From NCBI RefSeq assembly GCF_000189635.1, contig NW_002476413.1, forward strand, positions 558,001 through 622,000: a DNA stretch of 64,000 bases, given 5' to 3'. Below, in pieces: positions 1 to 64,000 of the stretch. A model generated the notes under the pieces. The model was given only the letters and a program-made list of their open reading frames with translations. It had not been told where the DNA came from and did no database searches. A program made the position numbers and the translations under genes. Origin of the DNA: Tetrahymena thermophila SB210 (lineage: Eukaryota > Ciliophora > Oligohymenophorea > Hymenostomatida > Tetrahymenidae). Position 1 is the stretch's first letter; each line of letters starts with the position of its first letter.

Positions 1-1188
1 GAATCCAATCAGAATAAATCTAAATATCCTATATAAATATCTAGACGTGTATGATATTCTCACTTTATCTCTTGGGTTGATATTATCAATCAAAATATTC
101 AGTTTTTCGCAGATTGAATTTTCGTCAGTAACTCTGAAAAATCTTAAAATACGAATCATCTAAAGAACTTTTAGATTTGCTTGCTTTTTTAGTTTTAATT
201 ATACCAAAAAAAGTTTTTGATTAAAATAAATATGAAAATCAATACAAAATATATCAAAATACTAAAAACTTAAAGTATATTTATAAAGAAGACTAGATAG
301 AGATGGGAATCGAAAGAAAGAAATAACTTAACCAAAATGAATAAAAAAGAATATTGAATATAGATTTGTTTCAATCTTTCACTTGTATTTTAAAAATAAA
401 TAGTTATTTTCTATTCCCATCTTTGAATATAAATAAGCTCTTACTTACAGGAAATATTAGGTTAAATGGGAATATGGCAAGAGCATCAAAGATGAATCCC
501 CTATTTAATTGATTAAATTAAATTATAAAAATTGAGTTAATTAAATTAAAATGATAATAAATTGAGAATATATATATTATATTTGCATAAAAAGACACAA
601 ACAAATTAATTAATTAATTAGAGTTACTTACTTTTTGATATAATTTAATGATGTATCTACCACTGAATAAGTTATCTCTTTTGTTTCATAACTAATTAAG
701 TATGAAGTTAAGAAGTTGACAACCATATCTACCAAAAAGAAAATTTCTATCATGATTTCGATATAGTAGTATTCCTCAAATCCTTGAGGCCAGAAAGATG
801 CCCTAATTAATATTTATAACAAACAGTTAATTGATTAGACAATTAATGAATCAATAATTGTAAATAATTCTAAATGAACTTAATAAGTAGAACCATATTA
901 CCACAAATACGATGTGTAGCAACTATAAAACACCATAAAAATTACAATCACATCCCATATTGATTTCTTAGCCGAAAATGGATTAATTATTATACATTTC
1001 TATAATTTCTACCATTTATTACTTTTATCTAAATTTTTTAAATCTTAGAATTGGTTTGGAGATATTTTTTTCACTTCTGACTAATATTATTCATTTTAAA
1101 AATACTACTTGCCATATAATTTATCATAGTAACTTTAATCGAGTTCCTCTAGAGTTTGCTGAGCAATTTAAGTTGGATTTAAATTCAT
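1..1188 (-). CDS. Voltage-gated/cyclic-nucleotide-type cation (K+) channel, N-terminal part, runs off the window
   Basis: An integral membrane channel of the six-transmembrane S4 superfamily, incomplete because the gene continues past base 1. Three exons read on the minus strand with TAA/TAG as Gln: 1188-632, 500-449 and 159-1, joined in frame at GT..AG introns. The first exon has a hydrophilic N-terminus, then S1 (WDVIVIFMVFYSCYTSYLW) and an S3-like helix with FFLVDMVVNF, which matches the FxxDxxxNF signature of the CNG/EAG class. Exon 2 has GFIFDALAIFPFNL, the usual S3-S4 segment (DLLAIxPF). Exon 3 begins MIRILRFFRV, the arginine-bearing S4, followed by a linker and the start of S5. The pore and any cyclic-nucleotide domain lie outside, so ion selectivity cannot be read. 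Such channels are greatly expanded in ciliates. Start chosen as the first ATG of the open frame. Confidence 0.75.
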
Positions 1189-1680
1189 AGAATAAATATT
1201 TATTTCAAAAACAGTCTTTGTCTTTTATCTTCTATTTAGAAAATAATAAAAAAGCAAAGTTCAATCAAACTTTTATTAATTTTTGTTATTTTATAGATTT
1301 TTAATGAATGAATGGATAATTGATCTATTTATTGATAGTTTTTTTCAATATTATTTACCTTTCAGTTTAGTTATTAAAATTTAACTACTTTGGTAATAAA
1401 CGTTATTTAGATTTTTTTGATAAATATTTTCATTTGGCATTAAAAAATTGATTGATTGCTATAATATTTTTATTATCTTCAACAAAAACACATATCTAAT
1501 TACAATATTTAGAATTCCTAATGTATTTAGATTTTAATAAATAACTAAATAGCTGTTTAAAAGTAGAATCTAGATAGAAACATGTTTATTATTTTTTGAT
1601 TAATTTAAATTGTAACCATAAGATTTTTACAATATTGCAATCTTAGAATCCTTACAAATTTTAAGATCAAAAAGATCTAA

Positions 1681-1857
1681 ATGACAAAATAAAAAAGAAA
1701 AGGAGCTATTTAGAAGATCAAACAGAGTTTTCAAGCATTTTATCTTAATTACTTTATCAGTACTCTCTAATTCAATGAAAGAAACTTATATGTTTCAGCC
1801 TTATATTAAACATCTATTACTGCTAAGTTTATGCATTATATTTTCCTTCATCTTTGA
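1681..1857 (+). CDS. Doubtful small ORF, 58 codons
   Basis: An ATG opens a 58-codon frame (ciliate code) starting MTKQKRKGAIQKIKQ and ending in TGA. The first part is strongly basic, the rest mixed hydrophobic. Base composition here is a little richer in G/C than the flanks, which is the only support. No family is recognised, and it may be chance or an exon of something larger. Confidence 0.2.
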
Positions 1858-2410
1858 AATAAAGCTTGCTTAATAACCAAGAAAATTATACTTACTATGT
1901 TTTTGAAGTTCTAAGATGTCGTTTATTTAAGATAGGTAGTTTTTAATATAAATTAATTAGTAATTAATCTTAATTTATTTTTAATTATTTTAATTGCTAA
2001 TTCTGTTTGGTTTGTAGGATTAAAAATTATAATTACCTAATATTTTTAATCACAAGAGAAAATAAATGAGTCTACTATGTATGAAGTGCTAAAAATATTT
2101 TTTATAACTCTTTTCTCAAATTTTTTTTATTCCCTTTATGAAAATATCTATAAATTTGTTTAAGCAAAGCAATAACTATTATTTTTAGTTGTCTGTCTAA
2201 ATTTATTAGCATTCTAATTAATAACCATGTTTACATAGCTAATTTATGGTTTTAACTAGCATAATTTTTCATTCCAAATCACAGATTTTCTCTCATTTTT
2301 TTATTCAACTGCAAATGTTTCAACAAATATTATTAATATTATCTTAATTATCTTATACTTAGTTGATTAGGGTTAAGCTGTTTGTTCTATGGGTAATCTA
2401 ATTACCTAAT

Positions 2411-2445
2411 TGCTTGCTTGCTTGCTTACTTACTTACTTACTTAA
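2411..2445. repeat. TTGC/TTAC tetranucleotide microsatellite
   Basis: Successive TTGC units pass directly into TTAC units, a compound tetranucleotide repeat in non-coding DNA. Confidence 0.85.
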
Positions 2446-3292
2446 TTACACATATTTTATTTTTTAACATTTGAATTTTTAAAATATTTCAAAGTAATAT
2501 TTATATTTTAGAAATTAATTAGTAGATGTTGAATATAAATTAGTAATATTTATAAAAAAAATACATTAAATAATATATTTTAAGAAGTAATAATAGTTAA
2601 TAGTTTTTTGATGGTGATTAACTTTGTAATATAAATGCCTTACTATGGTAAGAAATCAGTGAATTAAATTGATATTTAATAGTTGTTGCCTATTTAAAAA
2701 CCTTACTATTACCCGTCCAAAACAAACGGAAACAACAATTATTTATGAAAAATTGAAATAAATAATTTTTTTAGTAGACATATTCTGATAGAACTCGAAA
2801 AGCTCTACAAGAATATATACTTAAAATATTTTTTATGATGATAGCAGTTAGATATTTTTAATCAAGAAAAAACTTAAAAATTTTGAAAATATTATAATAT
2901 ATAATAAAATAATTGACTTAAAATAAATTTTAAAAAAATAATTATTTCAATATATATAATCACCATTATTATCAACTATTTATTATAATTTATTAAATGT
3001 GTGATAAATACAATTATATGGTTATATGGCAGAATGATAAAAATGGTCATACGGTCGATCCCTAATATTTACTATTATATACATTTCCTAAGATCAAGTA
3101 TATTTATTTAATTTTTCTAACATATTACTTTAAAAAAAATGTTTTACTTAAAAAAATATTATACTCTCTTAATATTTTTAAAATGTTTAAATTTATTTTT
3201 TTTAAACAAACAAAGACTGTAAATAAAATATTTATTTAATATAAAATAATATTAAATTAAATTAGATTTTTATAACCATAAATCATATTTAT

Positions 3293-4076
3293 TTTGCTCA
3301 AAAAAAATTTATTGAAGTTATGGTTCTAATGAGTGAAGTAAAATATTATGAGTCCAAAAATTAGATATTAAAAGAAGAGATTATTATAAAATTTAATTTT
3401 GCTGAAAGTAGAAAGAATTAAATATTCTTATTTTTTATTTCCTAAACAAATTAAATTATTTCTGATACAAGAATATTTAAATTAATGATTATTACTTAAT
3501 ATTTGTAGATAGATAAATAATTTATGAAAAATAAATAAAAATATTACAATTTAAGTGATATTTATTTATTCATAGCTTTTTAGTAAGTTTATTATTAATT
3601 ATTCATTAAACATAATTTTATTAATTTTTTAGTTATTGTCTGAAATGAAATGAAGAATATAGATAGATACTTTTTAATTTTTGCTTTGCTCAAAAAAAAT
3701 TTATTGAAGTTATGGTTCTAATGAGTGAAGTAAAATATTATGAGTCCAAAAATTAGATCTTAAAAAAAGAGATTATTATAAAATTTAATTTTGCTGAAAG
3801 TAGAAAGAATTAAATATTCTTATTTTTTATTTCCTAAACAAATTAAATTATTTCTGATACAAGAATATTTAAATTAATGATTATTACTTAATATTTGTAG
3901 ATAGATAGATAATTTATGAAAAATAAATAAAAATATTACAATTTAAGTGATATTTATTTATTCATAGCTTTTTAGTAAGTTTATGATTGATTGTTCATTA
4001 AACATAATTTTATTAATTTTTTAGTTATTGTCTGAAATGAAGAAGATAGATAGATAGATACTTTTTAATTTTTGCT
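3293..4076. repeat. Tandem duplication, two 392-bp copies
   Basis: Copy 1 (3293-3684) and copy 2 (3685-4076) abut head to tail and both begin TTTGCTCAAAAAAAATTTAT and end CTTTTTAATTTTTGCT. They differ at a few bases and in the length of a GATA run near the end (shorter and interrupted in copy 1), yet keep the same total length. TGA codons interrupt the frames, so it is taken as non-coding. The near-identity implies a recent event. Confidence 0.9.
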
Positions 4077-4284
4077 AGATGTTTTTATTAACTATTAATT
4101 AGAATATATTTAATAAAGTTGAGATTAAAAGATACTTTAATTATCCAAATTGTGTTGATTTGATATAGTGTCAACCAACCAATCAACCTTTTGTATTTTT
4201 TAATCAGGTTTATTAAAATTATTTCTTCTTTTCTTTCTTCTCAAAATTATTTTCATAATTCTCAAATCTTCTTCCATTCTACAT

Positions 4285-5217
4285 TCAATTTAATGGGAAT
4301 TATATGCTGCCCTCAAATACTTTTGCGGCAGGGCCTATGACTTGCAATGAGTAATCTTCTTAATTAACATTAATTTGAAGTTCTCCTCCTCTCAATAAAA
4401 CTTTAGATGAAGGGCTATTCTTTTTATTTAAAATTCCTGCAAAAACTGAAGCACATGCACCTGTTCCACATGCCATAGTTTCTCCACATCCTCTTTCGTA
4501 TACTCTCATTTTGAGTGTGTTTTCATCTAAAATTTGTATGAATTCTACATTAACGCTTTAAGGGAATATATCTTTTCTACTTTAAAGAGTTTTTCCTATT
4601 CTCTCTACTTCAGCTGTTTCAACATCATCTACATAGATAACACAATGAGGGTTGCCTACGTTAACGAATGTGACATAATGAGTTTCTTCGCTTAAATGGG
4701 ATAAGTTTTATTAATGTAGATTTTGGTTTATCTTTAATGGCTAGTTTATAACAACACTCTCAGCATCACTATTAAATGGATTTGCAGGTATTTTAGATAT
4801 TTCTGCAGTCGCCTTTCCTATATTCGTTCTATATAATCCTAAACTGAGCTCTTCACACTCCAACACTCCTATATTTGTTCTAATTTACACTATTTTTTTA
4901 TTTTAGATAATCTTTTTTTCTAATATGTATCTTGTAAAGCATCTTAATCCGTTTCCACAAATTTGAGATTCATATCCATCTGCATTGAAAATTTTATATC
5001 TTATATCTGCTTAAATTCCATCTTATTTGTCCTTTTCACTTTCATTTTCAACAAACATCACTCCATCAGCTCCTATGCCAAGGTGTCTATCACAAAGTTT
5101 TGCAATAATCTTAGAAAACTCATCAGGGTTGCCACACGTATTTAAAAGATTTTGTCTATTATCAATAATGATGAAATCGTTTCCTAAGCCATGAAATTTA
5201 TCAAAATGAAGAATCAT
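4285..5217 (-). CDS. dapF: Diaminopimelate epimerase (DapF)
   Basis: Converts LL- to meso-diaminopimelate, the penultimate step of bacterial/plant lysine synthesis, by a two-cysteine acid-base mechanism without cofactor. The 310-residue, single-exon product has the family's usual length. It begins [12 protein letters not shown] (family: KMxGxGNDFxxID), has GADGV near residue 51, and [16 protein letters not shown] around 78-93 with catalytic Cys87. GNPHCV lies at 188-193 and [15 protein letters not shown] at 241-255 with catalytic Cys250. Both catalytic cysteines are present, so it looks active. In-frame TAA/TAG codons fall where glutamine is acceptable, so it is a host-coded gene and not bacterial contamination. 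No neighbouring dap gene is seen. Tetrahymena is classically a lysine auxotroph, so the role is open. Start is the ATG giving the exact family N-terminus. Confidence 0.93.
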
Positions 5218-6655
5218 TTTTCTGAATTCTAAGAACCTTCTAAAAATAATAATAAAATTTATTTTGTTTATCTATTTTGTAAATTTATTGTTTCTAATTT
5301 AGAAATGTCTATTTGACGATTGGCAATTAAAAATTTTAATAAAGTAATAGATATAAATGTGTTAATATTTAACAAAATTTAAGGAATATTATCAAAGAAT
5401 ATTTAACTAATTTATTTATATACTTATTTATTTTTGGAATTTTTTAAATATTTTCCAAAAATATCAAACATACATATTGTGATTTAAAATGTTTTGTAGC
5501 TATTTTAATAATACATAAAAGATATTTAAGTTGCTTAACGAATGTAAGGATATTTAATGATAGAAATTATCAAAATAAATACTTTGAAAAAAAATGCTTA
5601 ATATTTTTGACAGTTTAGAATTTAAATTTCTAAAAATTAAATTTTGATTAAATAGCCACAACACAAAATTCATTATTAATGTTAGTTTTAAATGAATTAT
5701 ACTTACAATAATGGGGGTATTATATGAATTAATAAAAATTAAAAAAATTTACTATTCATATTCAAGATTATATTTTATATTTATTTTACCTACAATTACA
5801 AACAAATACCCCCAAAATATTCAAATTGATTTTATAAAAATAAAAATAAGTGGTTGAAACAACCATAAAAGATATAGACACTTTTAATAAATTGTTATAA
5901 TTAACTATTAAAAATAGACAAAAAAAAGATATTAAAATACTTATAAGGTCATACTTTTTATCATAAATTGTTTACAAAATAAAACAATTTATACCTCATA
6001 TTATAGACATTTAAGATAATATTGAAGTTAAATAAACTAATATATTTTAAAAAAAAGGTTTTATGTTTCAAACTTTTATTGATATAAAATGTTTTTATAG
6101 CATCATATCTCATATATATCTTCCTCCCTTTGAATATTTTAAAATTATAATTAAAGTTGATATAGAAAATATAAATTCCCAGTATTCATCAGTTTAGCCT
6201 AAGTTTTCTTTTTAAATTTATTATTTATTAGTATGAAAATATATTTTTACTCTCCTTAAAGGTAAAATATTTATTGAAAAATAGAAAAATCAAACATGAA
6301 TTTGAAAGGTAGCAAAAATCTCTTTATTTTTTGAGATAAAATGAATATTAAGGTATTATTTTTATTAAAAAATTAAATATTCTTATTGATTTTTCATCCT
6401 CAGTTTGTTTGTAAAATAAAATAGATGCTACAACTTCTTTTCAGAAATATCAAGAAAAATCTTTTTAATTAAGAAAATAAAAATTTTTTCAAAGATAGAC
6501 TAATAAATTGATTGTTGTTATTAATCAATAATTATTTAGAATAATTAATTGCAATTATTTAGAATAATTAAATAAGAGGAATTTTTTATATTTTAGAAAA
6601 TAATTTCTAAGAGAAATTCTAATTCTACTGATAAATATTAACTTATAAATTATAA
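5218..6655. other. Intergenic, no feature seen
   Basis: About 1.4 kb of A/T-rich DNA between the divergent starts of the dapF gene (minus) and the small membrane-protein candidate (plus). Promoters of both must lie here, but no distinct motif is readable. Confidence 0.5.
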
Positions 6656-7566
6656 ATGTGGCTAGCAGACAGAATCAACACTATCTTTATGGTAAGCTTA
6701 AATTTTATTTTAATCTACCTTTGTTATTAAAAAAAATTTGTCTTTTCTATTGGTATAGTGGCTATCAATTTTTTTGTGATAAAGGCAATAAAATTAAGAA
6801 GAATTTATTTTTCAAATATTTAAAAATTAATTATTAATGGAAATTAAATATTTTCAATTAAGTTGCTCACAAAACTATAAAGGATAAGCATTAAATATTA
6901 TTTTTCAGAATACTTTTTATTATAAAAATATTAATTTTTTAACTATTTTTTCATATTAAATTTATTTAAGCAATTAACCATTTTGTTTTGTTAGTTTTTT
7001 AGAATGAGGATCAGTTCTTCAGAGGTAAATTATTTATTGCCAGATTTCTAAGTCCATCCATCCCAAGAACTATGAATAAAGGGAGTAATATGACCACCAT
7101 AATTGTTTTATTTATTATTATTTATTTCTCATTAACAACTTTCTCCAAGAATTTGTAGTTGTAGGAGGGTGTTATTTTTTAATAATTATAAAATCCTTTC
7201 CTATATAAATAATTACTAATCAAGCCCCTTCTTACTTTTTTCCCTCAAAAAAAGGTTTTATTACAGTGCTAATAGATAGGAGTGAGATTATTTTAGATTC
7301 CAAATTAACAAAAACTCGAATGAGACTTTTTGTTTTTCTCATATTTAACTTCTAATTTTTAGTGTCATTTATTTTCTTTTTAATTTATCTGATTTTTAAT
7401 TAGAATAAATAATAAATTTTTAAAAACTAAAATCCAAGAGCTCAGAATGAAAAGAAAAGGAGGAAAAACGAATAGCACTTCAATCCAATTTAAATAAGTA
7501 AGTTTTACTCAAAAATAAAATTCATTGTTAATAAAAAAATGATGAAATTTAGGTTATCAAAAGTGA
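6656..7566 (+). CDS. Possible small membrane protein, multi-exon model uncertain
   Basis: A tentative gene. Exon 1 (6656-6691) encodes MWLADRINTIFM and ends at a good donor (GTAAGC). After a TTTTTTAG acceptor, exon 2 (7003-7024) adds NEDQFFR. A long open frame then covers about 7158-7500. It contains a hydrophobic stretch (FVFLIFNFQFLVSFIFFLIY) followed by a very basic, hydrophilic tail (NEKKRRKNEQ). A GTAAGT donor at about 7501 and TTTAG acceptor at 7552 bring in a short last exon ending TGA at 7566. That end lies 52 bp from the stop of the convergent kinase-like gene, which supports a real gene. No family is recognised and the exon 2-3 junction is a guess. Confidence 0.3.
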
Positions 7567-7617
7567 GGAAAGAGTAGTTTTTTTATTATATATTTACAAA
7601 TTGTCATATTTATTAAA

Positions 7618-8952
7618 TCAATCTTTTTTAACAATTTTTTTATAGTAAAATCCACCACCGCATCTCTTCTTAACTGTGGTGAACTCAGGTCCCTTGTCTT
7701 TATCTAGAACCATCGAAGTACTCTTTGACCCAGAGTTTTGCTTTTACTCTTCTTATTCGGAAGATGGGATTTCGTTCTCTGACTACGGTAGCTTATCAAA
7801 ATTCCAAGTATCTCCAATCATGATAATCCCATCAATGATTTATAAATCTGATGACATGCACCAACATTCTACAATATCTGGTCGTTGAGAGTATGGCAAG
7901 AAAAATCTCTCCAGAAATAGCCTATAGCCTTAGTATTTTTCCTCAACAAGATCAAGTAATTACTTCAATTTTTTACTCTAGAGCAAGCTGCTTCCGATGC
8001 TGTTCACATTACTAATATCTTCTAATGTAGCTGCCTCCAATAATATCATTCCTATGTATATCATTATCATTTAGTTATTTAAATTACAAAATATGAGTTC
8101 TAAATTAATATCAATTTTCTTCTATTTTTCAGATGAGTTAGATGGAGCATTCAATCAATATCCATCCATCCATCTAATCTGCAAAAAAGAATGCTTTTAA
8201 ATCCCATTTTTTTAAATTTTAATTTAATTAGTTTTACAATATTTGCAAACACGCAAATTATTAAAAAACCGGACTTTTATTAAGTTTTAATCAAGCATAT
8301 TTAACAAAAGCATTCAAAAAAATTAATTTTTACCTAGCGTATAAACAGCTGCCTTCTTTTTGGAGTAGTTTTTATTCAGATGATGAGGCAATTTACTTGG
8401 ATTTTTTTCAAAATCTTCTTTAAGCTCGGGAGAGAGGTATTCTGAATTCAGCCATATATTGTTATCACTCCTAGCTAAACCTCCTACTTTATAGGTGATT
8501 TCCTCGTTAGTGAATATGTTTGTAGGCTTGAGGTTGAGCAAGATAACTCCATTCTCCTCTAAGTGAGTAAGAACTTTCAGAATTTAGGCAGTAAAATCTA
8601 GTAATTCTTGTTTTTTGAAATCATTTTTACGGGCTCTGCGAGACTGCAAGGCAAAATCTAAAGTTTTTCTAGAGTATTCTCTCAAAACCAGAAGCTCCTT
8701 CTTCACATCATCAAAGTGATAGTCGTAATATTTGATAATATTTTTCATTTTGAACAATTAGCCATTTACAACTGCATTATATTCGTTAAACAAATAAAAC
8801 AATTCTTCTTCACTCTCAATAAAAATCCTTTCCAGGATAACTTCTGGATTGTCAGGACTTTAATAATATTAACTCATGGCATCCTCAAAGCTTGGTTTAG
8901 CTTTTAAATCAAATTTTAATTCATTTATTTTGAATTTTAATCTACTATTCAT
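7618..8952 (-). CDS. Protein kinase-like protein, predicted pseudokinase
   Basis: A 350-residue protein with a kinase fold in two exons (8952-8334 and 8051-7618). The intron is removed in phase 1 inside the helix-F motif, restoring TLGMILLEA. Recognisable parts are VILERI at 38-43 (beta-3), a linker and C-helix, VILLNLKPTNIF at 136-147 (catalytic loop), YLSPE at 172-176 (APE) and VYTLG at 203-207. Key catalytic residues are missing: the beta-3 Lys is Glu41, the HRD aspartate is Asn140, and DFG is reduced to VGG at 156-158. The asparagine of the loop is kept. It therefore probably acts as a scaffold or binding domain and not an active enzyme. The C-terminal part beyond residue 280 is Ser/Glu/Lys-rich and ends in a short basic tail. 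The two convergent 3' ends nearly touch. Confidence 0.8.
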
Positions 8953-9989
8953 TTAAAGTCTTAGAATTTATTTAATTTACTTGTGTTTTCTTAATTTTTT
9001 TTGAATCCAACACAAACAAAAAGCAAGCAAGCCACTAAAAGAAACTTAGAATAAATATAAAGCAAAATTTAATTAGAAGATAATTTCAAATAATTGACCA
9101 AACAAACTCTATTTGTTTATTTATTTAAATGTGTGCAATAAAACTAACAACAAATTTAATAAAAATAATCAAGTACTTTATAAGATTTAATTAGTTGATT
9201 TATTTTTAATTTAAGCATCAAGTTCTCCCTCCTTTTTTAATGAGAATAAAATATTATTTTAATAGGTAATTATTTATTTTTAATATAAATCATAAAAAAA
9301 TAAGAAAAATATAAAATTTTTTAATTAATTCCAATAAGTCTCATAAGTGCTTTTAACTTATGATTTTATCTTTAATATTTCCTTCATTTTTTCACTAATT
9401 AAAACGATGAAAATTTATTTTATTTTATTTTCCAAAAATAAAAAACATTTGTTAGAATTAACATAAAAATTTGTCTAAATTTTACAAAAAACAGTAATTT
9501 CATAATAAACATCTCACTCAATCAATATCTTTTTGCAAAAACACATATTAAAATATAGGGTTAAGAGTGCAAGATGTAAATTGTGCAAAGCTTAATTAAG
9601 CAAATTACAAGTGATATATATATAGGAGAAAGTGTGTATACAGAGTAATATTTAAGAAGCCATGGTGCTAGTTTTGTACTTGCGCCCATGGACTTTTTGT
9701 GAAAAGGATTCGAATTTTTAGGTTAATTGGTTAATTGATTGAAATAATCTTTTTTGTGTATTATTATAATTTAGTAGCATTTAAATAGTTAGGAATGATG
9801 TACATCGCAAAGCATTTTAAGCAAATTTAAGTTAGATTTGAAATAGTACAATTAATTATTAAATGACAAAATTACCTATATGTCATACTAGTGCATTTGG
9901 TAGCAGCAGAATTTCAAAATAGGTAGTAATTTTGTCCAGACAATGCCCATCATCTTTTAATATATTGATTGATAATATTATAGATCAGA
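8953..9989. other. Intergenic with an unusual G/C-rich patch
   Basis: Mostly A/T-rich. From about 9560 to 9980 the composition rises, with a stable hairpin near 9660-9691 (listed separately). Part of this is probably the 3' UTR of the minus-strand gene ending at 9990. Confidence 0.4.
9660..9698 (+). ncRNA. Candidate structured RNA hairpin with T-run
   Basis: CCATGGTGC (9660-9668) pairs with GCGCCCATGG (9682-9691) to give a nine-pair stem with one bulged C and a 13-base loop. A run of five T (9694-9698) follows at once. Such G/C-rich pairing is out of place in this genome's intergenic DNA. It may be a small RNA gene with a Pol III-like terminator, or a 3'-UTR element of the gene at 9990-11207 if read on the other strand. 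No known RNA family is recognised. Confidence 0.25.
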
Positions 9990-11207
9990 TCATAGCAAGT
10001 TGCATATAATTTTGTAGTAAGGACTGATTATATTTGAATAATCGCAGACAGCGCAGGAGAAGAGGATGTAAATGAAGTCATTTTTAGCAATGTTATTTTT
10101 GATAAGGAGTGCTTTTTCAATGTCTTAATACTCTATTTACTTTTCCTCATTATTTTACTCTTTTTCTTTTTAATAATTCATAGGATCAAAGCATTACTGA
10201 GTAAAAAAGAAATACGAAGGATCTTTTAGAATTAGTGATAAGTCTTCATAAGAATTAAAGAGAGTTTGCAGACTCTCTATATTTGAAAGCTTATCTTAAA
10301 GATACTAATCAAATTAAAAGTAAATTTCTCCATTTTATTAACTCAACTCATCACGCAACTATGATTCAAGATGTCTCAGAAATTTTTCAAACGTTTCCCA
10401 TAGTTTTCTCACTAATATCTTAGAATTTGCATTCAATATTTTGGAGATTTTATAGAAATTCAACCACATTCTTTTACTCTCCAAAGCTTGATGCTACTCA
10501 ATTTTCTGAGATAAATCCAAATATTTTTCTCCGTCTGAGCTTTTTTTAACAATATATTGATTGGCATTGCTGTTATCTTGGCCGAAAACGATGAAGGCTG
10601 TTACCAAAAGCTAGAAATTTTCACTTGAAAAGGCACTCCCATAATCATTTTCTACCTCATATTCCTTCATCAGTTTCTACTTCTCTGCAATGGCAAAATT
10701 TCTCTTGAGAGGTCTACCAGATTTCTTTTTCGAAGCTTTTTTAATGTGATGATTTTTTGAAGGAGTTTAACTTTACTTCTCAGAGTCACTTACCTAAACT
10801 TCTATCTCAGATTCGAACTTATTACTATTATTTGATGACATTATATTATTATAAGGGCTTTCATAATTATTCTACTAATCCGAAATTAATGCTCGAGTTT
10901 CTTCAAATTTTACTGAGCTGTGAATGGAAGCACTATTTGAAGGCTATTCGAGATGTGAACTTTGATTAGCAAACTGTGGTTCTATCTTAATATTTGTTAT
11001 TTATTAATATAAGTCCTATTTAGGATTAAGAATATGAGATTATCCTTGTTATTCTTCCTACTTTAAATTTAGAGTAGATGAATTATGACTATCTGTTCCG
11101 AAGCCTTGATAACTTAAGAAGTATGGTTACTCTCTGATATCAATATTATTCCCATAAAATTTGAGCATTTCTCTTTCATTTTATCTACTAGAAAAGATCT
11201 TTTCCAT
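9990..11207 (-). CDS. Uncharacterised basic, probably nuclear protein
   Basis: A 405-residue single-exon product in the ciliate code; no family recognised. The first 150 residues are hydrophilic and Ser/Asn/Gln-rich. Around residues 155-175 lies KKASKKKSGRPLKR, a basic cluster that would serve as a nuclear localisation signal and resembles an AT-hook core (GRP flanked by basic residues). The rest (about 190-405) is mixed charged and hydrophobic, predicted mainly helical, and compact enough to be a folded domain. Nuclear, DNA-associated function is only an inference from the GRP motif. Bases just after the stop also read well as protein in another frame (about 9930 to 9860), so the C-terminus could differ if a weak intron is used. 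Confidence 0.7.
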
Positions 11208-14146
11208 CTTTATATAAGTAATTGTTTAAGTTTAAAGTATACTTTTAAACAGAAAAATATATAACAACAAAAATTTGTCAATTAAGTTAATATTATAAAG
11301 AATATACAAGCACTTACTTACTTTTACATTAAGACTATTAATTAAATCAAAACAATTAGTAAATAAAATAATAAACTTTTTAAAATATTCATACAATCAA
11401 TTATTTCTTATAGCAGCAAAGCAAGAAAAAATTAATTTCTCAGTTTTCCTTAATAGAACAAACATCAAAAAACACCACAAAAAATAAAATGTTATTACAT
11501 CTTAGCAAGAAGAAAATAGTCAAGATGTTTACCTCAAGGTATAAAGTCTTTATTAAATTTCCTAAATGAGAATGTACTAAAATATAATTGTAGCAAAAGC
11601 ATTAAAGATTGAAGATATAAGAATTAATTATGTCGAATTGTAAATTTTAATTATAAGTAGAATTTTTAGCTTAATTTTTAAACAGACTTCACAAATAATA
11701 AATATGAAACAATCGGCATATGATTTTTTATGTTAATTATTTAGGTTGAACATAGATTAAAATAGCTAAAAAATTACAATCAAGAAAAGATTTTTAACTT
11801 ATTTTTTTTATCGAGATTGATAAAATTTTGCCCTTGCGAAACTATTTTTTTACAAATTTTCTTTTTTGTTTTTTGGCTTGAACAATCACCACACAATATC
11901 AAAAAAGAAAAAGAGTCTCAATTAATCGTAAAAGAATCAAACATTGTCTTATAACTAACTATTTTTTCTTCTATCATCTGATAATTATCAAGTTATATCT
12001 GAATAAAAATAGTGTAATTTTTTTAATAAGAAACCTTTTTTCAAATTCAACTAAAAAGGATCATTTTTATTAGTTATCCGAAAATCTTTGATCCTAAAAT
12101 TCTAAAAAGAAAAAACCTCATTAATCAAAATTTAGATTTACCTCAACTCTTTACTAATTTAGTACTATTAATCTCAAAATTTTAAAACTATTTACCAATT
12201 TATTATTAAATTTAGACCCTAATACTTGCTTGTTAAGATCATGAATTAATGAGGTTATACAGTATTTGTATTCATAAGATGAAAATATAAATTGTAAATA
12301 TCCTTACAATTTAATTTTTTGATTTAGCCTTTTCATTCATCATAATTTACTTTATAATTTTGAGATTTATTTTAATGTAAGAAATTTGAAGTTTCTATTA
12401 TACACTTGATGAGCGGTGTTTGAATTATTTGCTATTCTATGAATGAAAGTAATATTTTTTATTTATTCTCATTTAAAGATACTATCTAATTTCAAATAGA
12501 CAAACAAACAAACAAAAAAACATTACACATGTTTTTGAAAGCTTCCTTTCTTAAGAAAAATATATCTCCAAATAAATACAATAAAGGTTAAAAATAGATT
12601 TATATATTATTCTCAGAATTAATATTCTCTCAAAAAAATTATTTTTTTCATTCATATTATTAAAATTATTAAGGGAATTATCTATTTTCAAATATTAAGC
12701 AGCTAAAAAAATAGTAAAAAAAATTAAAAATACTAAGAATTACAGAAATATTTTTTTGTTATTGGTATTTGCTTCTAACCTTAACAGGTTACATTCTTAC
12801 TATTGCTTTTTAGTAATGGTTATATTCTTTTTATTTTTAATTTAAACTCTACAAATATTTGAATTATACTGTAATAATCTACAAAATAAACTTTTATGAA
12901 TTCAAAATAAAAATTATTTTTTTATTATGCCAAATAGATTTTATGCATAACTAATTAAAAGTTCTCAAACAAATTAGTATTTGATTTTAAAAATAATTTT
13001 TTATTTTTGAAAGTACAGAAGAAAATTTAAAGTTTCTCAAATGGAAATTATTTTTTGGTGTGAAATAAATTAATTATTTCTTTTTTTCGATTCTGTATTT
13101 TTTATTGATAAAATAGAATGAATTCTTTTATTGAGTAATAATTGAAGATTATAAATGAAATAAGAATAGTATGATATTTTTAAAGAATTAAATTTAATGT
13201 TAGGATATTTATGATTTAAGTATATGCATGTATCATTTTTTTTGAATAACACAAAATAAATTTTTTGAAAAATAAAAATTGGATTAAGTTAAAAAAGAGT
13301 TTTTTCAAATAAAAATGATGTTTTAGTGGAAATATTTATTAATGATAAATAGCATTTTAAAAAATATTAAAATGATTTATATCTATAATATAATATAATT
13401 TCTTTATTTCATTCCAATTTTTTTATTGATTCAATAGAATTAATTATTTTATTGAGCTTTTAAAATTCAAAAAAAATATTTCTTTTTCGATTCATTAATT
13501 TTAATTGATAAAATAGGATGAATTATTTTTATTGAGTAATAGTTGAAGATTATAAATGATAGTAAAATAGTATGATTTTTTTGAAAAAATTAAATTTAAT
13601 CTTAGGGTATTTATTTATGTGTGATTTAAATATATGCATGCACCATTTTTGACTGATTGACTGACACAAAATAAATTTTTTTTATATGAAAAGATTTCAT
13701 GATTGATTTATTTTTATGATGCCAGATTTACTCTTTTATTCGAAATAATTAATTAGTTAATCATAAGTTTTAAAAATTTGATATGAAAAAATCTGTATTC
13801 AGTTGATTAAAGCTTTTTCTTAAATAAAAATTATGTCTAAGTAAGTAAAATAATTTTTAATAAAATTTCACAAATATTAAAATGATTTATTCTATATCAA
13901 TATTATAAAACTAATTTCTTTAAATCATTAAAAATTTTTGATCAATTAGAATTAATTATTTTATTGAACTTTACTAAACTTAATACAATAAAAGAATAAA
14001 AATATCTTAATATTTTTATTAAAAGTGTTGAAAATTTTGTCTTACATTAATTACAGTACGATTGATTACAAATTGAATATGTGATCTACATTAAAATTTA
14101 AATGAGAAAGAAATATTAGAATTATTTAATCTGTCTATTAATCCAA
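11208..14146. other. Long A/T-rich intergenic region with degenerate repeats
   Basis: About 2.9 kb with no convincing gene. A 26-codon ORF from about 11490 is too short to support. Degenerate direct repeats occupy about 13076-13990 (listed separately). Confidence 0.55.
13076..13990. repeat. Degenerate direct repeats, period about 400-500 bp
   Basis: The block at about 13076-13275 (TTTTTCGATT..., TTATTGAGTAATA, ATATGCATG, ACACAAAATAAATTTTTT) recurs at about 13478-13680 with many substitutions. A second element (TTGAT, AGAATTAATTATTTTATTGA) occurs at about 13400-13460 and again at 13918-13975. Together they look like an old, diverged duplication of a non-coding unit. Confidence 0.65.
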
Positions 14147-14785
14147 TCAATTAGTCTTTTTTTCTTCGTGCTCTTTTAGTTTTAAAAGCTAATTTCTATG
14201 AATAGTATCCATGGCTATCATTATAAGTATTTTAATAATTGCAGCACACGATATTATATACTAAGCTCTATGATAAGTATATAGTAAATAGACTGTTGAT
14301 TCAATTATTCCTATGAAATAGACATATCTGCTTAAATATCTATAGTCTTTTGTTCTTACGGCTTAATATAAGTGGAATGCAGGTATAAGCATCAATAGGA
14401 AAGATACTATATTACAACCTAAAGTGAGATCATCCAAAGTAGTTTGACGCATGTACCAAGAAGTATTAATTATTACTGTAAATTAGTAGACGATATAATC
14501 CCATTATTTAATTAGAATTAAATATAATAAAAGCTGGAAAAGAGCTATGCCTACATAAATAGGAAGAGTATATGTGTAATTCTTACCCATAATTCCATAA
14601 ATCATCCAAACGCTAAAGTAAAGTCCTTTAAACAACAATTGTAAGCCGTTAAGCAATCTGCTGTCGTTATATTTTATTAATTTATAAAACCCATAAGCTG
14701 TTTCCAATATCTATAATGATGCATGAATATGATACATCAATTCCCAAGCTATGCTTTCTTACTCTGAATTCAGCACCGTTTCCAT
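14147..14785 (-). CDS. Seven-helix membrane protein, SWEET/PQ-loop-like
   Basis: A 212-residue single-exon integral membrane protein with about seven hydrophobic helices arranged as two similar halves, the length and plan of SWEET (MtN3/saliva) sugar transporters. Each half has a short linker ending in a polar patch followed by an aromatic-rich helix: YGFYKLIKYNDSRLLNG in the first, HLYQAVRTKDYRYLSR in the second. The second resembles the SWEET segment xxVIxTKSxxxMPF. TLPIYVGIALFQLLLYLIL fits the third helix of a half. The hallmark prolines are weak, so a more general PQ-loop family member is possible. The tail is basic and charged (KLKEHEEKKTN) and probably cytosolic. If correct, it would move small solutes such as sugars across the plasma or an organelle membrane. 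Confidence 0.45.
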
Positions 14786-16321
14786 TTTACCTGTTTAATT
14801 GAATTATATTTTACTTCCAATTATTTAATTTTATTCCCTATCTATTTTCTTTTACTAAAGTTTCTAACTTTTCAGCCAAGCCAACTTGTATTATTTATTT
14901 ATTTATTTTTGAGCTTTTACTAAATCACCTTAAGTTGATTTTAATATTAAATTTTCATTTAAATTAATAAACTAATTGTATTTTTTCTATATATCCATCC
15001 ATCCATCAATTAATTGAAATAAATAATATCTTTTAAATAAATTTTATTTTTACAAAACTCTAAAAACTATTTTTTATTTTCAATTTTATTTTAATCATAT
15101 TTTAAAAATATTTTTATTTTCAAATTATATTTATTGAATAAATTTAAGTCAATCAAGCATTTAAATACAAATAAGATATTTTATTTCTCATTATTTCTAA
15201 TTTCATATAAAATTACAAAGCTTAATAGTATATTTTGTAATCAAATTAGCCTAAATAATTTTCTTTCTTTTAAAAATATTTTTAAGTTTTTAAAAATTTG
15301 TTTTGGCATAATTATTTAAGCTATTTCAAATTTATGTTTTTATTTAAATGCTTACCTTCCTTTTAAGTATTGATTTCAATAAAACGTAAGCTCTCTAACT
15401 AATCATTATATTTTTTCTAAATATTTTCTCAACTCTTAACAATCAGCATTTTAATTATGATTTTAGTTTGATATAAATATTATTAAATAAAAATAGTTTG
15501 TTTTAAAAGAATTTTAAAACTTTAATTTAATAAGTTATTTTAAATTTATGTTTTCAATAAAATGTTAACTTTTTAATGATTAGCTTCTATAAAATGTCCA
15601 TTTCTTTTGATAATTATCTAAATTGTTATATGTTTCTTAAATATTTTCTCAACTCTTAACAATCATCAACCTAAGTTTATTTTTGTTTGATTTAAAATAA
15701 ATATTTTTTTAAATTTGGTTTTTATCCAATTAATTAAATTATTTCAAATTTATTTTTTGAATAAAATTTTAACCTTTTCAGTATTGATTTTTATAAAACG
15801 TCCAGCTCTTTAATAATTTTATCTAAATTGTTATATCTTTTCTAGATATTTTCTCAACTGTTAACAATCAGCTATCTAAGTTTGTATTTAATATGATTTA
15901 AAATAATTATTTTCTCAAAATAAATAAAAAAAATAAAAATATTTTGAGAAAGAGCTTATATATGACACAACCATTTTTTTAAAAATGTTAGATTTATTTG
16001 TTTGTTAAAAATTTTGAAGAAATTAGCTTGTTTTTAACAAAAATGTATTCATTCATTTTGCATCGATTTACTATCAAAAAATTTATATCTATTTGTCAAT
16101 TAATTGTTATTTATTGAATTTTAATACTTCGAAATAAATTAAAAACTTGAATTAGTTATTTATCGATCTTAAGTAAAAAAAGATAGTAAAGTTATTTTTA
16201 TAAGGTCAATAAATAAATACATAATAAGAGTAACATCAAACACTTTTTAAATAGGATTTAAGCAGAACAAGGAGTATTTATTTAAGTCTGATTTACAGAA
16301 GTAGCTGTAGGATTTTATATT
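14786..16321. other. Intergenic with triplicated element
   Basis: About 1.5 kb, very A/T-rich. It contains three diverged direct repeats (15340-15930). Just before the next gene (16249-16370) another frame reads well as protein but cannot be spliced in phase to the main ORF, so it was left as 5' leader. Confidence 0.5.
15340..15930. repeat. Three diverged direct repeats, about 205-220 bp
   Basis: The anchor TTTTCTCAACTCTTAACAAT occurs at about 15424 and 15645, and with one change at 15851. In each copy it is preceded by a TTNATAAAAYGT element and an ATCTAAATTGTTATAT-like stretch, and followed by a TTTGATTTAAAATAA-like tail. Non-coding by appearance. Confidence 0.75.
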
Positions 16322-19300
16322 ATGTAGACAAATAACTAAGAAATTCAAAAATAAAGCTCTTAATCTCACCAAAGTGGTATTGATGCGAATTTTAATAATA
16401 ATTAATTCAATTTTTAAGATATGAAAGATAATTTTTTTGATATGGACTTTAATCATAATTAACCAGCAGCTCTCGGTTAAAATTAAAATCAGAATTAAAA
16501 CACCTAGCAAATAGATTTATTAGGAGATGATGATCTTTTTTGGGGTAATAGCGGCAATAACAACAATTAATAAAATAACAATTAGCTCTAACAGTAATAA
16601 TAAAATTAAAATTAGGTTCAGCCACAAGCCTTGAAAAATGAATTTTAAGACTTTGATTTTGATTTTATGGAAAAAAGCATGAATAATAGCTAATAAAAAA
16701 ACAGTTTAAATGAATAAAATGCTTATCAGTCATAGCATCCACCGCTACCTCCCAAAAAGTAAAACTCTAATATGAATTCGTAAAGTAACAGCTAGAATAT
16801 TTCAAGAAACAATAGTATGCATAATAGTTAGTCAAGTTAAAAAGGAAATAATCTATATAATAGCTAAAATTAAGGTAATAAATAGCCTATTAATAATTAA
16901 ATTTCTTAGAGTAGCAATGCATTTCAACGTAAAGACAGTCTTGGAATATAAAAACAAAATAGTTATGAGTATCACAATTAGTTCAATAGCAACAACAACA
17001 ATAACAATAATCAAGCTTAATTTGTAGGATTTGATATGAATTTTTAGAGTAATCAAGCTAATAATTCGTTTACAAACAATAATTAAATGAAAAAGAGTGG
17101 TTCAATAAGCAATTAATAAAATTAAAATAACTTTGATGGATTTGATTTTGGATTTGGAGGTTTTGGAGACATAAACCCTATGGCAAACTCTTAAACTTCT
17201 TCTTAAAATAAAGGGTAGAATAATTAAAATCAATAGCAACAGTAATAGCAATACAACTTGAATTAATTTGATTTTGGAGAGTTTAATATGAATGCTTAGG
17301 CCTAACAAAGTTAACAAGGAGGAAATAATGCAGGTGCTTAGAATTATAATGATTTTTATTTTGGTAATGACAATAATCAATAAATTAATCAAGTATAAGG
17401 TCAAAATATTGCTGAATCCTAGTTTTAATACAACAACCCTGATGCATTTAATAGCTACAACAGTTACAATAATAATAATTTAAATCATGGAAGTCTTCAT
17501 AAAGATAAATCTTAAAATAAAGCTTCTTTGGATAATTCTTAAATTTAAGAAAAAGATGAGAAACCTTTGACGATTAGCTAGAAGTTAGAATTAGGAGGAA
17601 GTGAATTTAATTAGCATTAACTAAAAATTAGCTAAGAGCAACAATATAAATAATAGTATTAGAATGTTGATTTTGATGATAATTTTAACAACAACAAGTT
17701 GCAAACTTCATAACCTAACATCTAAATTCAATCTGGAAATAATTCCAAACAATTATCCCACAAATCCAGTGGAAGTAGTCAGCATTAGCAAGAATAGCAG
17801 TAAAAATAGAAATAATAATTTGATCTTGGAAGTAATTTTTTTGGGTCAGGAATAAATAATCCTATGATTTCAAGTGTTGGAAGTGAGTAGAGCAACAAGA
17901 AAAACTAATAATAAGATTGGAATTTTTAAGCCAATAAAAATAACAACGCAAATTTTTTTGACACAAACTTTGATTTTACATAAAATAATAATAACAATAG
18001 AGATGAAGCAGCTTAGCTCTCAAAAAAACATTCTTAACACAGCAATTCCAATTTCTAAGATGTTCATAACAATTAATTTAATAATAGCAATAATTTTGGA
18101 TAAAATAATGATTTTGCAAACAACAACTGGTCTGGAAACAATTAAACTCAAAATAAGCAAAATTTGCTTGATGAAAATTTCAATTTTAACACAGCAAATT
18201 CTTAGAAAAATCACTAAGAAGAAGATAACAAAGTTTAATTTTGGATGCAGTAAAAAGTTCAGCAATAGATTTTTGGAAATTAGAATGAACCCAATCTAAA
18301 CTCGGTAACTAAGAATAGTAGTATTGATAAATCTCACAATATGTCTACAAGTAAAAAAAATAATAACAACAAAGATGCCTTTGGATTAGATGATTTTGGA
18401 GAAATTTCTGAAGCAACTGGTGGAGAAGATTCAAAAATAGAAGCTCAAAAATATGGTTTTGATTACGACTAAAAAACAAATGAAAAAGATCAACAAATAG
18501 CTAACGATAGTAGAAGATCTGATGATTTCGATGATCTCTTGCCTTCCGAAATAGACTTAGTTAAACAAAATAAAAGGAAACTTCAAATGGAATAGAATTT
18601 AAGAGACTAACAATAAGATTATCATGAATAGTAGCAATTTTAAAATATTTAAGAAAACAAAAATCAAAATTTAGAAAACAAACAAGTGCAGGATGGTAAC
18701 TAAGAATTGGCCATACATAAATAGGTCTTGAAAGCGAAATAGTAGGCGTTAGCTGAATAAATTAATTATGCCCAAATATAACATGACAATTCTAAAATTA
18801 ATCATATGCCTGGAATAAGACCTTTTTCACCTCTATAACATACTTAGAGCACAAATTTAAGTAATAAAAGGAGATCAAGTATAGAAGAGTATGCTTTAAA
18901 AAAATAAATGGAAAACTAAATCAATATTTTAAAACCATTTGACTTTGAAGCTTAAAAGCAGAAAAATGATCAAAGGCGTCATTCTGAAGGTTAGGCCATT
19001 TTATCGTAATAAATTTAGAGGTTACAATAAAATTTAAACTTAGGAACAATAAATGAAGTAATTTTTCTTAACAAATAATTTGATCCTAAAGAAATATATT
19101 TTTATTTTTTTTAATTAGGAAGAACTTCAAGCTGGCGATAATCAACTTTAAAAGAAAGGCATCCCTCTCTATTAAGGAAAAGGAGATCACATACCAAACG
19201 TCAACCTAATTCTTCCAAGCATTAAAGGGTAAAAAGAATAAGTTGCTGCTTTTTAAGAGGAACAAATTGGAAATCCCTTACATTCTAAGTCATCTGTGTC

Positions 19301-21107
19301 TTAAGATGACGAAGATGACTACCTTGATAGTCCGGAACTCAAGTAGAAATCTCAAAAAAATCAATCTAACAATTTGCAAACTTAAAATAATGAACATACT
19401 AATCCCTCCAATCCATAGATAATTCTTGCAGAAAGTGACATAATTCCATATCCTGACGAGAATGGGCAAGACAATAATTAAAATAATGATTTTCTTGGCA
19501 TTCACAAAAATTAGAATATCCTCGAAAGTGAAGTGATTAAACCCCAACATAAAAATTCACTTTCGCCGAGAAGCAATGTAAAATTTTGAATAAATAAAAG
19601 CTAAAAATAAATAAAATTAGTACATTAAAATTATAAATTAGAAAAATCTTTTATATTATTAATTAGATAGGAAATAATAGATAAATTTTACAGTCAGAGT
19701 ATTTAATTGATAAACAAGTTGCTAATTAATAATTAAATACTAATTTCAAGCCTACCTTAACTGAGAGTTATGTAGAAATTGATCATACTAAAGATGACAA
19801 CAGGTTTGTTAATATGTAAAATTATACAATATAGAATTTTGTGAAAAGTGAAAATGTGTTACCAAGCAGTGATGATGAAGCTTAACAAACTTAACAAAAA
19901 GTTGGGACTACGGTATCAAATAGAGAGAGTTTGGAGAAATCAGTTGAGTAGACAATTGAGGAAATTAAATTTGACATAGATGATTTCCCAATGCTTGAAA
20001 ATTAACTGAATACTAAAGGCTAATTTACATCTAAAGAATAATAAAATTTAATTAAAAGATAGCTTTCAATCATTAATGAGGAGTTTGAGTAAGTAGAAGA
20101 TCCTGATCAAAACATGTCTCAAGCCAACCAAGAAAAACTTTATGTAAATATATAGTTAAATAATATAAAGATTAAACTAAAAATATTATTAAACAGGAAC
20201 AAAGATTAGAATAAATTAAATCTGATTAAATAGCAATCCACAATCAGCTAGCAGAAATTAAGAATTAAACTATTTTATATGAAGAGGAATTTAAAAAGAA
20301 TACTAATGCCAAAGAAGATGACCTTGAAAGGATTAAAAACTAGTTAAAAGCAATGCAATAAAATTAATAAAAAATAAAGAGCTTAAAGGACAGATATAAG
20401 TAGAATCTTCAATTTATTATGCTTATTGAGTATAAAAAAGCAGCCTTATCTGTGGAAAAAATGTAAGCAGAAATATCTAAGTTGTAAGAAAATTCAAATA
20501 AATCAAGCTCACTCCAAGGCAGCTAAAAGTAGATGGGTTCCTCTTCAGAAGCAGTATCATTTTTTATATTAATTTAAAATTTAAATTTAAAATCTTGTAA
20601 AAGTAAAATTCAAGTTTGATCGAGAGTCTAAAAAAAGAAATCTAAGATTTAAAATAGCAAATGAATTCTTAATACTACCCAAAATCTTAAATATCTCGCT
20701 AAGATTCTCAGGATCAAAAAAGGAAATATTCTGAGAATGAAATTGCTATAATTGAAGATTTAAGAATATAAATGAATAAACTAAAATCCGATTTCGAAAG
20801 TAAATACAACGAGTAGTCCAGTAATCTGTCAGCAGAAAATAAAAGCACAATGATAGAATTCATGGAAAAGTTATCATAAATAGAAAAAAATATTATAGAC
20901 CAAAAGGAGGAAATTCAAAGGCTAGCTTCTAGTTAAAATGATATCCAAAAGTAATTTATGAGCATAAGTCGCACGAGCAACTAATATTTCTCCCCTTTAA
21001 GCTAAGATCGTCAATTCAGTAATAACTTTATATAATAAAATTATTTTTAAAATAAATAATTATATTAAGAAAAGTTTAGATATTTTCGAAAATTTATTAT
21101 TAAATGA
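16322..21107 (+). CDS. Giant Gln/Asn-rich protein with many FDF-type motifs and C-terminal coiled coils
   Basis: A 1,510-residue protein in five exons (16322-19057, 19119-19577, 19667-20143, 20197-20553, 20604-21107), every junction in phase 0. The first about 900 residues are dominated by Asn and Gln, with recurring Phe-Asp clusters: FFDMDF, FDFDFM, FDGFDFGFGGFGD (about 268-280), FDFGEF, VDFDDNF, FFDTNFDF, FGLDDFGE and DDFDDLL. IDLLGDDDLFW near residue 65 resembles a clathrin box (LLDLD-like). From about residue 1170 the sequence becomes charged and heptad-like, predicting coiled coils to near the end. Phe-Asp motifs in disordered chains are typical ligands of adaptor appendages, and the next gene carries such a domain. 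No folded catalytic domain is visible. The protein is also prion-like in composition. The start is the first ATG after an in-frame TGA. Confidence 0.8.
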
Positions 21108-22180
21108 AATTATTTTAAAATAAAATTAAATTTAACTCTTAATCAAATATCTACTTAATTTATAACAAAAAATATAATCAAAATGCTCCTAAATTATGTT
21201 TGATATAACAGTAAGAGATAAATAAAGGACTAATTTAATTTTCATTTATAAAAGCTTTAAATAAATAAATGTTGTGAATAATAAAATAGTGATTGTAGAA
21301 TAATTATTTTAGATAAGTAAATAATTATTCAATTTAGATTAATAAGGCTAAATAGTAAAATTATTAGAAATTTAATTTTTTTATATCAATCGATAATGAT
21401 ATTTTTAAAACGCAATATTGAGGTTCAATTTTTCGAGAATTTTGATACTATTAAAAAGAATGAGAAAAAAATTAAAATAAATATAGAAAATTAATATTTC
21501 AAAAATATATTATATAAGTTTGATTCATCGAAAAACCAATTTTTTAGAACACTTCAAGTAAATAGGGATGAACTAAGGTTTTGCAACAGCAATCATATTT
21601 AAAAATAGGAAAATAATCAAGAAATAAATTAACGATGTCTTTGGAAATATATTATTTAGCTCAAAATATATTTTTAAATTATTGAATTTTATTATTTTAA
21701 TTTGGTTATTATTATATAATAAATGAAATAGGATAAATATTTAAGATAAGTAAATAAAGATTGATAGTAGAGTTTGTTTTTCCATATTTAATTTTATTAT
21801 ATCGATAGACCGATAACGATATTTGATAAATTTTTTGAAAAAATCAATATTACTAATTATGAATGAGAAAAAAATAAAAATAAATATTATAAAAATCTAT
21901 TTATTATCTAAGTTCGATATATCGAAAACCAATTTTTTAGAACAACTCTAATAAATAGAAGTTAACAAAGCAAAGATATTTAAAAATAGGAAAATAATTA
22001 AGAAATGAATTTGGAAATATATTATTTGGTTCAAGATATGCTTTTTTAATTATAAAATTTTATAAATATAATTTGATTATTGATTGTATAATAAATGAAA
22101 TAGAATAAATATTTCATAGGGATGATTGATTACCTTTCCTTTATTTTTAGCATAATAAATATATATTTTTATAGAAATAA
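21108..22180. other. Intergenic, filled by two diverged direct repeats
   Basis: The whole interval between the FDF-motif gene and the appendage gene is taken up by the repeat pair listed next. No ORF is seen. Promoter elements of the downstream gene must lie within the second copy or the last about 70 bp. Confidence 0.55.
21285..22120. repeat. Two diverged direct repeats, offset 370-420 bp
   Basis: Copy 1 (about 21285-21745) and copy 2 (about 21755-22120) share in order: ATCGATAATGAT-like, AATGAGAAAAAAAT, a TTCGAT/ATCGAAAA pair, CCAATTTTTTAGAAC, TTTAAAAATAGGAAAATAAT, TTGGAAATATATTATTT and ATAATAAATGAAATAG. The offset shrinks from about 420 to 370 along the unit, showing several deletions in copy 2. 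Confidence 0.8.
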
Positions 22181-24899
22181 ATGCTTAAAAACAATTTTAT
22201 AAACAAATTAGACTAAAATAACGAAGATAGAAAGTATGGTCAAGAAACTCATTATTAAGAAAATCCATAAATAAGCCTAATAAAAAATGATAGCTAGAGT
22301 GAGCAAGGAGAAGCTGAATTATTCCCTAGGAACGAATTTATAGATAAAACTGAATAGGAACAATCTTAGAATTTTAAGTAAAACCCTATATTTGACGAGA
22401 ACGAATATAAATCAGTAAGAGGAAGATATAATAATCAGGAAGATGGAGTCAATTTTTTGACCCCTTCTAAATCTTCTCCTGGCATGATGGAGTATTCTCC
22501 TATTATTTCTTAAGACTAATAAATAAATCATCATGATTATCGCTCCACTGTAGGTCCAAGATAATAATTTTATTCTCAGTAATAATATTAAACAAATGAA
22601 AATACTGCTAAATATTTTTACTAAGGAGACAAAAATAATTAACTGAATTATAGCACAAATAATAGAGAATAAAATCAATACAATCCTGACTAAGTTAACC
22701 CATAATAAATTAATTAAGATGAAAATCAAATGAATAACTCTATGCTTAAAAACTTATATGAAAGGACAGCTTCTCATACTTTACTTTATGAATAGAACTA
22801 ACATTTAAAAAGTATTTATTAAGATCCTTATGTGCTCATGAAAGCTTTTGAAGCTTAAAAGGTATCTTAATTATAATTTTCAAAAGTATAGACTCCTTAC
22901 GATGTCTATGGGTCTTTCCAAAATAATAGGATATAACAAAGACTGAGGGATTCTGTTTACAGTGGTACGTCTTAAATTTTCAATGAAGCTATAAACTTCT
23001 CTATAAACTCGTATAAAGTTAACTATGTTGCTTCTAATTACAACATGGGAGTAAAAAATATAGAAAAATCTTAATTTACAAATTAAATGCTTTCAGAACA
23101 TGATAGGTAAATAAATATTTTCATTTTTTATACGAGAAACAAAGAAATTAATTATTTGATTTTTTATTTCAAGCTTACAAATTTTATTAAAACAGAACTC
23201 TTTTTTCAATTAAATAAATAAATCTATTTATGCTTAAAATTTCAGCCAGACTTTACAATTTTATTTTCACGGTATGACCCTTTTCAAACTTTTGATAAGA
23301 TAAAATAACGGAAAAATATAAAAGAAAGAAAGTATTTTTTAGATTTTTAAAAGATGCTTTCATGAAATTAAAAAATAAAAATGGAAATAAATTAAAAAAT
23401 ATTGATTAAATATTTTAAATTGATAAACAAATTAAATAATAAAAAAATAACCAATAAAATATTCAAATTAGTCTAAATTCTAATTATCTTATTGAAGAAA
23501 AAAATAGTAAATTGCGTTTAAATTTTGATGGCCAAAATAAACCTAAATTTTAAATTTATATGAATCCAATTAGATCATTTTCTTTTAAAAAAAATATCAA
23601 TTTAGATTATTCTTTTCGCATATATTTTTATTGGAGTTAGCAAAATATTTGTTGATTATTCTAAAATTAATAAAATTAAGAGGTCAAATGAATTATTTTT
23701 CTGATTAAAATATTTTGAAATAAATTAGATAATAAAAATATAATTTATTAACAAGCAACATTAAATATTATCAATTAATTAATATCGTTTTTTAATTAAA
23801 AAGATATTATGATCCTTTGATCGAACTCGCATAAAAGTAACTAGGAAAGGAATACTTCCCAAATAATGAATGGTTTGAGAAAAATATTAAATAGTTTGTC
23901 AATAGAGTAAATATAGAGAAAAGAGTGCTCAAAGATTCAATTGTAAACTAGAATTGTGTTATCCTTGAAACATTTGATTTGCAAGTTTCTGCTAAATATT
24001 CTATTGTTAAAACAACAAATAGCTCTGGTAAACCAGATCCTCGCTACCCATCTTAGATTCTGAAAATCTAGCTCACCTATACGAATAAACTAGGAATGAA
24101 CATAAATAATCTTTTAATAGTTTTAGCATCTGCGAAAGGTAGATTTATTTTCTTAAAATAAAAATAAATACTCTAATAATTTGTATTTTACTGATTAATT
24201 AATTAATTTAAATCTTAAAAAAGGCTATGAAACAGTTTTAGCAGACCCTCCTAAAATCATCCAAAATTAATTAAAAGCTTACGAAACAATATACTAAGAC
24301 GTCTATCTTCCTAATTACAGACCTAATTCCTAAATGTTGATTTCTTAGTTTTCTTATAGGTAATTATTATCAAAATGGATTATTAAATGCTTTAAGCTTA
24401 ACTTTATTTAACTGACGTACTTTATTAATTTATTTTTTTTTTAATGTATTATAAAAGCACGGGTTTTAAACAATCTAGGGTGAGCGCTTTAATACCAAGC
24501 ACTCCAAACAAATTCATGGATTTTATTTTTATCAACAAAGAATAATTTAACCAAATGTGGGCTGAAAGTAAAGATACCATGATCTATTGTTCACCAGTTT
24601 ACTTGAATACCCACATAATCCAATCATGTGAAGATTTCAAAACAATTTATCCTCTTTTAATAGAAATTGTAGAAGCCTTCGAATAATATAAATAGTCTTG
24701 GAGAGAATTTGGAGGTTCATTTACCATACTAAATGACCCTTACCCGAATACTACTTATCTTCTTAAAATTTGTTTCTCATAAGATTAAAGAGTTTACTTC
24801 TAATTTAGTAGTGTTGGGCAAGACCAAGTCTAATCTTTCAACATTAAAAAAGTACTCTAAAGCATACTTGATTTATTTTACTTCTTATATTGTGAGTGA
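22181..24899 (+). CDS. Protein with C-terminal alpha-adaptin-like appendage domain
   Basis: A 612-residue protein in four exons (22181-23106, 23804-24138, 24224-24359, 24458-24899) with consistent phases; the first intron is 697 bp. Residues 1-300 are disordered, Gln/Asn/Tyr-rich. Residues about 309-612 resemble the appendage (ear) of AP-2 alpha: a beta-sandwich part (ETFDLQVSAKYS; LTYTNKLGMNINNLLI), a linker, then a platform part (KFMDFIFINKEQFNQMWAES). That matches the alpha platform pattern of a KFF strand and FFxRW helix, including the key Trp. The adaptin trunk is absent, so this is a stand-alone ear. Appendages recruit accessory proteins bearing DPF/FxDxF motifs to clathrin coats, and the preceding gene encodes many of that type. 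The fold assignment is by pattern only. Stop lies in a TGAG repeat that puts TGA in every frame. Confidence 0.6.
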
Positions 24900-24914
24900 G
24901 TGAGTGAATGAGTG
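24888..24914. repeat. TGAG tetranucleotide repeat forming multi-frame stops
   Basis: GTGAGTGAGTGAGTGAATGAGTGATG spans the stop of the appendage gene. A four-base period places TGA, the only stop in this code, in all three frames. Confidence 0.8.
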
Positions 24915-26998
24915 ATGAAATCACTGATTTTATAAAATTTAAAACATTTTTCTTCATACTTGTATCTAAATTTATATGTAAATAATTTTATTTTCTAAAT
25001 CAACTAAACTAAAAAAGTAAACTCTATTTTTTCACTGTTAAATGAATAAAAAATAAATAAAACAGTTCTAATTATTATTAAGAATTTCATGTTTGTTTTT
25101 TTAATATTTTGTAAAAATGTAAATTTGTGGTTTGAAAGTAAATAATGTTTTTCATAAGAAAAAGAGTAAAATTAGTTTGAAATGTAAGCACGAACATAAT
25201 ATTTTTAATTAAATAATAATCTGAGCTAATAATTTTATATATTTATTTTTCTTATATTAATAAAATTATTACTGTAATCTAAGTATCCCCATTTATTTAT
25301 TTATTTATTATTAATTGCTATTTAACTCATTTTTAATTAATTCTGATAAAAAAGATACTTTAATTTTTTTAAAATATGAATAATCATTAACACATTGAAA
25401 GAATAATTATCCGTTCTTTTACAATCAGATATTATTTTTTCCAGTTTTCACTAATTATTAGTAAAATTTAAAGAATTTTTAAAATTTTTCAGTGTTTAAA
25501 TAAAAAATTGACTTTAAAAAGTTAATAAATCAAATAAAAAAAAAACCCTTTTTTTATAAAATTTTTATTAGTGAGAAAAATAATTAACTAGGAATAATTG
25601 TCATTGACAAAATTGTTATTGTTAAAAAAATACTCTTATAAACAATACATTAAATACCATTGAAATTATTAATTTGTTTTCTTTTAAACACTTATAGGTA
25701 TTTTACTCTTGTTAAATTCGATCTTCTACTATACTATTAAATAATCCCTCATTATATGTTTTCATTTAAGTTAAAAGTTTAAAGATAATAAATGCTGATG
25801 ATTAGTATAATAAATTTTATACATTTCTCTTTATTTAATTTATAGAATTGAAAAGAGATTATTTTGGGTTTAAAAGCCAATAAATTTTATGCTTAATCAA
25901 AAATATGTGATTTAGGATTTATAGCAGGTATTTTTATTTAATGTTTTGTGGAAAATAGATAGATGATCAAATATCCAAATTAATCTTTTTTTTAAAAGAA
26001 TAAAAGGAGTGTGTGGCAATTAATAATAAATAATAAAATAATAACCTTCTATAATAAAGCTATACCTTAAATAAATAGATAGATCAAATTCTCATATAAA
26101 TAAATATATTTTTAAGATTATAAAAAAGAAAATTTTTCTATTTAAAAAAAGTTTTTCTATTCTGTCAAATAATTAAATGACTACTTGAAATAAGAAGATG
26201 AATGAAACATTTAAAATTAGTGTGATTAAATAAATAAATATCTAGTAGACTTGTGAAATTTTATATTTAGATATGATAATATGTTATTAAATTAAGTCTT
26301 TCCTAATTTTTTATTGATAAGAGTTTTATAATTAAAGATTTTATATTCAAGAAGATTCTTATTAGAGATTCATAATAAATCTAATTACATAAATTTAAAG
26401 GTGGGTGGACAACCAATCATTCGTTTTTTGGATTTAATCTTCAAATTAATCTGTTTTAAATTAAATATTAATATTGGTTAACTTATATCAGAGAATATAA
26501 ATATAATCTGATTTACATAAATTATTGCTTATTTTTATTGAAATAAAACACTTCTTAAATCTTATAACATCATCAAAAACAAAAAAATTTAAATTAAATA
26601 AAATATTCATAAAAAATAAGTTCTTGAACCATTATTGCAGAAGCCCTCCACGGATAGAATTCCTGAAAATTTTCTTGTTTTAAAATAAGAATTTTAATGA
26701 AAAAATGAATATTCTCAATGTTCAGAAAAAAAAAATATTTAAACTAAAATATTTACCTAAATAATAAAAAAAATGTGGTTTACTTGAAGATTAATGCTAT
26801 TTTAATCATAGTCATCAATTACATATCAAATCTTAAAACTCTTTCTTGTAATTAACAAACAATGATTAAATTACAAAATGTAACATAGAGCCATTTAATT
26901 CTGTCGAAATTCAGTTGATCAATCATTCTTAAAAACAAATTATTAAAGTGGAAAATTTTCAAGACAATTAAATAGAGCTATTTGCTGAATCTCCTAAC
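24900..26998. other. Intergenic, no gene seen
   Basis: About 2.1 kb of A/T-rich DNA. The slightly richer patch at about 26630-26700 may be 5' leader of the following gene. The open frame extends a little above 26999, with an alternative first exon at 26862. Confidence 0.5.
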
Positions 26999-28804
26999 AT
27001 GAGTTCATCTATTTCTAATAAAGACACAATGCTACCTGAAGTTGAGCTAACGCAGAATGATTCTGAAAATTTAGATGATTAATTTGAATAAATATTTGAA
27101 GAAGAAGAAAGTAGTTCCTTTTAGAATTCATCTCCAAAATTAAAAGAATAATCGCTATCAAATAATAGTCAATTGGATTTTGTAACTAATCATTAAAATA
27201 ATAATTATTAAAATTGTATCGATGATTCGCAAAAAGTAAAATATTGTTGCAAGCAAATTAAATCTGGTTACTTAGAAGATTCTTAACAAACTAAAAATCT
27301 GATAAAAACATATTTTAGTGAAAATAAAAATCATTTTAAAAATTAAAATACTCCTTCATATAAAATCCTTCCAATAGATTATGATGATCTGCCAAGCAAT
27401 AAATTTCACTTATATGGAGACATCTTTATTGAGTTAATGAATTCTAAAAAATCTTCAAACTAAGCTTAAGATTACAGTCAAGAAGTCATTCTGAAATGCA
27501 ACAAATAGATTAATCCTATTTTTGAGTGGAAACACATAAGTCAAATCAAAACTAGTAAAAAAGAATTAATTTTCGATTTAAATAGCAAAACAGAAACGAA
27601 CAAAGATTTCAATTCTATCATAAAAATTTTAAAAGCTCTTAATTAGCAACAAGAATTAACAAAGCTACTTATAGAAGCTGAGAGCAATTTACCTAGAATA
27701 TAAAATTCTATAAAAGATAGTTTTAATTTATTGAAATAGAATTAATTGATTGAATTATTTTACTAACGCAGACAGTTGTTTCAAAGTAAATGCCAATTTT
27801 TCTTGAAAGAAATATCTGGTTAGAAGAAATACATATTTTTGAAGTTAAACTACAACGAAGATAAACTGGAAATTGAATATTCTTAAATGGGAATTTCTAC
27901 AAACCTAGTTGAAATTTTATCTGGCTAGCAAATCAATTAAGTTGCATATAAAATAATGAGAGGAAATTATCCAGAGATTTTAGGAAATAAACTTAAAGAA
28001 ATATGGTCTCAATAAAGTATAATCAGACTTCTTAACTTTGAACAAAATAATTATAAAGAATTAAAATTTGAAAACATCGAGTTAAATACTCTTGATGGGC
28101 TATCATTTAAAACTACTATGACAATTAAAAGGGTTTAGTTTAGGTATGATTCTATTTATGAAAACCTTCCTTTAAAAGACTAATTTGTTTATATAGAATT
28201 TAATATTAGTCCTAGAGTATTACAGCAGATAAATAAAATGAGAAAAGATATATCTGCTCCTAAATTAGAGTATATTTAATCATAGTCAAGTAGCTTATTT
28301 TAAGATTAATAGATTTTATCTCCACCTTCTATTTATGAGTAAGTAGAAGTGAAAAAATCCCAGTCTTAAACAACTATAGATTTTAACACTGAGGATTTAC
28401 TTAATCAAAGATTTTGCCTGGCTGAATAGATAAAAAATGAAAATGCTTAAACCACCAAATAAGAAAATGATGAATCAGATCTAGAAAAACATAGCTAATT
28501 TATATACCAAGCAATTATGTAGTCTTTAAATAAAAATAAAAAATACATCTTAAGTTAAAAAAAATTGTAATCAAAGGCATTTAATTCTCTTAAAAATAAA
28601 AAAAGAAGGCAACTTGGGTTTATTGAAGAAAATAATAAAGATTTTTACTATGAGATGCAAACTCAATTACTATTGGATAAGTTTTATAACTATGAGGAAA
28701 TCAAGGAGCTCATTAAATAATCTTATTAAATTAATAAATAAGGCTCTCCCGAACAAAAACAAACAAATAACTAGTTTTAAATTTAGAATAATTTTTTACA
28801 ATGA
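26999..28804 (+). CDS. Uncharacterised protein, upstream copy of a tandem paralogue pair
   Basis: A 601-residue product with no recognised family, closely related to the next gene. The N-terminal about 120 residues are acidic and Ser/Asn/Gln-rich (runs such as FEEEESSS). A conserved core follows from SYKILPIDYDDLP through FHLYGDIFIEL, a long helical part with QRRQLFQSKCQFFLKEISGQ, YSQMGISTNLVEILSGQQ, RGNYPEILG, and YIEFNISPRVLQQI. A variable Gln-rich linker precedes a conserved tail (AFNSLKNKKRRQ ... FYYEMQTQLLLDKFYNYEEIKELI). The MGISTNLVEILSG stretch faintly recalls a PAS-type core, but this is weak. The start is uncertain: an ATG at 26862 with a 35-bp intron (GTAACA..TTCAG) would add 34 residues and also fits the frame. 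Confidence 0.72.
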
Positions 28805-30168
28805 AAAAATTGTTTGCTTGCTTGCTTAAGACTGGTAAGCTAAGCATGATTTTACTTTTAAAATTGATTAGTGATAAAAACCATATAATATTAGCTCAAA
28901 AAAAAAAGCTTAACTTAATAACATTTCAATGATAAATAAAGAATAATAATAATCACTTATTTTCTACAATCATCATAACAAATTATATTTTAATCATATA
29001 TATATCATAATAAACTCTTATTTTTCTTTATATTTAAATAATTATAAAATACTGTAATTTATCCTATAGCTAAATTTAAAATATCACCAACTCTATTGGT
29101 ACAGATAACAATATATATTTGGAAGAATAATATTCCTGAGTTGGTTTGTTTTTATTTATGAAAAATTATAGTATCTGAATTTATATTTTTGTAACAAATT
29201 TCTATGGTATTTATTATTTATTGGAGTTATTAAACAACATATTAAGTAATTAATTTTAACAACAATTAAAAAAATTTTATTATTTTAGTAAATGAACATA
29301 TTTTAATTACTTTAGACCTGATTGAGTATGTATGTAAAAATTATTATGTCCATATTAAAAATATATCTTGTATGTTTAATGTTAGTTTTTATTTTGCCAT
29401 TTAAAAATAATGTAATAATATACTTTTTAAGGTGTAAATATGTATTAAAGATACTTTATTTTTAGCTTCTAGATAATTCAATTATTTTTTTAAGCTTAAC
29501 TTTTTAGATTACAATTTACAGAAGTTTATATTTATTTAGGCAATCAAAACTATTTTTGATTATATTGTTACATCCTTTATTTGCATTTAATTAAATCTAT
29601 TTTCAAAATTATGAATTAATTTTGTATTTATTAAATTTTTAAGAAAGTAATTAATTATCAATTTATATTATTTTCATTAATATTTGGTCATTTATTAATT
29701 ACAAACTATACTTTTATAAATAAATAAATATTTATTTATTCTTTTTTATTAGGTTGAACTTATTTATTCTTTTTTATTTAAGAAACTAATAGATTACAAA
29801 TTACAGATATTTCTATTTTAATTTAAGACCTGCTTAAATATTGATAACTATTTAATATTTTAATATGGGTTGAATTATACTGACAACTATTTTAATCTAT
29901 AAAGTTATGATCGTTTTTTATATAGTAAAAAAATAAGTGAGTGAGTGGCTGAGCTTTTATAATCAAAAGTAAATCTTACTATGAATATTTAATAGCCATA
30001 CTTATACTTCAACTATATTATATTTGCAAAATCATAATCATCAAAAACAAAAAAATAATTTAAGTGTTTTTGTAAAAGGAAATCTTCCAAAAATTTAATT
30101 TAATAAATAGGTAACAAAAATAGTACTATTTTAATTTCGATATTAATCCAAAATCATACATTTTGTTA
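28805..30168. other. Intergenic between tandem paralogues
   Basis: About 1.36 kb of A/T-rich DNA with no gene seen. It includes a short TTGC run just after the first gene and a GAGT run near 29937. Confidence 0.5.
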
Positions 30169-32253
30169 ATGAACACTTGCAGTGCTTAAAAGAAAAAAAT
30201 ATGTAAGCCTAAAAAGTCATCAACCTCATAGCTCAAAAGTAAAAAATCATTGCTAACAAAAGATGATAAATTTAAGTCTACTGATAAATAGGATGCTAAA
30301 GAAGTTGAGTGGCCTTTTTAGGTTAGGTACCTTCAAAATCATGATTAAGAATTATTTAATCAAAATTAAAGTGAGGATTCTCTAAATTCTTCTTTAAAAT
30401 TGCCATATTATTAATAAATTAAAACAAATTTAATTCAAAAAAATCAACAAATCACTGGATATCATAATATTTGCTCTTTTTCTTCCAAGGAAGAAGACAA
30501 ATTAACTTGTTAACTTTAGTATGATTCAAATAAAATTGATAAATTAGATTTAGAGAATGAATCCCCTGTTGAGCAAGAGGAAGAAGAAGTATAAATAGAA
30601 GGCGGTGGCTCATCATAAAGTTCTTCACCTTTATTAATTTACTAATTTTAAAATGGAAAATTAGTAGAAAATGACAGGAATTTGTTAATCGAAAGTTATT
30701 AAAATTCTTAAATAAATGATGATAGAAATCTATAATAACCCTGTTAGCAATAGGAGCCTTTATTTTCTGAAAAATATTATTAAACTGATTCTTAGACAGT
30801 AGCAAAATCATTTAAAAATAAATCTAAAAAAAGTATGATCTTAGATAAACTAAAATAAATTCCTTCATACAAAATTCTTCCTATTGACTTTGATGACTTA
30901 CCAATAAATGAATTTCACTTATATGGAGATATTTTTATTAGCTTGGAGAACACGAAATAACTCATTCAAAATTAAAATCACACTTAGTAAGTAGTACCTA
31001 ACAATAATAAATAGATTAATGCTATTTTTTAATGGAAACACATACAAGAAATGAAAAATAGTAAGAGAGAATTAATATTCAACTTTAGCAACAAGACAGA
31101 AACTAAAAAAGATTTTAATACAATTATAAAAATTATAAAGGCTCGTAACTAAAATCGTAACTTAGGAATGCTCTTATTAGAAGCAGAAAATAGAGTAAAT
31201 AATATCTAAAATTATATAAAAGAAGGATTTACTCTAATGAGATAGAATGGATTAATCGATTTATTCTTTTAGCGTAGATAGTTGTTTGAAACCAAGTGCG
31301 AATTCTTCTTGAGAGAACTTTCTGGCTAAAAGAAATATATTTATTTGAAGTCTTATTATAATGAAGATAAGCTAGAAATAGAAGATTCTTAAATGGGAAT
31401 TTCAGCTAATTTTGTTGAAATTCTATCAGGTCAATAAGTAAATTAAGTTGTTTATAAAATAATGAGAGGCAATTATCCTGAAATATTTGGTAGTAAATTA
31501 AAAGAGTTATTCTCTCATTAGAGCATTATTAGGCTTCTTAATTTAGAATACAATGATTACTAAGAGTTGACATTTGAAAATATGGAATTAAATTCACTCG
31601 ATGGCTTAACATTTCCAGCAACAATGACAGTTAAAAGAGTATAATTCAAATTTGATCCTGTGTTTGAGAATCTTCCTTTACAAGATAAATTTGTTTTCAT
31701 AGAATTTAACATTAGTCCTAAAGTCTAATAACAATTAAACAAAATAAGAAAAGAAGCATAAACTCCTAAATTAGAAAGCTTATTTTGTGAATCTACTCCT
31801 TTATAAAAATAATTTTCTCTATAATCTAAAGACATAGAGGAGTTGAAAAAATGTTAACCCTTATCTAATAAAGAAATTTAAGGGTAAAATAATTATGAGG
31901 AATCTGAAAAAGTAAAAGAAAACCTCCTCTTAAACTTAAATTAAAAAGAGTAAAGCAGTAAATAAGCAGAGGATCTTATCAAATAAGACACATAAAAATT
32001 GAATGAATAAAAATTGAAGTTAAATGCATTTAATTCTATCAAAAACAAAAGAAGAAAACAAAGAGGAATAATAGAAGAAGATGAAAAAGATTTTTATTAT
32101 GAGATGTAAACTCAAATACTCTTGGATAAATTTTATGACTACGAGGAGATCAAAGAATTGATCAAGCAATCAGATTAAATTATTGATTAAAGTTCACAAT
32201 TACAATAACCAAATGATAGTTCGTGCTAAGACAAAAACTTCTTTCAAATATGA
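30169..32253 (+). CDS. Uncharacterised protein, downstream copy of a tandem paralogue pair
   Basis: A 694-residue single-exon protein with the same core as the gene at 26999-28804. Matching blocks include SYKILPIDFDDLP, FHLYGDIFISL, QRRQLFETKCEFFLRELSGQ, SQMGISANFVEILSGQQ, RGNYPEIFG, FIEFNISPKV, and the tail AFNSIKNKRRKQ ... FYYEMQTQILLDKFYDYEEIKELI. The N-terminus is longer and different: a strongly basic start (KKKICKPKKSS, possible nuclear signal), then Gln/Asn/Glu-rich disorder. The core is much better conserved than both ends, showing selection on a folded domain of about 300 residues. Same orientation and 1.4 kb spacing indicate a local tandem duplication. Function unknown; nuclear location is a guess from the basic N-terminus. 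Confidence 0.8.
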
Positions 32254-34256
32254 AATAAAATTTTCATTCAAAGAGTAACAAACGTAATTCAATTTAAAGC
32301 AATAAAAATCAAAATTTATTCAAAACAAATAAATAAATAATTAAAGCTAATTTATAAAAATACCACTTATCTATCATTCATTATATTAAATTAATGATGT
32401 AATTTATTTATTTCATCGTTATTTATACTAATTATAATCTAAAAAATCTATAAATTAATTAATTTTATTACTGCACAAAATCCATTATTTTTTTTCTTTG
32501 AAGACTTTTTTCCTATTCTATTTTAGTACTTTTTTTAATTGTTGCTTGAAATAATATGTTAATCTGTTTTTAGATTAAGATAGGTAGCATTATATTATTA
32601 AATTATTTATATTAAGTAAGCATATGAAAATAAATAAATAAGTAGTTTATAAGTAAGTGTATATATGTATGTATACTTTTAGTAACTTTAAATCCTCATC
32701 AAATATATTTTATGAGTAAATTTCTAGTAAAAATTAACATAAGAGTTTTTATTTGTTTGAAGAAAAATATACATTTACATATTATCTAAATTGCTTACTA
32801 ACCTTAGAATACTATTTTTTCGATTTAAGCTTGCTTGGTGATGTATTATTTTAGTTAGATATTGCAATTTTAAATATTTAGAAATAATTATTAAAAATAG
32901 ATTGAAATTAAAAATATTAAGTTAATTAATTTAGGTCCACTCAATTTGCAATAATTTATAGACTTTTTTTTGCTAACTATCTATATTGATTTTTAAATCT
33001 TTACAAAGATAAATTAAAAATTATGCTTCTCATTTTCTGGTACACCAAATATATCATTCTTAAAAAAGTTTCAAAGCCATTTTATTTAAAATTTAAATCA
33101 GATAAAATGATGGATAAAGTAATATTTTTAAATATATATTTTAGTGAAATTAATTTTTAAGTTTTGGAAAGCAAATTAATTAAATATGTAAATTATAAAT
33201 TCAGCATAAAATATAAATATTATCTTTTTAAGTTTTTCAAAATAATTTATTCAAGAGTTATTAAATAGAAAGCTTGAGGTGAGAGATTGGTTTATTCATT
33301 TTTTAATTTAAATAGAAATATGAATAATAACTATAAATTCAAATTAAATTAAAAATACTCTTTTGATAAAGGGAAAAAAGAGGTATTAAAGTTAATTTAA
33401 AAATAATTATTTTCTAATTTATTTTATAAATAATTTCATATTTAATACTAATTGATGATTATGAAAATTTTCCTGAGAACTGCTTCAATATTTTTAAAAC
33501 ATTTCTTATCAATTTCTACATTTTTTAATAAATAAATTATAAATATAAAATTTTGCTCTGAGAATTGATGAACCAAAAAAAAAAATAGATTATTTTTTTC
33601 ATTAATAATCTATTTTTTTTCATTATAAATATGATAAATTGCTTTATTTTTTTATCAATTTTATATTTGATTTCATTCTGATGCTCATTCATCAAAGTAA
33701 ATATAGAGAAGAAATGATTCAATATTATTAAACATTTCTTATCAGTTTTTTTATTTTTGAACAAATAAATATCAAATCTAGCATTTTTTTTTGTTTTTTG
33801 AGGATAATCAACTCAAATAAATAAATAAAAATAATGATTTAAAGATTGATTTTTGATAAATGTGACAATTAATTAAGAAGATATATATAATTTTAAGAGT
33901 ATTCATAAAAAATGATTAAATCATTAAAAATCGAGCTTATACAATAGATATTTGTTTGGTGTTATTTATTTATGTTTGTTTGTTTGTTTTTATAAATTAT
34001 TTCAATATTTCAGTTAAAATTTTGAAAAATGTTAAATATTATATGATTAACAAATAATTTGTTAAAATAAGAAAGTAACTAAGTCAATAAATAAATAATA
34101 TTTTAGCACTACAAATTTTTCTCAAAGATCAAAATTTATAATCATATTTAAATAGGTTGATATTATTTAGTATAATTAAGATCATTTAATATTTTATTTA
34201 AATCTACTAAAATCATATTCTTAATTCAAGATATTCATAGCTAGCTGTTGCGAAAT
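32254..34256. other. Intergenic with small repeats and a hairpin
   Basis: About 2 kb with no gene. TTCAATATTNTTAAAACATTTCTTATCA-like elements recur at about 33484 and 33717 (offset about 235), and a long perfect hairpin lies near 33577-33620. Confidence 0.5.
33577..33620. repeat. Perfect A/T inverted repeat (hairpin)
   Basis: AAAAAAAATAGATTATT pairs with AATAATCTATTTTTTTT around a nine-base loop, a 17-bp perfect stem. It sits between two copies of a short direct repeat. It could be a remnant of a small inverted-repeat element or simply a palindrome arising in A/T DNA. Confidence 0.6.
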
Positions 34257-37200
34257 ATGAAAAAGCAGTCATCATGTAATTTGCTATTAAAAAATCATGT
34301 TTTTACTTTCTTTTATACATCATTTTATATTAAATAGCATCAGAAAAATTCTAAAAAGATAGAGAATTATGGCTGACAAACAATGCTTAAGAGGATATTA
34401 CTCTAAGCAGTTTTAGTAAAAATGTAGATAAAGTAAAATAAAATAATTATAGATAAAACGGCTTAGTTACTGGGACTATATTCTTTAATGAGACTTCAGC
34501 ATAGAAATAATTACAAAATTAGATCAATTAAAACATGGTTAAGAATTGCTAATTGAATTAGAATGCTTCGCCATCAAGCTACGTATTTTAAAAGAAATAA
34601 AATAAATTAGAAGAAGAAATCATAAAAAATGGAGTAAGAACATCAATTAGTAGTTCTGAAAATTAGCAGGATTAAGATGATACTATTAGGAATATAGTTC
34701 ATAAAGTTGAAATCGACTCTGAAGGTATCATACAAGAAAAAACATATAAGCAAGTGATTGATTAGCAGATTTAAAGAGAAAATCATCTCAAGAATTTATA
34801 AAATAAATACAGATAAAATCATATTAAGGTAGAAGATAATGAAGATGAAAAAAGCTCACTTAAGTTGCTAAAGTCAGCACAATTTAATAAAATCACAGAA
34901 AGCGATAATTGCAAAACTTAAAATAAAATGTAAGTCAAAAGTAAAGCTCAATAAGATTTGCAGTTAAACTATAGTTATGTTTCCTTTGATGATAATGGAG
35001 AAAATTTTATGACCAATCAGACAGAAGAATAGAGTGAATTTAATACCAAGTAGAGTTGTAACAATAAAAATAAGTTTTCTTCGATTTCATCATCTTCTAC
35101 AGGCATTTATCAGAAGAAAATAGAGGAGGTTCAATAAGAGTTAAAAGAAAAGATAAGTTTTTTGATTGCCTTAGAAGAGGAGCTGCTTGAAACAAAAACT
35201 TAGCTAAATATGCAAAAATTAGAAAATTCATCTCACAAAGAAAGAATTAACAAATTATAAAAAGACAATCATTTAATGCAAAAATAGATAACCCAAATGG
35301 GTGAAACAATAAAGAACCTTGAGAAAGCCAGCAATTCGTTAGTTAATTAAATTTTGCTGATCAAAAATAATAACGAATTTAATGTCAGCAAAGAACATTA
35401 GAGTAGTGTCAATAATTTAAATGATAGTTGTGTTAACTCTTTAGCTAATTATCAAGAATATCTAAACGATATAGTAAAAAGTAATATAAATTTAAGAATA
35501 AGTCTAGAAGAATTAAACTAAAAGTACGGTTAGCTTAAAAGTTAAATCAATTCAACAGTCTTTACTCACAGTTCTCCCGTTTCAACTAGAACTTAAAATC
35601 TTTAGCTTGAATCAACTCTCAGCACTGTAATAGATTTATTATTTTTTTAAATAATTTTGGTATTTTTATTTCTATTTTAGAATAATTATTTTGGAGCAGT
35701 AGTTTTATATTTAATAGAATAATAAATATTATATAGTGAATTATTTTAAATTTTATTAAATAATATTTATTTCCTATTATATTTCTATTTCTGAATCGAG
35801 AAATGATTATTCACAAATATTCTAACAAAATTGTGTTATTTTAACTAAAAAGAAATTTAAAAAGAAGTTTTATTTTTATATTTTTAATATTTTAAATAAA
35901 AAAAAGAATAAATACAGAAGTAGCTTTTTAAAGGATATGTAAGATAGTCTTGAATGCAGAAGAAGTGTATCACCCTCAAATATCTCTAGTAAGAGTAGAA
36001 CTAGTATGAGTCCTATTCAAGGAGGAATGAATATTGAGGAATTTGAAAAAAATTTGAGCTACAGTAAGTAGCAAGCATAGTTTAGTTTGCAAGGAAGGGT
36101 TAGAGAAATAAAGGATTCGTGTGATAAGTTTGTGAATAAATATCTCAAGAATAAAAGAAGAAACTGCTCTGATGAAAAAGAAAGATAGTTTTTTGTTGAA
36201 TTAGATAACGAATTTTAATTGATTAATAACAATATCTAGAAAATGGAATCTTATTTGGAGGAGGTTAAATTTGAAAATGAATCAAGAGTAAAAAATGCTA
36301 GATAATAATTTGAAACAACTTTAAAAGAAATAGAATAAATTAAGAAGATTGCTGAGGAAAGAAATAAAATATTAATAGATCAAGTTAAATAGATTGAGCA
36401 ACAGAATATCAGTCTGAATAAAACAGTTGAGAATTATAAAGGTTCGTTAATGGAGAATGAGAAGGGATTAGATGAATCACGTCTTAAATTAGAGACTTAT
36501 TAAAAGAGTACTGAAGATTACTAAATAATGCTAAAACAAGTTAATGAGACTTTGGCACTTAAAAATGAAGAACTAGTTTAAATGAAGGTGTATAGAGATA
36601 ATCTGGAGTAAGATTTAAACTAGAAGGTTTTAAATATTAAAGAACTAAAATTAGAAAACAATGAGAACAGCTAGTTTATTAGAAAACTTCAAGAACAAAT
36701 TATAGCATTATAAAAGGAGATATAAGATAAGCAGGAAGCTCTCTCTAAATCTTAGGAGTTTGCTTAGCAGCTTAGAGAAGAGACTGAACGAAAAGCGAGC
36801 TCAATTTAAAGAGACAATTACTAAATTCAAAATAAAGAGAAAGAGTTTCTTGAAAAGGAAATCAAATTTAAGGAAAGAGAAAATTAACTTCTAAATGAGT
36901 TATCTCAAAGGGATTAAATTATTTCTAATCTACAGGATTAAATAAATGAATTAAATCAATCTCACTTAATTAATAAAATAGAATCTGAAAATTAATGCCT
37001 TAAAACTGAATTAGATAACCTCAAATAAATAAAATCTGAATTCGAGAACAATTTTAACATTTTATAAACACAAATCACAGCATTAAAATCAGAAAACAAG
37101 GAATTAAAAAATGTAAATTTTTTATTACTTACAAATTAAATTTTCTTTTTAGATTTAAAAATTGACATTAATTTTTTGATTTTTATTTCAATATTAAGGA

Positions 37201-39422
37201 TGAAGTAGAAAGAAAACTATTGCAATATGAAAAATATATTTAGCTTGAGGTAAATAATAATTCTGATATAATTTATCTTAAGTTGTCTTTTATTAAAGCA
37301 AAAGCTAGGTTTACAGTAAACTGATATTTTACTTTTGGTAGAGAAGTTGCCTTTGGCTGAACAAGAACTTCAAAATATTGTTGCCTTAAATGAAAAACTA
37401 TAAAACGAGATAAGTAAATTAAAATAAGAAAAAACAGATAGTGAAAAGGGATAAAAAGATTGGAAAAGTAAATATGAAAAGAGTAATTAAGAAGTTAAAC
37501 ATATCCAAGAACAATTTAATCAAGAAAGAGATTTGCTGAAGGAAAATATAAAGCAGCAGGTACAAATGAATTAACAGTTATAGAAGTAGAATTAGACAAT
37601 TATGAAAAACTGTGAAATCACTAAGTAAGGCTAAATTAATTTAGAGACTTAAATTAAGAATCTAACTGAAGAAAATGAGCTGCTTTCTTAAAAGTGCATT
37701 AAACTTGAAGATTGTTTACAGTTATTAGTTAAGGAAAGGGAGCTAATTAAGAAATAATAGAATGAAAATAAATTAAAAGAACTTTCATCTTCTGAACAAA
37801 ATGTAATTTAGAGTATTGGCAGTGCTTCTTAAAAATAAGTTCTTTAAAAAAATCCATAAAAAAATGATAAAAAAGACTAATTAAGAATCAGCACATCAAA
37901 AGATTAAGTTAATCATGTTGAAAGATTGTAAACAAGTGTTTCACCATCTAATTCAAGAAGCTCTAAGCAATCAACGAAAGTGATTAAAAATTTAAATTAA
38001 AACTCTTCAAATGGGAGTGCAAATAATAATTTAAACTAGGCTAACAATACTAAACAAATAAACTAGCAACCTGTTAGCAGCAGCATTACCAAATAGAAAC
38101 AATCCCAAAATAGTTAAATTTTATCCAATAGCATTCAAAGCTAATCTTCAGCTAAAAGTTTTATCAATACTAACAGAAGCTAATAACAATTGACATCTTC
38201 TTAACAAATTAAGTAAATGCAATAGTTTCATGCTATGCAAGGTATATAGCAGCATTAGCTTGCCTCTTTAAGCCCTATGTCTTAATAAAAATATTAATAA
38301 GCTAACAATTAATCAATTTAATCTAACTCTAGTGGTAAAAACAGTAATCTTGCCTTATAATCAATTTCGCCTAAAAATATTTTAAGAAGTCAAGAATTGA
38401 AATCAAAACAATTTACTGAAAAAGAAAATAATTCCTGTTTGTAATAGGAATAAAGTATTAAAATTTCTTAACTGATATAAAGCAATTAATTCAATAACAA
38501 TAGCAACAGTTTAATTCAGTCTCTTTCTGGAAATTCGTTCACTCCTAACAATAAGAATTCAAATAATTTCAATGGACCTTAAAATTTATTAAATAGTTAA
38601 CATTTTAGGTAAACTAATTAAAACAGTAACTGTGAATACGCCAAAGAAAATTCTAATAGAATTCTTAATACTAATTAATTAAGTAATTACCAATAAGATG
38701 ATGAAAATTAGGAAAATTAAAAATATTTTGCTTAAGAAAATGAAAATACCTATAATGTTGAAGAGAGTGGAACTATTTACACTAATAGAATCCAAGAAAA
38801 GCCATCTTACTCACATAATGAAGACTGTAAGATAACATCAGATGAAGGATATTCAAATACTATGCATACAATAAACTTTTATGAAGACTCAAATAATTAA
38901 CAATGGAAAATTAAATCTCTGAGAGATCACCCATATGAGATAGTAAAAAAGAATGATAAAAATATGAACCAAACATTTGCAGAGGCTGACTAATATGAAG
39001 ATTTTGAGGAGAGAAAAGATTTTGATCCTATTTAATAACAACAATAGGAGAGGTTTGAGAGAGAGATTAATCTAAGAGAACAAGAGCAAAGAGAGCTTTT
39101 CTAAAACAAATTGAATGATTAAAAATATACCCAGCATCATCAAAATAATAATTAAATTTAGGATATTGAATAAAATTAAATTTGGAATGAGTAATAAATT
39201 AGATAAGATTTATAATAAAAAGATACGTTCGAAAATTAATCAGAAAACGACAGCTATTAATAGTAATTGCTCGAATAAGGTTAATAGTAAATAAGATAGA
39301 TCCATGAAGGTTTCAGTTTTAATAACGAAATGTAACGTGGCAAATTCATGTTCTAGCAATAACTTAATAATATCAATTTTAGTGATGAAGCATTCTAAAC
39401 AGAACAGTATTCTTTTAATTGA
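34257..39422 (+). CDS. Large coiled-coil protein with Gln/Asn/Ser-rich C-terminus
   Basis: Best read as one 1,547-residue gene in five exons: 34257-34275, 34338-35626, 35907-37112, 37199-37249 and 37344-39422, all phase-consistent. The 19-base first exon (MKKQSS) restores an ATG. Residues about 264-340 and 480-960 have long Leu/Glu/Lys/Gln heptads, so a rod-like dimeric protein is expected, perhaps of the cytoskeleton or basal body. About 1000-1400 is Gln/Asn/Ser-rich and disordered, followed by a charged FEREINLREQEQRELF helix. The 280-bp third intron is the weak point. If it is not spliced, there are two genes, the second starting at ATG 35937. The stop at 39420 arises in the first copy of a duplicated 3' end by one extra T. 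No catalytic domain is visible. Confidence 0.72.
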
Positions 39423-39665
39423 TACCATGTTTCTTTATAAGTCTAAATATAGCAAGCACATATAATTCACTCAAAGCTGTCAGAATATTTAGAAATTGCA
39501 ATTAATTTTCTATCAATAACTTAATAATATCAATTTTAGTGATGAAGCATTCTAAACAGAACAGTATTCTTAAATTGATAGCATGTTTCTTTATAAGTCT
39601 AAATATAGCAAGCACATATAAAGAGTTCACTTAAAGCTGTCGAATATTTAGAAAGTGCATTAACA
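39357..39665. repeat. Tandem duplication of a gene's 3' end, offset 157 bp
   Basis: CAATAACTTAATAATATCAA and the following about 140 bp occur twice, at about 39356 and 39513. Copy 1 carries the last codons of the coiled-coil gene and reads TCTTTTAATTGA, a stop. Copy 2 lacks one T (TCTTAAATTGAT) and would continue in frame for about 45 codons. Copy 2 is now 3' UTR. Confidence 0.85.
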
Positions 39666-40263
39666 AAATTTAATTAAATTTATATTAAAAATAATCAATT
39701 TACTCTAAATACTGCTTTATACTTACATTTATTTGTATTTAGTAATTAAAGTAAAATAAACAAAATAAATTTTTAAAATCTAAATATTTATTTTTCTATT
39801 TTTTTTAATTTTATTATAAAAATTTAAAAACTTTTTGAAAATCTGATAAAACTAATTATGTTTATTGCTATTTTTAACCATTATCATCAGTAAAAAATGA
39901 GGATATAAAAAAATTATCAAAATGAAAAACAAAAATTATTATTTAGGAATTTTGTTAGAAACAAATTTAAAATTTTATTTTTCTTTTATTTTTAATGAAT
40001 TCAATAATAAAAACCATTTTCTATTTTGAAATAATTGGCATTAACTTTAGTTAAATAAAATAATATTAGCAATAAAGTAAAATTCAAAAAAGATTTATTT
40101 TAGATAAATATCAAAATCAAAGCTAGTAAAAAAAAAACAAATAAGTATTTCTAGCTTATATTACATTTAGCCATGCTAAATTATGCTGTCTAGTATATTA
40201 TTTTAAAGAAATATTGTATATTTATTATTTTATTTAAGTAATCTATTTAGAAAAGCATAGCAA
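39666..40263. other. Intergenic, no feature seen
   Basis: About 600 bp of A/T-rich DNA after the duplicated gene end. Nothing else is readable in it. Confidence 0.5.
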
Positions 40264-40611
40264 ATGCAGTAGTTTTACCATAATAAAAAAATCTATTTAT
40301 AGTATAGAAAAATACAAGCAAGCATCTAGGCAATAAGGAATAAAAAATGATATCGCTAAAATGAATGCATAAATAAAAAGAATAGAGATAAACCCTAAGC
40401 TATTTATAAAAGATAAATAAATTAACTATGTGCTAAAGATTTGCTTGATATTGGGACATCTAAATAAGAAGAAAGAGTTAATCCATATTAATCATTCTAT
40501 GAATCATTGTAATTAAATTGTATTCTGACTCCAAAAGCTGAAAAGTATGTCATCAATTTGTAAAATGAAAATAAATGCAATTATCTATCCATTGTTTTTA
40601 TAATTATTTGA
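40264..40611 (+). CDS. Doubtful 116-codon ORF interrupted by one in-frame TGA
   Basis: The frame opens at ATG 40264 (MQQFYHNKKIYLQYRKIQ), meets TGA at 40348-40350, and continues in the same frame to TGA at 40609-40611. The downstream part reads like normal protein (AIYKRQINQLCAKDLLDIG; FYESLQLNCILTPKAEKY). A second frame over 40300-40510 is also open. Options are a small gene with an unseen intron, a decayed gene, readthrough, or selenocysteine (Tetrahymena uses UGA for both stop and Sec). No family is recognised, and a Cys-containing homologue would be needed to favour selenocysteine. Confidence 0.25.
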
Positions 40612-40904
40612 TGATTTATAATGCTTATTAGCAGTATCTATTTAAATATATTATTTCTAATTAATAAAAAATATTTATTGTTTCATCCATATAACATTTA
40701 AGCAAGTAAAACAAAACAAAAAATAACAATAAGAAGATCAGACACAAATTAACTAGCAAAAAAACAAACAAACAAACATAATCCTATTATACAAATTTAA
40801 AGGCTTAATAAATATTTGAAATCCCTATAAAAGAGCTTTAAATATTAAAAACAAGAACACAATCATCAACCTAAATTATACAAAAAATAGATAAATAGTA
40901 AGTT

Positions 40905-43900
40905 ATGAGTACAACAAACGGCGTTCATTAGCAGCATCGCACTGGCTAATAGTTCATAGTTTATCTAGACTAGAATGGTTCATTCCCAAATTCTCACGAA
41001 AAGTAGTATATAGTACACGCAAATGACTCAGTTACAATTACTTTAGATTCTAGCTGGCTTGAGCAGAAGACTCCTATCCTGTTAACCAACTACCCAGAGT
41101 TTGATAAGACCAAAAACTCATATATTCATCCTATAGCCCCTGAGATCACAGAAAGTTCAAGCATGACTATTTAAGAATCTGAATTGCTTAAAAAATATAA
41201 AATATTTACTGGATTTTATAATTCAGAAGGTTCTTGGCAAGTAGACTTGCAAATACAAGATTTTGATGGATCTTTGTTTCTCCAGGTCATTTTTATTCAA
41301 GGTGATTATTTACCTGGCTAAAGAGAGCCTCTTACCATTAAGAATTTCGGAGCTCCTGAATGGCTTATGATCTAGCCCAGGTTAACAGTTAATAAAAATC
41401 AGATAGGAATGGATTAAATAATTATTCAAACTGTTTTACCTTTTAGCTTAGGACATTCAAGCAAATGGTTAGAAATACTTAGAACCCAGACTAATTTAGG
41501 CTATAATGGTTTCCACTTCCCTCCCATCTAAAAGCTTGGTTTCTCTGGCTCTTATTATTCAATTAATGACTAGCTCAAGCCCAATCCTGATTTATTTGAT
41601 TAAAATGAAAAGGAGCCCTTCGCAGCCATGAAACAAATTGTAAATACAATAGAAACAGAAATGAACGCTCTCTCGTTCGTAGATATTTTACTTAACCACA
41701 CATCATTCGATAGTGAATGGCTGCTTTAACTCCCTGAAGCAGTGTATAATCCTGAGAATACTCCATAATTGGCTGTAGCTTTATAACTTGATGAAGCTAT
41801 CTAAAATTTTAGTGATAAACTAGCAACCCATCAAGTAAAGGAGTACTACAATGGTTCAAATAGGATAGAAAATGAAGAACAGCTTAGCGTGTTGATCGAA
41901 ATCATGAAAACTAAAATCTTCTATGGCATGAAGCTTGAAGAGTACTTCCTTTTGGATAAACAAGCCATTTCTACCAAGTTTTAGGAAGCAGTCAAAGGAA
42001 AAGGCCTAAAGTTAATCTAAAAAGAGCAAGATGTAGATGACGATGAAAATATCTTCTCAAGATCTGGATTCGATATCCTGAATGCTTTCATCAAGTAAAA
42101 CACAAGTAGTTTAGGTAAATTATAAAATAATTTTTGAAAAAACATAAAATAAAAACAAACTGCACCTTTATTTTTATTGACTATTTTTAACAATGAAAAG
42201 AAAATCAAGCTCTTACTTCTAATTCTACCAATTTATTAAATCCAAATAAAAACCAAGTTTATTAAACCAAAATAAAATTTGATTAAAAAAGATAAGCCAT
42301 CTATAAAATTTATTTAATTTCCCCAATTAGATAGATAAATTTTCATTTCAAATAGATATTGTAAGTAAATCTTTGTCGCAATAAATATTGCTAGAACTTA
42401 ATGAATGAAATAAATCGATCAATAAATAAATAAATAAATATCCATTCTAAAATTATTTACGCTCTAATAATTTAAACACTGAATCTAAAAACGAATTTCT
42501 CAAACTTACTTTTATGAATTTTACTTAAATGAATAAACAAACAATGATTAAATTATGATATTATATAGGTTCTAAAAGATATGGAGCAACTCTTGACATA
42601 AACAAGCTAATAGAAACAGAGATCTCCAAACAACCTACCCTCTTTTCATTGGAGGCTTTCGAAAGAGCATTAACCCATTTTAATTAAACATGGATGGATC
42701 GTTTTTACGAATATACCAATTAAGCTGTAGAGTCAACTAGAGGTTAAATTCGCTATTGGCATATAGATCTAGGAAGATTTGAAGTTACAAATTAATACTC
42801 ACTTGTTCCTAGATACTTTACTAAAATGAGTAATGGTAGATACGCTGCTAACAATGGTTGGATTATGGTAAAAATTTTATTTTAAAAAAAATAATTTCAA
42901 AAGCTGTTTAAAGAAAGATAAAGCAAATAAAAGCCATTCATTCATTTAGGATAAATAAACATATAGCAAAGTTAGCTATTTAAAACAATTAAAAAATAAA
43001 TCAAATAAAAAAGTTTAAATGTGAATGAAAATTATTTTATTTATTTATTTGATAACTAACTGTATAAATTCATGCAAATATTGCTATATTAAAAAAGAAT
43101 TATGACCCATTGAAGAACTTTGCAGATGATTAAGAATTTCACTACTATAGACGTACTATTTGCATTTGGGGAGATTTGATTAAGTTAAGGTATGGTTCAA
43201 GCAAAAAGGATTCACCAGGCTTATGGAAACGCATGAAAAAATATATCTAAGAAATGGCTAAAGTTTTCCATGGTTTCCGTTTAGATAACGCACATAGCAC
43301 TCCCCTTCATGTTGGTGAATATTTTATGAGAAAAGCTCGTAATGTAAATAAGAATTTAATGATTTTTGCAGAATTATTCACTGGTAATGGTGAGAAAGAT
43401 GCCATTTTTTGTAAAAGAATGGGTATTAATGCTCTTGTCCGTGAACTAAATCATAATAGAAACCCATTAGATCTTTACCATAACCTCCATTGGTTATCCA
43501 GATCTTAGGAGTCTAGTGTTGGTTCATTACCTCGTCTCTTTTAATTTGACTTTAACTCAAATCAAAAGAAAACCCATTTAGTTCCAACATAGACTAAGAG
43601 CATTGTTTACGACTAAACTCATGATAATGAGTCTACATTATCAATTTTTTCCCATTAGCAAACAGTTCCATTAATTGCATTAACCTCATTTAGTCATTTC
43701 GTTCAAGGTAATTAAATTAATAAATGTCATTCTTCTTCTTAAATTAATTTTAATTATTTCTTTGAAAAAAATTCCTTATCACAAATCAATAGGGTCTAAA
43801 ATTTCATTTATTTATTTTTTAAAATCAGAAAATTTATTTTATAATTAAAATTTACTGATTTTTAAAAAAAAAATTTATTTTTTAAATCCCTATTTCTATT

Positions 43901-46900
43901 TTTATAATTTTTTGATAAAAATTTTTCAAGTTTAATAACAATTTATTTAATTTGGTATTTAAAATTGCATGACCAAGTTAATTGCATTACTTATATTCTT
44001 TTTAAACTAATTCCTTTCAAATATAAAGGTACTGTGAGAGGTTTTGACGAATTATATCCTGAAAAGCTCAGTGTAGTTTCGGAAAGAAGAAAGTACTAGT
44101 CATAATTAGATTGCACATAGACAGAATTAGACAATATTCCTATAGAAGTAGGTATAGTGGCAACTCTTAAATTTTCTACTGAAAGCATAGAAATTAAAGG
44201 TAGTTGGGACAATTGGACAACAGGAATTAAAATGAATCATCACTCTGGTAATCATGAAACAGGAGTTTTCTAGTATTTAGCTAAATTCTAAGTTCCATCT
44301 GCTAACACAAGCTACGAATATAAATATATTATTGACGGAAAATGGATAGCTGATGAGACCAAGCCAATTAAAAATGAAAATAACTACTTTGATGTTCCTG
44401 AAAATGCTAATAATCTAACTTACTATAATAACTTATGTTTGCTCCGTAAAACATTTATTGAAATTAACTAAACCCTAAACAAGCATTATCCTTTTATTTT
44501 CTACTCTCATTATGACTATGGATTCTTATCTGTTATGAGAGAGACTTACTAGAAAGACTAATACTATTTCCTTATCAGCAGAACTGCCTTATGTGAAAAC
44601 GATTCTAAGGTAATAAATTAATTAGAAAGGTTTTAAATTATTTTAAAATATTTTTATGAAAAAATAAATAGGTCAATGTAGAAATAGAGTGTCCTGGAAT
44701 TATTTAATCAATTGAAGGAATATATAGTGTAAATTTGATGCTAAATTAAAAGATAGTTTATATAAATAAATACATATAATATAGGCTAGTGATTCAATAG
44801 ATGTAGATGGTAATAGAGTTAAGAACCATGAAATATTAACTGGCCTGAAAACCAAAATATATAAAGAGTTCAATCTTTTTAAGTATGGTGAATTGAAGTT
44901 TAATTAGCAAACTATGAAACATACAATTCACTTCTTCAATGCTCCTCCATCATTATCAATTGTTATTAAATGTACTTTGCATGCAACTTAAAAGCAAGGA
45001 ATTGAGAGATTAAATTATATGCTTCACCATATTCAAGATGACGAAATTTTAGCATTGTATAGGCCATTAAAAACAGAAGATATAAATTACCTCTTCTTCT
45101 CATCTGAGCAAGAAGAGCATGAGAGAAGTGGCTATGGAATGTTTAACATTCCAAATAAAGGAAATTTATTATTTGGAGGTTTAGCAGGTAAAAAGATTGA
45201 TTGATTGATTGATTGATTCATTATGAAAATAAAAATATTTGTATGTATGTTTAATAGGTAAAATAACTGTATTCAATTTTTATTAAAAGGTGTATTCAAA
45301 GATGTCAATGAAGCATGTTTATACAACGATTTAGGCAAGCCTCTTTTTGTAAACTTGAGAGAAGGCTATTGGTACTTAGACTATATCATTAATAGATTGA
45401 ATAAATATGAGGGAAATTTGACTTAAATTACTGGATACATTTAATCTTATTTCGATTTATTAAAAGTAATTCCTAAGTATTTAATTCCTCACTATTTCAG
45501 TTAGTTCATTTTGCAAATTCAATTGCATGCTCATAAAATTACTGCCTCCAAATTGAAAGGAGAAGCCCTCAAATTAAGCTCTTCATTCCACAAAAACCTA
45601 CTATTTGCAAATTACTAATTCTTGTCTGTACTTCCTTCAACTCATTTCGATGAATATTCGCTTTCAATGGCTGCTGGTCTACCACACTTCACTACTGGAT
45701 GGGCTAGATGCTGGGGAAGAGATACATTCATTTCCTTGAGAGGTAAATTTAATTAATTTTTGTTTGTTTTTGAATTTTATATATTAACAAAAAAATAAAA
45801 TAAAAGGTACTCTTTTGATTCCAGGTTTGTACGAAGAGGCAAAGTCTATAATATGTATGTTTGCTTCGACTCTCAGACATGGCTTAATCCCTAACTTATT
45901 AGATAACGGAAAAAGCCCAAGATATAACTGTAGAGATGCTTGCTGGTGGTTTGTAAAAGGTGTCAAAGACTATATTTAGTTTACAAATGACACCTAAATT
46001 TTAAAGAAAGAAATTAAGATGCGTTTCTTGAGTGATGATTTTATGGAACATTATGATAAGGAGAGCAAAGGATAAGTTAAAAAAATGCTATTACAAGATA
46101 TCATCTTTGAAATCTTCTAAAAGCATGCCAAGGGAATACATTTTAGAGAGTGGAAAGCTGGTTGGGAAATAGACTCAAATATGGATACTGAAGGTTTCAA
46201 CATTCACTTAAAGCTTGATGAAGTAACTGGTTTTATTTTTGGTGGTAACATGAGAAACTGTCTAACCTGGATGGATAAGATGGGTTCTTCTACAAAGGCA
46301 GGCAATAAAGGTATTCCAGCAACTAGCAGGTAAAAAAATTAAGTTTTTAAATTAGACAAATTGTTAAATTTTATTTTAAAAATAAAAGAGATGGAGCTCC
46401 TATCGAAATGACCGCAATTTTAAAATGTTGTTTAGATTTTGTGAACAGCTGTCCTGATTTCCCATACAAAGAGGTGGAAACAGCTTCAGGAAAGAAATTA
46501 ACTTTTAGATAATGGGGATCACTAATATCTGCAAACTTTGAAAAGTGCTATTGGATACCAAACAAGTTACCTAGCATGGATAATATGTCTGATAAATTAT
46601 TCAAATACATAACTAGAAAAGGTATTTACAAAGACCTCTACAACTCATCTATTCCTCGTTGTGATTTCTAGCTTAGACCAAATGCATGTATCGCTATTGC
46701 CTTGGCTCCAGAATTATTTACACCTCAAAATGCTCTCTTCCATCTTGCAACTGTCGAAGGTGTTCTTATTGATTAAAACAGCTTAGGTGTTAAAACTCTT
46801 GATAAGCTTGCATAAGAGTATGTCCCATATTATGACAATTCTGATGATGGTATTTAGCCAAAAACAGCTCATGGATTCTGCTACCATAATGGACCTGTAA

Positions 46901-47231
46901 GATAGATAAATAAAATCAAATAAATTAAAATCTTTTAATTATTTTTTTTCTAATTAAATAGGAATGGGTATGGATGTATGGTTATTTCTTGAAGGCATTA
47001 CTAGAAATCAATAGAAAAGTTCCATAATTCACAAAAGAAAAATTGATGAGCTACTTAGCAAACCACAAGCGTCATATTATTAAGAGCGAATGGCTGTCTC
47101 TCCCTGAAATGACTAATCAAAATGGTGAATACAATAATTTCTCCTGCCAAAGTTAGGCATGGTCAATTGCAACTTTAGTAGAAGTTTGCTATGACAGTAT
47201 TTAGCTTCCTGTTAAAACTCTTGCCAAGTGA
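40905..47231 (+). CDS. AGL: Glycogen debranching enzyme (AGL type, GH13 + GH133) with an inserted CBM48 module
   Basis: A bifunctional cytosolic enzyme that trims glycogen branches: 4-alpha-glucanotransferase, then amylo-1,6-glucosidase. Ten exons with consistent phases: 40905-42114, 42569-42867, 43098-43707, 44029-44609, 44672-44728, 44785-45187, 45290-45742, 45807-46329, 46389-46896 and 46962-47231, giving 1,637 residues (human AGL 1,532). GH13 marks: [20 protein letters not shown] near 198-217, nucleophile Asp566 in GFRLDN, acid/base Glu595 in AELFTG, and Asp679 in THDNES. GH133 marks: FRCWGRDTF-like [15 protein letters not shown] near 1190, then [26 protein letters not shown] and the C-terminal helical barrel. 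Uniquely, residues about 746-835 read as an AMPK-beta-type CBM48 with Trp769, Lys805 and Trp812 at the carbohydrate-contact positions. It lies between the two catalytic halves. All catalytic residues seen are intact. Confidence 0.95.
45195..45218. repeat. GATT tetranucleotide repeat in a debranching-enzyme intron
   Basis: Successive GATT units lie just inside the intron that follows exon 6 (45188-45289). Confidence 0.8.
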
Positions 47232-48035
47232 TTTTTTTATATCTCATTTATTTTAATCTAATTTCGTTATAAAATTAATTATAATATTTATTTTATCAAA
47301 ATCGTAAAAACATTTCTGTTATTTTTAAACTTTAATGCGATAGTATTTTTAACTCAATTATAAATTTCAACATTCTAATAAAAGTTATTTTACATTTTTC
47401 GTTTATTTGTTTAATTTTATTTATATTTAATGTGTTTAATTTTCCTAAAATTAGAATTATTTTTGAAAAATTCTTTAGTAAAATTGGGATTTATTTATTT
47501 TAAGTTTTGTAAGAGATTTATTCTATAAAATAAACAAAAACTTAACTAAGAATGCTTCTTAAATTATTTTAAATAAATATTAAATTTGACTTAGAAAATA
47601 TTTTAAATTCTTTAAAATAAATTATTACTTCAGTGGTAAATTTAAATTTAAAAAATAATAAATAATCTTTGTTATTTGAGCTACTTTTAGAATTTTTTTT
47701 ATTTAAAAATGAATATTTTTATTTAAGTTTTGTAAATTTCACTTTAATTTTTTTTAATTAAAAACAAAAATTTCATAAAAGTTAAGTAATTTATTAGGTT
47801 ATTCATTTAATTTTAAAGTAACCTGAAAAAAGTGTATCGATTTTTACTAAAACAGCTTTTAAATTAAAATGTAAGTAAACATGTAATTCAAGCTAACAAT
47901 AAAAGAAAAAGAAATTTTATTTTTAAGGAGATTTGTTTATTTTATTAAAAATGGTGATTTTACAAACAAAAATTAAATGGATTTAATTAATAAGCTTGTA
48001 AGTTTGTTTATTATAATAAATATAGATCAAACAGA
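47232..48035. other. Convergent intergenic region
   Basis: About 800 bp between the stop codons of the debranching enzyme (plus) and the aspartic protease (minus). A/T-rich with no gene; it must hold both 3' UTRs. Confidence 0.5.
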
Positions 48036-49752
<1,717 letters not shown>

Positions 49753-52350
49753 TTGTATGTTTTACTTATCTTTTAATTAATTTTTGATTTGAATTTGTTT
49801 ATTTCAATAAATCAAGTCTATTTAGCTTCTTTTTAAATCGTCTTTTAATGTATTTGATTTGTCTAATTATATAATAAATGACGAAATGCGCTTCATTATG
49901 TTAGTTTTTAATTACCATTTCCTTCTCTATTTATAACTATCAACGAATTTGTATAAAAGAAATTTGTTTCTTAATATCTTTTTCTTATATTTTCTCTTTC
50001 ACTCCTCATACTAAAAGATTAATCAACCATAAATAAATAAATAATCAAAGGTAATTCATTCATTCATAGTATACCAAAATAACTTTCTTTCTTTCTTTTT
50101 GTTAATTGATTATTTTCTTTCAAGAATTTAAAAGCTTTTCTCTCTTTTATAAATTCTTTTTTAATTTACATCTGAAATTTTAACTAATTTCCATGTAAAC
50201 ATCTATGAATTTCTATTTTTATTTTTTTGCTATATTTCACATTTTTGAAAAACGAAATTGCAATAAGATGGATAGATAGATATTTGTTTAAAGCAAATAT
50301 TAAATAGCTTAGCTTACTTTTAGATTGAAATTAAACAAATAAACGAATTTTCGGATACTTTTTTAAAATAAAATATATTTGCTTGATTAAAGAATAAACT
50401 GATTCATATTTAATCAGGAGAAGTGTTAGAAATTATTCTTTAATATTTTTATGAATTAGGTGATTTGTAGGTGAATAATAATCCTTCAAACAAAGATATT
50501 TTTTAATTAATCATTTCACCTTATTTTTTTCTTCTAATATTCCATCAAGTTTGTTAATTAATTCTTTTATAATCCTTACTTGAGAATACATTGTAAATTT
50601 TGCAACAATATTAGCATGAGTTAAATAAATGTAAATTTTATCTTACAGGTGCTTAACCGCTTATTAGTTTTTCTATGTTATTTAATCATACTTAATCTTT
50701 AAAACATTTAAACCTCATGCATATAAACGAATAAATCTATTTTTTTTGAGTACTTTAAATGGTAAAATTTCATCAAATTAAATTTAATCTTTTACATATT
50801 TAAACCTTGAATAATAAAGCTAAATGGGATTATTTATTGAGCCACAAATCTATTAAATTGGTTTTGAAATTAAATAAATAAATGATTGGATAATTCACCT
50901 ATAAATATGTAAAAGAATTACTTTTATTAATAAACATTTTGCCAAAACATTCATACTTTCCTTCCTTTTCAAATTAACTGGGAATGATATTTATTTTTGT
51001 AAAGATATGCAATGCATTTGATTACACTGCTTCTTTATTTTTTATTTATTTGAAATTAGTATTTTTTCAACAGCTGCTCAGTAATTAAAATACAATTTTT
51101 TAAATTTCCAACTTACTTTGTAAGACTCTAATTTCCCATAAATTTTCTTATTTAAAAAAATATTCTCTCATTAAAATAAACTAAAAATTGTCAATTTATA
51201 TAATTTTTTCTTGATCCGAAGCTACAACTATCTATTTTTTTAACAAACCAATTCTTCAGTCTTTTGTATTCTAATTATACTTTTCAAAGTCTAATAATTT
51301 GATTAAATTAAGGATAGCTTTTTTGATCAATAAGTAAAATATTTGATAATTCATCAGATTAAAAGCTATGTGTTTGTTGGTTGTTATGTTGGAATTTTTT
51401 CTCATCAAAATACAATAATAAAAGATTTTAAATTAAATAAATAACAAGCCATACAACTTTAATTATCATTTTTATTTTATAATTAAAAAGCAAATTGATT
51501 TATCCTTTAGAATATTTTCAATTTTAATCAAAGCATTTCAACTTAATATCAAATGATATTTGGTGCTGCTTAACTTAACATGTAAACTAAGAGCTGTTTT
51601 TAAATTAAATTAATAATTCAATAATAGATTATTCTTTGAATCATTTTTCCTAGAATAAATAAAAATATTATGCCATATTCATTTATAAAAGAATAGGTTT
51701 AAATTCTTGGTTTCTAATAGATACTTTTTACCTTTACTTTTTTTCTAAATTCATAAATTTCTAATCATAAAATATATTTATTAATTGATTTCATTATCTT
51801 ATTTATTCAAAAAAAATTATTTTTTTAGTTTAAGATTTAGATTTTTAATTTATTCAAAGTAAAAATTAGGTATTTTTCCACTTTTTCTATTTGATAATAT
51901 TTACTTACTATTTTTAACAATTTAATAAATAAATAAGTAAATAAATAATCATATGAAAATTTATAAATAGTTTTTTTAAAAATGAAACATAAAAATAGTT
52001 TAGATGCTCTATTTACTAAAAAGCTCAACATTTTAATTATTTATGTTTTTATTTAAATAAATAAAGTAGTATATTTGTTTTTTATTTTTATTTTATTTTT
52101 CATATAAAATTAACTATTATAATATATTTTTTTTTAATAAATTGAAAAGCAGTAGATTTTCGTAAATTAATCATTTTTAAAAATACAATTTTTTATAATT
52201 TAAAATAAAAAAGGGTTACTTTATATGAAACATATTTTTAATAAAACCTTTTAATTATCAATTTAATCAACCAACAAAATTAATATGTAGCTTTAAAATA
52301 TTCAAAAATCTTTTATGATTATTTCCAAAGTGTTTTTATAAAAGTTATTT
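49753..52350. other. Long intergenic region upstream of the protease
   Basis: About 2.6 kb of A/T-rich DNA with no gene supported. The first few hundred bases must carry the promoter of the highly expressed protease. A CTTT run near 50087 and CATT units near 50057 are simple repeats. No regulatory motif can be named. Confidence 0.5.
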
Positions 52351-54219
52351 TCAAGCATCCATTTTGGCATACTTCAGCTATTGTATGAGGAAATCATCTT
52401 CTGAATGTAATTATTATTAAAGTTTTTTAAACACCTTTAAAGCCTTATCAGGTCTTAATATTTGAGTTCTATAGATATATGCAAGTGTATAATAAGGATT
52501 GATGATATTTGGTTTAATTTAAATTGTCTTCTTATAATATTAAATTGCTGAAAGAAATTTTTAATCAAAATTTAATTCATTTCCTATTTATTCAAAAGCT
52601 TCATAGTAATTAGGATCTATCAAACATGCTTTTTTGAAGTAAGAAATATATTAAGATCTATTAGGCTCCAAAAAACCTTTGTAATAATATGGTTCAGCTT
52701 AGTCAGGGTTTATGGTAAGAGACAAATTAAAATCATTAATAGCTTAATCTTTATTTTAAAGCACGTAATTTATTTTTCCTATTAAATTTTAACACTCAAA
52801 GTCAAACGGATTAAGAGCGATGGCTTTTTTAAATTAATTTAAAGCTTTTTACTCTTTTTTTTAAGTTGCATAAATCATACCAAGCTTTTTTAATCCCATA
52901 TTACTTTATGGATACTTTTTACTAAATGTTTCTAAATAGTAAATAGATTCTTCAAGAGGTATTTATTAGATGCTACCAAGATTGTAATATAATTCACCAT
53001 ATTCAGGATGATTTTTGATGCATCTTTCATAATGATTTATTTAATCAAGTGTTTCTTACTAATTTCCATTCATAACATCTCCTAGCAACTTAAGAGAAAG
53101 AGCATTTTCTGGATTTATTTTTAATGCCTAATTTAATATAATTTCTGCCTATTCAAATTGATTTTTTTATAAATAAATTTGTGCAATCAAATTAAGGACT
53201 TCATAATCTTCAGAGTTTTTTTCAATAACTTAATTGAATTTTTAAAGAGCTTCTTCGTATTGTTTATTGTGTAAGCATTTTTTCCCTTCTTATATTTAAG
53301 TTATTAATTCTTGATTAAGAATTTTATTTAATTAAATTTGATATTTTCTTTCATTAATTTGATTTAGATTTATATTAGAAAGTCTTTCAATTAATTAACT
53401 AGCTTGCGGTCTTTAATTAGTATTAAAGCATAAAATATTCATCACAAATTTTCTTAGTTCTAAATCTACTTTATTTAAGTTATATTGAAAAAAGTCCTTT
53501 CCTTAAGTAAATTATTGTATTTGAAATAAATCAGCCCCAGCAAGAGCATAAAGACAAATACCTAACATCCATATATCTGCACACTGTGTCCATTTTACTT
53601 ATTCGTTTTTTTAATCATGTTTTTTAGAATAGTCAAAAAACTCAGGAGGTAAGTAAATATATTCGTTGCCAGGTTATTAAGCTAAAAATTTCTTAGTTTC
53701 AATAGAAGGTATTATTGACTATCCTTCTCCAAAATCCAAAATTTTAAGTTTCATGTTTTTATCAATATAAATATTTTATAGAGTTAGGTTTTGAAGTAAA
53801 TAGTTTTTTGAATGAATGTACTCAACTATGCTAAATAATTCTTGTGAAAATTTAATAAATAAGTCATTTTTAATGTAGTAGAAATTCTCCACTTATTAAG
53901 ACCAATTGAATAGAGTTGTATCAAATGATTCCATTAAAATCAAGTAAAATTATTTAATTTAAAATTAGTCGATATATTTAGGAATGTTTTCATGGTTGCA
54001 TTCTTATAATAATTTTGCAAAATTTTAAGCTTAGTTTAATTTCTAGTCACATATCTTGCTTTAATCATCATCAGACTACAAATTGAAAATTCTCATAACA
54101 TATTCTTCCTAATTTTCATTTTGAACAAATAAAATATCCTCTCTATTTATTCTATCTGCTTTTTCTTGAAGAACTATAAGGCCTAAATTCTGTTTCAAAC
54201 AACTAAACAACTCTTACAT
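52351..54219 (-). CDS. Pseudokinase fused to TPR repeats
   Basis: A 622-residue single-exon protein. Residues about 30-290 have a kinase fold: YVMRIFNL at 40-47, ILMESFDTTLFNW hinge, LLQNLTLQNIYID at 141-153, LDFGEG at 161-166, LPPEFF at 190-195 and ADIWMLGICLYAL at 214-226. DFG and the helix-F Asp are kept, but the beta-3 Lys is Arg43 and the HRD aspartate is Asn144, so catalysis is unlikely. From about residue 310 to the end there are some seven to eight tetratricopeptide repeats (LNQALKINPENA, FKKAIALNPFDFE, YKKTIQIKPNIINP), a protein-protein interaction solenoid. The combination suggests an assembly or scaffold factor. No close named relative is recognised. The start is the first ATG of a frame without upstream coding character. 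Confidence 0.85.
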
Positions 54220-55694
54220 TTTAATTCTTATTATTTTGAAATACAAATAGTTTTTATATTTATTTTACCTCTTTAGTCTTCCTAATTATTTGTAGAAATT
54301 TTAATTTCAATTAAATTTGAGATTTAGAAAGATGATAAATATAAATCGAAATATTAAATTTACATGTATACAAATACATCAAACAGAAAATTGAGATCCA
54401 TATATGAATATAATTAATAGATAACCATTAATTCGATTTTTTATTTTTGTTAAAAGCCAAAATTTTAACAAATAATAAAAAGAAAATTTTAGATAGTTTT
54501 TATTGATATAAATTTTAGTTAAATTCCATTATTAAAAATACATTTGATTTCTTTAATAAAGATAAAAATATAACAAATTTTATAAAAATATACTCTAAAT
54601 TATCTAATATTAAGACCCAATTATATTATCACTGTTACTTAGTAATTTTATTAAAAATTTGAGAAAAGGAATCAATCAAATATTATCAAAAATTTATTAA
54701 AATTTGATAATAACTGAATGATAAAAACAATTAAATAAATTACAAAAAGAACAAAATAAATGAGCTTAAAATGATTTAATATACTTTAAATACCTTCTAA
54801 AATCATTATTTAAAATTTACGGTTTAGCATAGAGTTAAAAAAAAAATATAGCTTAAATTATGTTAATTGGTCATTATATTTGATTTTTTTTTCAAATTTA
54901 TCTTTGGATAGACGATTACAAAACAAACAAAAACCAATAATATAATCTATAATTAATAAATTAATAATAAAATCTCTACAAAATGCCTTTTTTATTCATT
55001 TTCTTTTTTAAATTTTATTAAACACTCAAAACTAAAAACTCACTTTAAAGTGGTTTTTTTGAAGCATATTTTATATTTATTTTTGAAAACAAAAATAATT
55101 AAAATATAAAAGTTAATAAAATAAATACTCTTAAAAAGTATGAGGGTGAAATTCTGATAAATAATTCTTACAAATACAAAATTAATTACATGAATTATTA
55201 GAATTTTGCTAATCAGCTTTTATAAGTTAATTATATGATCTTTCTTCTTTTAATTTCTGAATATTTATTCTTCCTTCAGTCTGAGAAAAGTAATTTTTAA
55301 AAATTTTATTATTCAAATAAAAAATAGGATTTTAAAGTCTTTTAAAAAAGAGTTTAAAAATAAATCTAATTTAAATTATTCTAATTGATAATTAGTTTAG
55401 ATTTTTTATTAAATATGTCTCGGAATAGACCATTACAAAACAAAAACCAATAATATTTATTACTCTATTAAAACTAAATTAATAATTATTTTATCATTAA
55501 TTATAAAATACCTTATTTGTTCTTTTTATTTTTTAAATTTTAATAAACACTCAAAAATAAATACTCACTTTAAAGTAGTTGTTTGTTTTGAAGCAAATCT
55601 TAGATTTAAATTAAGGTTGATTTATTTTATTTTTCAAAAAAAATAAATAAATTAAACTAAAAAAAATTCATAAAATAAATTCTCTAGAAAAAAA
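54220..55694. other. Intergenic with duplicated 5' flank
   Basis: About 1.5 kb, A/T-rich, divergent promoters of the pseudokinase and LRR genes. It contains a direct repeat described separately; no gene is seen. Confidence 0.5.
54912..55694. repeat. Direct repeat of the LRR gene's 5' flank, offset about 510-560 bp
   Basis: Copy 1 (about 54912-55140) and copy 2 (about 55424-55694) share in order: GACNATTACAAAACAAA, AAAACCAATAAT, an AAATACCTT/AAATGCCTT element, TTAAATTTTANTAAACACTC, ACTCACTTTAAAGT, TTTGAAGCA and TTAATAAAATAAATNCTCT. Copy 2 ends at the ATG of the LRR gene. Copy 1 ends at an ATG (about 55140) followed three codons later by TGA, like a promoter plus start without a gene. Confidence 0.75.
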
Positions 55695-58600
55695 ATGATT
55701 AAAGAAAACTAAAAGGAAGAGACTATTAATTTGATAGATTGCAAGACATTAAACTAATTTGAAATAAATGTAGACGATTACAATTAAACATCTGAAGTTT
55801 TACAAAGAGATTCAGATATTTACTATTCAAAGCTCTAAAATTTGTAGTTCTAATTATAAGATAAGCTGAATTAATTTTCAGACTTGGATCTTTGTATCCT
55901 TTTTGACTGTAATAGCCCTCTCAAACAAGGCACTTTAATTGAGATCTCAAAAATATTAGAATTTCTTCCTCAGTTGAAATATCTCTCTCTAAAATTCATA
56001 TATTCTAATATAGATGATACTTCTATTTAAATACTATTTAAATCTCTTTCTTAGCTTAAATTCTTGTATGATCTTAATTTAGAAGTAAGAAAAAGCAAAT
56101 ACTTTGGTCTCAACTCATTTTTATGCCTTTCATAGTCTCTATCCTAAATGTAGAATTTATATAAGCTTAATATTACAATAGAAGAACCTAATTATGAGCT
56201 AAATAATGAAATTACAGCACTATTATCAAGCTTGACTGATTTAAAAAATTTAAAAGAATTGTAATTATATCTGAATGTCTTTAACTTTAGCTCAATTACT
56301 AGTAAACAAATTGGTACTTTATTTTCAAGTCTTCATAATTTGGAATCTTTAATATTAGTTTTGGACAGTCTGTACGGAGATTAGATAGAAAATACTTTTG
56401 CTGAGAGCTTAGCTTAGCTAAAATCACTTAAAAAGCTACAATTTAAAATTCTCAGGACTTTTTTTAAGATAGAAAAGAATGTCGTGCATTAATTTATATA
56501 AAGCATATTATACCTATCTCAATTGTAGGAGTTGATTGTAGAAGGATTAATTAGTGAAGATGACTACTAAAATTAAATGAAATTTTTTAATATTTTAAAA
56601 AGCCTAACTTAAATTAAAAAATTACGACTTGAGCTTAATACAAGTCACATAGATGAAGACTTGTCAAATAATCTAAGAAATTTAAAAGATTTAGAACATC
56701 TTTAAATAGAACTAAAAGGCAGTATTGAAGATTTTGATGCTTTCGGATTTATTCATTTTCTTGAATCTGTAGAGAGTTTATAAGATAAAATAAAATACTT
56801 TAGTATGAAATCTAATTTCGATATGATTAAAAAAAAGAATTAATTTATAAATTAAGATGTTTAATATAAATTAGTGTAAACTTTAAAAGCTCTAAATAAT
56901 TTAAATAAGGTGTCGTTAGACCTTTAAAAATTAGATTTTGAAACATAAATTTAAATAATAGATACAATTTAAAGAGTTAAATCTATAGAACATTTATCTA
57001 TTTATTTTTATTATACTCTTGTTAAAGAATTAAAAGAAAGTTAAAAAAAAATCGAAAATGAAAATGAATAAAAATAGCAGACATTAATTTAAAAATTACT
57101 TAAGCTTTAACAAATGAAAAGCCTTAGTTTTTACTATTTTGATTACACAGACAGTTATGAAATTAAAGATGGAGCACACTTAAACAAATCAATGCAACTC
57201 TTTAATGAAAGCTCAACAGAGCTAACTTAATTAAAAAGATTAACTGTAAATTATAATTATGGCAATAATTATAGAAAATATTATTTGCCTATATAAAAAA
57301 ATGTATAGGTTTTTGAAGCTTTCATTCCATTAAGTTATATTCCAAATATTTTAGAATATTTGAAATAGCTTAAGTAACTTATAATAAAGTCTTATTATAA
57401 ATTAGACTAAAATTAATTAGATAAACTCTCATAATTACAATCCCTAAGAGAAATAACTGTTAATAATGATTATTTTTATAGAACATAATAATATTCTTAA
57501 TTTATAAAATATGAGATTGATGTTTTGTCTGTTATTTAAAATTAAATAAATAGCATACAAAAATAAAATTAATAAATAAATCTTGAAGAAAAACTAAATT
57601 AGTTTATTGATGATAATTCAATTTAGTCTGTTTTAAAAATTTTAAATGTATTGAAAGAAATTTAACCATCACAAATTAATTGTAAAAAAAATATTGATTT
57701 GCAAATCAATGTTTAAGAAAGTTTTTATAACCATTTTATAAAACTTCATTTAAAAGATATAAATGCTCTAAAATAAATAAATCTATCATCAAATTTAGGT
57801 TATTTTAAAAATCTTTAAGACATGAATCTGGATATTAATGAAGATGTAGATTCTCAGCTTGAAATAGATTTGTTAAATTCTATTAAAAAACTTGAAAGAC
57901 TCTAAATTTTAGTGCTATATTTAAATAAGAATTACAAAATACATAATAATAGATTCAAATCAAAATTTACTTCAAATGATGAGAAATAAAAATAAAAAGA
58001 ATTCTTTTACAAATCTTATAAAGATATGAATTAAAATAAAGTTTTAAGCTCGATTATAAATTTAAATTTTCTTTAAAATCCTTAATTTTTATTTTCACTA
58101 TCTTAAGTTTCAGAAGATTTCTTAAATGGTTTAAACAATTTTGCTTAGTAAGCGAAATTCAATTATTAAATAACCCTACAATCATAATATTAATTTGAGA
58201 GATCTTGGTAAAACGAAGAATATAAAAACCCTAATGCAATAAGTTTGGGATATTTGAAATAAATTGTAAATATCGTAAGGTTTTATAAAAAAGTTAAAAC
58301 AATAAAAACAAATCTCAGAATTAGGTTTTTTTTTAAAAAAAGTAGTGTAGATTAAAAATCAAGAGAGTAATTTAGCATTTAGAAAAGTTAAAATGAGTTT
58401 AAATTAAACTCTTACTTAAAAATATATCCAAACTTAGATTTTGATTATTTCTATAAATAATTTGAAGATAACTTTATTTAATTAGGAAGTGTTTCTTAAA
58501 TTAGAATAATTTATTACAGCGATCCAGACTTTTCTTTTACTTTTTTAAAGGTTTTTTAAAATATTTAAACTATTGAAATATTAGAAATAAAATTTCATTA

Positions 58601-58844
58601 TTCAAACGAATATTTAACATATGAACAATATAGCTAGTTTATTTAAATTTTATTCAACATAAAAAGAATACTTTTTATCATATTTGAATATCCTTTTCGT
58701 ATTTAATATACTAAGAAGATAAGATAATAAATATTAAAAATACCTGCTTTAGTAAAGATTAGTATCAAAAATAATGCAATTGATAGTGAAATGGAAGATT
58801 TTTTTTATAGTCAAAAAATTCATTGGTCAGATTCTTCATTTTGA
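55695..58844 (+). CDS. Large leucine-rich-repeat protein
   Basis: A 1,049-residue single-exon product made largely of irregular leucine-rich repeats. Typical units are LTDLKNLKELQLYLNVF, LHNLESLILVLDSL, LKSLKKLQFKI and LTQIKKLRLELN, spaced roughly 25-55 residues. Consensus xLxxLxxLxL is clear, though the convex side is long and polar, as in the big lineage-specific LRR families of ciliates. The region near 560-640 and the C-terminal third are less regular, rich in Lys, Phe and Tyr. No signal peptide, membrane helix or catalytic domain is seen, so a cytosolic binding role is likely. Codon choice is A/T-rich like the surroundings and the coding sequence has no intron, unlike its larger neighbours, fitting a rapidly duplicating family. 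Its 5' flank is also duplicated. Confidence 0.8.
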
Positions 58845-59458
58845 ACCAAAAAGAGGACTTAGAAAATGAACAGAACAGATGAGTGAATGAATTTTTTCTT
58901 TCTTATTTATGTATTCATTTTAAGAAAATAAATTGAATGCATGCTAATATATTTTACTCGATTAAATTATATTAAAAAAATTACTAAAATCTTGAACAAA
59001 TTTAGTTTGTATATTTATTTGGGAAAAGTAACATTATGAATATCTAGAAATCGGGCAATATTAAATATTTCTATCTACTTACATCTAATATAAAATTTTA
59101 TGAAAAATTATTAATTAATTTATTAAATCAATCATTTATTTATTTAGAAAAATTTTTCAGTTTTAAATAATTATTTTACAATTGCTAAATATATATTTAT
59201 TTATTGTACTGTATTGTTTATTTTAGGCCTCAAATATAAAACATAGATCGTTTTTCACAAATTTTTTTTAGCCAATTTAATTAAAAATGTTTCTATCTTT
59301 ACAAATTTAAATATAAAATATAAACTACAATAAAAAAATTTATTTGAAATATATTTAAATTGTAAGTTAATTTATTTTTTCTGTATTAATTATCAATTTA
59401 TCTAATTAATTAAGATAGTTAAATATTTTAATAATGTACATAATAAATTATAAATCAA
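58845..59458. other. Convergent intergenic region, no feature seen
   Basis: About 600 bp of A/T-rich DNA between the stops of the LRR gene (plus) and the repeat protein (minus). Nothing beyond UTR-like sequence. Confidence 0.5.
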
Positions 59459-62400
59459 TCATTATTCTTATTAAGATCTGAAAAGAGTATAATTTAAAGT
59501 ATTTTGATCATTCAATAAATTCAAAATTTCTAAGAATTCATTTAATCTTTCTTCATCTGGATAATAATTATTATCATAAATATAACCTAAGAAACTTCCT
59601 AATTAATTAATATCGTTTGTATGGTAATATTCTCCAAAATTAAAAATTAAATATTTCCAAATTTATACTAATGTAAATGTTGACTCAATAAACTCTTTGG
59701 AAATTGTATTTTCTACTTTTTCTTATTTTTAGAGAAAATCTATTAAACACCTTGATTAAAGGATGGCATAAATAATATCATATATTTCTGTTTTGTTAAT
59801 TTCAATACTTTGATATAAAATATTCATTATTTTTATAATAATTTAAAATGAGTCTTCTGACAAAATTCTTATTTTAAGTTTTTCTTTATGAAAAAGTTTG
59901 TGAACAAATGGTAAAATTTTTTAAAATTCATATTGCTCAAAAATAATTTATAAAATATTTAGCCTTATTTCATCTTCATCCTACTTTTAATAATATAATA
60001 TTAAAATTTATTTTAAATATAATTAAAATTCAATTTACATTTGGTCTTCCTTATTCATTTTATCTGTTAACTGAATTATTTAAAATTTTAAGGTTAATAT
60101 TAAAGAATTATTCAGGTTCAATTACTGAAAATAAGCACTTATGTTTAATTTTATATATTTCTTATTATTAATTTAAATTCTAAATAACAAAAGGAATATT
60201 TTAATTTTTTTCATTTTAATTAAAATTATTATCATTGGAATCACCTCTCTTATTATTTACTTGTTACTATTTATTATTCAAAACTTAAATTTATTAAAGG
60301 TTTTATTGTTGATTATTTTAGTTAAAACCATATATTTTGTTAGAGTTAAAATAATGTTAACCCGTTAAGGCTAATTGTTATTATTGTTATTGTACTTCTT
60401 GAATATGTTAATCATTTTAATTAATTTGTTGATTCTATGCAAATTTTAATTTATTTTAGTTATAGTCTTACTCTTAGTTATTTTGATAGATATGCTATTG
60501 TTAATTTAAACCATTATTCATTTGGTTATTAAATCCTATTTACTAGTTGGTATTCTTCCCATAGTTATTAGATGGCTCAAATTTGTTCGAATTAATATTA
60601 GGCATATTGACATTTTAGTTTAGATTCATATTGTTAAAATTAAAATCCTATTAATTATCACAGGCTAATTGCTATTTATATTATTGTTGTTATTATTAAG
60701 GATTTTAAAATGATTCAAAATTGTCATATTATTAGGTTAAATATCTTGGTCTTTGATGATAAATTTATTAATTATTAATTAATTAATTCTATGCAAATTT
60801 CAAATTATTTTAGTTATTGTTTTACTGTTAGTTGTTTTGATATATATGCTATTGTTAATTAACACCTTTATTTATTTGATTATCAAATCCAACTTACTAG
60901 TTCATATTTTTGTCATAGTTATTATATGGCTCAAATTTGTTCAAATTCATATCAGGTAAATTGGCATTTTAGTTAACATTCATATTGTTTTAATTAAAAT
61001 TCTATTAATTATCACAGACTAATTGCTATTAAAATTATTGTTCTTATTAAAGATTTTAAAATGATTCACAATTTTAAAAATTGCCATACTATTAGGTAAA
61101 GTATCTTGGTTTTTATTGATAAATTTATTAATTATTAATTAATTGATTCTATTAAAATTTCAAATTATTTTATTTATTATTTTACTCTTAGTTATTTTGA
61201 TAGATATGCTATTGTTAATTTAAACCATTATTCATTTGGCTATTAAATCCGACTAACTAGTTGGTATTTTTGCTATAGTTATTAGATGGCTCAACTTTGT
61301 TCAAATTTATATTAGGCATATTGACATTTTAGTTAAGATTCATATTGTTTAAATTAAAATTCTATTAATTATCACATGCTAATTGCTATTAATATTATTG
61401 TTCTTATTATTAAAATTATTCACAATTTTATAAATTATCTTATTATTAGGTAAAATATTTTGGTCTTTGATAATAAATTTATTAATTATTAATTAGTTGA
61501 TTCTATACAAATTTCTAATTATTTTAGTTATTGTTTTACTCTTAGTTATTTTGAAAGAAATACTATTGTTAATTTACACCATTATTCATCTAGTTATTAT
61601 TTCCGACTTGCTAGTTGATATTTTTGCCATAGTTATTAGATGTCTCGAATTTGTTCTAATTAGATATATTGACGTTTTAGTTAATATTCATGTTGTTTAA
61701 ATTAAAATTCTATTAATTATCACCTGCTAATTGTTATTAAAATTATTGTTCTTATTATTAAAAATTTTAAAATTATTCACAATTTTTATAATCTTCATAA
61801 TTTTAGGTAAAATATCTTGGTCGTTGATGATAAATTTATTAATTATTAATTAGTTGATTCTATGCAAATTTCAAATTATTCTAATTGATGTACTACTACT
61901 ATTCTTAATCACTTTAATATTCTTAATTAGCATTGTTAATCACTTTCTAGTTAGCTACGAGTTATTACTATGTATTGTTATTATAGTTGTTAGGTTATTC
62001 AAATGTATTAGAATTAAAATTAAGATTTTAGTTAAGATTCATATTTTATGAATTAGAATTGTATTAATTACCAAAGGCTAACTGTTATTGTTATGAATAA
62101 ACTTGTTAATCATTTTTTAAATTTTCTAAATTATTGTATTATTAGGTAAAATATCTTGGCCTATGATTTTAAATTTATTAATTATTAAAATATTTCAAAT
62201 TATTTTAATTATTTTTTTATTCTTCATTCTATTGATATTCATGTTATTGCTAATTAATATTATTATTATTCATTTAGTTATTAAATGTAGCCTGCTAATC
62301 GGTTTATTTAATATAGATTTTAGGTAATTGTAATTTAATTTTTAACAATTCATTGCATTAATTTTAGATATTTTTTTAACTCAATTAATTAATTTTTTGT

Positions 62401-63185
62401 TGATTACTTTAATTATCCCTGCAAGTTAATGTTGGTTGCTAAGTACTCCAATTATTCTTTGTTAAAATTTATTTATTTGATGGCTGTTAAGCTTAGAATT
62501 ATTATTTTGTCAAATTTAATTATTTTTTATTGTTTTATTATTATTCTAAATCAATTAATTCTTCATTATCTTAAAATTAATTATTTTAAATTTGTTAGTC
62601 TTAATCAGGTTATGGCGTAACTTCAAATATTTTAGTTTATTTTTTTAATTATTAATCATTTTATGATTGTATTTAAATATTTTCAAATTGTTGCTAAATT
62701 TCACCATTAATATCCTAATTATTATTTTAAGTAATTTATATTTTACAATCCTAATTAAATTTCTGCTCAGATTATTTTTGAAAATGATCTTATTATTGCT
62801 ATTATTTTTAATCTATTTGTAAATCTTGATTTTTTATCAGATTTACATTCTAATTATTTTGAATTAATTCTTGATTTTGATTGAATTACAAATTATTATT
62901 TTACACAAACTCAAATTAACAAGATAAAAATGCTGGTTTTTAAATCTACTTTTAAAATTGCTTTTATGAATTCATTTAAAATTGGCTCTAACTTTAGCTA
63001 CCAATATTGTTATTATTATATCCAAAATAATTTATTTATTCTTAATTTCGCTATATCTAAGTATTTTGTTAGCCTAATTTATTTAGATCATTTAAATGAT
63101 CATCATTGTTAGGTAAATATATTCCTTCCTAGTTTTAAAAATTTTATTATTTCAAACCAAAGAAATTCTTTTAGCTTTAACTCAT
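59459..63185 (-). CDS. Giant Gln/Asn-rich tandem-repeat protein with a conserved-looking C-terminal domain
   Basis: A 1,223-residue protein in two exons (63185-60039 and 59983-59459, 55-bp intron in phase 0). Residues 1-340 are Gln/Asn-rich (start MSQSQKNFFGLKQQ). Residues about 342-930 consist of five tandem units of 115-120 residues, each with the same blocks: YHQRPRYFTQ, a Glu/Gln run, QQLAxDNQQxFNxNNMNLNQN, KFEPSNNYGKN, and QNNQEQ...NLKFAQNQLIN. From about 985 to the end the composition is normal: KCLFSVIEPEQFFNINLKIL, then an alpha-helical region (IRLNILQIIFEQYEFQKILPFVHKLF; EEIKK-free) ending SQQEQ. That part looks folded; no family is recognised. It could be an aggregation-prone or coat-like scaffold. 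EELIDLEQQQ near residue 240 resembles a clathrin box but may be chance. The frame stays open above the chosen ATG with no other ATG. Confidence 0.8.
60400..62165 (-). repeat. Five coding tandem repeats, about 343-361 bp each
   Basis: The marker AAATATCTTGG (plus strand) or a one-base variant occurs at about 60744, 61100, 61461, 61811 and 62154, spacing 343-361 bp. Between markers the whole unit is shared. All units stay in one frame on the minus strand with no TGA, although length differences between units are indels of mixed size that keep the frame. Confidence 0.9.
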
Positions 63186-64000
63186 GCTGATCCTGATTAA
63201 ATGTTTTCTTATGATAACTAATTTAGATAATCTAATGATGAAATTTAATGGCACAAAATAGAATTCTTCAGGTTAATTTTTAATGAAAAAATCTTTCTAA
63301 TTTTATAAATTTGCAAAAAGTTTTTAATATTTTGGTTATCTTTGCTAATGATTTACTAAGTATTTTTGTTTTGGTTGAATGCTTATGACCTATTTAAATG
63401 AAAATAAATTGCGAAGCGACTCTTTTGTAATATGTCTTAAAAATAATCAACTAAAAGGATTGTTTTTGTTTTTTATATATTTCTAGATTTAAAGTTAAAT
63501 AAACTATTTTTGTAAGTAAATATTTATTATTACTAATTAAATTCACTAGATAACTTAACTCTACTTATAAAAAATTGTATTTAGAGTGTCAATAATCAAA
63601 TAGAAATTAAATATTCATAGTAATAAAATACTTTTATTAATATACTTAATTATTTTTACCTAAATATGAAGTAAAGTTTTATAAAAATAAAAATATAACA
63701 AACATTCCTAATATTTTTATGTAAAAATATTAAAAAAATGGAAGAAAAAAGTAAATTGTTTATAAAAAAAGAGAAATAGATGAACTGAAACCTGACAGAA
63801 TAAAATTTTAAATAAATTAAAAATCAAGATTTTAAATAATTTTTTAAAATTAAATTTTGAAAATATTTTTTTGTTTGTTAAATATTTATGTGCTGAAATA
63901 ACTTTTAATTGTTAAAATAATAAAAATTTATTTATCAAATAATCATTTTTTTGAAAGAAATTTTCGCTATTGCAATGGATAATAAAAATAATTAAATCAT
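63186..64000. other. 5' flank of the repeat gene; no other gene seen
   Basis: Bases 63186-63452 stay open in the frame of the repeat protein (about 89 codons without TGA) but contain no ATG, so they are either leader or an exon whose start lies beyond an unseen intron. The remaining 500 bp are A/T-rich; a short ATG-led frame near 63739 is too short to call. Confidence 0.4.

Follow-up and report, generated by a model that had tools for sequence, protein, structure and literature searches.

In a 64,000-nucleotide stretch of the Tetrahymena thermophila SB210 genome (the window, meaning the whole stretch analysed), we favour, on balance, the reading that an ORF encodes a KAE-type trunkless AP-2 alpha appendage, with at least ten such loci in the genome, that the FDF-rich ORF upstream of it is probably the N-terminal half of the same gene, and that the product would be a coat accessory scaffold. 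Both ORFs were translated with the ciliate code (code 6). The upstream one, of 1,510 aa, begins at 16322; the downstream ORF has four exons, encodes 612 aa and ends at 24899, with the ear at residues 309-612. For its fourth exon, acceptor 24479 was dropped in favour of 24458, which yields the 612 aa and a closer match to the relatives. The Pfam and PDB searches cover this longer ear, and the genome search used the shorter one (24479) as query. The features are as follows.

16322..19057, + strand: exon 1 of the upstream ORF, N/Q-rich and disordered-looking, with FDF clusters; exon-chain scoring picks the same exon
16436..18535, + strand: region with 13 of the 17 FD/DF clusters (residues 39-738), evaluated with shuffles and 86 control ORFs
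16511..16540, + strand: IDLLGDDDLF, loosely clathrin-box-like (residues 64-73), by pattern comparison
19119..19577, + strand: exon 2 of the upstream ORF, by exon-chain scoring
19667..20143, + strand: exon 3 of the upstream ORF, by exon-chain scoring
20197..20553, + strand: exon 4 of the upstream ORF, by exon-chain scoring; a charged, helical-looking region begins here
20604..21018, + strand: exon 5 of the upstream ORF, up to a GTA donor at an intron-like composition change; the open frame continues to TGA 21105-21107
21019..22211, + strand: under the one-gene model, a single intron of 1,193 nt; under the two-gene model, a 3' end, an intergenic gap and a 5' end
22212..23106, + strand: linker exon preceding the ear; in the two-gene model it starts at ATG 22181
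23804..24138, + strand: ear exon 1, encoding the N-terminal portion of the sandwich subdomain of the appendage
24224..24359, + strand: ear exon 2, remainder of the sandwich
24458..24899, + strand: ear exon 3, encoding the platform subdomain, in which F496 and W500 are aligned to F836 and W840 of mouse alpha-C

The original prediction that the downstream gene ends in an AP-2-alpha-type appendage was borne out, and, judged from sequence comparisons, residues 309-612 form an AP-2 alpha appendage that has diverged. With the window gene left out, a profile of one relative (C114), the genome's own AP-2 alpha and mouse alpha-C found the window ear at E=8.2e-11, and a profile of canonical ears only found it at E=1.6e-4; across four profile models, the best shuffle reached E=1.5 and the best unrelated ORF of the window E=0.42. 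When a profile built from seven of the nine trunkless relatives was searched against 177,635 PDB sequences, the top seven of nine matches were all AP-2 alpha (E 1.4e-12 to 1.2e-11); AP-2 alpha also ranked first, but only at E 0.039, with a profile of the window ear and C114. The profile of all nine relatives gave E 1.1e-19 for the window ear, 1.7e-13 for mouse alpha-C and only 0.005 for the genome's own AP-2 alpha ear. Compared with 12 adaptin-like genes, the window ear singled out AP-2 alpha alone, at a low probability of 10.9% (next, 1.1%).

Other results weigh against this assignment. The window ear alone stays below the Pfam PF02883 gathering score (16.1 vs 27.6 bits), phmmer with it alone found no PDB match at E 10, and a mouse-only profile missed it (E 2.4). 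The Pfam platform domain PF02296 matched neither the window ear nor the canonical AP-2 alpha ear of the genome; a genome search with PF02296 gave no match anywhere, which is not evidence of absence. AlphaFold on the platform exon alone (a contiguous exon, taken without the rest of the ear) yielded an unusable model (pLDDT 43); its strand and helix order is platform-like, but a fold search with it returned no match at E up to 0.001. Similar to the AP-2 alpha appendage (PDB 1b9k, 1w80, 1ky6), the window ear has the sequence pattern of sandwich plus platform, an NKF motif and the equivalent of W840; unlike the AP-2 alpha subunit, the gene has no trunk or core, and the positions of R916 and R920 are not basic.

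The window ear and nine relatives make up ten trunkless ear loci, alongside a canonical AP-2 alpha (C86), and genome queries with two further family members added no loci. The adaptin trunk (PF01602, Adaptin_N) was found neither by Pfam nor among the best candidates of a six-frame search on C134, the contig of the window gene; in the genome, the best six-frame candidates gave 34 Adaptin_N matches on 12 contigs, none of them a trunkless-ear contig. The PF02883 cut-off is passed by two ears (C114, 30.6 bits; C214, 31.8 bits); the other eight of the ten fall below it, so annotation would leave most of the family as hypothetical proteins. In an unresolved tree, the window ear lies next to AP-2 alpha, with long branches and a support of 0.83, and not inside the trunkless family. 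Coiled-coil motifs occur in relatives C114, C214 and C178; in C188, the ~110 residues N-terminal to the ear are N/Q/S-rich and not coiled coil.

The ear and the FDF-rich ORF had been described as neighbouring receptor and ligand genes, a reading left unsupported, as the donor at 21019 and the layout of the relatives indicate that the two ORFs may be one gene. The GTA donor at 21019 coincides with an intron-like turn in composition, and its best-scoring continuation is the ear ORF: among 58 downstream acceptors, five have a codon score >0.2, all at or beyond 22211 and four in the ear-ORF frame. Coiled coil and ear share a single predicted gene in all three relatives with at least ~1.5 kb of upstream sequence, which argues against two genes. 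No FDF-rich ORF flanks C114 on either side among the listed ORFs of at least 250 aa. A serious possibility, though short of probable, is that an FDF-rich accessory gene and a trunkless ear gene are separate neighbours, adjacent by chance or through fission of an ancestral coiled-coil-plus-ear gene. The ~1.07 kb gap would then be ordinary (mean intergenic length 1,562 bp), and the 1.19-kb intron of the one-gene model is long compared with the organism's mean of 162.7. A 51-nt intron followed by a 12-codon last exon, ending at TGA 21105-21107, would equally close the donor at 21019, and exon-chain scoring slightly favours two genes (630.7 vs 627.1). Within the gap, a stretch near 21540 has a coding-like score of 0.311, and a control intron reaches 0.302. 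A coiled-coil N-terminal part, a trait of KAE, would attach to the ear solely under the one-gene model; the C-terminal coiled coil predicted for the upstream ORF was not confirmed beyond its composition, its periodicity being equalled in 51 of 300 shuffles and thus not significant. Diverged direct repeats were also seen within 21019..22211.

The upstream ORF is rich in Phe-Asp motifs, as predicted: its 1,510 aa contain 31 FD/DF positions. Merging those that lie within ten residues of each other gives 17 clusters, in agreement with the more than ten first noted, and the first 800 aa hold 13 of these. Examples are FFDMDF, FQDFDFDF, FDGFDFGFGGF, FDFGEF, FFDTNFDF and DDFGEI. With the caveat that all motif patterns were picked post hoc on a sequence already seen, F.?D.?F is found eight times in the first 800 aa, where 5,000 shuffles average 0.89 and reach at most 6, and its density over the whole ORF is 5.96 per 1,000 aa, compared with 0.92 in 86 control ORFs, of which a single one is denser (3 in 367 aa). 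The resemblance to clathrin accessory proteins holds for the FDF-rich sequence but not for the canonical DPF/W, WxxF and NPF motifs, which are absent from the upstream ORF; FxDxF occurs once, a count reached in 1,071 of 5,000 shuffles. Likewise, the clathrin-box-like IDLLGDDDLF is present, but the usual clathrin-box pattern, L[LI][DEN][LIVFM][DE], has no match in the ORF, IDLLGDD being a looser variant. No Pfam domain was found in this ORF, including EH, ENTH and ANTH. F.?D.?F motifs also occur in two of the four ENTH/ANTH candidates of the genome. The tails of an ENTH protein (L044) and a kinase-ANTH protein (L047) carry FDLF, FGDF, FDFW and FNDF, akin to the upstream ORF. Unlike the latter, these proteins have ENTH or kinase and ANTH domains, and they lack its IDLLGDD-type motif.

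A trunkless ear is not specific to ciliates, as had been proposed for this module, because the same architecture, KAE, is described in apicomplexans and stated to be present in all alveolates (PMC10105704). Similar to KAE, the window gene has a C-terminal AP-2 alpha ear without an adaptin trunk in a genome that also encodes a separate AP-2 alpha, and coiled-coil motifs are found in its relatives. The likeness is one of architecture, and ten trunkless copies set Tetrahymena apart. TgKAE is located at the AP-2 micropore, and its ear binds Eps15L; KAE is tied to K13, which the same paper did not find in ciliates (PMC10105704). In Toxoplasma, the AP-2 alpha ear is degenerate and the KAE ear conserved (PMC10105704), whereas in Tetrahymena the AP-2 alpha platform is, by eye, the more canonical and the trunkless ears are altered. 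Plasmodium falciparum KIC5 resembles the window gene in having alpha-adaptin-type appendage subdomains without Adaptin_N, whereas KIC4 combines VHS and GAT domains with a beta-type platform (PMC10718435); Pfam found neither VHS nor GAT in the window ORFs. A search for an Eps15 candidate gave one EH match, and no Eps15 was identified because this match sits in a kinase and EF-hand region; the test is weak, with no match in any control genome. Together, these observations suggest that the AP-2 alpha ear split from its trunk, known from the malaria and Toxoplasma micropore, was kept and multiplied in ciliates of a lineage for which K13 is stated to be missing. As Tetrahymena is easily tagged and knocked out, the role of free-standing ears can be tested outside a parasite.

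On the favoured reading, the protein would act as an accessory scaffold for the plasma-membrane coat of clathrin and AP-2, which in Tetrahymena lies at the parasomal sac. The half rich in motifs would attach to clathrin and to AP-2 or AP-1 ears, and the helical part would mediate oligomerisation. As the platform pocket of its own ear is altered, this ear would recognise a different set of short motifs from the canonical AP-2 alpha. More tentatively, we can picture, as a possibility rather than an expectation, a single polypeptide of ~2,083 aa in which at least 12 ligand motifs of the FDF type and one motif resembling a clathrin box are joined to a helical region for oligomerisation and to a diverged alpha appendage, with receptor and ligand in cis. 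It would be one of about ten multiplied and retuned ciliate scaffolds, which perhaps serve distinct sites of uptake or secretion at the cortex. Such a protein could close on itself or crosslink AP-2.

The original proposal was that the window ear binds the upstream FDF motifs. That it does so through the canonical platform pocket, whether within one polypeptide or between two, is unsupported, and we consider it unlikely. The FD/FDF enrichment favours it, as does an aromatic residue at the position of W840, shared by the window ear and its nine relatives. The window ear has K at the position of R905. However, in the alignment to mouse alpha-C, none of the ten trunkless ears has an arginine at the positions of R916 or R920, residues that we take to contact the acidic FxDxF and DPF motifs in the pocket, and the near absence of canonical motifs upstream also argues against it. 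By eye, the genome's own AP-2 alpha reads R-L-S-L-R there; with both arginines kept, it is the better candidate for an FDF receptor.

The upstream sequence might instead serve AP-1 at the TGN through FGEF, FGDI and FGEI, motifs of the gamma-ear type. The pattern FG[DE][FIMLW] is commoner there (3 in 1,510 aa) than in the controls (4 in 39,197 aa, at least one of them in the hinge of an adaptin, L019), and the ENTH protein L044 has FGDF; however, this pattern too was chosen post hoc and the linked ear is alpha-type, not gamma-type, which makes an AP-1 role rather doubtful. Less likely still, the ORF encodes an unrelated disordered protein rich in N/Q and F that has no coat role and is FG-nucleoporin-like or of the P-body FDF type. 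The FG dipeptide is enriched (10 vs 2.66 in shuffles), FDF motifs are also found in mRNA-decay proteins, and the lack of a Pfam domain and of a standard clathrin box fits such a protein. Against it, the ORF precedes an ear, matching the layout of the relatives, and a pattern written for IDLLGDDDLF matches just once more across the 39,197 control aa, within the hinge of adaptin L019. By eye, the L019 adaptin looks gamma-like.

Composition in this genome agrees with the GC values listed, apparently for T. thermophila, in a table of PMC3341644 (exons 27.5%, introns 16.1%, intergenic DNA 18.1%). The open frames in the window depend on the ciliate code (code 6). With this code and GT-AG introns, we modelled an FDF-rich, N/Q-rich frame of 1,510 aa (the upstream ORF) and, downstream, a frame of 612 aa counted from the ATG at 22181 (the ear ORF, with its ear at residues 309-612). 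The same exons were returned by a simple in-house exon-chain script without prior input of exons.

16322-19057, 19119-19577, 19667-20143, 20197-20553 and 20604 onward: exons of the upstream ORF (code 6, GT-AG)
First exon ending at 23106, then 23804-24138, 24224-24359 and 24458-24899: exons of the ear ORF (code 6, GT-AG)

The end of the ear ORF had been read as patterned like the AP-2 alpha appendage. Its match to Pfam PF02883 is weak (E 0.014, 16.1 bits, cut-off 27.6) and phmmer gave no match in the PDB, so its identity was tested through relatives. In the T. thermophila genome (101 Mb, 445 contigs), the adaptin trunk domain Adaptin_N has 34 matches spread over 12 contigs, the genes of which are rough models only. 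The canonical AP-2 alpha lies on contig C86, and its ear scores 37.5 bits with PF02883 and also matches structures of AP-2 alpha appendages (best E 1.7e-5). A genome search with the window ear led to a relative on contig C114 (E 3.1e-6), which is above the Pfam cut-off (30.6 bits) and hits AP-2 alpha in 7 of 7 PDB matches (best E 1.1e-4). The window protein was found at E 8.2e-11 by a profile of the C114 relative, the genome's own AP-2 alpha and mouse alpha-C, and at E 1.6e-4 by a profile built from just the two canonical ears; mouse alpha-C alone fails to find it (E 2.4). As controls over those profiles and a C114-only model, the 500 shuffles scored E 1.5 at best, and window ORFs other than this gene 0.42 at best. 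In hhalign comparisons, the window ear aligns to the C114 relative with 96% probability, and among 12 adaptin-like genes AP-2 alpha alone stands out, at 10.9% probability.

The C114 ear as query retrieved ten loci encoding ears without a trunk: the window and contigs C114, C214, C178, C160, C188, C13, C9, C184 and C209. The canonical ear retrieved itself alone in the genome search, and the C214 and C209 ears gave no further locus; because six-frame searches score best candidates only, there are at least this many trunkless ears. The genome search with Adaptin_N, which likewise scored the best six-frame candidates, gave no match on their contigs. With the relatives' ears modelled from the genomic DNA of each locus, a nine-relative profile that left the window out found the window ear at E 1.1e-19 and mouse alpha-C at 1.7e-13, and the genome's own AP-2 alpha ear at no better than E 0.005. 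A profile of seven of these relatives (C160 and C184 omitted) had nine PDB hits, the first seven being AP-2 alpha (E 1.4e-12 to 1.2e-11) and the last two GGA ears (E 0.04 and 0.67). Only C114 and C214 exceed the Pfam cut-off among the nine; the other seven fall below it.

In the platform pocket, the column of mouse W840 is aromatic throughout the 10 trunkless ears (the window ear among them), with W itself in 7. F occupies the F836 column in 8/10 and the F837 column in 0/10, and K the R905 column in 9/10. In the mouse platform, R916 and R920 are taken to contact acidic ligand motifs. The R916 and R920 columns hold arginine in 0/10 trunkless ears, with the alignment near 915-920 uncertain by about one residue. 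By eye, the canonical Tetrahymena ear (the C86 model, L020) has R-L-S-L-R opposite mouse R-L-T-L-R; its automatic alignment is shifted at that site, giving L and G. An AP-2 alpha that keeps, by eye, the R-L-x-L-R platform motif is the reverse of the Toxoplasma report.

The original prediction treated the two ORFs as adjacent genes for a possible receptor and its ligand. We somewhat favor a single gene, joined by an intron at 21019-22211 and encoding a fused protein of 2,083 aa. The last 86 nt of the upstream open frame (21019-21104) have a GC of 0.081, lower than any of the 1,806 exon windows of equal size (minimum 0.174) and than any of the seven introns (0.10-0.16). The codon score of this stretch is lower than that of any of the 2,028 28-codon windows, using a codon table trained on the window and other loci, the upstream and ear ORFs among them. 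A GTA donor starts exactly at 21019. Among 58 acceptors at 21053-22260, five have a codon score >0.2, all at or beyond 22211 and four in the ear ORF frame; the acceptor at 22211 (CAAATTAG) leads into 384 codons. Over the whole span, the exon-chain program joined 21018 to 22212 unprompted, though it outputs one gene only and the fused score is not higher (627.1 vs 630.7 summed for two genes). The upstream ORF could also legally end through a 51-nt intron followed by a last exon of 12 codons, and the gap near 21540 has a coding-like score of 0.311, a control intron reaching up to 0.302. Diverged direct repeats spaced 370-433 bp lie at 21296-22114, between the two ORFs.

Upstream sequence of at least about 1.5 kb was covered for three relatives, C114, C214 and C178, and less for the other six; in each of the three, the predicted gene encodes a coiled coil, then a linker, then the ear. 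Their heptad periodicity was reached by 0, 1 and 9 of 300 shuffles, respectively, and that of the helical part of the upstream ORF by 51 of 300. C188 has about 110 N/Q/S-rich residues instead of a coiled coil.

The first 800 aa of the upstream ORF contain 8 F.?D.?F motifs, against a mean of 0.89 and a maximum of 6 in 5,000 shuffles. Motif density in this ORF is 5.96 per 1,000 aa versus 0.92 in 86 control frames (39,197 aa), a non-random sample of stop-to-stop frames of >=300 aa from the window and other loci, largely adaptin and ear regions and some of them not genes; one control frame is denser (3 in 367 aa). FG is also enriched (10 vs 2.66 in shuffles), FxDxF occurs once, and DPF/W, WxxF and NPF are absent from the upstream ORF. 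No Pfam domain was found in it, and its C-terminal part has no relative in the genome at E 0.1. Its IDLLGDDD departs from the usual clathrin-box pattern; the single other match of this type among the controls is IDLLGGDEE in the hinge of an adaptin gene (L019, gamma-like by eye). Two of the genome's four modelled ENTH/ANTH candidates (L044 and L047) carry two F.?D.?F motifs each, three have the usual clathrin-box pattern and none the IDLLGDD type; the grammar in common with the upstream ORF is thus the FD motifs, not one same clathrin box. L047 (C154, ~669614-669832) is one predicted gene in which a protein kinase domain scores 156 bits and an ANTH domain 23.8 bits, against a cut-off of 21.5; its tail contains the motifs FDFW and FNDFG. 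This gene may fuse an AAK1-type kinase to an AP180-type domain.

By inference beyond sequence identity, the window protein is most likely a coat-accessory scaffold. Its FD motifs and clathrin-box-like motif would engage adaptor ears and clathrin, its helices could mediate oligomerisation, and its own ear may have changed specificity. According to Koreny et al. 2023 (PMC10105704), the Toxoplasma protein KAE has its alpha ear at the C-terminus and lacks a trunk, sits at the micropore together with AP-2 and K13, and binds Eps15L via a WxxF motif through its ear. KIC4 and KIC5 are described in PMC10718435, and PMC2954822 sites Tetrahymena clathrin-mediated uptake at parasomal sacs. Among the open-licence papers listed, no title or abstract opening names a ciliate expansion of trunkless alpha-ear proteins; ciliate copies may already be in the supplementary trees of PMC10105704.

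Elsewhere in the window, a ciliate-code ORF at 4288-5391 on the minus strand matches DapF, diaminopimelate epimerase (TIGR00652, 250 bits, cut-off 114.65). In bacteria and plants DapF takes part in lysine synthesis; to our knowledge, it is unexpected in a ciliate. Glycogen debranching enzyme domains are found at 40569-44735, the central one just under its cut-off (26.6 vs 27), and AMPK1_CBM (38.5 bits), a glycogen-binding domain of the AMPK type, lies between the glucanotransferase and central domains.
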